Shown here in pieces: positions 1 to 64,000 of a DNA stretch of 64,000 nucleotides (position 1 is its first letter; every line of letters starts with the position of its first letter). Location: contig NZ_JGVU02000005.1 of the NCBI RefSeq assembly GCF_000708755.2, positions 62,001 through 126,000 of the forward strand, read 5' to 3'. The notes below the pieces were generated by a model. It saw nothing but the letters and a program-made list of their open reading frames with translations, did not search any database and was not told the DNA's origin. This stretch comes from Metabacillus indicus LMG 22858. Lineage in GTDB: Bacteria; Bacillota; Bacilli; Bacillales; Bacillaceae. The translations under genes were made by a program, and so were the position numbers.

Positions 1-1668
<1,668 letters not shown>

Positions 1669-1732
1669 TTGTGACTCATAAATGTTGCTGACTTAAAAAT
1701 TTAAAACGTTTGGTACGCTTTTGGTTTTGTTT

Positions 1733-1810
1733 AGTTTTCAAAGAACTTTTGATGTCGTTTCATCTCGAAGCGACCTAATAAGTATATCACTCTAAAGCCC
1801 ATTAAGTCAA
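1733..1810 (-). promoter_or_regulatory. rrn promoter and leader boxA
   Basis: On the minus strand a -35 TTGACT (complement of 1805-1810) and a -10 TATACT (complement of 1781-1786) are separated by 18 bp. They are followed by a boxA element (complement of 1733-1746) about 65 bp before the 16S 5' end. This fits a sigma-A rRNA promoter with antitermination signal. It is called from consensus match only. Confidence 0.65.
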
Positions 1811-1909
1811 TAACATTTTGAAAATGTTTTTTTGCTAAACTCGCTTATGTAGTGGCTTTCTTACTGACTTTTAGAATTATATCAGCATTCTTTTAAATAA
1901 GCAATAAAA

Positions 1910-1932
1910 AAAGAGCAAAAAGTTGCTCTTAT
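1910..1932 (-). terminator. Terminator of the HD-GYP gene
   Basis: An 8-bp stem AAGAGCAA/TTGCTCTT (1911-1918 with 1923-1930) is followed on the minus strand by a run of T. It overlaps the stop codon of the HD-GYP gene. Confidence 0.75.
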
Positions 1933-2978
1933 AATATTTCCTCTATATATAGCTGTCTATATTCTTTCAGAGCAATCATTTCCCCGCTGTCCTGAAGCTT
2001 CACAAGAGGTCTTGCAGGCTGCTGGTCTTCTATAAAGACAATTTCTGCTGTTCGCCCGTCAGACAGCCTGATGAATGTTCCGCTGCTGAATGTCAGCAGC
2101 CCTTTTCTCAATGCTTTAAGAGCTGAAAGGTCAAATCTACCAAACTCATCTTCCATCAGCTGCTCAAGAACGAGAAATGGAGACTGCCGGTGCCTGTAAG
2201 GCCTGGTGCTGACCATGGCCTGATAGGCGTGGGCGAGTGCTGCAATTTTACCGTAAGGATGAAGCTGATCTCCTTTAGTGCCGAGGGGATACCCGCTCCC
2301 GTCCATTCGTTCATGATGCTGCAGGACGCCGATCTTGACAGCTTCTTTTAAAGATACAATGTTTTTAAGCATTTTATAGCTGTGCACAGGATGCTGTTTG
2401 ATTTCGTCAAATTCCTTTGCCGTCAGAGCTCTTTTCTTCTGAATAAACCCCTGATCAAGCTTTGTCAGACCGCAGTCGCAAAGAAGTCCTGTCATTGCAA
2501 TCTGAATCACGTCGCCGTGCGGGAAGCCTGAAGATTTGGCGAGGCTTGCGCTTAGGAGCGCCGCTGATACAGATTGATGGTAGAGATAGTCTTCTTCTCC
2601 TGTATATCCGGTTGTTTTAAACACTTCTGACGGGTGCTGCAGGATATGTTCCACAGCAGGAATCAGAAGATTTCTAACCTTTGAGATGTCAACTGAAGCA
2701 CCTGAATGCCAGTCCGCATACAGTTTTTTAAAGCCCTGAACAGCAGCATGATAGACTGCCCCAAACGGTGTAACAGACTTGTCAGCCGGAACGTTTTTGT
2801 CCTGCTCGGTCTCACTGAATGATTCTATATCTACTGTTTCTATTAAAAACGCATGCAAAACATCGATAAGTTCCCGTTTAAGTACAGTATGTTTCCGCAT
2901 AAGCGGTTTACCCGATGCTGAAAGAACATCCTTCAGCAAGATGTTCCCCTCATTTATCTGATTGATATGGACCCTCAC
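1929..2978 (-). CDS. HD-GYP domain protein with a degenerate active site
   Basis: A protein of about 349 residues. I chose the GTG start at 2978 (MRVHINQ...) because GGGAGGG lies 6 bp upstream; an upstream TTG in frame would sit inside that ribosome-binding site. The C-terminal half has the HD-GYP fold, whose family hydrolyses cyclic di-GMP. The GYP part is intact (HHERMDGSGYP, about residues 221-231). However the metal-binding His-Asp pair reads Cys-Asp (LLCDCG, about 166-170), and the usual Asp before the last helix is His (ALAHAYQAM, about 248-256). It may therefore be a non-catalytic sensor or act on another substrate. It lies between gyrA and the rrn operon, in the same orientation as both. 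Confidence 0.85.
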   Translation of the reverse strand: MRVHINQINEGNILLKDVLSASGKPLMRKHTVLKRELIDVLHAFLIETVDIESFSETEQDKNVPADKSVTPFGAVYHAAVQGFKKLYADWHSGASVDISKVRNLLIPAVEHILQHPSEVFKTTGYTGEEDYLYHQSVSAALLSASLAKSSGFPHGDVIQIAMTGLLCDCGLTKLDQGFIQKKRALTAKEFDEIKQHPVHSYKMLKNIVSLKEAVKIGVLQHHERMDGSGYPLGTKGDQLHPYGKIAALAHAYQAMVSTRPYRHRQSPFLVLEQLMEDEFGRFDLSALKALRKGLLTFSSGTFIRLSDGRTAEIVFIEDQQPARPLVKLQDSGEMIALKEYRQLYIEEIL

Positions 2979-3051
2979 ATGAATCCCTCCCAACCTGATT
3001 ATAACCCAATATTTTAGAAGGATATGGATTTATTGAATAAAAAAGGCAGAA

Positions 3052-3078
3052 AAAAAGTACAGCTTCCGCTGTACTTTT
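3052..3078 (-). terminator. gyrA terminator
   Basis: A 10-bp perfect stem (AAAGTACAGC at 3054-3063 with GCTGTACTTT at 3068-3077) and a downstream T-run on the minus strand lie just past the gyrA stop. Confidence 0.85.
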
Positions 3079-3083
3079 CCCCC

Positions 3084-5603
3084 TTATTCTTCAGTGCCTG
3101 ATGGATCTTCCGGCGGTGCTTCAGTTTCAGAATCCTGAATCTGTTCTTCTGTCAAATCCTCTTCAGGTTCCAGTTCTTCTTTTTCCACTACCGCTACTGT
3201 TGCAACGTGTTCTTCGCCGCCAAGCTTAATCAGCTTGACGCCCTGTGTGTTTCGTCCCGTTGTCGAAATGCTGTCAATTGCCATCCGGATCAGAACGCCG
3301 CTTGCTGTAATCAGCATCAGGTCCTCTTCTCCTGTTGAAGGCTTAACAGATATGACAGTACCGTTCTTTTCGGTTACATTACATGTTTTAATCCCTTTTC
3401 CGCCACGGCTTTGCACGCGGTATTCAGCTGCAGGCGTCCGCTTGCCGAATCCATTTCGCGTGACAGTCAGAACGTCTGCGTCCTCTTCCAGGATCTCCAT
3501 GCCGACAACTTCGTCATCCGCATCAAGCGTAATGCCTTTTACCCCTGTAGCCGTACGGCCCATTGAGCGGACGTCTGTTTCCGGGAAGCGGATCAGCATT
3601 CCCTTTTTCGTTCCGATCATGATGTGTTTCGTTCCGTCCGTCAGCCTTACAGAAATCAGTTCATCTGCCTCGCGCAGATTGACAGCAATCAGGCCGCCTT
3701 TTCTGATGTTGGCAAACTGAGAAAGCGGAGACCGTTTTGAGATTCCTTCTTTCGTTGTGAAGAAGAGAGACCAGTCATCTGCAAATTCCGAAACAGGAAT
3801 GATGGCATTGACCCATTCCCCTTTTTCAATCTCAAGAAGGTTAATGATCGGCAGACCTTTTGCCGTTCTTCCGTACTCAGGAATCTCGTAGCCTTTTGTA
3901 CGGTAAACCTTTCCTTTGTTCGTGAAGAACAGGATCGTGTCGTGGGTTGAAGTTGTGAGCAAATGTTCGACGAAATCATCTTCATTCGTGCCCATTCCCT
4001 GAATTCCGCGTCCGCCCCTTCTCTGGCTTCGGTATGTCGAGATTGGAAGTCTCTTGATATAGCCGTTGTGCGTCAGCGTGATCACGATGTTTTCAACAGG
4101 AATTAAGTCTTCGTCTTCAATCATTTCGATGCCGCCGGTTACAATCTCCGTACGGCGCACATCATTGAAGCGCTCCTTAATTTCTTCAAGCTCCTCGCGG
4201 ATGATTTCAAGAACTTTCTCATCATCTGCAAGAATCGCCTTCAGTTCTGCGATCAGTTGAACAAGACCCTGGTATTCTTCTTCAATCTTTTCGCGCTCAA
4301 GTCCTGTTAAGCGCTGAAGACGCATGTCAAGAATAGCCTGAGCCTGTTTTTCAGAAAGAGAGAAGTTGTCCATCAATCCTTGTTTAGCGATATCTGTTGT
4401 CTGTGAAGCACGGATAAGTGCAATCACTTCATCCAGATGATCAAGAGCAATCCGGAGTCCTTCCAGAATATGCGCACGTGCTTCCGCTTTGCGCAGCTCA
4501 AAGGCTGTGCGGCGGCGGATAATCACCTTTTGATGGTCCAGATAATAGACAAGGAACTGCTTCAGGTTCAGCACCTGAGGCTGTCCGCCTACAAGGGCAA
4601 GCATGTTGATGCCGAAGCTTGTCTGAAGAGCTGTCTGTTTAAAAAGATTGTTCAAAAGGACATTTGAATTTGCATCTTTGCGGACTTCAATGACAATGCG
4701 CATGCCGTTTCGGTCGGATTCGTCTCTTAAGTCTGTAATTCCTTCGATCTTTTTGTCGCGTACAAGCTCTGCAATTTTTTCGATCAGCTTCGCCTTGTTC
4801 ACCTGGTAAGGAAGCTCTCTGACGATAATAACTTCCTTGCCTGACGCTTTTTGTTCAATTTCAACTTTCGCTCTGATGGTGATCGATCCCCGGCCGGTTT
4901 CATACGCTTTGCGGATGCCGCTTCTGCCGATAATCTGTCCTGCAGTAGGGAAGTCCGGGCCCGGAATGATTTCCATCAGCTCCTGTATGCTGACTTCAGG
5001 ATCTTTGCTGACAGCAAGCACCCCGTCGATGACTTCTCCAAGCTGATGAGGCGGAATGTTTGTTGCCATGCCGACAGCAATCCCCGCTGCTCCGTTTACC
5101 AGAAGATTAGGGAACCTTGAAGGAAGCACGACAGGTTCACGTTCAGACCCGTCATAGTTGTCCTGATAATCGATGGTGTCTTTGTTAATATCGCGGAGAA
5201 GCTCCATCGCGATCTTCGACATGCGGGCTTCTGTATAACGCATCGCTGCCGCACCGTCTCCGTCAACTGAACCAAAGTTTCCGTGACCGTCGACAAGCAT
5301 ATAGCGGAAGTTGAAATCCTGTGCCATCCGGACCATAGAGTCATAAACGGCGCTGTCGCCGTGCGGATGATACTTTCCGATTACTTCACCGACGATACGC
5401 GCGGACTTCTTGAAAGGTTTGTCCGATGTCATGCCAAGGTCATTCATCGCGTAGAGAATCCGGCGGTGAACAGGCTTCAGGCCGTCACGAACGTCCGGAA
5501 GAGCGCGCGAAACGATAACGCTCATCGCATAATCTAGAAAAGAAGAACGCATCTCGTGACTGATATTAATCTCTTTCACGTTTGGTGTTTTGTTTTCTTC
5601 CAT
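3084..5603 (-). CDS. gyrA: DNA gyrase subunit A
   Basis: 839 residues; with GyrB it forms the A2B2 type II topoisomerase that introduces negative supercoils. The breakage-reunion domain is N-terminal, with the catalytic tyrosine at Tyr123 ([12 protein letters not shown]). The GyrA box QRRGGRGI, needed for DNA wrapping, lies at the start of the C-terminal beta-pinwheel. The quinolone-resistance region reads HGDSAVYDS, so Ser84 and an acidic residue at 88 are retained, as in susceptible enzymes. An acidic tail ends the protein. A good AGGGAGGTTCAAC ribosome-binding site precedes the ATG. It is separated from gyrB by two unrelated genes, so it must have its own promoter (see 5738). Confidence 0.99.
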
Positions 5604-5737
5604 GAGTTGAACCTCCCTAATCTATCTAGCTCCATAAAAAACGGGAGTTAAAAGTTTTTGTAATGGTGTTCATGCTGAAATATATAAGACCATAAATATG
5701 TAAGTCTTTCCGATAATTGAATAATAGCCTACTCTCC

Positions 5738-5745
5738 ATTATATC
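5738..5745 (-). promoter_or_regulatory. Candidate gyrA promoter (extended -10)
   Basis: On the minus strand TGATATAAT (complement of 5738-5746) is an extended -10 element about 135 bp before gyrA. No good -35 is present at 17 bp spacing. The long leader between it and gyrA shows no structure I recognise. Confidence 0.45.
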
Positions 5746-5800
5746 AATAAACCTATGACATTACACGTCAAATTCATAGAAATATCCCGAAAAACCGAAT

Positions 5801-5824
5801 AATCCCTGCCTTTTCGGCAGGGAT
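5801..5824 (-). terminator. Terminator of the sortase-anchored protein gene
   Basis: A perfect stem ATCCCTGCC/GGCAGGGAT with a short T-rich tract on the minus strand lies about 65 bp after the stop at 5889. It isolates that gene from gyrA. Confidence 0.7.
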
Positions 5825-5888
5825 CACAGTTCTTTTACTCATATTTTTTAAATAAGGCGGGCCTTGCTTAAAACTTCTGCTCGAGCCC

Positions 5889-7262
5889 TTAGTTTTTCAC
5901 TGATTTTTTGCGTGCAATCATGGCGATCGCTGCAGTTGCAAGGATAAATCCGAATACAGCCCACATGATGACACTGCTGTTTGACTGGCTCATGCCGCCC
6001 ATGCCTGTTTTCGGCATGTCAGAAGGCTTTTGCCCCTCAAACTTTTCAGGGAATTGATCTGTAATGGCGCCTGACAGGGCCTGTCCTACTCCGAACATGT
6101 GCGAATAAGCAACATGGATATTTTCATAGGCTGCAGGATAGTCTTTTCCTGTGTAGCTGTTAAATGCCGCGAGAAGCTGGTCTACATGCTCTTTGAGACC
6201 CGCCTCGAGGTCGGCCGCTTTCAGTCTGCCCTCTGTTGCTGCATCAAGGAATGCCGCCTGTTCTGCACGGTATGCATCAAGCTCTGCTACCGCTTCTTCC
6301 TTGCCTGCTTCGTTGTTTTCGGCAGTTGCTGTCACGTAGTCAACAAAGTAGCCGATGTGGCTGCTCCAGATTTCTTTAAATTGTGCAGCACCTTCAGCGC
6401 CGTATACAGATTCAACAGCTGCTGTCAGGTCATCTGTGTTCTCATTTAATGCAGCTGCAGCCGCATCAAAATCTTTTGCTCCGTCAATTCCTTTTTGCAT
6501 CGTAAGTGCCGCAAGTGCTGCATGCTCTGAAAATACGTGATTCAGATCTGCACGCAAGTCAGCAGCGGCAGTATCCGGGGACGTACTTTCGAATTTCTCA
6601 GGGAACTGGTCAGTGATGGCCCATGAAAGGCTTTTGCCGACTCCGAACATATGGTGCATCGATTCTGTTGCATCATCGTAGGCTTTGTCATATTCACCCG
6701 CTCTGTAGCTTTCAAAAGCACCAATCAGCTGTTCAACGTGAACTTTTAGGCCTGCTTCAAGGTCTGCCGCTTTCAAGCGTCCTTCCGTTGCCGTATCCAG
6801 AAAACCCGCTTGCTCGGCGCGGTACTTGTCCAATTCTGCAAGTGCCTGTTTTCTGCCTTCTTCATTGTTTTCAGCTGTTGCCGTTACATAGTCCACGAAA
6901 TAGCCGATGTGGCTGCTCCAGATTTCTTTAAATTGATTTCCCGCTTCTTCACCGTAAACAGATCCGACAGCTGCCGATAAATCTTCTGTATTCTTATTCA
7001 GCTGTCCTGCAGCTGCTTCGAAGTCTTCTTTGCCGTCAATGCCTTTTTGCATCGCAACAACCGCTAAGTATGCATGCTCTGAGAGGATCGCATCAAGGGA
7101 TGCCCGAAGATCAATGGCAGGGTTTGAAACCTCTGCTGATGCCATGCCGCTGTGGCTGCCGCCATGATTTCCTCCATGATCTTCTGCATTCACTGTTCCA
7201 AAAGCGGGAATCAGCAGGGAAAAACTGAGTGGTACAGCAATCAGTGCTTTTTTCATCTTCAT
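5889..7262 (-). CDS. Sortase-anchored wall protein with two tandem His-containing helical repeats
   Basis: 457 residues. The first ~26 residues form a Sec signal peptide ending near NAEDHGG, followed by a His/Gly-rich stretch (HGGNHGGSHSG). Two tandem copies of a ~180-residue helical domain follow (about 50-226 and 235-410). The copies share SEHA, MQKGIDG, QFKEIWSSHIGYFVDYVTA, AEQA, EGRLKAADLEAGLK, MFGVG and ITDQFPEKFE. Each copy keeps histidines in SEHA, SSHIG, HV(E/D)QL and near MFGVG, so a metal- or heme-binding bundle is possible, but that is inference. The C-terminus is a cell-wall sorting signal: MPKTG at 416-420 (LPXTG variant), a hydrophobic span at about 431-450, then RKKS. It lies between gyrA and gyrB, where most Bacillaceae have nothing. 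Function unknown. Confidence 0.85.
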   Translation of the reverse strand: MKMKKALIAVPLSFSLLIPAFGTVNAEDHGGNHGGSHSGMASAEVSNPAIDLRASLDAILSEHAYLAVVAMQKGIDGKEDFEAAAGQLNKNTEDLSAAVGSVYGEEAGNQFKEIWSSHIGYFVDYVTATAENNEEGRKQALAELDKYRAEQAGFLDTATEGRLKAADLEAGLKVHVEQLIGAFESYRAGEYDKAYDDATESMHHMFGVGKSLSWAITDQFPEKFESTSPDTAAADLRADLNHVFSEHAALAALTMQKGIDGAKDFDAAAAALNENTDDLTAAVESVYGAEGAAQFKEIWSSHIGYFVDYVTATAENNEAGKEEAVAELDAYRAEQAAFLDAATEGRLKAADLEAGLKEHVDQLLAAFNSYTGKDYPAAYENIHVAYSHMFGVGQALSGAITDQFPEKFEGQKPSDMPKTGMGGMSQSNSSVIMWAVFGFILATAAIAMIARKKSVKN

Positions 7263-7354
7263 GTTATTCTCTCCTTTTATTTCTGTTTATTTGATGTTTA
7301 CATCATGACTAACGGAGAGAATGCGAGACTGGATCATTTTCTTTTTAAAAAATT

Positions 7355-7381
7355 AAAAAACATCCTGCCCGGATGTTTTTT
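7355..7381 (-). terminator. Terminator of the 84-residue repeat protein gene
   Basis: Stem AAAACATCC (7357-7365) with GGATGTTTT (7371-7379), followed by a T-run when read on the minus strand. It lies just past the stop at 7389 and separates this gene from the wall-protein gene. Confidence 0.8.
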
Positions 7382-7388
7382 AAAGAAA

Positions 7389-7643
7389 TTAATAATACGG
7401 ATAGTACGGGTACGGCGGATAATAAGGATAAGGATATCCGTAGCCATAGCCCGGCGACAGCAGCGCTCCTGTTGCAAGACCGCCGACAAACCCTAACGGA
7501 AAGCCAAAGCCCGGTCTGCCGAAACCAAATCCAGGTCTTCCAAATCCGAAGCCTGGTCTTCCAAAGCCAAATCCAGGTCTCCCGAAGCCTCCTCCAAATC
7601 CAAATGGACGCCTCATGTCATATTGCTGATTGTTCATTTTCAC
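7389..7643 (-). CDS. Small Gly/Pro/Phe/Tyr-rich repeat protein
   Basis: 84 residues. The middle holds four to five copies of an RPGFGFG unit, then a short hydrophobic Gly/Ala/Leu stretch (about 49-64). The tail is almost only Tyr, Pro and Gly (YPYPYYPPYPYYPYY). A ribosome-binding site (GGAGGCG) precedes the ATG. Such compositions occur among spore-coat and exosporium proteins of spore formers, which is the most likely class, but no motif proves it. A terminator follows directly. It is the second gene inserted between gyrA and gyrB. Confidence 0.7.
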   Translation of the reverse strand: MKMNNQQYDMRRPFGFGGGFGRPGFGFGRPGFGFGRPGFGFGRPGFGFPLGFVGGLATGALLSPGYGYGYPYPYYPPYPYYPYY

Positions 7644-7738
7644 GCCTCCTGCTTAGATAAATTGCCTACTTTCTTTACAAAGATATGCAGGGACATGTGA
7701 AATGTAGTGGGCTATGACGGAATTTCAGGCAAAAAGAA

Positions 7739-7769
7739 AAGGCAAAGCCGGGATGGGCTTTGCCTTTTT
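7739..7769 (-). terminator. gyrB terminator
   Basis: An 11-bp stem AAGGCAAAGCC/GGCTTTGCCTT immediately after the gyrB stop, with A/T tracts on both sides. It shows that gyrB transcription normally ends before the two inserted genes and gyrA. Confidence 0.9.
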
Positions 7770-7773
7770 AAAC

Positions 7774-9711
<1,938 letters not shown>

Positions 9712-9752
9712 CTACACTTTTCTTAAGGGCTTATAGATTGGGTTCAGAACGT

Positions 9753-10007
9753 TCATTCTGCCGTCTCTATGTCAAATGAGAATTTTGCACGTTTTTTCAG
9801 CGTGCCTGAAGCAAGAGGAGAAAAATAAATCTTGTCTGTCGTCACAACAATCGACTTTGTTTCGCCATTTGCAAGCTTTACCGGCTGATTCTGCTGCTTT
9901 TCCAAAAATTCACTGACGATTCCGGACGTCTTTGACGATTGATGATCAATAATCATGACGACTTCCTTTGAAGGAATCACGAAATTGTCTCCCAAGTGGA
10001 TATACAT
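9753..10007 (-). CDS. remB: Extracellular matrix regulator RemB (DUF370)
   Basis: 84 residues starting MYIHLGDNFVI. It has the short DUF370 sequence with KSIVVTTDKIYFSPLASGTLKKRA, near-identical in layout to B. subtilis YaaB/RemB. RemB and its paralogue RemA influence biofilm matrix genes; RemA binds DNA, the exact role of RemB is less clear. It sits between recF and gyrB as in B. subtilis, 19 bp after recF. Confidence 0.95.
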   Translation of the reverse strand: MYIHLGDNFVIPSKEVVMIIDHQSSKTSGIVSEFLEKQQNQPVKLANGETKSIVVTTDKIYFSPLASGTLKKRAKFSFDIETAE

Positions 10008-10026
10008 GAAAAACCACCTCTCTCAC

Positions 10027-11136
10027 TTAAGTAAGCGTGCCTTTTGAAACGCGGTACGTTGTTGCTTCCTTCAGCGTCTTATGGTCAATGCCCTCAACGC
10101 TTGTCGTCGTGACAAACGTCTGCACTTTCCCCTGAATTGTATTTAATAAATGCGATTGCCTGTAATCATCAAGTTCAGATAAAACATCATCAAGAAGAAG
10201 AATCGGATACTCGCCGATTTCCTCGTGGATCAGATCGATTTCCGCAAGCTTCAGCGAGAGAGCGGTTGTCCGCTGCTGTCCCTGGGAGCCGAACGTCTGA
10301 ACGTCCCGCCCGTTCACAAAGAAAAGAAGATCATCTCTGTGCGGACCGGCAAGTGTTGCTCCGCGCTCAATTTCTTTTTCTTTTATTTTATCAAACTTCT
10401 CTTCATATCCTTCTATCATTTTCGACAAACTTGAGGCTTCTGATACATCGGCGGAGGCTTTATACTCAATCGTCAGTGTTTCAAGCCCCCTGCTGATTCC
10501 CTCGTGGACCGGCTGAGCCCATTTCTCCAGCTTGCCGATAAACTCCATTCGCTTTTTCACTACTTTTGCAGCGGATTCCGCAAGCTGCGAAGTCAGCACA
10601 TCAAGCATCGTCCGGTCAGTCTGCCTCTTCATCTGCAACTGCTTTAAATATTGATTCCGCTGCAGCATGACTTTTTGAAATTTATTTAAATCATGAAGAT
10701 AGACAGGCGAAACCTGTCCGATTTCCATATCGATAAAACGTCTTCTGACCTGGGGGCTGCCTTTTACAAGGTTAAGGTCTTCGGGAGCAAACATGATCAC
10801 GTTCATCGCTCCGACATACTGGCTTAATTTCTGCTGCTCAATGTGGTTCAGCTTCGCTTTTTTTCCCTTTTTCGAAATGACGAGCTGCATTGGCACAGAA
10901 CCGTTTTGTTTTTCTGCTCTGCCTTCTATTTTAGCATATTCCTCGTCCCAGTAGATAAGATCTTTGTCATTTGACGTGCGGTGGGATTTGGCCATGGCAA
11001 GGACATAGATGGCTTCCATCACATTCGTTTTCCCCTGGGCATTTTCCCCGAGGATGACATTGACCTTGTTTTCAAACTCCGCAGTCAGTTCTTTATAGTT
11101 GCGGTAGTTCCGCAGGGACAGTTCTTTGATAAACAA
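10027..11136 (-). CDS. recF: DNA replication and repair protein RecF
   Basis: 369 residues, starting at a TTG codon ([14 protein letters not shown]). An SMC-like ATPase that helps load RecA on gapped DNA and restart forks. Walker A is GENAQGKTN (about 30-38), the signature is [13 protein letters not shown], and Walker B is [12 protein letters not shown] near residue 315-326. The length matches the family (370 in B. subtilis). It follows yaaA by about 45 bp in the dnaA-gyrB series. Confidence 0.98.
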
Positions 11137-11181
11137 ATCCGTTCACCAACTTTAAGTTGTGTATTTCACATCTTGAAACAT

Positions 11182-11400
11182 TCAGCTTTTAACGATAAAT
11201 GTACCGAAATCAGGAATATCAACAAGATCTCCGTCATAAAGTTTTTTGCCTCGGCGGTTCTCAGGCTCCCCGTTTACAAATATCGCGTATTCCTGAAGAA
11301 ACCATTTTGCCATGCCGCCGGTCTGGATTACGTCCGCCAACTTTAAAAATTGGCCAAGTGCTATATATTCTGTATCTATTTTAACAGGTTTTCTGGACAT
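11182..11400 (-). CDS. yaaA: S4-domain protein YaaA
   Basis: 72 residues from the ATG at 11400 (MSRKPVKIDTEY); longer in-frame starts lack a ribosome-binding site. It is a single S4 RNA-binding domain (LGQFLKLADVIQTGG, VNGEPENRRGKKLYDGD). The B. subtilis counterpart is a ribosome-associated or RNA-binding protein whose role is not fully defined. It is always found between dnaN and recF in Bacillaceae. Confidence 0.95.
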   Translation of the reverse strand: MSRKPVKIDTEYIALGQFLKLADVIQTGGMAKWFLQEYAIFVNGEPENRRGKKLYDGDLVDIPDFGTFIVKS

Positions 11401-11605
11401 TCCGGATCGCCTTCTTTCTAAAATCTCTAACACTTTATTTTACTAAATATGATAGCCATCCCACAATAGGCAGCTGCCTGTTCTTTTTAAAGAAAATTGT
11501 GTCTTTCCAGCGCGGACACCTTTCGTGACAAAAGTCCTCCCGGGTCAGGTTGATTCTTTCGCTAAAAAAAGAAAGCTGCCGGCAGACCGCCGGCAGCTTG
11601 TGTCA

Positions 11606-12742
11606 TTAATACGTTCTGACAGGGAGAATCAGCTGAAGGATGGAATCGTCATTTGGAGTGCGGATCAAAAACGGTCTCATCGCACCTGTAAAGCTGATGC
11701 TGATTTCTGTTCCCTCAAGTGCCTTTAATGCATCCATCATATATTTTGCACTGAAAGAAATTTTTAATTCCTCTCCTGAGAGCTCCTGTGTCTGCACTTC
11801 CTCGATGACTTTTCCGATTTCAGGAGTATTCGAAGAAACTTCGACAATTCCGTCTTCAAGCGTAGAAAACTTTACGACGTTGTTTCTGCCTTCTTTTGCA
11901 AGAAGAGACGCGCGGTCAATGGCCTGAAGAAAATCTTTTGTATTCAGAACCATTTCTGTTTTGCTTTCAGAAGGAATCAGCCTCGTTGTGTCAGGGTAGT
12001 TTCCGTCAAGAAGTCTTGAGAAGAAAAGCAGGTTTTCCGCTTTGAAAAGCACCTGGCTTTCTGTGATCACGATTTCGATTTCTTCGCTCGTATCAGCAAG
12101 AATTTTGCTCAATTCATTTAAACTTTTTCCGGGAATGACAACATTGTAGGAAGTGTCAGCTTCCATTTCGATTTTCGCCTTGCGGAGGGCAAGACGGTGG
12201 CTGTCAGTTGCAATACAGATCAGTTCTTTATTTTCAAGCTTCCAGTTCACACCTGTCAAAATCGGGCGTGTTTCAGATGTTGAAACAGAAAAGACGGTCT
12301 GGCGGATCATCGTTTTTAAAAGATCTGTAGGAACTTTAAAACTGTTGTGCTCTTCTACTTGTGGAAGATGCGGATATTCCTCTGCATCCAGTCCGTTTAA
12401 GTTGAACTCTGCTTTGCCTGACCGGATGACTGTCATATGGTGGCCATGAACCTCCATCTCTACAGAATCCTTAGGAAGTTTTTTAACGATTTCACTGAAG
12501 AAACGGGCTTGAAGGACGATGCTTCCTGCCTGCTTGATTTCTGCAATCTCTTTTCCGTTTTCTTCTGTAGGAATGAAAGACTCAATTGAGATATCAGAGT
12601 CACTTCCTGTAAGAGTGACGCCTTCTTCTGTCGCGACAATTTTAATTCCCGTCAGGATTGGAATAGTCGTTCTGGACGAAACAGCTTTCATGACATCCTG
12701 TACGCTTTGAACAAGACGGTCTTTTTGAATGACGAATTTCAT
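11606..12742 (-). CDS. dnaN: DNA polymerase III sliding clamp (beta subunit)
   Basis: 378 residues starting MKFVIQKDRLVQSVQDVMKAVSSRT, the classic beta-clamp N-terminus, and ending LPVRTY. Three clamp domains can be followed along the sequence. The protein dimerises into a ring that tethers DNA polymerase to DNA. A clear AGGAGG site precedes the ATG. The 255-bp gap to dnaA holds the unwinding part of oriC. Confidence 0.99.
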   Translation of the reverse strand: MKFVIQKDRLVQSVQDVMKAVSSRTTIPILTGIKIVATEEGVTLTGSDSDISIESFIPTEENGKEIAEIKQAGSIVLQARFFSEIVKKLPKDSVEMEVHGHHMTVIRSGKAEFNLNGLDAEEYPHLPQVEEHNSFKVPTDLLKTMIRQTVFSVSTSETRPILTGVNWKLENKELICIATDSHRLALRKAKIEMEADTSYNVVIPGKSLNELSKILADTSEEIEIVITESQVLFKAENLLFFSRLLDGNYPDTTRLIPSESKTEMVLNTKDFLQAIDRASLLAKEGRNNVVKFSTLEDGIVEVSSNTPEIGKVIEEVQTQELSGEELKISFSAKYMMDALKALEGTEISISFTGAMRPFLIRTPNDDSILQLILPVRTY

Positions 12743-12997
12743 TAGGGTAAATCCTCCTTTTTTTCGTACGGCGGAATATTTTTTCTGGTGACTTAATATA
12801 TATATCTTTTAAAGAAAAAATAGTAGAAGTACTAGTAGGGCCTGTTGATATGTGTATAACTCTGTTGAAGAAAGGAAACACAGCCTATCCACATGTGGAC
12901 AGACTGTGTATGAATCGTATTGGGTTATTCACATTATCCCGGATGCTCTATTTTATTTTGAGATGATTTTGCCTGGTTTATGCTGCTAGAGAGAGAG
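12743..12997. other. oriC unwinding region between dnaA and dnaN
   Basis: Read from dnaA towards dnaN, the order is: DnaA-box-like sites (12885-12902, 12925-12933), then a tandem pair TTATACACA and TATCAACAGG (complement of 12841-12859), a short GC-rich spacer GGCCC, the trinucleotide array CTACTAGTACTTCTACTA (complement of 12820-12837), and an A/T-rich tract (12790-12820). This copies the basal unwinding system of B. subtilis, where DnaA boxes guide DnaA onto DnaA-trios next to the AT-rich element. Both boxes next to the trios deviate by one base from the B. subtilis forms. Confidence 0.85.
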
Positions 12998-14344
12998 CTA
13001 GTTCTTCAGCATGCTCTCTATTTCTTTCAGCTGTTTCACAAGCTGGTCATCAGCCTGAAGGAGCTTGGAGATTTTCTCATGGGCATGAATGACGGTCGTA
13101 TGGTCGCGGCCTCCGAATTCCTCGCCGATCTTTGGAAGAGAGGAATCAGTCAGTTCCCGTGATAGATACATCGCGATTTGCCTTGGAAAAGCGACGGATT
13201 TTGTTCGTTTCTTTGCTTTAAAATCCTCAAGCTTCACGCTGAAATGCTGGCCTACCATGCGCTGAATATCCGCAATGGTGATCATTTTCGGCTTTGAGCT
13301 TGGGATGATATCTTTTAAAGCTTCTGCAGCAAGATCTGCATTTATGTCTTTATTGATAAGGGATGAATAAGCAACAACCCGAATAAGTGCGCCTTCAAGT
13401 TCACGAATATTGGAATCAATTTGATTGGCGATATAAAGCATGACTTCATTAGGGATATCAAGGCCCTCAGCCTTTGCTTTTTTTCTGAGAATCGCGATAC
13501 GCGTCTCAAGATCCGGAGGGGTAATGTCCGTAATCAGTCCCCATTCAAATCTCGATCTGAGGCGGTCTTCTAGTGTCGGTATTTCCTTTGGAGGACGGTC
13601 GCTGGAAATGACAATCTGCTTGCTTTCTTCATGCAGGGTGTTAAACGTATGGAAAAACTCCTCCTGCGTCTGTTCTTTTCCGGCAAGAAACTGAATATCA
13701 TCTATAAGCAAAACGTCAACGCTGCGGTATTTGTTGCGGAAATCTTTCGCCTTGTTGTCACGGATGCTGTTAATGAATTCGTTCGTGAATTTCTCTGAGG
13801 ACAGGTAAACGACCTTCGCATTTGGTTTATGATCAATGACATAATGGCCGATTGCATGCATAAGATGCGTTTTTCCAAGTCCTACTCCCCCGTAGATAAA
13901 CAGCGGATTATAGGCTTTAGCAGGCGCTTCTGCCACGGCAAGCGACGCTGCGTGCGCAAACCTGTTGCCTGAACCGATAACGAATGTATCAAACGTATAT
14001 TTAGGATTCAGCATATTTTGAGGCAGCTCGATCTGCTCTTCGTCTTTTGCCACCTGCTTAATCGGTGATTTCGGCATAAAATCTGCTTCGTTCTGATTTT
14101 GGGGAATTATGAACTTGATCAGCAGTTCCTCGCCCGTCAGTTCATATATGGTATTGGCAATCAAATGCAGATACCGTGATTCCAGCCAGTCGCGTGCAAA
14201 TTCATTAGGCGCCGTAATCGTCAGCGTGTCTCCTTTAAGCGCATGGGCCTTCGTCGATTTCAGCCACGTTTCAAAGCTTGGCTTGCTGAGTTTTTTTTCA
14301 ATTTCAGACAGCGCCTTGCTCCACAGCTCATCAATGTTCTCCAT
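12998..14344 (-). CDS. dnaA: Chromosomal replication initiator DnaA
   Basis: 448 residues from ATG 14344 ([12 protein letters not shown]), 11 bp after GGAGGG; the ATG three codons earlier is too close to that site, and upstream frame extension is oriC DNA. AAA+ ATPase that binds DnaA boxes and opens oriC. Domain I is at the N-terminus; Walker A is GGVGLGKTH (about 150-158); Walker B is LLIDDIQF. Domain IV carries the DnaA signature [15 protein letters not shown]. The gene is flanked on both sides by DnaA boxes, as expected for autoregulation. Confidence 0.99.
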
Positions 14345-14760
14345 ATGAGGCATCTCCCTCCTTCTTAGAAAAGTAACGCGTATATGTTTTGTACAACCAT
14401 TCATAGGCGTGCGAATAAATATACAAAAGGACAAAATGTGCATAAATATATAATATAGTAGAAAAACATCTTTTCGACATAAACCTTCACGTGTGGACAA
14501 GTTTTTTAACAGGGTGTTTATAATCTTTCCACATGTTATCCACAATGTGTGGATAATTGATTTTATACCGTTTGATATTCAGAGTGAAAACACAAATATA
14601 ATATCAAATTAAACGAAGCGGCGCAATGGTTTTGAAAAACTTATCCACATACCCGCTTTCCTGTTGAGAAAAATTGTCCACATCTGTTTGTTCTGTGAGA
14701 AACCTGTCGATAACGGGTGTGGATAAAAAAATATGTCGAAAAAATTGTGCACAGGTCGGT
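14345..14760. other. oriC DnaA-box cluster upstream of dnaA
   Basis: Perfect 9-mers TTATCCACA or their complement occur at 14536-14544, 14548-14556, 14641-14649 and 14718-14726. One-mismatch boxes occur at 14489-14497 (TGTGGACAA) and 14674-14682 (TTGTCCACA). The area is A/T-rich and overlaps the dnaA promoter, so DnaA can both initiate replication and repress its own gene. This is the incA/incB-like half of the bipartite origin. Confidence 0.92.
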
Positions 14761-14863
14761 AAATGAGGGAGAAATTGGACAGGCTGCAGAAGGTGTTTCA
14801 GTTCTAATCTGAATTTGCTTATGCCTTTATGGTTTTTGAATTTGAACAGAGCTGCAATCCAGT

Positions 14864-14990
14864 GTACTGCAGCGGAAGAAACTTGACTCCTGCGGGATGA
14901 AGAGGGCACGGAAGATCCCGCAAGCGCAGCGAGGAAGCTTCCGGCACTCCCCGCGGAAAGCAAGTTTCTGGAGCGGAAGGTAACGGTTTA
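14864..14990. repeat. Bacillaceae dispersed intergenic repeat
   Basis: A GC-rich block in otherwise A/T-rich DNA. It begins AGCGGAAGAAACTTGACTCC, contains the stem TGCGGGAT/ATCCCGCA (14891-14898 with 14915-14922), then CCCCGCGGAAAGCAAG, and ends TCTGGAGCGGAAGGTAACGG. This pattern resembles a repeat family I have seen scattered between genes in several Bacillaceae, often annotated wrongly as short hypothetical proteins. Only this copy is in the window, so the family membership rests on recollection. Confidence 0.6.
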
Positions 14991-15099
14991 TAGGATGGAA
15001 TGTAAGTTGTTGAAGTTGCATCTGAAGGAAACGGGTAAAAACAACAAATGAAAAAACGAGAACGAAAAACCGCAGATCGAAATCTTTTTTGACAGATGG

Positions 15100-15129
15100 T
15101 TGACAATTCGAGGGGTCACTCTCTATAAT
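15100..15129 (+). promoter_or_regulatory. rpmH promoter
   Basis: TTGACA (15100-15105) and TATAAT (15124-15129) with 18 bp between. Both are perfect sigma-A hexamers, placed 46 bp before rpmH. Confidence 0.85.
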
Positions 15130-15174
15130 TAGAAAGACTGTCTTTAACAGCTATTCCTCAGGGAGGTGTCTATA

Positions 15175-15309
15175 ATGAAAAGAACGTATCAGCCAAACAA
15201 CCGCAAACACAGCAAAGTTCACGGTTTCCGCGCTCGCATGAGCTCAAAGAACGGACGTAAAGTGCTAGCAGCACGTCGTCGCAAAGGAAGAAAAGTATTA
15301 TCAGCATAG
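15175..15309 (+). CDS. rpmH: 50S ribosomal protein L34
   Basis: 44 residues ([14 protein letters not shown]...RKVLSA), the highly basic conserved L34. GGGAGGTG precedes the ATG at good spacing. It begins the rightward rpmH-rnpA-yidC-khpB series next to oriC. Confidence 0.99.
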
Positions 15310-15378
15310 GCCACTGAAAACTATCAGTGGTCTTTTTTACATGGCCCAATCCTTTAAACAGATTGGGCCATGTTTTTA
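15309..15378 (+). terminator. Two tandem terminators after rpmH
   Basis: The first hairpin is GGCCACTGA/TCAGTGGTC (15309-15332) with six T. The second is ATGGCCCAATC/GATTGGGCCAT (15341-15371) with five T. Together they should strongly reduce read-through of the very abundant rpmH mRNA into rnpA. Confidence 0.85.
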
Positions 15379-15475
15379 GGAAAACAGCTGTTTAAATAGA
15401 TTCTTTTAAAGAAATAATGATGGCAGAGCTTTCAGCAGGCTAAAGGAACGTCAGGGAAGGATCCGGAGTGAGGGC

Positions 15476-15850
15476 ATGAAAAAGAAAAACCGCATTAAAA
15501 AAAACGAAGACTTCCAAAAAGTATTCAAGCAGGGCAAGTCGATGGCAAACAGACAATTTGTGATCTACATGCTGAATCAGCCTGAAGAAAAGGAATTCCG
15601 CTTAGGCCTGTCAGTCAGCAAAAAGATAGGAAATGCCGTAACCAGAAACAGGGTAAAGCGTCTCGTCCGCCAAGTATTCCTTGAAGAAAAAGACAGCTTG
15701 AAAACAGGCATGGACTACATTGTCATTGCCAGAAAACCTGCGTCTGAAATGGACTATCATGAAGTGAAAAGCAGTCTTTTGCACCTTTTCAGAAAAACGA
15801 AAATCCTAAAGCCCGGCGTTCGCCGTGAAAGCGCCATAAAAAATACATAG
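15476..15850 (+). CDS. rnpA: Ribonuclease P protein component
   Basis: 124 residues starting [22 protein letters not shown]. The RNase P motif is [24 protein letters not shown]. It assists the catalytic RNA in 5' processing of tRNA precursors. The ATG follows GGAGTGAGGGC. It has the typical place between rpmH and yidC. Confidence 0.98.
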
Positions 15851-15957
15851 AAATGTTTAGAACAAATTTCGATTTCTTATCTAAAGATGTTAGAATATAG
15901 GTTGGATACGCCGGCAAAAAATGCCCGGTTCAGTTAGATTGTTAGGAGGAATACCGG

Positions 15958-16734
15958 TTGAAAAGGAGAATATTGTTAGTGCTTGGCTTAGTGAGCATGG
16001 TGATGCTTCTTGCAGGATGTACAGAAGTCAATCAGCCAATCACAGAAGAAAGCCAGGGGTTCTGGAACCAATACATTGTCTATCCGTTGTCATGGCTTAT
16101 CATATATTTCGCAGAATTAACGGGTGAAAATTATGGAATCTCCATTGTCATCGTAACGCTTATTATCCGCTTTGCCATTCTGCCGCTGATGATCAAGCAG
16201 ATCAAAAACTCCAAAGCGATGCAGGAACTGCAGCCTGAAATGCAGAAGCTGCGTGAAAAGTACAGCTCGAAAGATCAGAAAACACAGCAGAAGCTTCAGC
16301 AGGAAACAATGGCTCTTTTCCAGAAGAATAAGGTAAATCCTCTTGCAGGATGTTTTCCTTTACTTGTGCAGATGCCGATTCTTATCGGATTCTATCATGC
16401 CATCATGAGAACAGAAGCAATTGCCGATCACAACTTCCTGTGGTTTGACCTTGGTGCACGTGATCCATTATTCCTTCTGCCGGTCATTGCAGGTATCACA
16501 ACTTTCATTCAGCAGAAATTAACGATGGCAGGAACAGCAAGTCAAAATCCGCAAATGGCCATGCTTCTTTATATCATGCCAATTATGATCGTCATCTTTG
16601 CTGTCAGCTTCCCTGCTGCACTTTCCTTGTACTGGGTTGTAGGTAACCTGTTCATGATCGTGCAGACAATGATCATCTACGGACCTGATATTAAAAAGAA
16701 TGCCCTTTTGAAATCGGGAGGAAAGAAAAAGTGA
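15958..16734 (+). CDS. yidC: Membrane protein insertase YidC1 (SpoIIIJ)
   Basis: 258 residues from a TTG start 8 bp after AGGAGG. A lipoprotein signal ends in the lipobox LLAGC, so the mature N-terminus is a lipidated Cys near residue 21. The Oxa1/YidC domain follows: the hydrophilic-groove arginine lies in [16 protein letters not shown], then the cytoplasmic coiled-coil KLREKYSS...QQ, and three further membrane spans. It inserts membrane proteins; the B. subtilis SpoIIIJ copy is also needed for sigma-G activation in the forespore. Its stop overlaps the khpB start. Confidence 0.97.
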
Positions 16735-17351
16735 GAGAAATAACTGCTGAGGGACTTAGCGTCAAAGAAGCAGTACAATCCGCTTTAAAAGAGCTTCATG
16801 CAACTGAAAATGAAGTAGAAATCACCGTGATTGATGAAGGCAAAAAAGGTTTTTTGGGCCTGTTCGGTTCAAAGCCTGCAAGGGTGAAAGCCGTTAAACG
16901 GCCGAATCCCGCAGAAGAAGCGCATCGCTTTTTAATGGATGTTGTCAGAAACATGGGCGTGGACGCCACTGTCGAAATGAAGCAGGACGGGAAAAATGTG
17001 ACGTTTCAAATTGAAGGAGAGAAAGTGGCTCTTTTAATCGGAAAACGCGGACAAACCCTCAATTCCCTGCAGTATTTAACGCAGCTTGCGGCAAACCGCC
17101 ATGCCAATCACTATCTGAACATTACCGTTGATGCGGAAAACTACAGATCCCGCCGCAAAGAGACCCTGATTCAGCTCGCTCATAAGCTTGCCCATCAGGC
17201 GATCCGGACGAGGAAAGAGGTTCCGCTCGAGCCGATGCCTTCCTATGAACGAAAGATTATCCATGCTGCACTGGTCAGCCAGCAGCATAAGATCAAAACC
17301 TACTCTGTAGGGGAAGAACCGCACCGTCATTTAGTGATTGCGCCTAAATAG
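16731..17351 (+). CDS. khpB: RNA-binding protein KhpB (Jag/SpoIIIJ-associated)
   Basis: 206 residues, GTG start overlapping the yidC stop by 4 bp, so the two are translationally coupled. Domain order is Jag_N ([15 protein letters not shown]), KH ([17 protein letters not shown]) and R3H ([15 protein letters not shown]). Family members bind RNA with KhpA and affect cell division and elongation. Confidence 0.97.
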
Positions 17352-17352
17352 A

Positions 17353-17387
17353 AAAACCCCGCTGATAGTCAGTCAGCGGGGTTTTTT
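17353..17387 (+). terminator. khpB terminator
   Basis: Stem CCCCGCTGA/TCAGCGGGG (17357-17365 with 17373-17381) followed by T6. It ends the yidC-khpB unit. Confidence 0.92.
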
Positions 17388-17439
17388 CTGTCCCCGGGAG
17401 GACTTAGATGAAGCGGGATTGGAAATATTGTTATTAACA

Positions 17440-17496
17440 TGTGGATAAGTTAAAATAATAGGTAGCTGAATGTGCGGAAAATCAGACTGTGGATAA
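17440..17496. promoter_or_regulatory. DnaA-box pair upstream of mnmE
   Basis: Two perfect TGTGGATAA 9-mers at 17440-17448 and 17488-17496, in the same orientation, 48 bp apart, in the A/T-rich gap before mnmE. They lie about 3 kb from the main origin cluster. They could titrate DnaA or regulate mnmE. Confidence 0.7.
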
Positions 17497-17610
17497 ATTG
17501 AACTTTTTTCCTTTCAAATAAGAAATAACTGTGATATCTTATAAATTTGACTGCGTATTTAATAGAACATGCCATTATAGATTAATTTTGAAAGAAGCGG
17601 GGTGAAACGC

Positions 17611-18996
17611 ATGGATTTCGATACGATTGCGGCGATATCCACACCGATGGGAGAGGGAGCGATCGCCATTGTCAGACTGAGCGGCGATGAAGCCATCGCG
17701 GTTGCTGACAGGCTTTACTCAGGACCTTCCGGAAAAAGACTGCGTGACGTTGAGAGTCATACCATACATTATGGACATATAAAGGACCCTGATACAGGCC
17801 AGATCGTAGAAGAAGTGATGGTGTCTGTATTAAAAGGACCAAAAACATTCACTAGAGAAGATATTGTTGAAATCAACTGCCACGGCGGTATTGTTACGGT
17901 TAACCGTGTGCTGCAGCTTGCCCTGAACGGAGGAGCCAGACTTGCAGATCCTGGTGAGTTTACAAAACGTGCGTTTTTGAACGGAAGAATTGACCTGTCC
18001 CAGGCTGAAGCGGTAATGGACTTGATCCGTGCTAAAACGGACAGAGCGATGAACGTAGCGCTTGGCCAGATGGAAGGAAGACTTTCCAAGCTGATTCAAA
18101 AGCTGCGCCAGGAAATACTTGAGACACTGGCACACGTTGAAGTGAACATCGATTATCCTGAATACGATGACGTTGAAGAAATGACGCACAATGTGCTCGT
18201 TGAAAAAGCGACGTATGTGAAGCAGGAAATTGAAAAGCTGCTCCAGACTTCCCAGCAGGGGAAAATTTTACGGGAAGGCCTTTCGACTGTTATCGTAGGC
18301 CGTCCGAATGTAGGAAAATCCTCGCTGCTTAACAGCCTGATCCATGAAAACAAAGCGATTGTCACAGATATTCCGGGAACGACGCGCGACGTGATTGAGG
18401 AGTACGTGAATGTAAGGGGCGTGCCTCTCAGGCTGGTCGATACGGCGGGAATCCGCGAGACGGAAGACATCGTAGAGCGGATCGGCGTTGAAAAATCCAG
18501 ACAGGTGCTTAAAAAGGCTGACCTCATTCTGCTCGTCATGAACTTCAGCGAAGCTCTTTCACAAGAAGATGAACAGCTGTTTGAAGCCGTCAGCGGGATG
18601 GATGTCATCGTCATTGTCAATAAAACAGATCTGCCGCAGCAGATTGATTTGGACCGGGTAAAAGAGCTTGCCGGAAACTCGCCGGTCGTCACGACGTCAC
18701 TGCTCGAAGAACAGGGCATTGACCAGCTTGAAGAATCCATTAGTTCCCTCTTTTTCGAAGGGGCAGTCGGTCCAACAGATTTAACCTATGTTTCAAACAC
18801 AAGACATATTGCACTGCTGTCGCAGGCAAAACGGTCAATCGAAGATGCTCTTGAAGCCATTGATGCAGGCGTTCCGATTGATATCGTTCAAATTGATCTG
18901 ACGCGCACATGGGAGCTTCTCGGGGAAATCATCGGGGATGCTGTTCACGAAAGCCTGATTGATCAGCTGTTTGCCCAGTTCTGTCTCGGAAAATAA
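17611..18996 (+). CDS. mnmE: tRNA modification GTPase MnmE
   Basis: 461 residues from ATG 17611; GGGGTG upstream acts as ribosome-binding site, which makes an earlier GTG unlikely. An N-terminal folate-binding domain is followed by a helical domain with the G domain inserted ([25 protein letters not shown]), and the C-terminal CLGK with the catalytic Cys. With MnmG it makes the 5-carboxymethylaminomethyl modification at wobble U34 of tRNAs. mnmG follows directly. Confidence 0.98.
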
Positions 18997-19061
18997 GCTC
19001 TGCGATTATAAGTTTTGCGATTGCGCTTTTTATAAATGAATTTTTTAAAGGAGGAACTGCC

Positions 19062-20951
19062 GTGGGATATCACGCAGGTGATTATGATGTTGTTGTCGTA
19101 GGCGCCGGCCATGCAGGAGTTGAGGCTGCTCTCGCTTCTGCAAGAATGGGTGCCAAAACGCTGTGTCTGACGATCAATCTCGATATGGTCGCGTTTATGC
19201 CGTGCAATCCGTCTGTTGGCGGGCCGGCCAAAGGAATTGTTGTCCGCGAAATCGATGCTTTGGGCGGAGAAATGGCAAAAAACATCGATAAAACACATAT
19301 TCAAATGAGAATGCTGAATACAGGAAAAGGACCGGCTGTCAGAGCGCTTCGTGCCCAGGCAGACAAGTTCACGTATCAGCATGAAATGAAAAAAACGATG
19401 GAAAACGAACGGAATTTGACGATGCTTCAAGGTATGGTCGAGCGTCTGATCATGGAAGACGGCGAATGCCGCGGGGTCATCACGCAGACTGGTGCAGAAT
19501 ACCGCGCCAAAACGGTTGTGTTGACAACAGGCACATTCCTTAGAGGCGAAATCATTCTCGGAGAGCTTAAATACTCAAGCGGCCCGAACAATCAGCAGCC
19601 TTCTATTCAGCTGTCTGAGCACCTTCAGGAAATCGGCCTTGATATGGTCCGTTTTAAAACAGGCACGCCACCGCGGGTCAACAGCCACTCCATCGATTAC
19701 AGCAAAACAGAGATTCAGCCTGGAGACGACGTACCCCGAGCTTTTTCCTATGAAACGACAAAATACATCACAGACCAGCTTCCTTGCTGGCTTACTTATA
19801 CAAGTGAAGAAACGCACCGGATTATCGACGACAATCTGCACCGTTCGCCGATGTATTCAGGCATGATCAAAGGAACGGGTCCGCGCTACTGCCCGTCCAT
19901 CGAGGATAAAGTGGTGCGCTTCAACGATAAGCCGCGCCATCAGATTTTCCTTGAGCCTGAAGGCAGAAACACTCAGGAAGTGTACGTGCAGGGACTTTCA
20001 ACAAGCCTTCCTGAAGATGTGCAAAGACGCATTCTTTCATCCATCCCTGGTCTTGAAAAGGTAGAAATGATGCGCGCCGGCTATGCAATTGAGTACGATT
20101 CAATCGTTCCGACGCAGCTGTGGCCGACGCTTGAAACGAAAAAGGTGCCGGGACTTTTCACTGCAGGACAGATCAACGGCACATCCGGCTACGAGGAAGC
20201 TGCCGGACAAGGACTGATGGCCGGAATCAACGCTGCCAGCAAAGCCCTTGGCAAAGAAGAGGTCATTCTGAGCCGTTCGGACGCTTATATCGGCGTTCTG
20301 ATTGATGACCTTGTCACAAAAGGCACGAATGAGCCGTATCGTTTATTGACCTCAAGAGCTGAGTACCGTCTCTTGTTAAGACATGACAATGCGGACCTGC
20401 GCCTTACAGAAACCGGCCATAAAATCGGTCTGATCAAAGAAGAGCGCTATCAGTCGTTCCTTCTGAAAAAAGACGAGATTGAAAAAGAGAAGAAACGCTT
20501 AAGCACCGTTATCATCAAGCCGAATCAGCAAACTCAGGACGTCATCAGACAGGCTGGCGGAAGCGAGCTGAAAGACGGCATCCGTGCTGCCGATCTTCTC
20601 AAAAGACCGGAAATGAACTACGATCATATTCACGCGCTTGTTCCGGCAGATGAAATTATTTCCGGAGAAATAGCCGAACAGGTTGAAATTCAAATCAAGT
20701 ATGAAGGCTATATCGAGAAATCCCTTCAGCAGGTTGAAAAGCTCAAGAAAATGGAAAACAAAAAAATTCCTGAAAACATCGATTATGACGCGATTTCAGG
20801 GATTGCATCAGAAGCGCGCCAGAAGCTGAAAGAGGTCAGACCGCTTTCAATGGCACAGGCTTCGCGGATCTCAGGGGTAAATCCTGCGGATATTTCCATT
20901 CTTCTTGTTTATTTAGAGCAGGGCAAAATAGCCAGAGTGGCGAACGAATAG
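19062..20951 (+). CDS. mnmG: tRNA modification enzyme MnmG (GidA)
   Basis: 629 residues, GTG start after AAAGGAGG. The FAD-binding Rossmann motif is [14 protein letters not shown]. Conserved patches include [30 protein letters not shown] and the GidA C-terminal domain. It is the partner of MnmE in U34 tRNA modification. It lies 65 bp after mnmE and 33 bp before rsmG, so is probably one operon with them. Confidence 0.98.
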
Positions 20952-20984
20952 CATGCGATTTCAAGCATCAGAAAGGTTTTGACT

Positions 20985-21701
20985 ATGGACATTTCGTTAT
21001 TTAAGGCAAGTCTCGAAGAAAAAGGAATCACCCTGACAGACACGCAGCTTCAGCAGTTTGAGACATACTATGATCTGCTTGTAGAGTGGAATGAAAAAAT
21101 GAACCTGACTTCGATTACGGAAAAAAAGGAAGTCTATTTAAAGCATTTTTACGACTCCATTTCCGCTGCTTTTTATTTTGACTTTACAAAGCCACTTTCC
21201 ATATGTGATGTAGGGGCAGGCGCCGGTTTTCCGAGCCTGCCGATCAAAATTTGCTTTCCGCACCTGAACGTCTCGATTGTGGACAGCCTGAATAAACGCA
21301 TCACGTTTCTCGATCATCTCTCAAAATCTCTGAATCTGTCCGGTGTATCCCTTTATCACGACAGAGCCGAAACATTCGGCAAAAAGAAAGAACACAGAGA
21401 GTCATATGACGTTGTGACAGCGAGAGCGGTAGCGCGCCTTTCCGTATTAAGCGAGCTTTGCCTCCCGCTTGTCAAGCCGGGCGGACATTTTGTTGCGATG
21501 AAGGCAGCAAGTGCGGAGGATGAGCTTTTAACTGCAAGAAAAGCCATCATCACCCTCGGCGGAAAAACAGAAAATAAATATGCTTTTGAGCTGCCTCTTG
21601 AAGAAAGTGAGCGCTCAATCATCGTCATCCATAAGCAAAAACCGACACCTGCAAAATATCCGCGAAAACCGGGTACACCGAATAAACTTCCTCTTGAGTA
21701 G
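20985..21701 (+). CDS. rsmG: 16S rRNA m7G527 methyltransferase RsmG (GidB)
   Basis: 238 residues from ATG 20985; a TTG two codons earlier is possible, but AAAGG spacing favours the ATG. The SAM-binding motif is [15 protein letters not shown] (about 72-86). It ends [13 protein letters not shown] like the B. subtilis enzyme. It methylates G527 of 16S rRNA; loss confers low-level streptomycin resistance in this family. Confidence 0.97.
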
Positions 21702-21830
21702 ACAGGCTCGCCTGAAGACAGCGGGTTCTTCAGTGCAGCGAATCAGGAGGAAAGTTTGAATTGCATGCAGGAAAAAAGAGACTTGAAAGAGAAATAATAT
21801 GATGGCAGTTTCTAAAGGTGGTGTAGGCTC

Positions 21831-22697
21831 ATGAAGCATCCATTCTCTCGTTTTTTCGGCTTGGGAGAAAAAGAAGATACAGCAGAAAAAACAGCAGGAA
21901 TAGATACAGAAGAAATTGATGATTCAGTATATGATGAGGTAAAGAAGATTCCGGTAGCGGACATCGTCCCGAACCGTTTCCAGCCGCGTACTGTATTTGC
22001 TGATGAAAAAATTGAGGAACTCTCTCTTACCATACACACACACGGCATCATTCAGCCGATTGTTGTGCGCCAGGCAGACGGCAACTATGAAATTATTGCC
22101 GGGGAAAGAAGATTCAGAGCTGTTCAAAAACTTGGCTGGGAAACCATTCCCGCCATCATCAAGGATTTCAACGATACGGAAACGGCATCTGTAGCGCTGA
22201 TTGAAAATCTTCAGCGGGAGGAACTTTCTGCCATTGAAGAGGCCGTTGCCTATGCAAAGCTGCTCGAGCTTCACAATCTGACGCAGGAAGCCCTTGCACA
22301 GAGACTGGGAAAAGGACAGTCTACTGTAGCGAATAAGCTCAGGCTGCTGAAACTTCCTGATGAAGTGCAGCAGGCGCTGCTTCAGAAGAAGATCACAGAA
22401 AGGCATGCCAGAGCGCTCATTCCTCTTAAGAAACCTGAACCTCAAATCCTTTTGCTCACGGAAATTATGGAAAAGCAGCTTAATGTGAAGCAGACAGAGG
22501 ACCGTGTCGTGAAAATGCTCGAAAAAACGGCGCCGAAAGCAAAAGCGAAACGAAAAGCGTTCAGCCGTGATACGCGCATCGCCATGAACACAATCCGCCA
22601 GTCGCTCTCAATGGTTGCAGACACAGGCGTCAAAATCAATGCCGAAGAAGAAGAGTTTGAAGAATACATTCAATTCACTATAAAAATCCCGAAATAA
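21831..22697 (+). CDS. noc: Nucleoid occlusion protein Noc
   Basis: 288 residues, a ParB-family CTP-dependent DNA-binding protein. The N-terminal peptide ([15 protein letters not shown]) is the amphipathic membrane anchor typical of Noc rather than ParB. The CTP-binding ParB/Srx fold carries GERRFRA, followed by the HTH ([21 protein letters not shown]). It blocks division-septum assembly over the nucleoid. Paralogous to spo0J 1 kb downstream. Confidence 0.96.
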
Positions 22698-22733
22698 GCT
22701 CTCCTGCGTCCATTGCAGGCGGGCTTTTCTTTT
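22696..22733 (+). terminator. noc terminator
   Basis: Stem AAGCTCTCCTGC/GCAGGCGGGCTT (22696-22707 with 22715-22726, G-U pairs and a small bulge) and TTTTCTTTT, directly after the stop. Confidence 0.75.
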
Positions 22734-22872
22734 GCGGACAGGACCTGATAAAACAAGGTTTACGGCCTATTGGCGCATTTTTTCAAATTCCTAAAAAGTT
22801 CAAACTATTGTCCATATTTCATGATAGAATAAAGAGATGATAGAGTTCATGTCTAGTGAATGAGGTGACACT

Positions 22873-23634
22873 GTGGGGAAAATTCTTGCCATTGCGAACC
22901 AGAAAGGCGGAGTCGGCAAAACAACAACTTCCGTAAATCTTGGCGCTTGCCTGGCTTATATTGGAAAACGGGTTTTGCTCGTTGATGTTGACCCACAAGG
23001 AAATGCGACAAGCGGTATTGGAATTGAAAAAGCAGATGTTGAACTATGTGTTTATGATATTTTAGTAGATGATGCAGATGTAGTAGATGTCATAAAGCCG
23101 ACTGCTGTCGAAAATCTGGACGTTATTCCGGCCACGATCCAATTAGCGGGTGCCGAAATTGAACTTGTCCCGACCATTTCCAGGGAAGTCCGTCTGAAAC
23201 GTGCGCTTGAAAAAGTAAAACATAACTATGATTATATGATTATCGATTGTCCGCCTTCTCTCGGGCTTCTGACAATCAACGCTCTGACGGCCTCTGATGC
23301 CGTCCTCATCCCTGTGCAATGCGAATATTATGCTCTTGAAGGGCTGAGCCAGCTTTTAAACACAGTAAGGCTTGTCCAAAAACATTTGAATACCGATTTA
23401 ATGATTGAAGGCGTGCTTTTGACAATGCTTGATGCCAGGACCAACTTAGGCATACAGGTCATTGAAGAGGTGAAGAAGTATTTCCGCGATAAAGTTTACA
23501 GAACGATTATTCCGCGGAACGTGCGTTTAAGTGAAGCACCAAGTCACGGAAAGCCGATTATCATTTACGACCCGCGATCAAGAGGCGCAGATGTATATTT
23601 AGAATTGGCAAAGGAAGTGGTAGTGAATGGCTAA
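22873..23634 (+). CDS. soj: Chromosome partitioning ATPase Soj (ParA)
   Basis: 253 residues, GTG start after GAGGTGACACT. Deviant Walker A KGGVGKTT (about 10-17), DCPPSLGLLT as Walker B, and a C-terminal DNA-binding surface. Works with Spo0J in origin segregation and regulates DnaA activity. Its end overlaps spo0J by 8 bp. Confidence 0.98.
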   Translation: MGKILAIANQKGGVGKTTTSVNLGACLAYIGKRVLLVDVDPQGNATSGIGIEKADVELCVYDILVDDADVVDVIKPTAVENLDVIPATIQLAGAEIELVPTISREVRLKRALEKVKHNYDYMIIDCPPSLGLLTINALTASDAVLIPVQCEYYALEGLSQLLNTVRLVQKHLNTDLMIEGVLLTMLDARTNLGIQVIEEVKKYFRDKVYRTIIPRNVRLSEAPSHGKPIIIYDPRSRGADVYLELAKEVVVNG

Positions 23635-24481
23635 AGGGTTAGGAAAAGGACTTAACGCTTTTTTTACGAATATAGAAGCCGGCAAAGATGAATCTTATCA
23701 GGAAATCAAACTGAAGGATTTGCGTCCCAATCCCTATCAGCCCCGAAAAACATTTGCACCCGGTGCGATTGAAGAACTGAAGGAGTCCATCCTTCAGCAT
23801 GGCATTCTCCAGCCGATTGTTGTGAGAAAAAGTATAAAGGGCTATGAAATTGTTGTCGGTGAAAGAAGGTACCGTGCGGCGAAAGAAGCGGAACTAGAGG
23901 TTATGCCCGCTGTTGTGAGAGAGCTGACCGAGCAGCAGATGATGGAGCTTGCTCTCCTTGAAAATCTTCAGCGTGAAGATCTGTCTCCGATTGAAGAGGC
24001 AGCTGCGTATCAGTCCCTGCTTGACCACCTGCACATTACGCAGGAGGAACTCGCCAGGCGGCTCGGCAAAAGCAGACCTCACATTGCCAATCATTTGAGG
24101 CTCCTTTCCCTTCCGTCAGCTATTCAGCAGCATATATCCGACGGTAAGCTCTCAATGGGTCACGGCAGAACGCTGCTTGGACTGAAAAACAAAGAGAAAG
24201 TGAAGCCTCTCGCTGAAAAAATCATGAAGGAACAGCTGAATGTCCGTCAGGTGGAACTTCTGGTGCAGCAGCTGAACGAGAACGTTCCACGTGAAACGAA
24301 AAAGAAGGCTGTCAGCAAAGATGTGTTTATTAAAGAGAGAGAATCCTACTTGCGGGAGTATTTCGGCACATCTGTCACCATCAGGCAGCAAAAGAAAAAA
24401 GGCAAAATTGAAATTGAATTTTTCTCAAAGGAAGATCTCGAGAGAATTCTGGAATTGCTTGAAGCGGAGCAATCATCTTAG
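23627..24481 (+). CDS. spo0J: Chromosome partitioning protein ParB (Spo0J)
   Basis: 284 residues starting MAKGLGKGLNAFF. It has the N-terminal Soj-stimulating peptide (lysine and leucine rich), the CTPase domain with GERRYRAAKEA, the HTH (LARRLGKSRPHIANHLRLLSL) and a C-terminal dimerisation domain. It loads at parS, spreads as a clamp and recruits SMC. The gene contains its own parS site at 24283-24298, as in B. subtilis. Confidence 0.98.
   Translation: MAKGLGKGLNAFFTNIEAGKDESYQEIKLKDLRPNPYQPRKTFAPGAIEELKESILQHGILQPIVVRKSIKGYEIVVGERRYRAAKEAELEVMPAVVRELTEQQMMELALLENLQREDLSPIEEAAAYQSLLDHLHITQEELARRLGKSRPHIANHLRLLSLPSAIQQHISDGKLSMGHGRTLLGLKNKEKVKPLAEKIMKEQLNVRQVELLVQQLNENVPRETKKKAVSKDVFIKERESYLREYFGTSVTIRQQKKKGKIEIEFFSKEDLERILELLEAEQSS
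24283..24298. promoter_or_regulatory. parS centromere site inside spo0J
   Basis: CGTTCCACGTGAAACG matches the parS consensus TGTTCCACGTGAAACA at 14 of 16 positions; only the outermost base on each side differs. Location inside spo0J is conserved with B. subtilis. Confidence 0.92.
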
Positions 24482-24515
24482 GAAGCCATCTTGCCCATAA
24501 GGCGGCTTCTTTTGC
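24480..24515 (+). terminator. spo0J terminator
   Basis: GAAGCC...GGCTTC imperfect hairpin with a T-rich tail starts at the stop codon of spo0J. Confidence 0.6.
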
Positions 24516-24553
24516 TTTGGCTGACATACATAGAGCTAACGGAGTGATATAAA

Positions 24554-25255
24554 GTGGTTTTAACAGGAAGTTTGGTTAACGCAGCAGGTATTGTCGCAGG
24601 GGCCCTGTTAGGTCTTCTGCTGAGGAAAATACCTGAGACGATGAAACAGACCGTCATGGCTGGGATCGGTCTGTTTGTAATGGTATTAGGTCTTGATATG
24701 GCGCTTGAGAGCAAGCAGCTTTTCATTGTGATCATCAGCCTCGTGCTTGGAGCCGTCATTGGGGAAGCGATTGATATTGAGCAAATGCTTCACCGGGTCG
24801 GACGCCTGCTTGAACGGAAATTCAGCAGGGATCAGTCCGGAAATTTTGCGCAGGGCTTTGTGTCAGCCACACTTATTTTCGTTATCGGCGCAATGGCGAT
24901 TGTCGGATCGCTTGACAGCGGTCTTAGACAGGACCATGACATTCTGTATACGAAATCCATGATCGACGGCTTTACGAGCATGGTCCTTTCAAGCACGCTT
25001 GGTATCGGCGTGCTGTTTTCGGCCGTGCCGGTCTTTTTGTATGAAGGCGGCATTGCCGTATTTGCCAATGTGATTCATCAGTATATTCCTAAGAGTTTGC
25101 TTGATGATCTTATTTCAGAAATTACAGCTGTAGGCGGCATCCTGATATTTGCTATTGGCTTGAACATGCTCTCGATTAAAGCGATCCGCGTGGCAAATCT
25201 CCTTCCGAGTCTTGCTGTCGTTGCTGTGATCATCACTGTGATGAAACTTGTATAA
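24554..25255 (+). CDS. DUF554 family membrane protein
   Basis: 233 residues, GTG start after GGAGTG. Six to seven hydrophobic spans and the small motif GSLVNAAGIVAGALLG at the N-terminus, as in the DUF554/YqgA family of unknown function. It often follows spo0J in Bacillaceae. Converges on yyaC with only 2 bp between the two stop codons. Confidence 0.88.
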   Translation: MVLTGSLVNAAGIVAGALLGLLLRKIPETMKQTVMAGIGLFVMVLGLDMALESKQLFIVIISLVLGAVIGEAIDIEQMLHRVGRLLERKFSRDQSGNFAQGFVSATLIFVIGAMAIVGSLDSGLRQDHDILYTKSMIDGFTSMVLSSTLGIGVLFSAVPVFLYEGGIAVFANVIHQYIPKSLLDDLISEITAVGGILIFAIGLNMLSIKAIRVANLLPSLAVVAVIITVMKLV

Positions 25256-25257
25256 TC

Positions 25258-25881
25258 TTATTGTATAGACCTGCTGGCATCCTTGACCTGGTTCAGCCAG
25301 GAGGTTTTTTTCTTTGGCGGCGCCGCGTTCATTTCGCGGTCAATGGATGCAATGCTGTCTGCAATAATCGAGGCCATCGACATTACAAGATGCAGCCTTG
25401 TGTTTTGAAGGACAAAAAACTCCATAAATCCGCTCACATTGACAATGCCGTTAATGTGGATGTCTCCAACTTCAGGGAGAACCTTGTTGACGCCTGCGCC
25501 CGGCTTGATCGGGCCAGCCCCAACCTGAAACGTCCCGACGCTTTTCAACCTGCCGAGGCATGCATCCACAGCCAAGATAAACGGCTTGTGGAAGACACGT
25601 TCAATCGCCTCGATGGTTTCTTCTAAATTAACCGCATGGACAGGGTTTGCCAATGTCCCGTATATATGAAAATGGCGCAGCCCTGCTTCCTTCAGTTTTG
25701 TTCCGACTAAAGGCCCCAGGGAATCGCCTGTTGAACGGTCTGTTCCGATGCACAGCACGACAACCGGTTTCCGGACAGAATGAAGGAGTTTCAGTTCAGC
25801 TGACAGCTGCTCGGCCGCATGTTCATCTTCATAATGGATACGGTCACGCGACGGTTTTAAAAAGCCAGGTTTAAAATTCAT
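25258..25881 (-). CDS. yyaC: Spore protease-like protein YyaC (DUF1256)
   Basis: 207 residues. Core motif VVLCIGTDRSTGDSLGPLVGTKL, then GTLANPVHAVNL and AVDACLG, typical of YyaC, which is distantly related to the Gpr spore protease and needed for normal sporulation. The end of the protein is Lys-rich (PPKKKTSW). It has the B. subtilis position near spo0J, on the opposite strand. Spore-specific expression is likely but I cannot prove a sigma-F promoter. Confidence 0.93.
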   Translation of the reverse strand: MNFKPGFLKPSRDRIHYEDEHAAEQLSAELKLLHSVRKPVVVLCIGTDRSTGDSLGPLVGTKLKEAGLRHFHIYGTLANPVHAVNLEETIEAIERVFHKPFILAVDACLGRLKSVGTFQVGAGPIKPGAGVNKVLPEVGDIHINGIVNVSGFMEFFVLQNTRLHLVMSMASIIADSIASIDREMNAAPPKKKTSWLNQVKDASRSIQ

Positions 25882-26058
25882 CCTTTCACTCCCTCATTTT
25901 AGTAGTATCAGTATACGGAAGAATTCAGAATTCTATACATGATTACGTGATTGCGGGAGTTTTAGCTCAGGACTGTCATTTCCTATGAAAAATTGCTAAA
26001 ATAAATTTTATCTTAAAATATGCAGTCTTTTATCTTTCTTAAGAAAGGTTGATAAATA

Positions 26059-26949
26059 GTGGATTTTGCCAACAAGCTGATGAATAAAATGACAGATTCT
26101 TTTTTTAATGAAGATATGTGGCTCAGTGCCGGACAAGGGCTGCTGAAGATCATCGGGATTCTCATTCTTGCCTCCATCTTGATCAAGATCGGCAATGTGG
26201 TGATCGGAAAGATCTTCACGCTCCGCACAAAATCACCGCTCCGGATTTCAGAGCGGAGAGAAAACACCCTTGTTAAATTGCTGGACAACGTACTGACCTA
26301 TCTTGTTTACTTCATTGCTCTCCTCATGATTCTTGAGACGCTGAGCTTTGATGTAAAGGCGCTTCTTGCAGGAGCGGGAATTGTCGGTCTTGCCGTCGGC
26401 TTTGGCGCGCAAAACCTTGTACGGGATATTATCACTGGTTTCTTCATTATTTTTGAGGATCAGTTTTCTGTAGGGGATATGATCCGTGTAGGGCAATTTG
26501 AAGGAACGGTTGAAGAAATCGGCCTGCGGACGACAAAAATCAAAAGCTGGACCGGTGAAATCAATATCCTTCCAAACGGGAACATAACGGAAGTGACAAA
26601 CTTCTCGATCAACAACAGCGTGGCGTTTGTTGATGTCAGCATTGCCTATGAGGGTGACATTCCGAAGGCAGAAAAAGTTATTGAGGATCTGCTGCTTGAG
26701 CTTCCTGATAAATATGAAGAAATGGTCGCGCCGCCTGAACTGCTCGGCGTGCAGAATCTCGGACCTTCTGAAGTTGTGCTCCGGGTTGTAAGCGAGGTTC
26801 TCCCGATGAAGCATTTCCATATTTCAAGGGTGCTCAGAAAGGAAATTAAGATGAGGCTTGATGAGCACGGAATTGAAATTCCATATCCGCGCATGGTGAT
26901 GTACTCAAGAAACGAGGAATCAAGGCCAAAAGAAAGGGTGACGGAATAG
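26059..26949 (+). CDS. Small-conductance mechanosensitive channel (MscS family)
   Basis: 296 residues, GTG start after AGAAAGGTTG. Two to three N-terminal spans; the pore helix is GAGIVGLAVGFGAQNLVRDIITGFFI, followed by the beta domain (DMIRVGQFEGTVEEIGLRTTKIK) and a C-terminal alpha/beta domain. It opens when membrane tension rises, releasing solutes after hypo-osmotic shock. The stop overlaps the next start, so the DUF951 gene is cotranscribed. Confidence 0.95.
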   Translation: MDFANKLMNKMTDSFFNEDMWLSAGQGLLKIIGILILASILIKIGNVVIGKIFTLRTKSPLRISERRENTLVKLLDNVLTYLVYFIALLMILETLSFDVKALLAGAGIVGLAVGFGAQNLVRDIITGFFIIFEDQFSVGDMIRVGQFEGTVEEIGLRTTKIKSWTGEINILPNGNITEVTNFSINNSVAFVDVSIAYEGDIPKAEKVIEDLLLELPDKYEEMVAPPELLGVQNLGPSEVVLRVVSEVLPMKHFHISRVLRKEIKMRLDEHGIEIPYPRMVMYSRNEESRPKERVTE

Positions 26950-27143
26950 TGGATAAAGAGTTCGGCTTAAATGACGTTGTCGAAATGAAAAAACCTCATC
27001 CGTGCGGAGAGAACCGCTGGAAAATTATCCGAATGGGCATGGACATCCGCATCAAATGCGAAGGCTGCTCACACAGTGTCATGATTCCGCGCAGGGAATT
27101 TGCCAGGAAGATGAAAAAAAGATTAGTCAAACATGAAGAATAA
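26949..27143 (+). CDS. yyzM: DUF951 family protein
   Basis: 64 residues, GTG start overlapping the MscS stop by one base. KKPHPCGENRWKIIRMGMDIRIKCEGC holds two cysteines in a small beta domain typical of DUF951, conserved beside ychF in Firmicutes. Possibly a nucleic-acid or metal-binding small protein; function unknown. Confidence 0.9.
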   Translation: MDKEFGLNDVVEMKKPHPCGENRWKIIRMGMDIRIKCEGCSHSVMIPRREFARKMKKRLVKHEE

Positions 27144-27153
27144 GTTTTTCTAA

Positions 27154-27192
27154 AGGGAAAACACGGATTTACAAGCCGGTTTTCCTTTTTTT
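27154..27192 (+). terminator. Terminator after the MscS-DUF951 operon
   Basis: AAGGGAAAAC paired with GTTTTCCTTT and T7, starting 10 bp past the stop. Confidence 0.8.
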
Positions 27193-27239
27193 AGTGGAGA
27201 AAATACCTTTTCAGCAATCCGGGCCTCTCCCTCTTTAGC

Positions 27240-27268
27240 TTGTCATTTCCCTCGTTACTATCTATAAT
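27240..27268 (+). promoter_or_regulatory. Candidate ychF promoter
   Basis: TTGTCA (27240-27245), 17 bp, TATAAT (27263-27268). It lies 112 bp before the ychF start. Confidence 0.6.
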
Positions 27269-27379
27269 TGTTGAAGATTGGTTTAGAAACGAGGACTTGT
27301 CTTTTTTTTGTCCAGAAGATAAAACGCAAAGCCCTTTTTGACACGGGCCATTTATAAATATAGAGGAGTGGAATTCATT

Positions 27380-28480
27380 ATGGCTTTAACAGCAGGAATC
27401 GTCGGTCTTCCGAACGTTGGGAAATCGACTCTTTTTAACGCCATCACACAGGCTGGAGCAGAATCAGCCAACTATCCGTTCTGCACAATCGATCCGAACG
27501 TCGGGATCGTTGAAGTGCCGGATGAACGTCTTCAAAAGCTGACAGCACTTGTTCAGCCTAAAAAGACGGTTCCGACTGCATTCGAATTTACCGATATTGC
27601 AGGAATCGTAAAGGGCGCAAGCAAAGGAGAAGGCCTTGGAAACAAGTTCCTTTCCCATATCCGCCAGGTAGACGCAATCTGCCACGTTGTCCGCTGCTTT
27701 GCTGATGACAACATCACTCACGTAGCAGGAAAAGTGGATCCGATTGACGATATCGAAACGATCAACCTTGAACTGATCCTTGCAGACCTTGAATCAGTAG
27801 ACAAGCGCGCAGACCGCGTCGGCAAGCTTGCAAAACAAAAAGACAAAGATGCCGTTTATGAGCATGAGGTTCTGTTAATGCTTAAAGAGGCGCTTGAAAA
27901 TGACAAACCTGCCCGTTCTGTCGAATTTACAGACGAACAGATGAAGATCGTAAAGCATCTGCACCTGCTTACAAGCAAGCCGGTTCTTTATGTAGCAAAC
28001 GTTTCTGAAGACGAAGTGGCAGATGCGTCAAACAATGAATATGTGAAAGCTGTCCGCGAATTTGCTGCCGGTGAAAAAGCAGAGGTCATTGTTGTCTGCG
28101 CCAAAATTGAATCTGAAATTGCAGAACTTGACGGCGAGGAAAAAGAAATGTTCCTTGAAGAGCTCGGAATTGAAGAATCAGGCCTTGATCAGCTGATCAA
28201 AGCATCATACAACCTTCTTGGCCTTGCTACTTACTTCACGGCAGGCGTTCAGGAAGTGCGTGCATGGACGTTCAAAAAAGGCATGAAAGCACCTCAGTGT
28301 GCCGGTGTCATCCACTCTGACTTTGAACGCGGATTTATCCGCGCAGAAACGGTTTCCTATGAAGATCTGCTGAATGCAGGAACAATGGGAGCAGCCCGTG
28401 AAGCCGGAAAAGTGCGCCTTGAAGGAAAAGAATACATCGTGAAGGACGGAGACGTTATTCATTTCCGTTTTAATGTCTAA
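27380..28480 (+). CDS. ychF: Redox-regulated ATPase YchF (Obg-like)
   Basis: 366 residues from ATG 27380 after GAGGAGTG; the upstream frame extension has no supporting site. P-loop [12 protein letters not shown] (about 9-20) and [19 protein letters not shown], with the NKxD position altered as usual in YchF, which prefers ATP. A coiled-coil insertion and a C-terminal TGS domain follow. It binds ribosomes and takes part in stress responses. Confidence 0.97.
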
Positions 28481-28487
28481 TCCCGGG

Positions 28488-28516
28488 TTGCCTAAAGTCC
28501 ATTTGTTTGCTATAAT
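28488..28516 (+). promoter_or_regulatory. rpsF operon promoter
   Basis: TTGCCT (28488-28493), 17 bp, TATAAT (28511-28516), just after ychF. Confidence 0.6.
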
Positions 28517-28546
28517 TTAAACTTGTGAGTAATTGAAATGTTAATT

Positions 28547-28585
28547 GCTCCTTGCCCGTTTAGGGCCGTTTAGACCAAAAGGAGG
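28547..28585 (+). ncRNA. rpsF (S6:S18) leader RNA
   Basis: Outer stem CTCCTT/AAGGAG (28548-28553 with 28579-28584) encloses an inner hairpin CCC-GTTTA-GGG (28555-28565) directly followed by CCG (28566-28568). This is the layout of the S6:S18-binding leader known upstream of rpsF in many bacteria. The 3' side of the outer stem includes the GGAGG ribosome-binding site, so protein binding would block translation of the operon by feedback. Confidence 0.8.
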
Positions 28586-28593
28586 TGTAAGAG

Positions 28594-28881
28594 ATGAATA
28601 AATACGAAATCATGTATATCATCCGCCCAAACATTGAAGATGAGGCTAAAAAAGCTCTTGTTGAGCGTTTCAACACAATTTTAGCTGACAATGGTGCGGA
28701 AGTTGAAGAAACAAAAGAGTGGGGCAAGCGCCGTCTTGCTTACGAAATCAACGATCTTCGCGATGGCTACTACATGCTTCTTCAAGTTGCATCACAGCCT
28801 GAAGCTGTTCAAGAATTTGACCGCTTAGCGAAAATCAGCGAAGACATCATGCGTCACATGGTAACTAGAAAAGAAGCGTAA
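28594..28881 (+). CDS. rpsF: 30S ribosomal protein S6
   Basis: 95 residues starting [15 protein letters not shown], with [26 protein letters not shown] precedes the ATG and lies within the leader stem. First gene of rpsF-ssb-rpsR. Confidence 0.99.
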
Positions 28882-28922
28882 TTCATATAGATTAGATATC
28901 TCAGAAAAGGATGATTCTGATG

Positions 28923-29447
28923 ATGAACCGGGTTGTTTTAGTCGGCAGACTAACAAAAGATCCAGAACTGCGCTACACTCCAGCCGGAGCGGCAGTTGCT
29001 ACTTTTACATTAGCTGTAAACCGTGCCTTCACAAACCAGCAGGGCGAAAGAGAAGCGGACTTCATTAACTGTGTCGTATGGCGCCGTCCAGCCGAAAACG
29101 TTGCAAACTTCCTTAAAAAAGGCAGTCTTGCGGGCGTTGATGGACGTCTTCAGTCACGCAGCTATGAAGACCAGACTGGCAAGCGCGTATACGTAACCGA
29201 AGTGGTTGCAGAAAGCGTCCAGTTCCTTGAGCCTAAAAGCAGCGGTGGTGGAAACAGCGGCGGTGGCGGAAACAACAATTATTACGGCGGAGGCCAGGGT
29301 GGACAAGGCGGACAGCAGAATCCATTCAGCCAAAACCAAAATCAAAATCAGAATCAGCGTAATCAAGGGCGTTCGAACTTTGATGACGATCCATTCGCTA
29401 ACGATGGAAAGCCGATTGATATCTCTGATGATGACTTACCGTTCTAA
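28923..29447 (+). CDS. ssb: Single-stranded DNA-binding protein
   Basis: 174 residues from the ATG at 28923 ([20 protein letters not shown]); the ATG at 28920 is equally possible. OB fold to about residue 110, then a flexible Gly/Asn/Gln-rich linker and the acidic tip ISDDDLPF, which recruits replication and repair partners. The usual position is between the two ribosomal protein genes it is co-regulated with. Confidence 0.98.
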
Positions 29448-29466
29448 AACATACAGCTCGAACTAA

Positions 29467-29733
<267 letters not shown>

Positions 29734-29738
29734 TAAGA

Positions 29739-29780
29739 TGAAAAAGGCAGTGAGGATTCCTTGCTGCTTTTTTTATTATT
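29739..29780 (+). terminator. rpsR terminator
   Basis: AAAAAGGCAG...CTGCTTTTTTT hairpin (stem partly interrupted) 10 bp after the rpsR stop. Confidence 0.75.
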
Positions 29781-29860
29781 CAAAGAAACCTCTGCATGAT
29801 TTGATTTGCAGACCGCGCTTCATTTAAAATAAGCTTGGAAGGTAAAAAAGAGGTGAATCT

Positions 29861-30790
29861 GTGAAACGGGTTAACGTACTGACAGAAGGCGCGATTCTTT
29901 TGGCGCTGTTTGCTGTCTTAACATTTATGACGCTTTATCTGCCGCTGTTCGGGGCGATTTTAATGTTCTTTATGCCGCTGCCGTTTATTTTGTACACGGT
30001 CAGGCATGGTTTAAAGCCGGCAGGCATTTTGACGGCTGCATCTTGTGCTGTGCCATTGTTAATTGGTTCTTTGTTTGCTTTGCCGCTGACCCTGATTTTT
30101 TCAATAAGCGGGATTGTGATGGGTCATTTCTACAGAAAAAAGCAGACAGCAGGAGCTTTAATAGCTGGAACACTTTCCTTTCTGCTGAGCTTTGTCGTGC
30201 TGTATGCTGCATCCGTTGCGTTTTTTCAGGTTGATCCTGTGAAGGAAATGACAGCTGCAATGGATGAAACCTTTGAAATGGCGAGATCCATGATGGCAGC
30301 AGTGGGACAGGAAGCAAATGAAGACGCAATTCAACAATTGGAAGAGCAGATGAAGCTCATAGGCTACTTGATTCCAAGTGTCCTTCTCTCTTCTGCTTTT
30401 ATTTTCACCCTGCTCTCGCACGCCGCGGCCATTCCGGTGATGAAGAGACTGAATGTGCAAATGGCGAAGATTAAGCACTTCCGCGAGTGGAAACTTCCTT
30501 CAAGCATCGTCTGGTATTACCTCGGTGTAAGCTTTCTGATGTTTTTTGATCTTCAGGAAGGCAGCTTTCTTTTCATCGCAGCTGTTAACCTTCTGTTTAT
30601 GCTGCAGATGCTCCTTGTCATCCAGGGTTTTTCATTCATCTGGTTCTACAGCTATGTGAAGAACTATTCAAAAGCGATACCGATTGTTGCGGTCATCGTT
30701 TCATTGATTGTCCCGATCCTGATGTATCTCGTAAGAATCTTAGGTATAATTGATTTAGCATTTAATTTGCGGGGCCGCGTGAAAAAATAA
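29861..30790 (+). CDS. yybS: YybS family membrane protein (DUF2232)
   Basis: 309 residues, GTG start after AAAGAGGTG. About eight hydrophobic spans with a hydrophilic acidic loop near residues 127-165. The DUF2232 family is related in fold to ECF-transporter S components; its substrate is unknown. It precedes gdpP as in B. subtilis, 84 bp apart. Confidence 0.92.
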   Translation: MKRVNVLTEGAILLALFAVLTFMTLYLPLFGAILMFFMPLPFILYTVRHGLKPAGILTAASCAVPLLIGSLFALPLTLIFSISGIVMGHFYRKKQTAGALIAGTLSFLLSFVVLYAASVAFFQVDPVKEMTAAMDETFEMARSMMAAVGQEANEDAIQQLEEQMKLIGYLIPSVLLSSAFIFTLLSHAAAIPVMKRLNVQMAKIKHFREWKLPSSIVWYYLGVSFLMFFDLQEGSFLFIAAVNLLFMLQMLLVIQGFSFIWFYSYVKNYSKAIPIVAVIVSLIVPILMYLVRILGIIDLAFNLRGRVKK

Positions 30791-30874
30791 AAGAAAAGCG
30801 CATAAACTAGATTCATACATTGACTAAAGCAATCTTGCGTATGTTTCACTGTAGGTTTGAGGAGATGAAACAAC

Positions 30875-32854
30875 ATGCCCAGCTTTTTTGAAAAACCATT
30901 AATCAGGTACCCCCTTTTAGCATTGATTGCCCTGACCGCGATTTCCATCATCATCCTCTTTTACTATCAGTGGATGATCGGTTTAGCCGGGGTCCTTCTT
31001 TTAGGCGCGATTTTGTTTCTTCTCCGGGCTGCTGATAAAAAAATAAAAGCAGAGATGGAGACCTATATCTCCACGCTCTCCTACCGTCTGAAGCGGGTTG
31101 GAGAGGAAGCTTTGATGGAAATGCCGATTGGCATCATGCTGTTTAATGAACAGTTCCATATTGAATGGACCAATCCGTTCCTTACCTCCTGTTTTCATGA
31201 GGATACCCTTGTCGGGCGGTCCATGTATGATGTCGCAGAAGCTCTTGTTCCGCTTGTGAAACAGGAAGTGGACACCGAAACGATCACCCTTCATGAACGG
31301 AAATTCAAGGTGATCATTAAGCGGGAAGAACGGCTGCTCTATTTCTTTGATGTAACAGAGCAGATTGAAATTGAGAAACAGTATGAAGATGAGCGCACGG
31401 TTCTTGCCCTTATTTTTCTTGATAATTACGATGAAGTGACCCAGGGGCTAGATGATCAGACGAAAAGCTCGATCAACTCGCATGTCACATCCATCCTGAA
31501 CAAATGGGCGACTGAAAACGGCATTTACCTGAAACGAACATCCTCAGAGCGCTTTATGGCGATTTTGAATGAACATATTTTAATCAAGCTTGAAAAAGGA
31601 AAGTTTTCAATTCTTGACGAAGTTAGAGAGCAGACGACCGTAGAAAACATTTCCCTGACGCTAAGTATCGGAATCGGTTCAGGCGTCCCTTCTCTGACGG
31701 AGCTTGGAGACCTTGCCCAGTCGAGTCTTGATCTTGCACTCGGACGCGGTGGCGACCAGGTGGCCATCAAGCAGACGAACGGAAAAGTGAAATTCTACGG
31801 CGGGAAAACGAACCCGATGGAAAAACGGACTCGGGTTCGTGCAAGGGTTATTTCACACGCTCTGACAGAAATCATTTCTGAAAGCGACAAGGTCATCATC
31901 ATGGGTCACAAATACCCTGATATGGACTCGATCGGTTCCGCTATCGGCATCTTGAAAGTGGCGCAGGTGAACGATAAAGAAGGCTTTATCGTGCTTGATC
32001 AAAACGAGATCGATACAGGCGTCCAGCGGCTGATCCAGGAAGTCAGACAGCATTCGGATCTCTGGTCCCGTTTTATTACGAGAGATGAGGCGCTCGAGAT
32101 CTCGACCGATGATTCTGTGCTGATCGTCGTAGATACGCATAAGCCATCCCTTGTCATCGATGAAAAGCTGCTCAACAAAATGGATAATGTTGTCGTCATC
32201 GATCATCACAGACGCGGCGAAGAATTTATTAAAGATCCGCTTCTCGTCTACATGGAGCCTTATGCTTCTTCAACGGCCGAGCTTGTAACAGAGCTTCTGG
32301 AATATCAGACAAAACGTTTGAAAATGAACATGATTGAAGCGACGTCGCTGCTTGCCGGCATCATCGTGGATACGAAAAGCTTCACGCTCAGAACGGGATC
32401 GCGCACATTTGACGCGGCTTCTTATTTAAGATCCAAAGGGGCAGACACGATCCTTGTGCAGAAGTTTATGAGAGAAGATATTACGCACTATGTGAAGCGT
32501 TCAAAACTGATTCAAAATACAAACATGCTGAGAGAAGGCATCGCAATCGCGAAGGCAGATCCTGATTCAGACGAGATGTTCGATCAGGTCATCATCGCCC
32601 AGACAGCGGACACCCTGCTGTCGATGAGCGGCGTTGTGGCATCCTTTGTCCTTGCCAGAAGGAACGACCAGACCATCGGCATCAGCGCCCGTTCACTCGG
32701 GGACATTAACGTCCAGCTGATCATGGAAGCCTTAGACGGCGGCGGACATCTTACGAATGCGGCCACTCAGCTTGAGAACCTGTCTCTGAATGAGGCAGAA
32801 GAGAGATTAGAACAGGCAATCCTGGAGTATTTAGAAGGAGGAACCAAATCATGA
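30875..32854 (+). CDS. gdpP: Cyclic-di-AMP phosphodiesterase GdpP
   Basis: 659 residues. Two membrane spans (about 10-55), a PAS domain ([18 protein letters not shown]), a degenerate GGDEF domain (the GGDEF position reads ALGRGGDQ), and a DHH/DHHA1 phosphodiesterase module with [23 protein letters not shown] and VIDHHRRG. It hydrolyses c-di-AMP, which controls potassium uptake and wall stress. Its stop overlaps the rplI start by 4 bp. Confidence 0.97.
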
Positions 32855-33297
32855 AAGTTATATTCCTGAAAGATGTTAAAGGCAAAGGCAAAAAAGGGGA
32901 AGTGAAAAATGTAGCAGACGGCTACGCACATAACTTCCTGATCAAACAGGGGCTTGCAATCGAAGCCAACAACACAGAAATCAGCAAACTGCAGGGCCAG
33001 AAGAAAAAAGAAGAAAAAGAAGCCGCAGCAGAGCTTGAGCGCTCAAAAGAACTGAAAGAAACGCTCGAGAGCCTGACAGTTGAGCTCAAAGCAAAATCAG
33101 GAGAAGGCGGCCGCCTTTTCGGTTCAATTACAAGCAAGCAAATCGCAGATGAACTGCTTAAAACACATGGCCATACAATCGACAAGCGCAAAATCGAGCT
33201 GCCGGATGCCATCCGCGCTCTCGGCTATACAAACGTGCCTGTCAAGCTTCACCCTGACGTAACTGCAACACTGAAAGTGCATGTAACTGAACAATAA
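32851..33297 (+). CDS. rplI: 50S ribosomal protein L9
   Basis: 148 residues starting [30 protein letters not shown], with the long connecting helix around 40-75 and the C-terminal domain. AGGAGG ribosome-binding site is inside the end of gdpP, so the two are translationally coupled. Confidence 0.98.
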
Positions 33298-33302
33298 TAA
33301 GC

Positions 33303-33356
33303 AAGATGTGATGTGTGAATGGATGCTGCTTCTTTTCTGCGCATCACATCTTTTTT
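33303..33356 (+). terminator. rplI terminator
   Basis: AAGATGTGATG (33303-33313) pairs with CATCACATCTT (33342-33352), followed by T-run; loop of about 28 nt. Confidence 0.8.
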
Positions 33357-33400
33357 GCAGGCACAGTCCTGCCTAAATCAAGTTAAGGACGGTGATCATC

Positions 33401-34765
33401 ATGAATGAAATGTTTGATGACCGGATTCCTCCACAGAATATTGAGGCGGAGCAAGCCGTGCTCGGAGCCATTTTTCTCGAACCCGCATCATTGATTACAG
33501 CTTCTGAAATTCTGATTCCAGAAGACTTTTACAGAGCATCTCATCAGAAGATTTACAATGTCATGCTCGGGCTTGCGGATAAAGGAGAGCCTGTTGACTT
33601 AGTAACAGTCACCTCAGAGCTTGCTGATGCCAATTTACTAGAGGAAATCGGCGGCGTATCTTATTTAAGCGACCTGGCGGGTTCTGTCCCGACAGCAGCC
33701 AATATTGAATATTACGGCAGAATCGTCGAGGAAAAATCCATTCTTCGCCGCCTGATCCGCACGGCAACAACCATTGCCCAGGACGGATATTCGCGCGAAG
33801 ACGAAGTGGCAGTTCTCTTAAACGAAGCCGAAAAGAATATCATGGAAGTCTCCCAGCGCAAAAATGCAGGAGCTTTCCAGAACATTAAAGATGTACTCGT
33901 CCAAACGTACGATAACATTGAATTGCTCCACACACGAAAAGGCGACATCACGGGAATCGCGACAGGATTTACCGAGCTCGACCGGATGACGGCAGGCTTT
34001 CAGCGAAATGACCTTATCATCGTGGCGGCCCGTCCTTCCGTTGGTAAAACGGCCTTTGCCCTGAACATCGCCCAGAACGTCGCAACAAAAACGGACGAAA
34101 ACGTCGCCATCTTCAGTCTTGAGATGGGTGCAGACCAGCTCGTCATGAGGATGCTCTGCGCAGAAGGCAACATTAACGCCCAGGCACTGCGTACAGGAAA
34201 CCTGACCCCTGAAGACTGGGGCAAGCTCACAATGGCCATGGGAAGCCTCTCTGACTCAGGCATTTACATCGATGATACGCCGGGTATCCGTGTCAGCGAC
34301 ATCCGGGCCAAATGCCGCCGCCTTAAGCAGGAAAGCGGCCTCGGCATGATCCTGATTGATTACCTGCAGCTCATCCAGGGAAGCGGACGGAACAAGGACA
34401 ACCGTCAGCAGGAAGTATCCGAGATTTCCCGGACACTGAAGTCTCTCGCAAGGGAACTCAAAGTGCCGGTCATCGCTCTTTCCCAGCTTTCCCGCGGCGT
34501 TGAGCAGCGTCAGGACAAGCGTCCGATGATGTCCGATATCCGTGAATCCGGAAGTATCGAGCAGGATGCCGATATCGTAGCCTTCCTCTACCGGGATGAT
34601 TACTACGACAAAGAATCCGAAAACAAAAACATCATCGAAATCATCATCGCCAAACAGCGTAACGGACCAGTAGGCACCGTCAGCCTGGCGTTCGTCAAAG
34701 AATACAACAAATTCGTCAACCTGGAACGGCGCTTCGATGATGCCGGCGTCCCTCCAGGTGCTTAG
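33401..34765 (+). CDS. dnaB: Replicative DNA helicase
   Basis: 454 residues from ATG 33401 (MNEMFDDRIPPQNIEAEQAVLG). N-terminal hairpin domain and a RecA-fold ATPase with Walker A ARPSVGKTAFAL (about 204-215) and LILIDYLQLI-like Walker B (MILIDYLQLIQ). Named DnaC in B. subtilis, DnaB in most bacteria. The hexamer unwinds DNA ahead of the fork. Own terminator follows. Confidence 0.98.
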   Translation: MNEMFDDRIPPQNIEAEQAVLGAIFLEPASLITASEILIPEDFYRASHQKIYNVMLGLADKGEPVDLVTVTSELADANLLEEIGGVSYLSDLAGSVPTAANIEYYGRIVEEKSILRRLIRTATTIAQDGYSREDEVAVLLNEAEKNIMEVSQRKNAGAFQNIKDVLVQTYDNIELLHTRKGDITGIATGFTELDRMTAGFQRNDLIIVAARPSVGKTAFALNIAQNVATKTDENVAIFSLEMGADQLVMRMLCAEGNINAQALRTGNLTPEDWGKLTMAMGSLSDSGIYIDDTPGIRVSDIRAKCRRLKQESGLGMILIDYLQLIQGSGRNKDNRQQEVSEISRTLKSLARELKVPVIALSQLSRGVEQRQDKRPMMSDIRESGSIEQDADIVAFLYRDDYYDKESENKNIIEIIIAKQRNGPVGTVSLAFVKEYNKFVNLERRFDDAGVPPGA

Positions 34766-34793
34766 AAGCTGTCCTTGCGGGCGGCTTTTTTTG
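34766..34793 (+). terminator. Helicase gene terminator
   Basis: AAGCTGTCC (34766-34774) pairs with GGGCGGCTT (34779-34787) including two G-U pairs, then T6. Confidence 0.8.
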
Positions 34794-34881
34794 TTTGGGG
34801 TAATTTTGAGTGCGTTTTATCTGAAGCGGGACACATGTACGAAGGATGCACGCTGTTATTTAGGCGAAATATGGAATTTTT

Positions 34882-34986
34882 CAAGTGACCGGGTGTTTAC
34901 GACAAGTAACGGATCGGCTTTTTCAAGTAAAAGAGGTATTTTGGCAAGTAAACAGCGCGGGTTGGCAAGTAAACGACCTGGATGGC
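34882..34986. repeat. Five-copy 21-bp periodic array with CAAGTAA core
   Basis: CAAGT(A/G)A starts at 34882, 34903, 34924, 34945 and 34966, exactly every 21 bp. The other 14 bases of each unit vary, with TTGG just before the core in copies 4 and 5. It lies in the 467-bp gap between the helicase gene and purA. The remainder of this gap holds no gene that I can see. The spacing equals two DNA turns or seven codons. Confidence 0.85.
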
Positions 34987-35102
34987 CCGAACGGGTACCA
35001 TTGCCATTATCAATCACACATCCCCCCTTTCAGAATGAAACACTAAATCAAGGGTTAACCTATGAAAAGAAGAACCAAATTACCCGTAATCACGATATAT
35101 TA

Positions 35103-35137
35103 CGAACGAAAAGAAAATGAAATCTCATTAATGTTCG
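35103..35137. promoter_or_regulatory. Candidate PurR boxes upstream of purA
   Basis: Inverted CGAAC (35103-35107) and GTTCG (35133-35137) lie 25 bp apart just before the promoter, close to the paired inverted PurBox arrangement (core CGAAC, about 22-23 bp apart) of Bacillus PurR targets. The right box is the better match (complement AAAGACGAACATT); the left is weak. Confidence 0.5.
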
Positions 35138-35145
35138 TCTTTTCA

Positions 35146-35174
35146 TTGACTTTTGGCCGGTCAACTGGTAGAAT
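35146..35174 (+). promoter_or_regulatory. purA promoter
   Basis: TTGACT (35146-35151), 17 bp, TAGAAT (35169-35174), about 58 bp before purA. Confidence 0.75.
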
Positions 35175-35190
35175 TAGCTTGTTTGATTGA

Positions 35191-36519
<1,329 letters not shown>

Positions 36520-36527
36520 GCCATCCA

Positions 36528-36558
36528 ATCGAAAGGGATCCGTCCCTTTCGATTTTTT
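36528..36558 (+). terminator. purA terminator
   Basis: Perfect 11-bp stem ATCGAAAGGGA/TCCCTTTCGAT with T6. Confidence 0.92.
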
Positions 36559-36577
36559 AATTATTTTAAAAATAGTC

Positions 36578-36606
36578 TTGTGTTTAAGCCGTTATTGAAC
36601 TATAAT
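36578..36606 (+). promoter_or_regulatory. tRNA-Phe promoter
   Basis: TTGTGT (36578-36583), 17 bp, TATAAT (36601-36606), 40 bp before the tRNA. Confidence 0.55.
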
Positions 36607-36646
36607 AATTTAAGTCGGCAGATAATCGCTGATCCATACATACTTC

Positions 36647-36719
36647 GGCTTGGTAGCTCAGTCGGTAGAGCAAAGGACTGAAAATCCTTGTGTCGGCGGT
36701 TCGATTCCGTCCCAAGCCA
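36647..36719 (+). tRNA. tRNA-Phe (GAA)
   Basis: Full cloverleaf: acceptor GGCTTGG/CCAAGCC, D arm TAGCTCAG..GAGC, anticodon arm AAGGA-CTGAAAA-TCCTT with anticodon GAA, T arm GGCGG-TTCGATT-CCGTC, discriminator A. The genome does not encode CCA here (the next bases are CTA), so the CCA-adding enzyme must complete it. Confidence 0.97.
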
Positions 36720-36763
36720 CTACGAAAAGCTTCAGCACTGGGTGCTGAAGCTGGACACAGAAA

Positions 36764-36800
36764 AAAGACATGATCCTAAACGGGATGCATGTCTTTTTTG
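36764..36800 (+). terminator. Terminator after tRNA-Phe
   Basis: AAAGACATG(C)ATCC-type stem (AGACATGATCC with GGGATGCATGTCT) and T6. A further smaller hairpin GCTTCAGCA/TGCTGAAGC precedes it at 36728-36749. Confidence 0.8.
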
Positions 36801-36874
36801 TTATGCCTATAGTCGCATAACCGTTACATAAAAGTGCAAATTTTTACATCAAAAACTAAAATATGACATCAATA

Positions 36875-36896
36875 ATACAGAAATGTTACATTTTTG
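36875..36896 (-). promoter_or_regulatory. Candidate WalR-binding box
   Basis: The minus strand reads TGTAACATTTCTGTATT, which fits two TGTWAH half-sites 5 bp apart at 11 of 12 positions. It lies about 140 bp upstream of the cell-wall peptidase gene and near walRK. WalR is known to control wall hydrolases through such boxes; regulation here is inference. Confidence 0.4.
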
Positions 36897-37034
36897 AAAA
36901 TGGCTAGGTAATAGTCTGATAATATGGTAGGTTAGTAGAGTGGCTAAAAAAGAAATCCGCAAACATAGCACTATAGGCTTATATAGATGATAGATAAAGT
37001 ACTGATCAGTGGTCATTTGGGAGGAAATTGTATC

Positions 37035-38483
37035 GTGTTTAAGCGCATAACTGGATTCGTTGGAAACAACGTGAAGCATACAAACAGCACTATAAAGAAA
37101 GCATTATTCGGTCTGACTTTCGCAGGCGCCATGACATTCGGCATGAATGCTTCTGCAGAGGAAAATCTTGAGACCGTTTACCATATTTATCTGGACGGCG
37201 AAAGAATCGGAACGGTAGACAGTCAGCAGTTAATTGATGACCTTTCAAAGCAAAAGATTGAAGAGGCCAAAAAAGAATATAAAGATTATCAATTAACGGT
37301 TGAAGAGATGGAAGTTATCCCTGAGCAAATGTTCCGTCCTGCTGCAAGCAACGAGGAAACTCTTGCCAAGCTTAAAGAAGAGCTTAATGTAGCAGCAGAC
37401 GCAGCTTTACTTAAAATAGATAATCAGACTGTCGGCTACTTCAAGAACAAAGAAGAAGCAGAGAGAGTTCTAAAAGCCTACAAAGCCAAGTACGTTCCGG
37501 CTGAGCAGGTAGAGCAGGCTGAGAAAATGAAGCAGTCCTCACAGCCGCTTCAGCCATTAAAAGAAAATGAATCTCGTATAGTAGACGTTTCCTTCTCGGG
37601 AAAAGTTTCAATTTCCGAGGGGAAAATTTCTCCTGAAGAGGTGCTGACAGCACAGGAAGGTGTAAAGCTTCTTGCAAAAGGCACGCTTGAAGAGAAAAAA
37701 CACAAAGTAAAAGAGACAGATGTCCTTTCAAGAGTTGCTTCTGAATACAAACTCTCAGTTGAAGAACTGCTTGCTCTTAATCCGGGTCTGTCAGATGAGA
37801 ATGTGATCAAGCCTGGTGAAGAACTGAACGTAAAAGACTACAAGCCTTTTACAAATGTCCTTGTAAAAGAAGAGGTTTCTAAAAAAGAAGCCATTGCCTA
37901 TGAAACAGAAGTGGTCGAAGATTCTTCTATGTTTAAAGGCGACAAGAAAACGAAGCAAGAAGGCAAAGACGGACAGAAGCTTATGAACTATGTTGTTCAC
38001 AAGGAAAACGGCAAAGAAGTGAAACGTGAAACAACAAAAGAAGAAACGCTCACTGAACCGGTAAAAGAAATCATCGTAAAAGGCACTAAAGTGGTTCCTT
38101 CACGCGGAAACGGCTCTCTTCAATGGCCGGCTGTCGGCGGATATGTATCAAGCAAGCTTGGAACGCGCTGGGGCAAGATGCACAAAGGAATTGACATTGC
38201 CCGTCCGAGCGACCGCACGATCAAAGCGGCAGACAACGGCAAGATCATCTCTGCGGGGAATTCCGGTGCATACGGAAATAAAGTTGAAATTGATCATGGA
38301 AACGGCATGAAGACGGTTTATGCCCACCTTGATTCAATCTCTGTATCGGTCGGCGATACGGTCTCCCAGGGACAGAAAATCGGTGTCATGGGTTCTACCG
38401 GACGCTCAACAGGCGTTCACCTTCACTTTGAAGTCTATGAGAACGGAAAACTGAAAGATCCATTGAAGTATTTAAAGAGATAA
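37035..38483 (+). CDS. Secreted LysM-G5-M23 cell-wall peptidase
   Basis: 482 residues from GTG 37035, 10 bp after GGGAGG. A signal peptide ends at about ASAEENLE. A LysM module follows around 230-275 (SRVASEYKLSVEELLALNPGL...KPGEELNVKD), then a G5-like domain (about 285-355) and a C-terminal M23 lysostaphin-type zinc peptidase domain (MHKGIDIA near 390 and HLHFEVYENG near 466). It should cut peptide bonds in peptidoglycan. It stands just upstream of walRK, whose product governs such enzymes in Firmicutes. The alternative upstream ATG has no ribosome-binding site. Confidence 0.93.
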   Translation: MFKRITGFVGNNVKHTNSTIKKALFGLTFAGAMTFGMNASAEENLETVYHIYLDGERIGTVDSQQLIDDLSKQKIEEAKKEYKDYQLTVEEMEVIPEQMFRPAASNEETLAKLKEELNVAADAALLKIDNQTVGYFKNKEEAERVLKAYKAKYVPAEQVEQAEKMKQSSQPLQPLKENESRIVDVSFSGKVSISEGKISPEEVLTAQEGVKLLAKGTLEEKKHKVKETDVLSRVASEYKLSVEELLALNPGLSDENVIKPGEELNVKDYKPFTNVLVKEEVSKKEAIAYETEVVEDSSMFKGDKKTKQEGKDGQKLMNYVVHKENGKEVKRETTKEETLTEPVKEIIVKGTKVVPSRGNGSLQWPAVGGYVSSKLGTRWGKMHKGIDIARPSDRTIKAADNGKIISAGNSGAYGNKVEIDHGNGMKTVYAHLDSISVSVGDTVSQGQKIGVMGSTGRSTGVHLHFEVYENGKLKDPLKYLKR

Positions 38484-38508
38484 CCTTGGGCCATGCCCGA
38501 GGTTTTCC
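38481..38508 (+). terminator. Terminator of the M23 peptidase gene
   Basis: ACCTTGGGC/GCCCGAGGT hairpin around CAT with TTTTCC, starting at the stop codon. Confidence 0.75.
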
Positions 38509-38703
38509 TCATTTTAACCTTTCTGACTTCAAGTGCTCAGACAGCTCGGCTTATGGCCGGGTTTTTGTCTTTTCACCGCTGATTTGCAGCACCGGGTTTG
38601 GGACATCCTAAAAAGAAACTGCCTGAAAAGATGAATCTGCCTGTCATAAGTGGTAAATTAAGAAGAGAGCACGTAACACCTTATATAAAAGGGGCGATTG
38701 GCC

Positions 38704-39408
38704 GTGGAAAAGAAAATCTTAGTTGTCGATGATGAAAAGCCGATTGCAGATATTCTGCAGTTTAACTTAAAAAAAGAAGGCTACGACGTTTTTTGCGCCT
38801 ATGACGGAAACGAAGCGCTTGAAATGGTTGAAGAAGTGCAGCCTGACTTAATCCTTTTAGATATTATGCTTCCAAACAAAGACGGAATGGAAGTATGCCG
38901 CGAGGTCCGCAAAAAATATGAAATTCCGATTATTATGCTGACGGCGAAAGACTCGGAAATTGATAAAGTGCTTGGACTTGAGCTTGGAGCAGATGACTAT
39001 GTGACGAAGCCTTTCAGCACAAGAGAACTGCTTGCACGCGTCAAAGCGAATTTAAGAAGACTTCAGGCGCTGCCTCCTGAGCAGCAGTCAGATAAAAACG
39101 AAATTGAAATTGGCTCTCTGACGATCCATCCTGATGCCTATGTGGTATCAAAACGCGGGGAAACGATCGAACTGACACACCGCGAGTTCGAACTGCTTCA
39201 TTATTTGGCCAAGCATATCGGACAGGTCATGACCCGAGAGCATCTTCTCCAGACTGTATGGGGCTATGACTATTTCGGAGATGTGCGCACAGTCGACGTA
39301 ACGGTCCGCAGACTTCGTGAAAAAATCGAAGATAACCCAAGTCATCCAACATGGATTGTGACAAGACGAGGTGTCGGGTACTACCTGCGTAACCCTGAAC
39401 AGGAGTAG
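38704..39408 (+). CDS. walR: Response regulator WalR (YycF)
   Basis: 234 residues from GTG 38704 after AAGGGG (the TTG two codons earlier is too close). OmpR family: receiver domain with phosphorylated Asp53 (LLDIMLP) and a C-terminal winged helix ([23 protein letters not shown]). It is the essential regulator of cell-wall hydrolases. walK follows 5 bp later. Confidence 0.98.
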
Positions 39409-39413
39409 GATTC

Positions 39414-41258
39414 ATGAACAAAGTCGGTTTTTTCAGATCCATCCATTTCAAATTCGTCATGGTCTATGTACTCCTGATCATGATTGCCATGCAGATTATC
39501 GGTGTCTATTTCGTTCAGCAGCTTGAACGGTCCCTCACCGAAAATTTCAATACATCCATTACGCAGCGAATCAATTTCATCAACTACAGCATCGAACAGG
39601 AAATGTCCAAGGAGAGGACGGAGGATCCTACCGGAACCCTCCCCACTCTTGAAGAAGACATTACCGCCATACTAAAGGATTTCGCAAAGGATGAAATCCA
39701 GGAAATCCGTGTCATAGATAAAAACAGCCGCGTCATTGCGACATCAGATCCGAACAACAGCGACATTATCGGCAAACGCACGACAGAGGTGCTTGTCAAA
39801 CGGACGCTTGTCTTTGAAAAGCCGGACGAGAAAGTCTATATAGATAAACCAACAAGCAGGCGCGTAAAAATTTCTTCCACACCGATCAAAAACATCAATC
39901 AGGAAACGATTGGTGCCCTATACCTAGTCGCATCAATGGAAGAAGTTTTTTCTCAAATGCGGGTTATCAACGGAATTCTTGCGACCGGAACCGGTATTTC
40001 CTTGGCAATTACGGCGCTTCTGGGCGTCTTTCTGGCCAGGACAATTACAAGGCCGATGTCTGATATGCGAAAGCAGGCATTGGAGCTTGCAAAGGGGAAT
40101 TTCTCGCGAAAAGTGCGCGTTTACGGCGAGGATGAAATCGGCCAGCTGGCGGTGACGTTCAATAACCTGACAGACAAGCTTGAAGAAGCGCAGGCATCCA
40201 CAGAAGGCGAGCGGAAAAAGCTTGCATCCGTGATTGCTCATATGACTGATGGTGTTATCGCGACAAACCGCGCAGGCGACGTGATTCTCGTGAACAGTCC
40301 AGCGATAGAAATGCTGAACGTTTCACGTGAAACGGTTATTGATGTTCCGATTACAAAGGTTCTCGGCATTGACGGTGAATATACGTTTGATAGTTTAATT
40401 GACCAGCAGGACTCTCTCATCCTTGATGCAAGCACAGAGGACAAACCGTACATCCTGAAGGTCAACTTTTCGACGATTCAGCAGGAGCAAAAACGCATCA
40501 CAGGTTTAATCGCCGTGATCTACGATATTACGGAGCAGGAGAAAATTGACGAGGAACGCCGCGAATTCGTTGCGAACGTATCACATGAGCTGAGGACGCC
40601 GCTTACGACGATGCGCAGCTACCTTGAAGCACTTGCTGACGGCGCGTGGGAAGACAAGGACATTGCCCCGCAGTTTTTAAATGTAACTCAGAATGAAACC
40701 GAGCGGATGATTCGCCTTGTCAATGATCTACTGCAGCTGTCAAAGCTCGACAGCAAGGATTACCGCATCAACAAAGAGTGGGTCAACTTCACAGCCTTCT
40801 TCAACCAGATTATCGACAGGTTTGAAATGACGAAAGAGCAGCATGTCTCCTTCCTCCGCGATCTGCCGGAAGAAAAGCTCTATGTCGATATTGACCCTGA
40901 TAAAATAACACAGGTGTTAGACAACATTATTTCCAACGCCCTGAAATATTCTCCAGAGGGCGGACTGATTACTTTTAAGACAGAAATCATTGATGACATG
41001 CTGCAGATCAGCGTCACCGACCAAGGCATGGGCATTCCAAAAGGAACAGAGCATAAGATCTTTGAGCGGTTTTACCGCGTGGATAAAGCAAGAACGAGAA
41101 AGCTTGGCGGCACAGGACTGGGGCTTGCCATCGCAAAAGAAATGATCGGGGCCCATGACGGTGAAATCTGGGCTGAAAGCGTGGAAGGGAAAGGAACAAC
41201 GATCCTGTTTACCCTTCCATTTACAAGGGATCAAGAGGATGAGTGGGATGAATCGTGA
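39414..41258 (+). CDS. walK: Sensor histidine kinase WalK (YycG)
   Basis: 614 residues: membrane span at about 9-31, extracellular PAS-like domain, second span at about 183-205, HAMP, cytoplasmic PAS, then HisKA with phospho-His391 (VSHELRTPLTT) and HATPase_c (N box DNIISNALKYSP, GTGLGLAIAK). It senses the state of cell-wall synthesis at the division site and phosphorylates WalR. A parS-like palindrome sits within the gene at 40319-40334. The start of walH lies inside its 3' end. Confidence 0.98.
   Translation: MNKVGFFRSIHFKFVMVYVLLIMIAMQIIGVYFVQQLERSLTENFNTSITQRINFINYSIEQEMSKERTEDPTGTLPTLEEDITAILKDFAKDEIQEIRVIDKNSRVIATSDPNNSDIIGKRTTEVLVKRTLVFEKPDEKVYIDKPTSRRVKISSTPIKNINQETIGALYLVASMEEVFSQMRVINGILATGTGISLAITALLGVFLARTITRPMSDMRKQALELAKGNFSRKVRVYGEDEIGQLAVTFNNLTDKLEEAQASTEGERKKLASVIAHMTDGVIATNRAGDVILVNSPAIEMLNVSRETVIDVPITKVLGIDGEYTFDSLIDQQDSLILDASTEDKPYILKVNFSTIQQEQKRITGLIAVIYDITEQEKIDEERREFVANVSHELRTPLTTMRSYLEALADGAWEDKDIAPQFLNVTQNETERMIRLVNDLLQLSKLDSKDYRINKEWVNFTAFFNQIIDRFEMTKEQHVSFLRDLPEEKLYVDIDPDKITQVLDNIISNALKYSPEGGLITFKTEIIDDMLQISVTDQGMGIPKGTEHKIFERFYRVDKARTRKLGGTGLGLAIAKEMIGAHDGEIWAESVEGKGTTILFTLPFTRDQEDEWDES
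40319..40334. promoter_or_regulatory. parS-like site inside walK
   Basis: CGTTTCACGTGAAACG is a perfect 16-bp palindrome with the universal parS core GTTTCACGTGAAAC. It matches the TGTTNCACGTGAAACA form except at the two outermost bases. Confidence 0.85.
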
Positions 41259-42588
41259 AAATATAAAAACCGTTATATTGATGCTGCTCGTCTGCGGAAG
41301 CGTGTTTTTCACCTACAACCTTTGGACGTTTAAGCCGAACTACGATTTTATCGACAGCAGCCAGTATCTTGAAAACGAGCCGATCAGCAACGTGAAGCAT
41401 GAACCGGAGGACGTCATCCGTCCTTTTCAGATGATGGTTCATGACAAAGCCGAGCATTACGGCACCTACCGGCCGGAACGAATTGACTTTGTCTGGAATC
41501 AGCTGAAAAACTGGAACATGGGCGAAGTGAAAAACGTGTCCGGCAAATACACGGCTGATGAGCTGGATGAGTGGCTGACGGGGAAAAGCGAATCAAGAAA
41601 GATCGAGTTTCTCTTCAGCGACAAAGTTCCGTTTGAACTCTTTCAGTCTATTTTTCAATACAAGTCTCAAAAGACCATCTACTCTTCATTTGACCGGATT
41701 GTCCTTCCAAGCGGAAAAAACGGGTCGTTTCAAAAGATCCTCTTTATTTCAATGGAGCAAAGGCTTGTCTATGAAGCTTCCATCAGCAATGAGAACGCCA
41801 AAGGCATCATTGCGTCTGTAATTGAAAAGCGGGAAAACCTTGACCGCTTCGTGCCTGAGGTGATTGCTGAAGGCAACCGGCTGCTCCTTCCTGAGAGCCG
41901 GATTGCTCTTAATGAAAATGAATATATCATTAATTCCGTCAATGGCGAAGCGTTCAAGCGGGCGCTCTTTACAAATCCCGACTACGTCCGCCGGGAAATG
42001 AAACCGACACAAAACATCTATACGGACGGAACGAGTCTTTTGACGATCTATCCGAGTCAGGAGCGTCTGCGGTTTGTGAACCCGACCATTGACCCGAGCA
42101 TGTTTATTGAACGGGGAAAAGCGATGAAGCAGAGCATTGAGTTTTTGAATGATCACGGAGGATGGACGGATGAGTACCACTTCTACAACATGAACCCCGA
42201 TAGCCAGCTCGTTTCATTCCGGTTGATGATTGATTCCATTCCCGTTTTTGAAAACAATTCAAAAACGTTCGGACCGACGGAGATTTCGATACGCTGGGGA
42301 GAAAATGAAATCGCCACCTACTCAAGACCGCTCTACCGTCTGAATTCAGGATATAACCCAAGTTCTGTAGATATGCCTTCAAGCAAAGAAGTTGTCAGCC
42401 AGCTGAAGCAGAAAAAAAGCATCGAACCGGACAAAGTGAAGCGGGTCTTCCCTGCTTATGAAATGTCGGCAACAGCAGAGCCGAGAATCGTCGCCATCAA
42501 ACCGTACTGGTACGCCGAAACAACGGGCGGCCAATACGTAAAGCTGCAAACTGAAACGCTTGGAGGGAACAGCGATGGACTGGAGTAA
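41248..42588 (+). CDS. walH: WalK regulator WalH (YycH)
   Basis: 446 residues from ATG 41248 (MNRENIKTVILM), 9 bp after GAGG; an ATG three codons upstream is possible. One N-terminal membrane span, the rest extracytoplasmic. With WalI it binds WalK in the membrane and modulates kinase activity. It overlaps walK by 11 bp and walI by 14 bp. Confidence 0.95.
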   Translation: MNRENIKTVILMLLVCGSVFFTYNLWTFKPNYDFIDSSQYLENEPISNVKHEPEDVIRPFQMMVHDKAEHYGTYRPERIDFVWNQLKNWNMGEVKNVSGKYTADELDEWLTGKSESRKIEFLFSDKVPFELFQSIFQYKSQKTIYSSFDRIVLPSGKNGSFQKILFISMEQRLVYEASISNENAKGIIASVIEKRENLDRFVPEVIAEGNRLLLPESRIALNENEYIINSVNGEAFKRALFTNPDYVRREMKPTQNIYTDGTSLLTIYPSQERLRFVNPTIDPSMFIERGKAMKQSIEFLNDHGGWTDEYHFYNMNPDSQLVSFRLMIDSIPVFENNSKTFGPTEISIRWGENEIATYSRPLYRLNSGYNPSSVDMPSSKEVVSQLKQKKSIEPDKVKRVFPAYEMSATAEPRIVAIKPYWYAETTGGQYVKLQTETLGGNSDGLE

Positions 42589-43381
42589 AACGAAAACCAT
42601 TTTCATTCTGGCTTTCCTTGTCCTAAACACCTTCTTGGCCATTCAATATTTTAATATCGTCATTACCAACAGCCGGTATGATGTCATAAAAGAGCCATTG
42701 ATCGAGGAGCAGCTTGCGGCAGAGGGCATTACGTACAAGAAGCTTCCGCAAGGCAATGAAACAGGCGCCTACATTACGGCTGAGAGCAAAGTGTTTACAG
42801 AGGAAGAACTGGAGTCCCTCCCTGCCCAGGACGTTCTGAATCTCGAGGATAAAATTACGTCCCTGCGGGCGGAATTTGAAAAGCCCTTCACCTTGCCTGA
42901 AACGAACACACAAAGCAAGCTTAATCAAATCGTCAGAGAAAACATTCTCTCAGGCGACCAATATGCCTTCTGGAAAACGGACAACGTGAAAAACACGATC
43001 ATCTACATCCAGACATACAATGACCGGCTTGTGTTTCAGGACCTGTCAGCCGACCAGAAAATCGGAATGCTGACACTGTTTTTAAATGATAAAAACCATC
43101 TCGTGAGTTACGAGCAGACGCTGCTTGAAAACATCCAGGACCTTGAGGGCAAGCAGGACACGCTTCCTGCCATTAAGGCGCTTGAGGCCCTTTACAACAA
43201 GAACGACTTAAAACCGAACAGTACGGTGACAGAGGTTCAGTTCGGCTACTATACGCCGTTCCCGCTCTCGGGCGAACAGATCCTCGCCCCGACCTGGCAC
43301 ATCGTCGTCAATGATTCGGAGGATTATTACGTAAATGCATTAGAAGGACAGGTCATCCGTTCTAATGAAAAATTGGAGTGA
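42575..43381 (+). CDS. walI: WalK regulator WalI (YycI)
   Basis: 268 residues from ATG 42575 ([18 protein letters not shown]) after GGAGGGAAC. One membrane span then an external two-domain region related to WalH. It forms a membrane complex with WalH and WalK. It overlaps both neighbours or ends within a few bases of them, so the cluster is one operon. Confidence 0.96.
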
Positions 43382-43386
43382 ACGCA

Positions 43387-44181
43387 ATGAGTCTGCAATT
43401 CAGTGTTCTCGCAAGCGGAAGCACGGGAAATGCAACATATGTCGAAACAGATCAGCATTCGCTGCTCGTTGATGCCGGATTCAGCGGCAAGCAGATGGAA
43501 GCCCTGTTTCAGCAGATCGGAAGAAAAATCAATAAGCTGTCCGGGATACTCGTTACCCATGAGCACAGCGACCACATCAAAGGCCTCGGCATCCTGGCAC
43601 GGAAGTACAATCTGCCTGTCTACGCCAACGAAAAAACGTGGCAGGCGATGGAAGGACTGATCGGTGCGATCCATCCCGACCAGAAATTCATCTTTGGGAC
43701 CGGGACTGTTCAATCGTTCGGCGGAATTGACGTCGAATCGTTCGGCGTGTCCCATGATGCGGCCGAGCCGATGTTCTATACCTTTCACCACGAGGGGAAA
43801 AAGCTCGCCCTGATCACAGACACCGGCTATGTCAGCGACAGAATGAAAGGCATCATCCACAATGCGGATGCCTTCGTGTTCGAAAGCAACCATGACGTGG
43901 ACATGCTGCGCATGGGCCACTATCCTTGGAGCGTCAAGCGCCGGATCCTGAGCGATGTCGGCCACGTTTCCAATGAAGACGCTGCGCTTGCCATGACCGA
44001 TGTCATCGGCGACAACACAAAACGCATCTACCTTGCCCATCTCAGCAAAGACAACAACATGAAAGAGCTCGCACGCATGTCCGTCCAGCAGACGCTTGAA
44101 GGCAAAGGCTACATGCCGGGAGAGCAGTTCGACCTTTACGACACAGACCCGAAAACCCCCACCCCCCTTGTGCTTGTTTAG
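43387..44181 (+). CDS. walJ: Metallo-beta-lactamase-fold protein WalJ (YycJ)
   Basis: 264 residues from ATG 43387 ([20 protein letters not shown]). Zinc ligands [11 protein letters not shown] (about 58-68), then CxHD-like SHDAAEP and DTGYVSD. Thought to be an MBL-fold exonuclease linked to DNA replication or mismatch repair and wall metabolism. End of the wal operon. Confidence 0.95.
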
Positions 44182-44298
44182 CACAGAACTTGGAGTTTTT
44201 TTGAAGATCCTTGGGTATACTGAATCTATATAACGTCCTGCAAAAGCTCCTGCTAAAAAGGAGCTTTCGCGCTACATAAAAGATGGGTGGGATAACCA

Positions 44299-45503
<1,205 letters not shown>

Positions 45504-45516
<13 letters not shown>

Positions 45517-45532
45517 ACTTCTCCTGTTTTTT
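45504..45532 (+). terminator. htrC terminator
   Basis: ACAGGAG (45504-45510) pairs with CTCCTGT (45521-45527) then T5. The stem contains the end of the gene. Confidence 0.8.
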
Positions 45533-45715
45533 CTTTGAAGAGGAAACCAAAAAAAGAATTTACCACATTGATGTCCAGCTTCAGCGCCTAACTCCTCGGC
45601 CAGAACAAAATCCCCCAAAAAGTCAAAACCGGACTTTTCGTGTGATTTCTTATCTGTCTGTCGGAGCTAAACAGGCGCTTACGCTTTTCTTATTGTGGAT
45701 AAAGGAGTAGTAAAC

Positions 45716-45871
45716 ATGAAATGCTGCGAAGAACACATTGAATTAGCGATAGATATGTACGTAGACGAGCACGAAACCGCTCCAGAAATCGAAAAAATCA
45801 GAGAAATTAACAAGTTATCCACATCCTGTGAATTGTGCACAAACCCTGCTGTATATATAGTGGGGAACTAA
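45716..45871 (+). CDS. CxxH/CxxC small protein (YyzF-like)
   Basis: 51 residues, too short to be noticed easily. It starts MKCCEEHIELAIDMYVDEHE and ends with a CELC motif. The CxxxH and CxxC pairs suggest zinc binding. AAAGGAG lies 8 bp before the ATG. The family sits between htrC and rlmH in Bacillaceae (YyzF in B. subtilis). A perfect DnaA box lies inside the gene. Confidence 0.88.
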   Translation: MKCCEEHIELAIDMYVDEHETAPEIEKIREINKLSTSCELCTNPAVYIVGN

Positions 45872-45916
45872 TATTCGCACACTAAATGTGGATAAGTTGT
45901 ACACAAATGTGGATAA
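45815..45916. promoter_or_regulatory. Three-box DnaA cluster near rlmH
   Basis: Perfect 9-mers: TTATCCACA at 45815-45823, TGTGGATAA at 45887-45895 and at 45908-45916. They span the end of the small CxxC gene and the gap before rlmH, 31 kb from oriC. Such oriC-proximal DnaA-box clusters bind DnaA in B. subtilis and restrain initiation. Confidence 0.8.
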
Positions 45917-45953
45917 CATCTGTTGGTAATCTGAAACAAAGTGGGGATAGCCT

Positions 45954-46433
45954 GTGAACATCACAATTTGCACAATCGGCAAGCTAAAAGAAAAATACCT
46001 GAAACAAGGAATCGACGAATTCCTGAAGCGACTCACACCATACGCCAAAGTCGACATCATCGAACTCCCTGACGAAAAAGCACCCGAAAACCTCAGCGAT
46101 TCCGAAATGGAAATGGTGAAACAAAAAGAAGGAGAACGCATCCTTTCAAAAATTTCCGATGACACCCATGTCATAGCGCTGGCGATCAAAGGGAAAATGA
46201 AATCATCCCAGGAGCTTGCAGCGGATCTCGACCGTCTTGCTACCTATGGAAAGAGTAAAGTGGCGTTTGTCATTGGCGGATCTCTTGGATTGAGTGATGA
46301 GGTGATGAAGAGAGCGAATGATACCCTGTCCTTTTCGAAAATGACGTTTCCGCATCAGTTGATGAGATTGATTTTGGTGGAGCAGGTGTATCGAGCTTTT
46401 AGGATTAATCGGGGGGAGCCGTATCATAAGTAA
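45954..46433 (+). CDS. rlmH: 23S rRNA pseudouridine1915 N3-methyltransferase RlmH
   Basis: 159 residues, GTG start ([16 protein letters not shown]). SPOUT knot with [13 protein letters not shown] (about 101-113) and the C-terminal [17 protein letters not shown]. It methylates Psi1915 in helix 69 of 23S rRNA. The last codons (GGGAGCCGTATCATAAG, 46414-46430) are the attachment site used by SCC elements in staphylococci. An AT-rich accessory block begins right after the stop codon. Confidence 0.97.
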
Positions 46434-46446
46434 GTGCGGTTTTTAA
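46414..46446. repeat. Putative SCC-like att (DR1) and inverted repeat 1
   Basis: GGGAGCCGTATCATAAG (46414-46430) followed by TAAGTGCGGTTTTTAA (46431-46446). It matches in pattern the known staphylococcal rlmH attachment region (TATCATAA..TGA followed by TGCGGTTTTT). The second half is repeated inverted at 47931-47947. Confidence 0.6.
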
Positions 46447-46471
46447 ATTTCACAATTAAATTTAGATAAAG

Positions 46472-46507
46472 AACAGTCTACCGAAATTAAATTGGTAGGC
46501 TGTTTTA
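46472..46507 (+). terminator. Terminator between rlmH and the accessory operon
   Basis: AACAGTCTACC (46472-46482) pairs with GGTAGGCTGTT (46494-46504) with T-rich tail. It shields the accessory genes from rlmH transcription, or belongs to the inserted element. Confidence 0.8.
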
Positions 46508-46545
46508 ATTTTAATTGGTATAATTTTCTATGGAGGGGTGTTTAT

Positions 46546-47262
46546 ATGGATTTTTTAACTTCAACAATATTGGCTGGGTTAGCCTGGGATGGTATTAAAT
46601 ATGCAGGCAATCTTACGTCGCAATACCTTAAAGGAAAATTGGAAGAGTGGATTATAGATGATAAACAATTAGAGACGATAGTTTCTAAGATTAATGAACT
46701 TCCTGATGCATATAAAAAGAATGAAAAGTTTTTAGGTTTAGCTATCCAAGAAGATGAAGATTTACAAGGAGTATTAAGAGAAATTCAATCTAAAAGTAAT
46801 AATAGTGTTGAAATTAAGGATTCATTTATAGAAGGAAGTACCATTAATAATGCGATTGGTGGATCTACAATTAACAGTTCAACTACTAATAATTATTATG
46901 GTTCTCACTCAAATACTGAAAAAAAAACTAGGCTACAAGTAAAAGGTGAATTAGATTTACTTTTATCTGAAAACGCAGCAGTATTTAAAATGTATGGTCC
47001 TACACCAGAAAATACTGCTGATTTAACCACTAGAAAACATGAAGCATGGAGGAGTATGGCATTAAAGTTTATTGTGCCTAATAATGATAGGATAATCACC
47101 CTATTGAATGAAAATATAGACTTAATGAACTTTGAAGAAAAAATGATATTTATGGAATTCAAATTACATGCTGAAGGTTTTAAAGATAATCAAAATAGGA
47201 GCAATAGGATTGCAGAATACCCTAAGTTTCCGATTTCTATAAATAACATTCTAGGAGGGTAA
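46546..47262 (+). CDS. Unknown accessory protein with Asn/Ser/Thr/Gly linker
   Basis: 238 residues from ATG 46546, 8 bp after GGAGGGG. The N-terminal ~70 residues are helical (AGLAWDGIKYAGNLTSQYLKGKLEEW). A linker near 95-122 reads like a beta-solenoid or trimer tail (GSTINNAIGGSTINSS, TNNYYG); similar linkers join modules in bacterial multidomain defence or signalling proteins. The C-terminal ~110 residues are helical with conserved-looking VPNNDRIITLLNEN and FKLHAEGF. I do not recognise the family. First gene of a three-gene AT-rich operon, 4 bp before the next gene. Confidence 0.7.
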   Translation: MDFLTSTILAGLAWDGIKYAGNLTSQYLKGKLEEWIIDDKQLETIVSKINELPDAYKKNEKFLGLAIQEDEDLQGVLREIQSKSNNSVEIKDSFIEGSTINNAIGGSTINSSTTNNYYGSHSNTEKKTRLQVKGELDLLLSENAAVFKMYGPTPENTADLTTRKHEAWRSMALKFIVPNNDRIITLLNENIDLMNFEEKMIFMEFKLHAEGFKDNQNRSNRIAEYPKFPISINNILGG

Positions 47263-47266
47263 AAAA

Positions 47267-47653
47267 ATGGAGTATGGAGAAAGAGTTATAAATCCACTAC
47301 CTCAAGGTGTAAGACAATTAGTTGAGAGACTATTAATAAAACCAACTGTAGAAGATGTAGATTATATTAATCATCAAATTTTAAAAGTTATTAGGAAAGC
47401 GCCACATGAAAATTTGATGATTTATGTTGTAGACGCATATGTTTTAGGAGAAGGAGATACATTTGAAATAATTAGGGATAATCCAACTATTGATACTATT
47501 CTAGTACTTAGTCTTTGGAATCAATATACATGTGATGCAAAGAATTTAGCTAAAGAACATGGAGTAGCTGTATTTACATACTCTGAATTAATGGGAGCTG
47601 TATATTACCATGGTAGAGCATTTTTGGATTACATGCCTCCAGAAAGAGATTAA
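47267..47653 (+). CDS. Unknown accessory protein, alpha/beta fold
   Basis: 128 residues with an excellent AGGAGGG site. It has alternating strands and helices: MIYVVDAYVLGEGDTFEII, then TILVLSLWNQYTCDAKNLAKEHGVAVFTYSELMGAV. This last part resembles the final strand-helix-strand of restriction-endonuclease-like or Rossmann-like domains, but no ExK or other catalytic motif is complete. Function unknown. It overlaps the nucleotidyltransferase gene by 44 bp in another frame. Confidence 0.65.
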   Translation: MEYGERVINPLPQGVRQLVERLLIKPTVEDVDYINHQILKVIRKAPHENLMIYVVDAYVLGEGDTFEIIRDNPTIDTILVLSLWNQYTCDAKNLAKEHGVAVFTYSELMGAVYYHGRAFLDYMPPERD

Positions 47654-47933
47654 AAAAAATAATAAACTACTTTTTTTAATAGAAAATGAACAAATGAGAA
47701 TTTTTCTTTTTGGTTCAGCTAAAAATAATAAATCTCCAAATGATTTAGATTTACTACTAACATATAACAATGAAGTAATCTCTTTAGAAGAAATTTCTAA
47801 AATCAAAAAAGAATTAAAAACCTATTTTTATAGCTTAGATTTAGGTATTACAATAGACTTACTATTTTTATCTTATATAGAAGAAAGGCAAATAAGTTTT
47901 GTTAGAAAAGAATGCGCTTTAAAAATATATTAA
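47610..47933 (+). CDS. Minimal nucleotidyltransferase (MNT-like)
   Basis: 107 residues from the first ATG of the frame; a start at ATG 47695 would still keep the motif. The pol-beta type signature is clear: FLFGSAKNNKSPNDLDLLL (GS...DLD) and a third acidic residue in ITIDLLFLS. Family members transfer nucleotides to proteins or RNA, often as antitoxins beside a HEPN toxin (MntA-HepT). No HEPN motif (RxxxxxH) is visible in either partner here. Its stop codon lies in inverted repeat 2, so it is the last gene of the cassette. Confidence 0.75.
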   Translation: MVEHFWITCLQKEIKKNNKLLFLIENEQMRIFLFGSAKNNKSPNDLDLLLTYNNEVISLEEISKIKKELKTYFYSLDLGITIDLLFLSYIEERQISFVRKECALKIY

Positions 47934-47972
47934 AAAACCGCACTTACAAATATCACGGAGAGCCTTATAAGC
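47931..47972. repeat. Inverted repeat 2 and degenerate att (DR2)
   Basis: TTAAAAAACCGCACTTA (47931-47947) is the reverse complement of inverted repeat 1 apart from one extra T. GGAGAGCCTTATAAG (47958-47972) is a degenerate direct copy of the rlmH end, still readable as HGEPYK against RGEPYHK. This order (IR then DR) is the distal end layout of SCC elements. Confidence 0.55.
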
Positions 47973-48054
47973 CAGAATGTACAATGGAGATTAACATTAT
48001 TAAAAATTAGCACGGAAGTATGGCAAATTTAAGTTGGATTTATCTTCTATATTC

Positions 48055-48102
48055 TTACCTTTATCTTTAACCTTTTATTTATGAGGTTAAAGATAAAGGT
48101 AA
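48055..48102. promoter_or_regulatory. 18-bp perfect inverted repeat upstream of the 290-residue gene
   Basis: TTACCTTTATCTTTAACC (48055-48072) and its exact complement (48085-48102) flank a 12-nt loop. It ends 25 bp before the TTG start. It has no T-run, so it is not a normal terminator. It may be an operator, an RNA hairpin that hides the ribosome-binding region, or a protein target. Confidence 0.8.
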
Positions 48103-48127
48103 TGAATGTGTTAAAGGATGATTTTAA

Positions 48128-49000
48128 TTGTTAGGAGCAAAATTAGCTTATTTAATTTCGGAGCTTATTTCAAATATTGACCAAAACTGTAGAAACGATT
48201 TGACTGAGAAATTATTAGTGTCAGAAAGAGACTATGTTTCTCGACTTACCACCCATATTACATATCCGTTTGGCCCTTGGTTTCCAAAATTAGCTTATAC
48301 AGTTGCCCAAACGTTGCCCCCAAACTTTGAACAAAAGTTTGGGGCTGATGCAGTATTAATCTTTAAATCAAATAATGTAGCCAAGATTGGAATGTTTGAA
48401 TCTAAATGGCCTAGAGTAATTGTGAACCCAAGCTACAAATGGGATGATTTAAGGGATAAAGGGAAACCGAGTACAGTATTTAAATTATTTTCTCACTTTA
48501 CAGACCAAATTATTAGACAGAATAATTGGACAAATGAAGTGGCAATATGGGAAATGTTTTTCTATGAAGGTATTCAGGGTACATATACCCATGGATTTAA
48601 TCGTCGTGGATCTTCCTGTTTTTGGAGTGATGAGGCATTTAATTATGTAAAAAGTAATTGGGCACATTTTACACATAATTATTGGGAAATATCAGATTTA
48701 AATTATCTTTTTACAAATGGAGGAAGGAGGAAATACAGTGAGAATTTGCAAAAAATGGTCTATAAAATTTTACTTTGTGAAAAAGGGAAAAGACTCCCAA
48801 TAGACATTTACAATTCTGAATGCAAGTTAAAAGGACGTGATGGTCGAGTAATTATTGTTCCGTTACCTATAATGTTTAATAAGAACAATGATAGCACTAA
48901 GGATAACATTAATAAAATAAATGATATTCACACCTTTATGTTAAGAAATGGTGTTTCATTCTACATATATATAGATTTAGATTTAATTTTTAATTCATAG
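48128..49000 (+). CDS. Putative PD-(D/E)xK nuclease-like accessory protein
   Basis: 290 residues, TTG start after AAAGGATG. A short helix ends in SERDYVSRL (Glu33); then FGADAVLIF (Asp74) and IGMFESKWP (Glu91, Lys93) give the E...D...ExK layout of restriction-endonuclease-fold enzymes. The remainder is rich in aromatic residues and ends with several Asp. No methyltransferase is nearby. A/T content is much higher than in the core genes, so it is probably acquired. Family not recognised; nuclease role is inference from the motif. Confidence 0.65.
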   Translation: MLGAKLAYLISELISNIDQNCRNDLTEKLLVSERDYVSRLTTHITYPFGPWFPKLAYTVAQTLPPNFEQKFGADAVLIFKSNNVAKIGMFESKWPRVIVNPSYKWDDLRDKGKPSTVFKLFSHFTDQIIRQNNWTNEVAIWEMFFYEGIQGTYTHGFNRRGSSCFWSDEAFNYVKSNWAHFTHNYWEISDLNYLFTNGGRRKYSENLQKMVYKILLCEKGKRLPIDIYNSECKLKGRDGRVIIVPLPIMFNKNNDSTKDNINKINDIHTFMLRNGVSFYIYIDLDLIFNS

Positions 49001-49082
49001 AAAATATTAACCTATTTTCTTTCGCTGATATACCGTTGGTACGGTAAACTGTATGATAAATAAATTTATCTTTATTAAAAAA

Positions 49083-49123
49083 ACGTACTAAAGAACACCC
49101 CGCTGTTCTTGGTACGTCTTTTA
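49083..49123. terminator. Hairpin of the GTACC-AAAGAAC family (copy 1)
   Basis: ACGTACTAAAGAACA pairs with TGTTCTTGGTACGT around CCCCGC, then CTTTTAT. Near-identical hairpins stand at 49982-50024 and 57284-57323. Confidence 0.75.
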
Positions 49124-49157
49124 TATTGTGTCTACCTTAGCACTTCTCACAACCCAA

Positions 49158-49215
49158 CTCAGGAAAGTCAAAAGACTTGCAAAGAGTCCTTACCCACATT
49201 ACATTCATTATCTCC
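49158..49215 (-). pseudogene. Remnant of an MFS transporter 3' end
   Basis: CTCAGGAAAGTCAAAAGACTTGC and TTACCCACATTACATTCAT match the 3' part of the MFS gene at about 57403-57462 (CTCAGGAAAGTCAGCAGACTTGC, CCTACCCACGTTACATTCAT), with deletions that break the frame. Both copies lie just beyond the same kind of hairpin. The rest of 49001-49338 holds no other gene that I can see. Confidence 0.65.
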
Positions 49216-49338
49216 CCTTAGCAACGAGTTTCTTACATAATATTAACCCCTTCGGCCACCATAAAAAAGTTTTTTCAACGCAAAAAAGATGCCTTCCCGT
49301 TATTTTGGAAAAGCACCCAAGGTAATTGCTTGGCCTCC

Positions 49339-49860
49339 TTAACCCCTCCCAACCCCTCTCTCAAAAGCAGCCAAATGATTAATTGAAGCATCCCGCAATT
49401 GAGTAAAAACCAGTCTTGCATCATTTGGGATATTGAACGTCAAGAATCTGTTGTACATGCCGATATTGTCGATTTCCCCTTGAACGCCAGCTGCATAGGC
49501 TGCTTTAATGTTTGGGGAAGTTGTCACGAATGACTGTGATGTGTCTTCAGGTAAAGGTACTTGATAGCGTTCAAAGAGTGGAAGTAATGCGCTTATGTGT
49601 CTCAGTTCTGCTTCTTTGATTCGGGCAAATGTAGGGATATATCCAAATGTTCCTAGAATATTGTTGTATCTTGCTTGAGCCAGATATTCATCCTGAAGTG
49701 CGTAAGTCAGCATTTGAGGAAAAGACAGCGTTGCTGCATTTAGTGCTCCTTTAGCACCGTAATTTTCGATTTGTCTATAAAGATTTGCATGACCTGTCCC
49801 GATGGGAGCATAATATCCATGAAAAAATGGAAGGCTGTTTGTTACATACACGGTGAGCAT
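49339..49860 (-). CDS. Ferritin-like DUF2202 protein
   Basis: 173 residues; the first ATG is only 2 bp from AGGAGGG, so GTG 49851 (four residues in) may be the true start. Helices with acidic/His residues in the ferritin-like pattern: LQDEYLAQARY (about 55-65), KEAELRHISALLPL (about 80-93), EIDNIGMYNRF and SINHLAAFERG. DUF2202 members are ferritin-like proteins of unknown role, possibly metal binding. Isolated gene amid remnants. Confidence 0.85.
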   Translation of the reverse strand: MLTVYVTNSLPFFHGYYAPIGTGHANLYRQIENYGAKGALNAATLSFPQMLTYALQDEYLAQARYNNILGTFGYIPTFARIKEAELRHISALLPLFERYQVPLPEDTSQSFVTTSPNIKAAYAAGVQGEIDNIGMYNRFLTFNIPNDARLVFTQLRDASINHLAAFERGVGRG

Positions 49861-49981
49861 TTCCCTCCTATTGTCATTTTTAGGTTTAGCATATGTTTTC
49901 TAATCAGTATGGTGTAAGGACATCTTATGGTTTTATAACCAATTAAAACAAGACATTTATGTATGATTTTAGCGATGATAA

Positions 49982-50024
49982 AAGAAGAACCAAGAACATC
50001 CCAACGTTCTTGGTCCTTCTTTTT
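49982..50024. terminator. Hairpin of the same family (copy 2)
   Basis: AAGAAGAACCAAGAAC pairs with GTTCTTGGTCCTTCTT, with A and T tracts on the two sides. It can terminate in both directions. The adjoining CCCCTCCGGCAACCATAAAAAGG (50037-50059) is also repeated near 49246-49269. Confidence 0.8.
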
Positions 50025-50086
50025 TACATAATAAACCACCCCTCCGGCAACCATAAAAAGGTAAATATGTACATATGGAGATGCCT

Positions 50087-51214
50087 ATGCAAAGTCTAAC
50101 GAAAATCCTTATACCGAGACAGCTGTTTACGCTCCTGATTTTATCCACTGGCCTTCTTAATCACGTGATCCTCATCCCGAATTTGCTTACGGCTTCAGGA
50201 AGGGACAGCTGGTTGAGTGTTCTTTTGTGCTGTCCGGTAGCCTTGTTTTTTTTGTGGCTTATTTACTACATTGTTAAAAATTGTCCGGATGAAGGTTTTT
50301 TCAGCATGGTTCAAAACCGGTTTGGCAAGGTATTCTCCGCCATTTTATCGCTTCCGGTCGTTCTTTTTTTGTTTTGCAGTTCGTATTTAACGTTTAAAGA
50401 TCTTGTCATATGGCTGAACGCCTATTTTCTCGCGGATGCATCTATAGTTACGATCAATATCATGCTCATTATAGTCTGTTGTGCGGTTACTTGGGCTGGA
50501 ATAAGGACGATGGCGATATCAAGCGGCTTCCTACTGCCGCTTGTGATGCTTTTTGGGATTTTCATAGCCATTACAAACACGAGCGTAAAGGACCCGCAGC
50601 TTTTGTTTCCTTTACTTGCAGATGGCTATGAGCCTGTGATAAAAGGAGGAATTTACACACTTTCAGGTTTGCTTGAAATCTATCTTGTCATCCTCCTGCA
50701 GCCATACTCCCAGGCACGGATCAAGTTTGGCCAGCTGTTTTTGCTGCTTGTCATATTGATTGGCTTGATTCTCGGTCCTCTTACCGCCTCCATTATGGAA
50801 TTCGGGCCAACAGAAGCGGTCAACTTCCGCTATCCGGCCTATGAACAGTGGCGTATTCTGAAAATTGGGGAATACATTTCCCATCTTGATTTTTTTGCTT
50901 TGTATCAGTGGCTGAGCGGAGCTGTGATCCGGATAGGCTTGTTCATGTATTTGCTTGGTGCTTTTTTTGCAAAGAAAAAACACCATTACAGGCTGAATGC
51001 CAAGCTTGTTATCATCATGTATCTGCTCTTATTTGCCGCAATCATGATTGATGTGGACACCTATACCTTTTCTCAAGTCATTTTTCATTACTTTTTGCCG
51101 GCATGCATGGCATTCTTTTTTATCCAAATACTACTATCAGCTCTACTCATATTCGTAATCAAAAAAAGGGATGAAAAGCATGGCAATGATACTAGGATCG
51201 ACTCCTCAGGGTGA
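50087..51214 (+). CDS. Spore germination receptor B subunit (GerAB/GerKB family)
   Basis: 375 residues from ATG 50087 (MQSLTKILIPRQLF), 6 bp after GGAG; two earlier ATG codons lie in or before that site. About ten membrane spans of the amino-acid permease superfamily. B subunits bind or transport the germinant in the spore inner membrane. First gene of an operon in the order B-A-C, unusual against the common A-B-C or A-C-B. Confidence 0.92.
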   Translation: MQSLTKILIPRQLFTLLILSTGLLNHVILIPNLLTASGRDSWLSVLLCCPVALFFLWLIYYIVKNCPDEGFFSMVQNRFGKVFSAILSLPVVLFLFCSSYLTFKDLVIWLNAYFLADASIVTINIMLIIVCCAVTWAGIRTMAISSGFLLPLVMLFGIFIAITNTSVKDPQLLFPLLADGYEPVIKGGIYTLSGLLEIYLVILLQPYSQARIKFGQLFLLLVILIGLILGPLTASIMEFGPTEAVNFRYPAYEQWRILKIGEYISHLDFFALYQWLSGAVIRIGLFMYLLGAFFAKKKHHYRLNAKLVIIMYLLLFAAIMIDVDTYTFSQVIFHYFLPACMAFFFIQILLSALLIFVIKKRDEKHGNDTRIDSSG

Positions 51215-52637
51215 GGAAAGCGTGGCACAGAAAGCAGCGGGGCTTAAGGGAAAATTCTCGAAAAGTCAGGATCTTGTCTGGAAGCAGCACGAAACGGATA
51301 TCGGCAGCTTTGATCTCATTTATCTGGATACCTTAATTGACAGCCATTTTATGAATCAATCGATTCTGCCGAAGCTTGGAGGAGTTCATGAAGGAACGGT
51401 AGAGAAGACAATCAAGGCACGATTTCAGGCGGAGGATGTTACCTGTCAGTCGGCAGAAGAGCTGTCTCAGCTGCTTTTTGAAGGCAACGTGCTGTTTCTT
51501 AGTAAAGAGAGGTTTTTAAGCATTCAAGCAGGGGATTTCCCGAAACGGCTGCCTGAGGAATCGTCGTTGGAAACATCCATCAGAGGGCCAAAGGATGGAT
51601 TTGTAGAAGATATCAGAACAAACATCTCCCTGATCAGAAGACGGCTTAATACAACTTCCCTTTGCCTTGAGAAGTTTACAATCGGAAAAAGAAGCAATAC
51701 AAAAGTGGCCCTCATGTACCTGGGTGATGTCATTGATCCAAACGTTCTCGAAGAAGTTCGTAAACGATTGAATGGGGTTGAACTTGATCTTTTAACAAGT
51801 ATTTATGAATTAGAATCCGCCATACGGGATACTCCTTATTCCGTCTTTCCTACTATGGACTATACGGGGAGGCCGGACTTTATTGTACAGTCCATGAACC
51901 AGGGCAGATTTGCCCTTTTAGTCGATGGGAATCCTACAGTCTCCTATGCGCCGATTAATTTGCTGCTGCAGACGAAATCTCCTGAAGACACGTATATCAA
52001 CTATGCTTATGTGTCATTGGAGAGAATCATCAGAGTGATTGGCATTACGGTATCCGGCTTTTTGCCGAGCATCTGGATTGCATTCTCTGCCTTTAACATT
52101 GAGCAGATCCCCTATCTTCTTGTGGCAACCATCTCTGTCTCACGGTTCGGCCTGCCTTTATCGGCACCCATTGAAATGTTTGTCATTCTTTTTCTGTTTG
52201 AACTGTTCAATGAAGCAGGAGTGCGTCTGCCGCGCGCAATCGGACAGACGGTTGCTGTTCTTGGGGGCTTGATTGTGGGGGATGCTGCAATCAGGGCAGG
52301 CCTGACCTCGCCGACTATGCTTGTCGTTGCGGCCATCACCTATATTTCCTCTTTTACACTGGTGAATCAATCGCTTAGTTCTGCCATCACCATCATCAGA
52401 TTCGGCGCCATCTTTCTTAGTACCTTCCTGGGATTGTTCGGTGTAGTGTTAGGGTTTATTCTAACGGTCTTTTATTTTTCTACCCTGACATCCTTTGGCA
52501 CGCCATACTTCGGTTCGCTGGCTCCTATCAGTTTAAAAGAGGGCATCAAGTCATTCCTTAGGGCTCCCATCCAATTTTATAAATCACGAACCTCCTCCAC
52601 TAGCCCAAACGATTCCACAAGGGGAGACCAGTCATAA
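51180..52637 (+). CDS. Spore germination receptor A subunit (GerAA/GerKA family)
   Basis: 485 residues from ATG 51180 (the ATG at 51171 abuts AAAGGG). It starts inside the B gene. A hydrophilic N-terminal domain (to about 285) with FTIGKRSNTKVALMYLGD, then five to six membrane spans (FRLPLSAPIEMF-like RFGLPLSAPIEMF; GAIFLSTFLGLFGVVLG). The A subunit oligomerises as an ion channel that opens on germinant binding. The stop overlaps the C gene. Confidence 0.95.
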   Translation: MAMILGSTPQGEESVAQKAAGLKGKFSKSQDLVWKQHETDIGSFDLIYLDTLIDSHFMNQSILPKLGGVHEGTVEKTIKARFQAEDVTCQSAEELSQLLFEGNVLFLSKERFLSIQAGDFPKRLPEESSLETSIRGPKDGFVEDIRTNISLIRRRLNTTSLCLEKFTIGKRSNTKVALMYLGDVIDPNVLEEVRKRLNGVELDLLTSIYELESAIRDTPYSVFPTMDYTGRPDFIVQSMNQGRFALLVDGNPTVSYAPINLLLQTKSPEDTYINYAYVSLERIIRVIGITVSGFLPSIWIAFSAFNIEQIPYLLVATISVSRFGLPLSAPIEMFVILFLFELFNEAGVRLPRAIGQTVAVLGGLIVGDAAIRAGLTSPTMLVVAAITYISSFTLVNQSLSSAITIIRFGAIFLSTFLGLFGVVLGFILTVFYFSTLTSFGTPYFGSLAPISLKEGIKSFLRAPIQFYKSRTSSTSPNDSTRGDQS

Positions 52638-53797
52638 TGGGCAAGGTTAAAATACTCATACTAAGCTGTGTCCTATTTCTTACAGGGTGTTCAGGGATAA
52701 AGAATATCCAGGATTTAACCTATATTGTGGCAATCGGGATGGACTTTGATGAGGCAGAGGAAGAGTATGTCGTTTACCTTCAGGGGCTAAATTTTGCCAA
52801 TGTTGCCAAGCAGGAAGGCGCAAAATCGGTTGATCCAATACCGATCTTTATCGCCAAGGCAAGAGGAGAAACCCTGAATATGGCCGTAAGCAAGCTCTAC
52901 GGGAAATCCGAACCGCCCTTATACTTCGGCCATGTGAATACGCTGCTGTTAACGAACCGTCTCATACAAAGCAAGGCCAGTGAAGTACTGGAGGAAGTCG
53001 GAAGAAACCGTTCCCTGCGGCCGACCATGAAAGTATTCTCAACAGAGGAAAAAATTGAGGATGTCTTCAATATACCGGCACTTTTCAACTATCCTGCTAT
53101 TTACACCGTTCTTTTTAAGGCGAAGATCAATCAGATGGCAGAAAATGAATTAAAAGCAATTACCATGATGAAATTCCTGCGGGACTATTATGAACCGATG
53201 GGAACGGCAAAAATCCCGACTGTAAAAATTGATAAAAGCAGCTGGAAGGCCAATCAGGACTATCCGGTCTTGTATCTCGATGGATTTTCTACTTTTCAGC
53301 ACCAGGCTTATAAGGAAGACATTCCTTTGGAGCATGCGGTCATCATTAATTGGCTGACAGAAAAGGGAATTTCTATGAATCAGAGGGCCGAAAAAGAGGG
53401 AAAGCTTGCAGCTGCAGTCAAGCTCGGGGAGCCGAAGATGAAAATCAAGTATGATGAAACGGCAGAAAAACCGAAGTTTTCCATAGAAATTTCCGTCAGT
53501 GCGGATCTCCTGGAAAAAATACAAAAGAACCTCACATTGAATTCATTGAAAAGGCAGGTAGAAGAAGATATCAAAGCAAAGGTTGAATCCATCTACTATG
53601 AAGGGGTGGAAAACGAGCTTGATATCCTGAATGCAGGAGGGAAATGGTACAGAAAGCACCCGAAGCAGTTTCAAAGATTAAAGGAAAACCACACCTTTTA
53701 TCTTGATCAGGAATCTCTCACAGAGGTGAAAGTCAACGTGCAAATCCTGCATTTCAACAGCTATAAATTCAACAGGGGTATAGACGGGGGACTATAA
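52637..53797 (+). CDS. Spore germination receptor C subunit (GerAC/GerKC family lipoprotein)
   Basis: 386 residues. Lipoprotein signal with lipobox LTGC (Cys18), IVAIGMDFDEAEE just after, and the three-domain GerAC fold. It is anchored to the outer face of the spore inner membrane. The ATG overlaps the A-subunit stop. Its 3' end has a short paralogous remnant at 57202. Confidence 0.95.
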   Translation: MGKVKILILSCVLFLTGCSGIKNIQDLTYIVAIGMDFDEAEEEYVVYLQGLNFANVAKQEGAKSVDPIPIFIAKARGETLNMAVSKLYGKSEPPLYFGHVNTLLLTNRLIQSKASEVLEEVGRNRSLRPTMKVFSTEEKIEDVFNIPALFNYPAIYTVLFKAKINQMAENELKAITMMKFLRDYYEPMGTAKIPTVKIDKSSWKANQDYPVLYLDGFSTFQHQAYKEDIPLEHAVIINWLTEKGISMNQRAEKEGKLAAAVKLGEPKMKIKYDETAEKPKFSIEISVSADLLEKIQKNLTLNSLKRQVEEDIKAKVESIYYEGVENELDILNAGGKWYRKHPKQFQRLKENHTFYLDQESLTEVKVNVQILHFNSYKFNRGIDGGL

Positions 53798-53927
53798 GAA
53801 TCACAGTGAATGAAGCGCCGTGTCTTTTAGTAAGAAAATCAATAACAGAATTGATACAGATCCGTAAAGGCTGTGTATGCTGTTTCAGTTCAAGGGTGAC
53901 ATTGGCATGATAGAAGGATAAATAGAT

Positions 53928-53973
53928 AAAGGATAGATCAAAACAGAAATACTCTGTTCATCTATCCTTTATT
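53928..53973. terminator. Bidirectional terminator between the ger operon and the SDR gene
   Basis: AAAGGATAGAT (53928-53938) pairs with ATCTATCCTTT (53960-53970), with an inner AACAGA/TCTGTT. T-runs occur on both strands and the flanking genes converge. Confidence 0.85.
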
Positions 53974-53986
53974 TAATATACCTATT

Positions 53987-54703
53987 TTATGGATTCGTCG
54001 ACCATAACCCTGCTGTTTTTACGAATACTCTGCGGTTTAGTTTTAATCCGGAAACAAGGAGTTCAGCCAGATCCTCTGGATGCATGACCCTTTCCGGATC
54101 TCCATTGATCAGGTTGGCATCATAGGCTAAATCAGTGGCTACTGTGCTTGGAGTTAGTGCTGTCACACGGATATTGTGTTTGCGTACTTCCAGCATTAAG
54201 GATTCAGTCAACCCTAATACTGCGAATTTTGACGCGCTGTAGGCGCTGGTGACAGGTGCTCCTTTTTGACCGGCAGAGGATGAGATATTCACGATATCGC
54301 CTGTTTTTCTTTCGATCATTTCAGGGAGAACAGCCCGTGTGACATTGTAGACGCCCATTACATTTACACGTATTATTTTTTCCCATTCTTCGGGTGATAA
54401 CTCTAGAAAACCGCCGAATTGAGCAATTCCTGCATTGTTGATGAGAATGTCGATGGATCCAAGTTCGGATTTGATGTGCTCGACAGCCTGTGTGACGGAT
54501 TCAAGGTCAGCAACGTCACCAGATGCGATTGAAACCTTGATATCGTATTCCTGTAATTCGGTTTTCACTTTTTCAAGGTTGTCCGGGTTCAGTCCCAGCA
54601 GCCCGAGGTTTACGCCTTCTTTAGCCAAAGCGATGGCAGTGGATCGCCCAATGCCTCTTCCTGCTCCTGTAATTAATGCTGCTTTTCCTTTTATTGAAGC
54701 CAT
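53987..54703 (-). CDS. Short-chain dehydrogenase/reductase, FabG-like
   Basis: 238 residues. Rossmann motif TGAGRGIG (about 12-19), NNAG (about 89-92), and catalytic Ser, Tyr, Lys in [11 protein letters not shown]...YSASKFA. Sequence pattern resembles the 3-ketoacyl-ACP reductase-like SDRs of Bacillus with unassigned substrate. GGGAGTGA precedes the ATG. Stands alone. Confidence 0.9.
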
Positions 54704-54730
54704 AACGATTCACTCCCAGTAAAGAAAATA

Positions 54731-54758
54731 AGGCAGAGACAAAAAGTTATCTCTGCCT
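54731..54758 (-). terminator. Hairpin upstream of the SDR gene
   Basis: AGGCAGAGA (54731-54739) with TCTCTGCCT (54750-54758). On the minus strand it has a T-rich tail, so it fits a terminator for the disrupted gene at 54774-54997. Confidence 0.65.
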
Positions 54759-54773
54759 AAGAGGTTATCACAT

Positions 54774-54997
54774 CTATTCCAAATTGGCATGTTTGCCGTA
54801 CATTTTATCGGTATCCAATCCTTTTTTCTCTATATACCGCAAGATCACCGTATTATAAAAAAGTAAGGAAGCACGAGAACCGTCCCGTTGCTTCCCGGCC
54901 AAATCTTCTTTTGGTATGACTCATGAAGACGTTCAATGATAAGCTCGTTCGTCACATCCGATATGAATTCAGTCTTTGTTGCTTCGTATATGATCAA
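54774..54997 (-). pseudogene. Remnant of a DUF2075-type gene 5' end, plus a second fused fragment
   Basis: From a TTG at 54997, preceded at good spacing by AGAGGTGG, the minus strand encodes IYEATKTEFISDVTNELIIERL..., which resembles the N-terminus of DUF2075 (schlafen/helicase-like) proteins. After about 35 residues the frame runs into a GGGACGGTTCTCGTGCTTCC repeat and stops at 54845. Another frame continues to 54774 and ends LRYIEKKGLDTDKMYGKHANLE, which looks like the C-terminus of a different protein. So the locus is a broken and rearranged gene that kept its translation start. Confidence 0.55.
54868..54896. repeat. GGGACGGTTCTCGTGCTTCC-type repeat
   Basis: GGAAGCACGAGAACCGTCCC on the plus strand. 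Related pieces occur at 57137-57155 (GGGCGGTTCTCGTGCTTTTC) and 57174-57195 (AAAGAACCGTCCTGTTGCTTC). I take it as a REP-like repeat family; a nearby mobilising transposase is not in the window. Confidence 0.6.
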
Positions 54998-55108
54998 ATC
55001 AGTGCCACCTCTTTGGGGTTATATGGAATATATTGTAGCATTTTATTTGAGATGACAGGGAACTGATTTTAAAGGAACTACCATCCTCCAATAGGAGAAT
55101 GGCTGATT

Positions 55109-56074
55109 TCATAACGATACCTCCTGCTTAGGAACTCCCTCTTCCTCAACATTTCCCATCCTCGCTAAGATATTAGCCAAAATGGAACCTGAAATATTAT
55201 GCCAGACACTAAAGATCGCGCTTGGTACAGCTGCCAGCGGGGAGAAGTGAGCGGTTGCAAGCTGAGCACCTAAACCAGAGTTTTGCATGCCCACTTCAAT
55301 GGAAGTGGTTTTAACCTTGGACAGATCCATTCGAAGAAGTTTAGCGAAGGTGAATCCGAGTAGATAGCCAAGTAAATTATGCAGCACCACGACACCGAAG
55401 ATTGCGAGTCCGGTCTGTGCAATCTGTTCCTGACTGTTGGATACGACAGCTGCTACGATGGCTATAATAGCTACAGCTGAGACCAGGGGCAATACTTTCA
55501 CGCTCGCTTCGGCCTGTCTGTTGAAGAACCGTTTTACTAGCAGTCCAAAAGCTATTGGGATGATGACGACATTCACGATCGAGATAAATAGGGAGACGGG
55601 GCTGACTTCAATCCATTCGCTCGCGAACAATAGAATGAGTGCAGGTGTCACGATTGGTGCGAGTACTGTTGTTATTGCTGTAGCCGATACTGATAAGGGA
55701 ACATCACCTTTAGCCAGGAAGGTCATGACGTTAGAGGACGTTCCGCCAGGACAACAGCCTACAAGAATCACACCCACAGCTACTTCTGGAGGCAATTGCA
55801 GCCCTTTTGCCAAAACAAAAGCAAGCAGCGGCATGATTAAGAACTGTGCCACTACAACTGCCATAACCTCAAATGGCCGTTTTGCTACGCCTTTAAAATC
55901 GCTTGCTGACAAAGTCAAACCCATACCAAACATAATGATTCCGAGCAGCGGGGTAATAAACGGAACAATCCACGTGAATCCTGCCGGAAGTATAAAAGCT
56001 ACGACCGCAAACAAAATGACCCAATAAGCAAAGGTAATTGATACAAACTGACTAAATCTTTCTAACGTTTTCAT
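55109..56074 (-). CDS. Bile acid:sodium symporter family transporter
   Basis: 321 residues from ATG 56074 (MKTLERFSQFV), after GTGGGGA; an upstream in-frame ATG would overlap that site. About nine to ten membrane spans with the BASS hallmarks LIMFGMGLTL-like IIMFGMGLTLS, GCCPGGTSSNVMTFLAKGD and IEVGMQNSGLGAQLA. Related B. subtilis YocS. The substrate could be an organic anion such as pantoate or a keto acid; it cannot be decided here. Confidence 0.93.
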   Translation of the reverse strand: MKTLERFSQFVSITFAYWVILFAVVAFILPAGFTWIVPFITPLLGIIMFGMGLTLSASDFKGVAKRPFEVMAVVVAQFLIMPLLAFVLAKGLQLPPEVAVGVILVGCCPGGTSSNVMTFLAKGDVPLSVSATAITTVLAPIVTPALILLFASEWIEVSPVSLFISIVNVVIIPIAFGLLVKRFFNRQAEASVKVLPLVSAVAIIAIVAAVVSNSQEQIAQTGLAIFGVVVLHNLLGYLLGFTFAKLLRMDLSKVKTTSIEVGMQNSGLGAQLATAHFSPLAAVPSAIFSVWHNISGSILANILARMGNVEEEGVPKQEVSL

Positions 56075-56312
56075 TCCCCACATCCTCATTCACTGTTTGT
56101 GAGATTGTATAACACCTTTTAAAAAAATTCAATATTTCAATTTTTTAGATAAGTGAATCGTAAAAAACGTTCTACTGCAAGGGTAGTCTGTGATCTATTA
56201 AATAATTTATCTGTTCATCTCGAGATATGTCGTAAAGGTAGTCCTTTTTAACTATGATTCTGGTAAAATGAATGGGATTTGTATAAATGACTAAAGGTAA
56301 GGGGATAAAATT

Positions 56313-57047
56313 TTGAATATCATATTTAAGTTTTTGAAAAAGAGATGGACATACGTAATAACCGTAATAATTGCGCTTACTGTTGGATCATTCATTGGAC
56401 CTTCTCAGGAACAATTGAATATTGCTGGTGCGAAAATAACCGGTTTGGAAGAACAGCTTGGTGAGAAAACTAAAGCAGAGAAAGTCTTGGAAGAGAAGAT
56501 TGAAAGCTTAGAGCACCAAGTAGATGAAGCTGCACCTTGGTTTAAAGAACAAGAAGAAGCAAAAGCCAAAGCAGAGGCTGAAGCAGAAGCGAAAGCAAAA
56601 GCCGAAGCAGAAGCGAAAGCCAAAGCCGAAGCAGAAGCGAAAGCCAAAGCAGAAGCAGCGGAACAAGAGGCGAAACTACAAGCTGAGGCTGAGTCTAAAG
56701 AGGAAGATGAGCTATTGGATGAACTGGAGATACCAGGGGGAGAAATAAATGAAGATGGAATAAAAGAAATTGTCGATAACCACTTGGGTGGCGAATTTTC
56801 TTTTGAAAATGGAGAGATAAAGGCAATAGCTGACATATCAGGATATGATATAGGCTCTCCAGAAGATGTGGCAGTATCCAGTTATGCTAATTTATCGGAT
56901 GAGCTCTTATTCTATACCGGCTGGGAAACTCTCACTGTTACTTTTATAAATGTGGGCACCGTTAGCATGAATCGCAGTGAGAAAGAAACAAATGAATATG
57001 GGGATTACTTTCCAACAATGGAGATAGAGGAAAGGCTCAATTACTAG
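56313..57047 (+). CDS. Membrane-anchored protein with KAEAEAKA coiled-coil repeat
   Basis: 244 residues, TTG start 8 bp after AAGGGG. One membrane span (about 12-29), a coiled coil with leucine heptads (about 35-72), then a run of KAEAEAKAKAEAE type repeats (about 83-130), an acidic stretch (EEDELLDELE) and a small alpha/beta C-terminal domain (about 145-244). The repeat is encoded by two exact 24-bp units (56601-56624, 56625-56648), a place where length can change by slippage. Function unknown; topology suggests an extracellular C-terminus. Confidence 0.75.
   Translation: MNIIFKFLKKRWTYVITVIIALTVGSFIGPSQEQLNIAGAKITGLEEQLGEKTKAEKVLEEKIESLEHQVDEAAPWFKEQEEAKAKAEAEAEAKAKAEAEAKAKAEAEAKAKAEAAEQEAKLQAEAESKEEDELLDELEIPGGEINEDGIKEIVDNHLGGEFSFENGEIKAIADISGYDIGSPEDVAVSSYANLSDELLFYTGWETLTVTFINVGTVSMNRSEKETNEYGDYFPTMEIEERLNY
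56563..56660 (+). repeat. Tandem 24-bp coding repeat
   Basis: GCCGAAGCAGAAGCGAAAGC plus CAAA occurs twice exactly and is flanked by variants with the same AAAGC/GAAGC hexamers. In-frame (8 codons), so copy changes keep the gene open. Confidence 0.8.
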
Positions 57048-57136
57048 GGGATTGGTTTAAAAAGGATTGGAAATGAGTTTACATAAAAAGGACCTGAATT
57101 AAAGGTCTTTTTTTGGGGGGATTTACGAAAAGTCAA

Positions 57137-57233
57137 GGGCGGTTCTCGTGCTTTTCTTTAATTGGACCCATGGAAAAGAACCGTCCTGTTGCTTCGCACG
57201 GTATAAATTCAAACAGAGTATAGACGGGTAATT
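57137..57233. pseudogene. Repeat pair and remnant of a GerC 3' end
   Basis: Positions 57202-57231 read YKFKQSIDG-stop in frame, against YKFNRGIDGGL-stop at the end of the gerC gene (53762-53797), with substitutions but no frame change. It follows directly on the AACCGTCCTGTTGCTTCGCA repeat. So a second germination operon, or a copied segment, was once here and is deleted to its last codons. The rest of 57048-57339 has no gene. Confidence 0.6.
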
Positions 57234-57283
57234 GAAAGGAACAACTTGTCAGCTTAGCAAGTATATGCAGGGAATCAACTAAA

Positions 57284-57323
57284 AAGAAGTACCAAAGAAC
57301 ACTCAATGTTCATGGTACTTCTT
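57284..57323. terminator. MFS gene terminator, hairpin family copy 3
   Basis: AAGAAGTACCAAAGAACA pairs with TGTTCATGGTACTTCTT (one mismatch). It sits just beyond the MFS stop (minus strand). Confidence 0.85.
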
Positions 57324-57339
57324 TTAAATTTATAATCCT

Positions 57340-58551
57340 TCAACCAGTTCGCAGCTCTTCCCTTACTACCTGTTTCTGCTTCTGGTCCAAACGATAGCTC
57401 AGGAAAGTCAGCAGACTTGCGGCGACGGCAACAATTCCTCCTACCCACGTTACATTCATCAACTCTCCTTGATGATAAACGATTCCGCCCAGTGCGGAGC
57501 CAAATGCGATGCCGACGTTGCTTGCGACAGGCATGAGGGATGCTGCAAGGCCTGTTGCTTTTGGCTGGTAGATGCCGGCAAGGTCGATCAGGTAAAGCTG
57601 AGTGGATGTGGTTAACAAGATGGCCATCAGGGACATGAGGCCGATGTTAATCAAACCGAGCGTGAACTGATTGGTTGTCCAGTAGAGGTTGATCAGGACA
57701 AGGGCCTGGATGAGAAAGACAAATCTGAGTCGTCCAATGGCGTTGCGGCTCGCGATTTTGCCGGCGAGTATGTTGCTGAAAATCGAGATGAATCCGTAGC
57801 CGAACAGGATCAGGCTGATGGAGCCGCCCGGTGCTTCCATCTCCTTCAGGATTGGGACGAGATACGTGAAGACAACATATGTTGCTCCAAATCCAAGAGA
57901 CGGAATGAAAAATGCCATTAGAATTCTCGGGTGCGTCAATAATGAGAATTGGTCACGCATCGAGCTTCGGGCTTGCTTCTGCAGGTCAGGTAAGACGAAG
58001 AATGCCGCTAAAAAGGCGATTCCCCCGAGAAGCGTCGTCAGCATAAACGTTGCATTCCAGTTGAACCAGCCAGCGACAAGCGTACCAAGAGGAACGCCGA
58101 CTACGTTCGCAAGGGTAAACCCGCCAAACACAAAGGAGATGGCAAGGCTGCGTTTTGCTGCCGGCATCGTTTCACTGGCAACCATCATAGCAAGCGAGAT
58201 CAGGACCCCTGTTACAATGGCCGTCAGCATGCGGAGCCCAAGGAGCAGGAGGTAGTTTGATGAAATGATGCACAAAGCATTCAGAATGATGAACGCTCCG
58301 ATTAAAAACAGCATCCATTTTCGCTTTGAAAAATGGCTTGTTGTTGACATGACGATAGGTGTGGCAATGGCAAACGTGATTGCAAAGGCGGACACAAGAG
58401 TGCCTGCCTTTGAATTTGTAATTCCGAGACTCGAGGAAATGTCTGTCAGAATTCCGACGATGACAAATTCGCTTGTTCCGAGGACAAATGTTAATAAAGA
58501 TAGTGTTAAAATAAGCAGCCAGTGGCGATTAGTCAGTTCTGTAGTGTTCAT
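57340..58551 (-). CDS. MFS transporter, DHA1/AraJ-like exporter
   Basis: 403 residues with 12 predicted membrane spans. N-terminal FVLGTSEFVIVGILTDIS is the AraJ/YdhP-type first helix, and SHFSKRKWMLFLI the loop 2-3 region. This class exports drugs, arabinose-like sugars or nucleosides; the substrate is unknown. GGAAGG precedes the ATG. A broken copy of its 3' end occurs at 49158. Confidence 0.92.
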   Translation of the reverse strand: MNTTELTNRHWLLILTLSLLTFVLGTSEFVIVGILTDISSSLGITNSKAGTLVSAFAITFAIATPIVMSTTSHFSKRKWMLFLIGAFIILNALCIISSNYLLLLGLRMLTAIVTGVLISLAMMVASETMPAAKRSLAISFVFGGFTLANVVGVPLGTLVAGWFNWNATFMLTTLLGGIAFLAAFFVLPDLQKQARSSMRDQFSLLTHPRILMAFFIPSLGFGATYVVFTYLVPILKEMEAPGGSISLILFGYGFISIFSNILAGKIASRNAIGRLRFVFLIQALVLINLYWTTNQFTLGLINIGLMSLMAILLTTSTQLYLIDLAGIYQPKATGLAASLMPVASNVGIAFGSALGGIVYHQGELMNVTWVGGIVAVAASLLTFLSYRLDQKQKQVVREELRTG

Positions 58552-58766
58552 AATGACCTTCCTTCATAGGTGAACTTGCGCAATAAACAATTTAATTATG
58601 ATAACACAGAAGCGCTTTGCGAACGGTATAAAACGTTTGGTAATTGTTTGGTGGAATCGCTCCTTACATAGTTCAATAGTTTAATAGGAATTCATTGAGA
58701 GGCTGCTGCACGGCAGTTCTTTTTTGTGATCTAGTCATTTTCACCCGCATCATTTCAATAAAATGG

Positions 58767-58772
58767 TATAAT
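58767..58772 (+). promoter_or_regulatory. Candidate -10 for the TerA-like gene
   Basis: TATAAT 89 bp before the start; no convincing -35. The 309-bp gap 58552-58860 has nothing else that I recognise apart from a weak CTGC/GCAG hairpin with T6 at about 58704-58728. Confidence 0.4.
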
Positions 58773-58860
58773 TTACAGTGAAATAATAGACAAGCAAGCT
58801 GTACGCAGAAGACTTTTTCTGCGGTGATGATAGATGAATAGAAACAAGGGGTGGTCACAA

Positions 58861-60078
58861 ATGAACGCAATGCTTCAAATGGGCGGGAATACGGTATTAA
58901 GCTCTCCAAAAGGATATGTAACAGTGAGTTTTGACCGGTCAAATACAATCGACATTTCGTTAACAGCCTTTCTGTTAACAGATACAGATAAAGTGCAGGG
59001 AGACAGCGGGATTATCTTTTACAATCAGCCAAATGGCCCTGCCGGTGTTGCGACGCTGCTGCCGTCTGAGAATGCAGGGAATACGGTCATACATAACCTT
59101 CAGTTTGATTTGAGCAAAGCTCCTGCCGGAATCAGCAAGATTGCCATTACGCTGACAGAAGACAACCACACAGGGTTTGCGAATGTGCGGAATTTAAAGG
59201 CACAGGTGCGCTCGGGTGATACGGTGATCGAGTTAACACCTTCAAGTTTTTCAAAGGAAAATGGGATCGTGGTGCTGGAGCTGTATGTGCGAAATGGCCA
59301 GACAAAGGCGAAGTCCATCTGGCGCGGCTTTGTTTCGGGCCTTGATGGTCTATGCAGGAATTTCGGTGTGGAAGTGGAGCCGGAGGAGCAAACCGCGCCT
59401 CCAAAAGCTGTTCAAGCTCCGCCCGTTAAAGAACCTGTAAAGGCGCCGCCTGCTCCTGAGAAAAAAATCGTTCTTGAGAAGGTAAAGGGCAAGATCAATC
59501 TGGACAAGGGCCAGAAGTCGATTATGATTGAAAAGACGCCGGAAATCACGGCTACGGTGTCCTGGAAGACCGGAACGGATTATGATATCTATGCGCTCGT
59601 TTACACGAAGGACGGCAGGCAAGTCGATGTGGCAATGTTCGGTGCTGCAGGTGTACCTCCGCTCAAGAAGTTCGCAGGCGGAGCCGTGGAGCACATGGGA
59701 GATGTCGGGCGCAACAGCTTTTCAACAAAGAAAGAGGTCATTAAATTAAGGCTGACAAACGACATCCTTGCCGTCGTACCTATCGTTTACTCTGCCCAGT
59801 CCAATGGGACAGGTTCTTTTTACAGATACAAGGTGTCGATGAGCATCGATAACCACAGCGGAACCTCCGTTACGATTTCCGCCAAGAATGCCAATGACAA
59901 CGACCGGATTTATACGTGCGTGCCTGGAATTCTCCATAATACCCCGGACGGCGTGATTATCAGCCCGCTTGAGCTGTACAGCTTACCAAACTCAGAGTAC
60001 AGACCAATGCTTAGAATGGGCGCTGACAATATGGTTGAGGTTGTGATGGATGCTGGGCCGATCAATAATTATAAATAA
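58861..60078 (+). CDS. TerA-like tellurium resistance/stress protein
   Basis: 405 residues from ATG 58861 after AAGGGGTGG. An N-terminal TerD-fold domain (about 5-170; VTVSFDRSNTIDISLTAFLL, GDSGIIFYNQP, ELYVRNGQ) is joined by a Pro/Lys-rich linker (about 175-205, APPKAVQAPPVKEP) to a second TerD-like domain (SWKTGTDYDIYALVYTKDGR, VAMFGAAG). TerD-fold proteins bind calcium and act in membrane stress responses. The usual terB/C/D/E partners are absent here, so it stands alone. Confidence 0.88.
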   Translation: MNAMLQMGGNTVLSSPKGYVTVSFDRSNTIDISLTAFLLTDTDKVQGDSGIIFYNQPNGPAGVATLLPSENAGNTVIHNLQFDLSKAPAGISKIAITLTEDNHTGFANVRNLKAQVRSGDTVIELTPSSFSKENGIVVLELYVRNGQTKAKSIWRGFVSGLDGLCRNFGVEVEPEEQTAPPKAVQAPPVKEPVKAPPAPEKKIVLEKVKGKINLDKGQKSIMIEKTPEITATVSWKTGTDYDIYALVYTKDGRQVDVAMFGAAGVPPLKKFAGGAVEHMGDVGRNSFSTKKEVIKLRLTNDILAVVPIVYSAQSNGTGSFYRYKVSMSIDNHSGTSVTISAKNANDNDRIYTCVPGILHNTPDGVIISPLELYSLPNSEYRPMLRMGADNMVEVVMDAGPINNYK

Positions 60079-60090
60079 AAGACGTACATG

Positions 60091-60128
60091 AAAAAACGGA
60101 CTTGCCGGTTTGAGGCTAGTCCGTTTTT
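60091..60128. terminator. Bidirectional terminator between terA-like and pilX-like genes
   Basis: AAAAACGGACT pairs with AGTCCGTTTTT; it overlaps the stop codon of the converging minus-strand gene. Confidence 0.88.
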
Positions 60129-61351
60129 GGGTTATAAATCACCACAGGTTTTTCTTCTAATAGAGGGTTAATGATCGTACCGTTAATGTTCAGGAATGCC
60201 GTTCCGCCTGTGTTCGAGCCTCCCATGCAGCTGTTCTGGTAGGCTGAGGGATTTGATTTCTTTGAATAAACTCCTTCGTAAGCTGCCTTGCTAGACGGAG
60301 TGATGGTCCCATCTACACAAACTTTCGTGAGGTTATCACGGTTTTTGAAAGAAAAATCTTTGAGGTCTGCATCACCGGTTATGTAGATGCTTGAATTGAC
60401 GGGCTTCATGATTTGATCATCCAATCTGGCGTTGCCGACAATCACAATCTGTGAATAAGTAAAACCGTTTGGATTAAACTTCCCGATTGTGGTTGGGTTA
60501 TTGCTGTCTGTACTGTAAATGACCAGTGTGGAACGGGACACAGCATGAGACAGATGCTGAAAATTGGCCCCGTTGTTGAACACAATAAATGAATTGGAGA
60601 TTCCATTCATCTTTGGAATGCCTGCAGGCGGCAGGTTTGTTGTGCAGGTTGCCGTCGTGTTGTTCCTTCCAAAATCAGCCGTGGTGCACTGCCTCAAATT
60701 TTTGCCGGGAATGCTGTCCAAAATGCTTTTGTACAGGGGTGCAGATGTCGGCGCAGTGGAAATGCTTATGCTGCCGGTGTTAACTGAATAGGAAAAGGAA
60801 TACACTGCATCTAAAGTTTTTTCAGGCTTTTGCTTTTGATTGTGATAGCCCTCACTCGTAAAACGGATCTCGAAACACTGTGAACTTGTCGGAACGTTCG
60901 ATTTGCATGTAACCTGTATGATCCCACTGGAGTTGATTTTAATCTTAAAGGAGTTATTTGAACCAACTGTTTTATCCGGAAGGTACCCGTTTGCCGAGTA
61001 CAGAGAAGGATCAGCTTTATAAAGGCTGTTTAACGTAGTTGGAAACTGAGCTTTAAAGCTCTGAATCAGCTGATCTTTAGTTGCTGTTGCAGAAAACAGG
61101 CTGTTCATGAGCGTGTTCTGTGCAGCTGTATCAAGAAGGTGCTGGCTTAGAAACTCCTTGAGCTGAGTTTTATAATAGACGACTCCCATTTCAGCGATAT
61201 CCGTCTGTTTGACGTCGAATTCAGACTTGCTGACCTGCTTCATGTTATTGATGGAAGCGGCCATGACGGCCAAACCTAAAATAGTAAACATCGTCATGAT
61301 CAATAGTACAGCAACGAGGGTCATCCCCCGTTCATTCTTTAGATTCGGCAC
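60116..61351 (-). CDS. PilX-like pilus assembly protein
   Basis: 411 residues. A short basic leader (MPNLKNERG) then a hydrophobic helix (MTLVAVLLIMTMFTILGLAVMAAS) as in PilX-type minor pilins, followed by a large extracytoplasmic region with several cysteine pairs and Ser/Asn-rich beta stretches. Third gene of a minus-strand operon with two prepilins, 13 bp after the second. No pilus ATPase or prepilin peptidase gene is near. Confidence 0.85.
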   Translation of the reverse strand: MPNLKNERGMTLVAVLLIMTMFTILGLAVMAASINNMKQVSKSEFDVKQTDIAEMGVVYYKTQLKEFLSQHLLDTAAQNTLMNSLFSATATKDQLIQSFKAQFPTTLNSLYKADPSLYSANGYLPDKTVGSNNSFKIKINSSGIIQVTCKSNVPTSSQCFEIRFTSEGYHNQKQKPEKTLDAVYSFSYSVNTGSISISTAPTSAPLYKSILDSIPGKNLRQCTTADFGRNNTTATCTTNLPPAGIPKMNGISNSFIVFNNGANFQHLSHAVSRSTLVIYSTDSNNPTTIGKFNPNGFTYSQIVIVGNARLDDQIMKPVNSSIYITGDADLKDFSFKNRDNLTKVCVDGTITPSSKAAYEGVYSKKSNPSAYQNSCMGGSNTGGTAFLNINGTIINPLLEEKPVVIYNPKTD

Positions 61352-61364
61352 GTGTATTCCCTCC

Positions 61365-61841
61365 CTATAGCCTGGAAATAATGGTTTTTATCTCATAAGT
61401 TTGATTCGGCTGCTTTTTGCTGGTAATGATGATGTGTATGTAGAAGGGCTTTGATGTTTGAATGGTTGTTGAAGCAGGAAGAGGAACGTCGCGTCCTCCC
61501 TGGTAATTGTACAGGGAATAGACATAGTTCTCATTAGATAGTTCTGCGGTTCGGACAATTTTCCCGGACGCGTCCTTTCCTATAAGCTTTATGGTGTTTG
61601 CGGCAGGATTATGGTCAGCAACAAGCTCATATGATGTCAAAGTCTCGTGTGATTTGGTGATGGTTGTTAAAAAAAGATTCATTTCCTGCTGGATGGATAC
61701 CTGCTCTTCCGATTTTTTCGAGTAGTTGATCCCGTTTAGCAAAACACTTGATACGAGAGTGCCGACAATCGAAAGAATGACCAGTACGGCAAGAAGTTCA
61801 ATAAGGGTAAACCCGTCATTTTTTTGGAGGTGTGTGCGCAT
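61365..61841 (-). CDS. Type IV prepilin-like protein
   Basis: 158 residues. Class III prepilin signal QKNDG|FTLIELLAVLVILSIVG (cleavage after Gly, Glu at +5), a hydrophobic N-terminal helix to about residue 33, and a short globular C-terminal domain. Middle gene of the pseudopilin operon, 15 bp from both neighbours. Confidence 0.9.
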   Translation of the reverse strand: MRTHLQKNDGFTLIELLAVLVILSIVGTLVSSVLLNGINYSKKSEEQVSIQQEMNLFLTTITKSHETLTSYELVADHNPAANTIKLIGKDASGKIVRTAELSNENYVYSLYNYQGGRDVPLPASTTIQTSKPFYIHIIITSKKQPNQTYEIKTIISRL

Positions 61842-61856
61842 CCTGTTTCCTCGCTT

Positions 61857-62330
61857 TTAGTTTTCGAAGTACGTATACGTTTCTGATACTAGCTTTGCGT
61901 CCTTTTTAACCTGGACGTGCAGTTCGGACAGGGACAGATCTACGTTGGGGTCACCCGTTGTATCGACGGTGACGACCACAGTGAAGGTTTGATTCGTCGT
62001 GGTTAATGTCAAAAGGCCGCTGTTATCCTGAATGTCCTGCGTTACATGCAAATCGGGGTAGCTGGATTTTGAAATGGTTGTCGCGGCTGATGTTCTGGAA
62101 TAGGCAATGAGGTTCTTCAATGCCAGATTTTTGTCCGGATCTTCTTTAAAATCCTTCTGTACTTCCCTCGCAATATTGGCAGCATTCATCTTATCCGCTG
62201 AAACCCCGTTATACTGAGCAGAGTTAATAAAAAAATACATAAAGCTTACCAAAATAATCGATAGAATGGCTATCGAACTGATCAGTTCAATTAAGGTAAC
62301 TCCCTTTTCGCTTTTCATAAATTTAAACAT
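61857..62330 (-). CDS. Type IV prepilin-like protein
   Basis: About 157 residues from ATG 62330 (MFKFMKSEKGVTLIELISS); a longer start at 62351 is less likely. Prepilin signal KSEKG|VTLIELISSIAILS with Glu at +5. First gene of the operon, so its product and the next may form a minor pilin complex primed by the PilX-like protein. Confidence 0.88.
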   Translation of the reverse strand: MFKFMKSEKGVTLIELISSIAILSIILVSFMYFFINSAQYNGVSADKMNAANIAREVQKDFKEDPDKNLALKNLIAYSRTSAATTISKSSYPDLHVTQDIQDNSGLLTLTTTNQTFTVVVTVDTTGDPNVDLSLSELHVQVKKDAKLVSETYTYFEN

Positions 62331-62467
62331 GCAATCACCCGCTGCTGTCATTTTGGGTATAATTTACTATTTTTATATCTTCCATCTATTATTATACATT
62401 ATTTTCTAAAGGATAGTTTCATATTAAGGACAAATAAGGACAAATTTTTCCACTTTATAGATAAAAA

Positions 62468-62512
62468 GACCTGACCCCCGGCGCTTTAATGCGCTGAGGG
62501 TCAGGTCCCTGT
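62468..62512. terminator. Terminator of the MFS gene at 62516
   Basis: GACCTGACCC pairs with GGGTCAGGTC around an inner CGGCGC/GCGCTG stem. It is GC-rich, with A/T on both sides, placed directly after the MFS stop. Confidence 0.85.
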
Positions 62513-62515
62513 TTT

Positions 62516-63811
62516 TTACACAGCTGTCCCTGCTTCAGACAGCACTCTCTTTTCCTCGCCGAGCTCCGGATGCACCTTCTTTACAACGCTCGGTCTTGCC
62601 AGGGTGACAACCACTCCGAGCAGGATTGCTGCTGAGGCAAGCAGGATGTACTGGCCCGGTACGGCGTCGTATAGGAATCCGAATAGGATCATTCCGAGCG
62701 GCATGAGGGCCATGGCCATCGTTTCGATCAGGGAAAAAACGCGGCCTTTGTAGTCGTCTTCGATCATTTTCTGCATCATGACCTGAATAGGTGTGTTGAT
62801 GATGATGATCATGGCGCCGAAGCTGAACATGAGAATCATATAAAAGGTGAAGATGGTCCAGTAGGACAAATCAATCATTAGCGGCAGCGATGTGGCTCCG
62901 AGGATGAAGCCAATGGCAAAGATACCGCGCTTTGAGACGAGAAACGGATACTTGACTTCTTTTCGGACTGAAAAGTAAATTGATAGGACAAGCATGCCGG
63001 CGGCGAAGGCTCCCTGGGTGAATCCGAAATGCTGTGATGCCAGGTTTAGTTTCTCAATTAGGACGTAGGAGTAGCCTACCTCAAAGGCGCCAAACAGGAA
63101 ATTGACGATGAGACAGAGCCAGATCATAGTCATGAGCACCTGCTTAGTTTTCAAATAACTTACGCCTGCTTTCATGCTTTGCCACATGGTTTCTTTTGGC
63201 TTTCCTTCGGTTTTGCGCTTTGCAAAAAGGGTGAAATTCATGGTGGATTCAAGAAGTACGGCTGCGATGGAAGCGGCGATGTAGATGATCAGAAAAGTCT
63301 CCATTGAAACGGCTCCATATAACAATCCTCCTGCTGCCGGGCTGCCGATGGCGGCGAAGGACATGGCGATCTGGTTGAGTGACATGGCCCGCTGGATGCG
63401 TGCTTCGTCGACTAAGCCGGTGATGGAGGACGAGAACGTGACGGAAGAAAAAGTGGATGCGATGGCAAGGATGCAAGTTGTAATGTAGATGGCGGTCAAT
63501 GAAAGTCCGTGTGTCAGGCTTACGAAAAGAAGTCCGCTGATAGCAAGGGTGGTTGAGATCTGTGCGAGGATGACGATTTTTTTCCTTGAATATTTGTCTG
63601 CTATATATCCTGCAAATGGTGAAATCAGCGTCCGGGGCAGAATGTTGCAAAGCAGGTTTGCGGCGAAGCTTGTGGCCGATCCCGTAATCTGCAGGATGTG
63701 GAAGCTGATGGCAAAGGCATACACCTGTGCGCCGAACGTTGAGATGAGCTTGCTGATGGTGAAGGTGAACAAATGGTAGGTCGCCATTTTTAATTTTCTT
63801 ATTTCATCCAT
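62516..63811 (-). CDS. MFS transporter (drug/macrolide efflux-like)
   Basis: 431 residues from ATG 63811 (MDEIRKLKMATYHLF), 7 bp after GGAGGG. Twelve membrane spans; loop 2-3 reads GYIADKYSRKKIVIL, as in the MFS_3/macrolide-efflux type. The C-terminus is hydrophilic. Divergent from an XRE regulator; its promoter is flanked by two palindromic operators, so repression by that or a similar regulator is likely. Confidence 0.9.
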   Translation of the reverse strand: MDEIRKLKMATYHLFTFTISKLISTFGAQVYAFAISFHILQITGSATSFAANLLCNILPRTLISPFAGYIADKYSRKKIVILAQISTTLAISGLLFVSLTHGLSLTAIYITTCILAIASTFSSVTFSSSITGLVDEARIQRAMSLNQIAMSFAAIGSPAAGGLLYGAVSMETFLIIYIAASIAAVLLESTMNFTLFAKRKTEGKPKETMWQSMKAGVSYLKTKQVLMTMIWLCLIVNFLFGAFEVGYSYVLIEKLNLASQHFGFTQGAFAAGMLVLSIYFSVRKEVKYPFLVSKRGIFAIGFILGATSLPLMIDLSYWTIFTFYMILMFSFGAMIIIINTPIQVMMQKMIEDDYKGRVFSLIETMAMALMPLGMILFGFLYDAVPGQYILLASAAILLGVVVTLARPSVVKKVHPELGEEKRVLSEAGTAV

Positions 63812-63834
63812 TAAAAACCCTCCAAGTATCAAAA

Positions 63835-63906
63835 GTTTAATTTAATTAAACAAATTATACCGCACTCTGCTCTTCCATTTCAAGCAAAAGTTTAATAAAA
63901 TTAAAC
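63835..63906. promoter_or_regulatory. Promoter flanked by two 17-bp operators
   Basis: GTTTAATTTAATTAAAC (63835-63851, perfect palindrome about its centre base) and GTTTAATAAAATTAAAC (63890-63906, one mismatch). Between them lies the minus-strand promoter: -35 TTGAAA (complement of 63878-63883), 18 bp, -10 TATAAT (complement of 63854-63859). One operator sits at the transcription start, one just upstream of -35. Confidence 0.75.
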
Positions 63907-63932
63907 TAATTAGAAAAATTGGGGTGTTAACC

Positions 63933-64000
63933 ATGATTGGCGAACGAATACGAAAGCTGCGGAAGCAGAAAAAACTGACACTTGCAGAGCTTGCGGGATC
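63933..64000 (+). CDS. XRE-family transcription regulator (5' end only)
   Basis: ATG 63933 begins MIGERIRKLRKQKKLTLAELAG, the first helices of a Cro/C1-type HTH, similar to SinR-like regulators. The gene runs out of the window after 22 codons. It is divergent from the MFS gene and shares the operator region. GGGGTG lies 7 bp before the ATG. Confidence 0.85.
   Translation, partial: MIGERIRKLRKQKKLTLAELAG

Follow-up and report, generated by a model that had tools for sequence, protein, structure and literature searches.

A short AT-rich stretch directly behind rlmH in Metabacillus indicus LMG 22858 carries three genes which recur in the same order across phyla. We assign a probability of about two thirds to the joint reading that this stretch is an SCC-type mini-cassette lacking a recombinase and that its operon is a modular, defence-like three-gene system. 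The analysis was performed in a window, i.e. the whole stretch of 64,000 nucleotides taken from contig NZ_JGVU02000005.1, and the features concerned are collected in Table 1. According to this reading, the mini-cassette would have integrated at the 3′ end of rlmH, probably with a large serine recombinase supplied in trans, would hold the compact, immune-like trio as its sole cargo and would have been stranded later by loss of core bases at attR.

Table 1. Features of the cassette region and its right flank (positions in the window)
Feature	Position	Strand	Basis
rlmH, host gene and docking site	45954..46433	+	PF02590 (E 1.6e-58); open reading frame
attL, left direct repeat GGGGAGCCGTATCATAAGTAA, core TATCATAA intact	46413..46433	+	sequence; matrix built from rlmH ends
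Left inverted repeat TAAGTGCGGTTTTTAA	46431..46446	+	sequence; shuffles; genome-wide count
Gene 1: HetE-N domain (aa 1-91) joined by a low-complexity linker to the constant, predicted helical C-terminal domain (46915-47259)	46546..47262	+	PF20701 (E 2.3e-29); alignments; model
Gene 2: small alpha/beta protein of predicted restriction-endonuclease-like topology, no conserved nuclease motif	47267..47653	+	model; weak fold matches; alignment; no Pfam match
Gene 3: putative minimal nucleotidyltransferase, GSX8DXD, 107 aa, overlapping gene 2	47610..47933	+	PF01909; PF18765; motif alignment
Right inverted repeat TTAAAAAACCGCACTTA	47930..47946	-	sequence; genome-wide count
attR, degenerate right direct repeat GGAGAGCCTTATAAG, core bases CAT missing	47957..47971	+	register with relatives; sequence
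Possible second, decayed cassette with one 290-aa open reading frame (48128-49000)	47972..49042		GC 0.306; open reading frame; no left repeat seen; weak case
Outer att-like site GGTAAACTGTATGATAAATAA	49043..49063	+	score 7.45 against a null maximum of 7.40 (1,466,236 positions); marginal

The three genes and their relatives

Gene 1 starts at an ATG inside a longer listed open reading frame. Its constant C-terminal domain was modelled as helical with confidence, and the model of the HetE-N part was poor. The GapS6a family NF047935 matched residues 1-87 with 81.4 bits, below its cut-off of 90. HetE-N is not known to have an activity that such comparisons could assess. A fold search with gene 1 returned a best E-value of 1.5, and the HepT-MntA chain among the matches (E 9.2) carries no evidential weight.

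Modelling of gene 2 (pLDDT 90.6) yielded the order helix, three strands, helix, strand, helix, strand. The best PDB matches in the fold search were RPB5 chains and Tk-TIP26, with E-values of 0.016-0.13, none of which reached 0.001; these proteins presumably share the restriction-endonuclease-like fold. Because neither an acidic nor a lysine column is conserved in the gene 2 alignment (A7), the gene probably encodes a pseudo-nuclease, i.e. a protein with a predicted nuclease fold and without nuclease residues.

Gene 3 was matched by PF01909 with 21.5 bits (cut-off 21) and by PF18765 with 26.0 bits (cut-off 26.9), and a PDB profile search found nucleotidyltransferases at E 1.6e-4. The residues GS and DXD and a later E are kept in 25 of 25 aligned sequences; catalysis by this protein is not certain, since the third catalytic acid varies. 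For the constant domain and gene 2, the PDB profile searches gave nothing usable; in the proteins scanned, neither of the two was matched significantly by Pfam, NCBIfam, PADLOC or PHROGs. Some matches of HNH models cover about 20 residues of the constant domain as well, and a single weak PHROG match (E 2.4e-4) reaches further. None of the three window genes matched PHROGs at 0.01, and the phage search produced a single weak match, to the HNH half.

Scanning the collection of genome contigs for the constant domain revealed 20 loci, which span Bacillota, Bacteroidota, Pseudomonadota, Akkermansiaceae and Acidobacteriaceae. The trio order was found in all 20, once with an interrupted gene, and profiles recovered all three parts in order in 18. 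At locus L129 gene 3 was missed by the rule for open reading frames and its motif follows gene 2; at L114 gene 2 is split by about 2.3 kb of inserted DNA holding a long open reading frame, transposase-like by eye, and gene 3 follows. Gene 2 was matched in two stretches at six loci (L110, L115, L123, L124, L129 and L130). The trio additionally occurs in genomes G355, G359 and G517, on two plasmids and on one viral contig, and in G492 genes 1 and 2 apparently form one protein of 382 aa (constant domain E 3.4e-10; gene 2 fragments E 1.4e-4; HNH by eye). Across 21 non-redundant loci the distances of the parts correlate with each other (r 0.67, 0.40 and 0.41; 0 of 5000 permutations each), to which relatedness of the hosts partly contributes.

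What precedes the constant domain differs between loci; the effector domain scan covered part of the effectors. A calcineurin-like phosphoesterase was identified by Pfam in L103 (the same as G305) and L113, and by near-identical or aligned sequence in G068, G359, G229 and G284. The HNH version was found by Pfam in G282, in a protein of a Vibrio plasmid (a match close to the cut-off) and at eight collection loci (some below the cut-offs), and is annotated on a Klebsiella plasmid, while the TIR/SEFIR version comes from one Lachnospiraceae locus. This comparison shows gene 1 to be composed of an interchangeable N-terminal domain, a putative effector (HetE-N, HNH, phosphoesterase or TIR/SEFIR), and the constant, predicted helical domain.

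Two candidates were rejected: a match in G605, in which HetE-N precedes a different C-terminal part, was excluded from the system, and a gene 2 match in G381 was dropped, its open reading frame being read by eye as a metallo-hydrolase. On the viral contig L111, the open reading frame at 4244-5359, next to the HNH trio at 5656-6971, is phage-capsid-like by eye. Directly after the G282 trio, a P-loop open reading frame (L107, 9104-11128) is NACHT-like by eye. The flanks of loci away from rlmH showed few restriction and candidate-defence matches among the best 25 of 101 families, and Pfam was uninformative for these flanks among the best 25 of 96 families. No description of the trio was recognised in the open-access literature searched, which is no proof of absence, and searches for text on GAPS6 gave nothing relevant either.

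Possible modes of action

The effectors and the mobile context suggest that the trio may be a defence system; the scarcity of defence matches in flanks away from rlmH speaks against this. The sequence-only reading had considered a new defence or toxin-antitoxin system, and the conserved trio with effectors differing across phyla supports this as a candidate function.

MntA nucleotidylates HepT. A gate model can be drawn from MntA and Hailong, in which gene 2 and the nucleotidyltransferase would act on the constant domain and keep the effector inactive, perhaps by nucleotidylating this domain, as MntA does with HepT. Gene 2 might detect infection on nucleic acid, or loss of the modification might signal it, and the effector thereby released would kill or stall the cell. 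Taken alone, this gate mechanism is rather unlikely.

A plain toxin-antitoxin system of the HEPN/MNT type would explain the operon differently: gene 1 would be the toxin, the nucleotidyltransferase would be the antitoxin modifying it, and stabilisation of the cassette would be the main function with defence at most a by-product. The small nucleotidyltransferase with GS and DXD in all 25 sequences, the overlap of genes 2 and 3 and the mobile context are compatible with such a system, but three parts instead of two, and interchangeable effectors which match those of the CBASS type, argue against it. Moreover, type VII HEPN/MNT systems combine a HEPN protein carrying RX4-6H with an MntA match above the cut-off, whereas the trio gave no HEPN family match and 14.3 bits with the MntA model (cut-off 60). 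We regard this explanation as unlikely.

Signalling similar to CBASS, in which a nucleotide messenger made by gene 3 would bind the constant domain of gene 1 and activate the effector, with gene 2 as regulator, appears improbable. Gene 3 has just 107 aa, matches minimal nucleotidyltransferases and varies in the third acid, and the constant domain has neither a SAVED match nor a known ligand-binding match. In its favour are the presence of a nucleotidyltransferase in the operon and the similarity of the effectors to those of CBASS, of which the HNH domain is shared with the SAVED_HNH model (E 4.7e-31) and the phosphoesterase with an Effector model (E 5.8e-72).

The cassette and the rlmH site

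The proposed cassette has a GC content of 28% (0.283 versus 0.451 for the window), extends from 46431 at the rlmH stop codon to 47964 and has ends of the SCC type. The sequence-only reading had described an AT-rich operon of three genes between inverted repeats, with a degenerate direct copy of the rlmH end outside; all these elements are present (Table 1), the start of the right inverted repeat lying one base from where it had been placed. The stop codon of rlmH is located inside the left inverted repeat and that of gene 3 inside the right one. The cassette shares with SCC elements its position at the rlmH 3′ end and the presence of both direct and inverted repeats, the right direct repeat being degenerate: SCC elements have the TATCATAA core intact at both ends, whereas here it is intact at attL and reads TTAT-AAG at attR.

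Shuffling and a genome-wide count of the repeats led us to reject chance as their origin. The inverted match of 14/14 was obtained in 0 of 2000 first-order Markov shuffles of the same stretch (best shuffle 13, once), and TAAGTGCGGTTTTT has no further perfect copy elsewhere in the 4.1-Mb genome. AAGTGCGGTTTTTWA occurs perfectly at two places in the 4.13-Mb genome, which are both cassette ends in inverted orientation, and at one additional place with a mismatch; at up to one mismatch, a control pattern of the same size gave equal counts. The attR of the window remains below the matrix threshold (no match at 9 or above) and was recognised by its register and sequence. Its distance to the inverted repeat is that found in 23 of the 25 right ends of relatives carrying the repeat CC[TGC]CA[TC]TT (62 att copies scoring 15 or more were compared, 25 with this repeat and 37 without), and its AAACCGCACTTA is identical at one right end of G059.

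Relatives across the family have this docking site at rlmH, with the repeats in the same order and at the same spacing, which bears out the earlier description as SCC-like. The cassette was also thought to be non-autonomous, and in agreement with this three other open reading frames fill it, none of them a ccr recombinase gene. A search for such a recombinase elsewhere in the genome (100% complete, 22 contigs) gave no match to PF07508 (large serine recombinase), and the sole PF00239 match was a 246-aa open frame on a different contig. Since the genome is without a large serine recombinase match and core bases of attR are lost, the cassette looks stranded. A passage of PMC6222049, citing earlier work, names the C of TATCATAA as the only nucleotide whose substitution abolishes the function of SCCmec CcrAB; provided that a Bacillales recombinase shares this need, as we suppose, the cassette is probably immobile.

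An empty site, proposed earlier as proof of insertion, did not turn up among the family rlmH flanks examined (G006, G002 and G004); the nearest relative, G006, has two other att copies after rlmH, and its homology with the window resumes at 49336. Conservation of the genes throughout the genus, which had been named as an argument against insertion, was not observed: gene 1 is present in one of seven genomes of the genus and in two of 80 of the family, counting a partial match, and on these counts a native operon after rlmH was rejected. Highly improbable, too, is that the stretch is no SCC-type cassette but inserted DNA of a transposon-like kind, or native DNA whose repeats arose by chance, readings with which the short inverted repeats, the missing recombinase and the lack of an empty site among the flanks examined would agree, but not the exact rlmH site with its register kept, the recurrence at rlmH in other families, the absence from nearly all family genomes and the presence of just two perfect repeat copies in the genome.

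To the right of the cassette, the att-like site at 49043, itself marginal, hints at a further cassette that has decayed. Its 290-aa open reading frame was matched in four of 397 genomes of the order, M. indicus included, two of these matches being weak; the homolog in G228 (37%) has an internal stop and no rlmH within the 20 kb read. The frame was rejected as a fourth gene of the system, since in G355 the third gene is the last one before the cassette end. Short, mutually similar stretches at 49077-49148, 49980-50024 and 57277-57334, terminator-like by eye, also occur in the relatives' loci and are perhaps a dispersed repeat.

The recurrence of the operon at rlmH in other families is new beyond the sequence-only reading. 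Of 12 loci from the class Bacilli, six are found no more than 5 kb downstream of rlmH, namely those of M. indicus, G355, G359, G284 (whose contig is also that of Peribacillus cavernae L112), G517 and G492. For the trios of G305, G229, G282 and G068, rlmH is far off or on another contig; L113 has no rlmH in its 16 kb of available sequence, and L119 offers little upstream sequence for scoring rlmH. Apart from the window, two of these six loci have a cassette of 1.6-2.1 kb at rlmH in which the trio is the sole content. The HetE-N trio of G355, whose gene 2 is 54% identical to that of the window, is bounded on reversed L102 by an att copy at 7192 (score 27.6) and by a right end near position 8824; this right end scores 5.4, below the null maximum, and was recognised by an inverted repeat in register and a one-base gap. 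The phosphoesterase trio of P. cavernae lies on the other strand, between rlmH and an att copy at 9759 (score 19.2; core TATAATAA) of reversed L106, given an inner start codon.

A position matrix built from rlmH ends was used to scan about 20 kb downstream of rlmH, less on some shorter contigs, in 79 relatives of the family. It detected 70 further att copies with a score of at least 9 in 41 of the 79 and none at 9 in the window itself; the null scan gave 0 at a score of 8 or above among 1,466,236 reverse-strand positions. In this family, rlmH is a hotspot for such copies. At a score of 12 or more, 63 complete att-to-att intervals were found in relatives, 13 of them under 2 kb, and two of these 13 had no open reading frame of 90 aa. 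Cargo was scanned for 115 of 122 open reading frames from 48 intervals of up to 7 kb. Among the best 25 of 182 families, PADLOC matched LmuB (4e-207), Avs4 (E = 0), ThsA (4.1e-188), a type II methyltransferase (4.2e-228) and NsnA (1.8e-63), and Pfam indicated DNA-repair, signalling and transport genes too. Short rlmH cassettes of relatives hold defence genes (Lamassu, Avs, Thoeris and restriction), by which we claim presence and not enrichment. On contig L063 (G051), an array of seven att copies lies in the 16.1 kb after rlmH, at intervals of 1.1-4.5 kb. On L024 (G012), rlmH recurs about 10.3 kb further downstream as a partial copy (84 aa matched), which is accompanied by an intact att copy.

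Large serine recombinases are present in the family, with PF07508 matches in 51 of 80 genomes; 15 genomes are listed with one or two such matches within 26 kb downstream of rlmH. Five of these 15 genomes (G018, G034, G053, G056 and G065) have a match about 1.1 kb after rlmH, and four of the five have another at about 2.7 kb. In the five flanks, TAGAGGCAAAAA comes after rlmH, a repeat class different from that of the window, and the repeat class seems to go with the recombinase type.

A wider proposal, which we hold tentatively and at somewhat less than even odds, combines these features into a phylum-spanning immune system of three components, with interchangeable killers (HetE-N, HNH, phosphoesterase and TIR/SEFIR), the constant helical domain as receiver, the pseudo-nuclease as sensor and the minimal nucleotidyltransferase as gate. 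Within the Bacilli, this system would be the sole cargo of recombinase-less cassettes of 1.5-2 kb, loaded in trans by Ccr-type recombinases into integron-like rlmH arrays for single defence operons. If true, a widespread immune-like system, both constant domains of which are without significant library match, becomes directly testable, and at least four natural effector versions could be used for domain swaps. The rlmH site outside staphylococci would then be a cassette array storing small defence operons, with a bearing on the origin of SCC cargo and the spread of recombinase-less cassettes.

Comparison with known systems

Like HepT/MntA and Hailong, the trio has a small nucleotidyltransferase beside an effector; it differs from them in having three genes and in its low scores, which for HalB amount to 17.2 of 190 bits (Vibrio homolog) and for MntA are given above. 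With GapS6a of GAPS6, gene 1 has the HetE-N domain in common, but the match stays below the curated cut-off and the C-terminal part differs. GapS6b has a PIN domain; no PIN partner was seen beside gene 1, and the Pfam, PADLOC and NCBIfam scans gave no match to a GapS6b partner.

The N-terminal domains of CBASS effectors (HNH-SAVED, phosphoesterase and TIR) are homologous to those in gene 1 relatives. The trio differs from CBASS by another constant domain in place of SAVED, a 107-aa nucleotidyltransferase in place of the CD-NTase and the extra gene 2, and PADLOC found neither a CD-NTase nor a cyclic-nucleotide sensor (SAVED) in the three window genes.

Compared with SCC-type elements, the window cassette is small (1.5 kb with three cargo genes), has neither a recombinase nor a helicase gene, has lost the attR core and resides in a genome where no recombinase was matched elsewhere. 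Elements of this kind are known, since rlmH islands that carry large serine recombinases have been described in Bacillus and others, with tandem composites and conflict cargo among their features (PMC10061031). SCC and pseudo-SCC elements, the Enterococcus cassette chromosome (PMC6222049) and the rlmH islands (PMC10061031) have in common with the window cassette the site at the 3′ end of rlmH and a core of the TATCATAA type, and they are also alike in their inverted and direct repeats, tandem composites and conflict-gene cargo.
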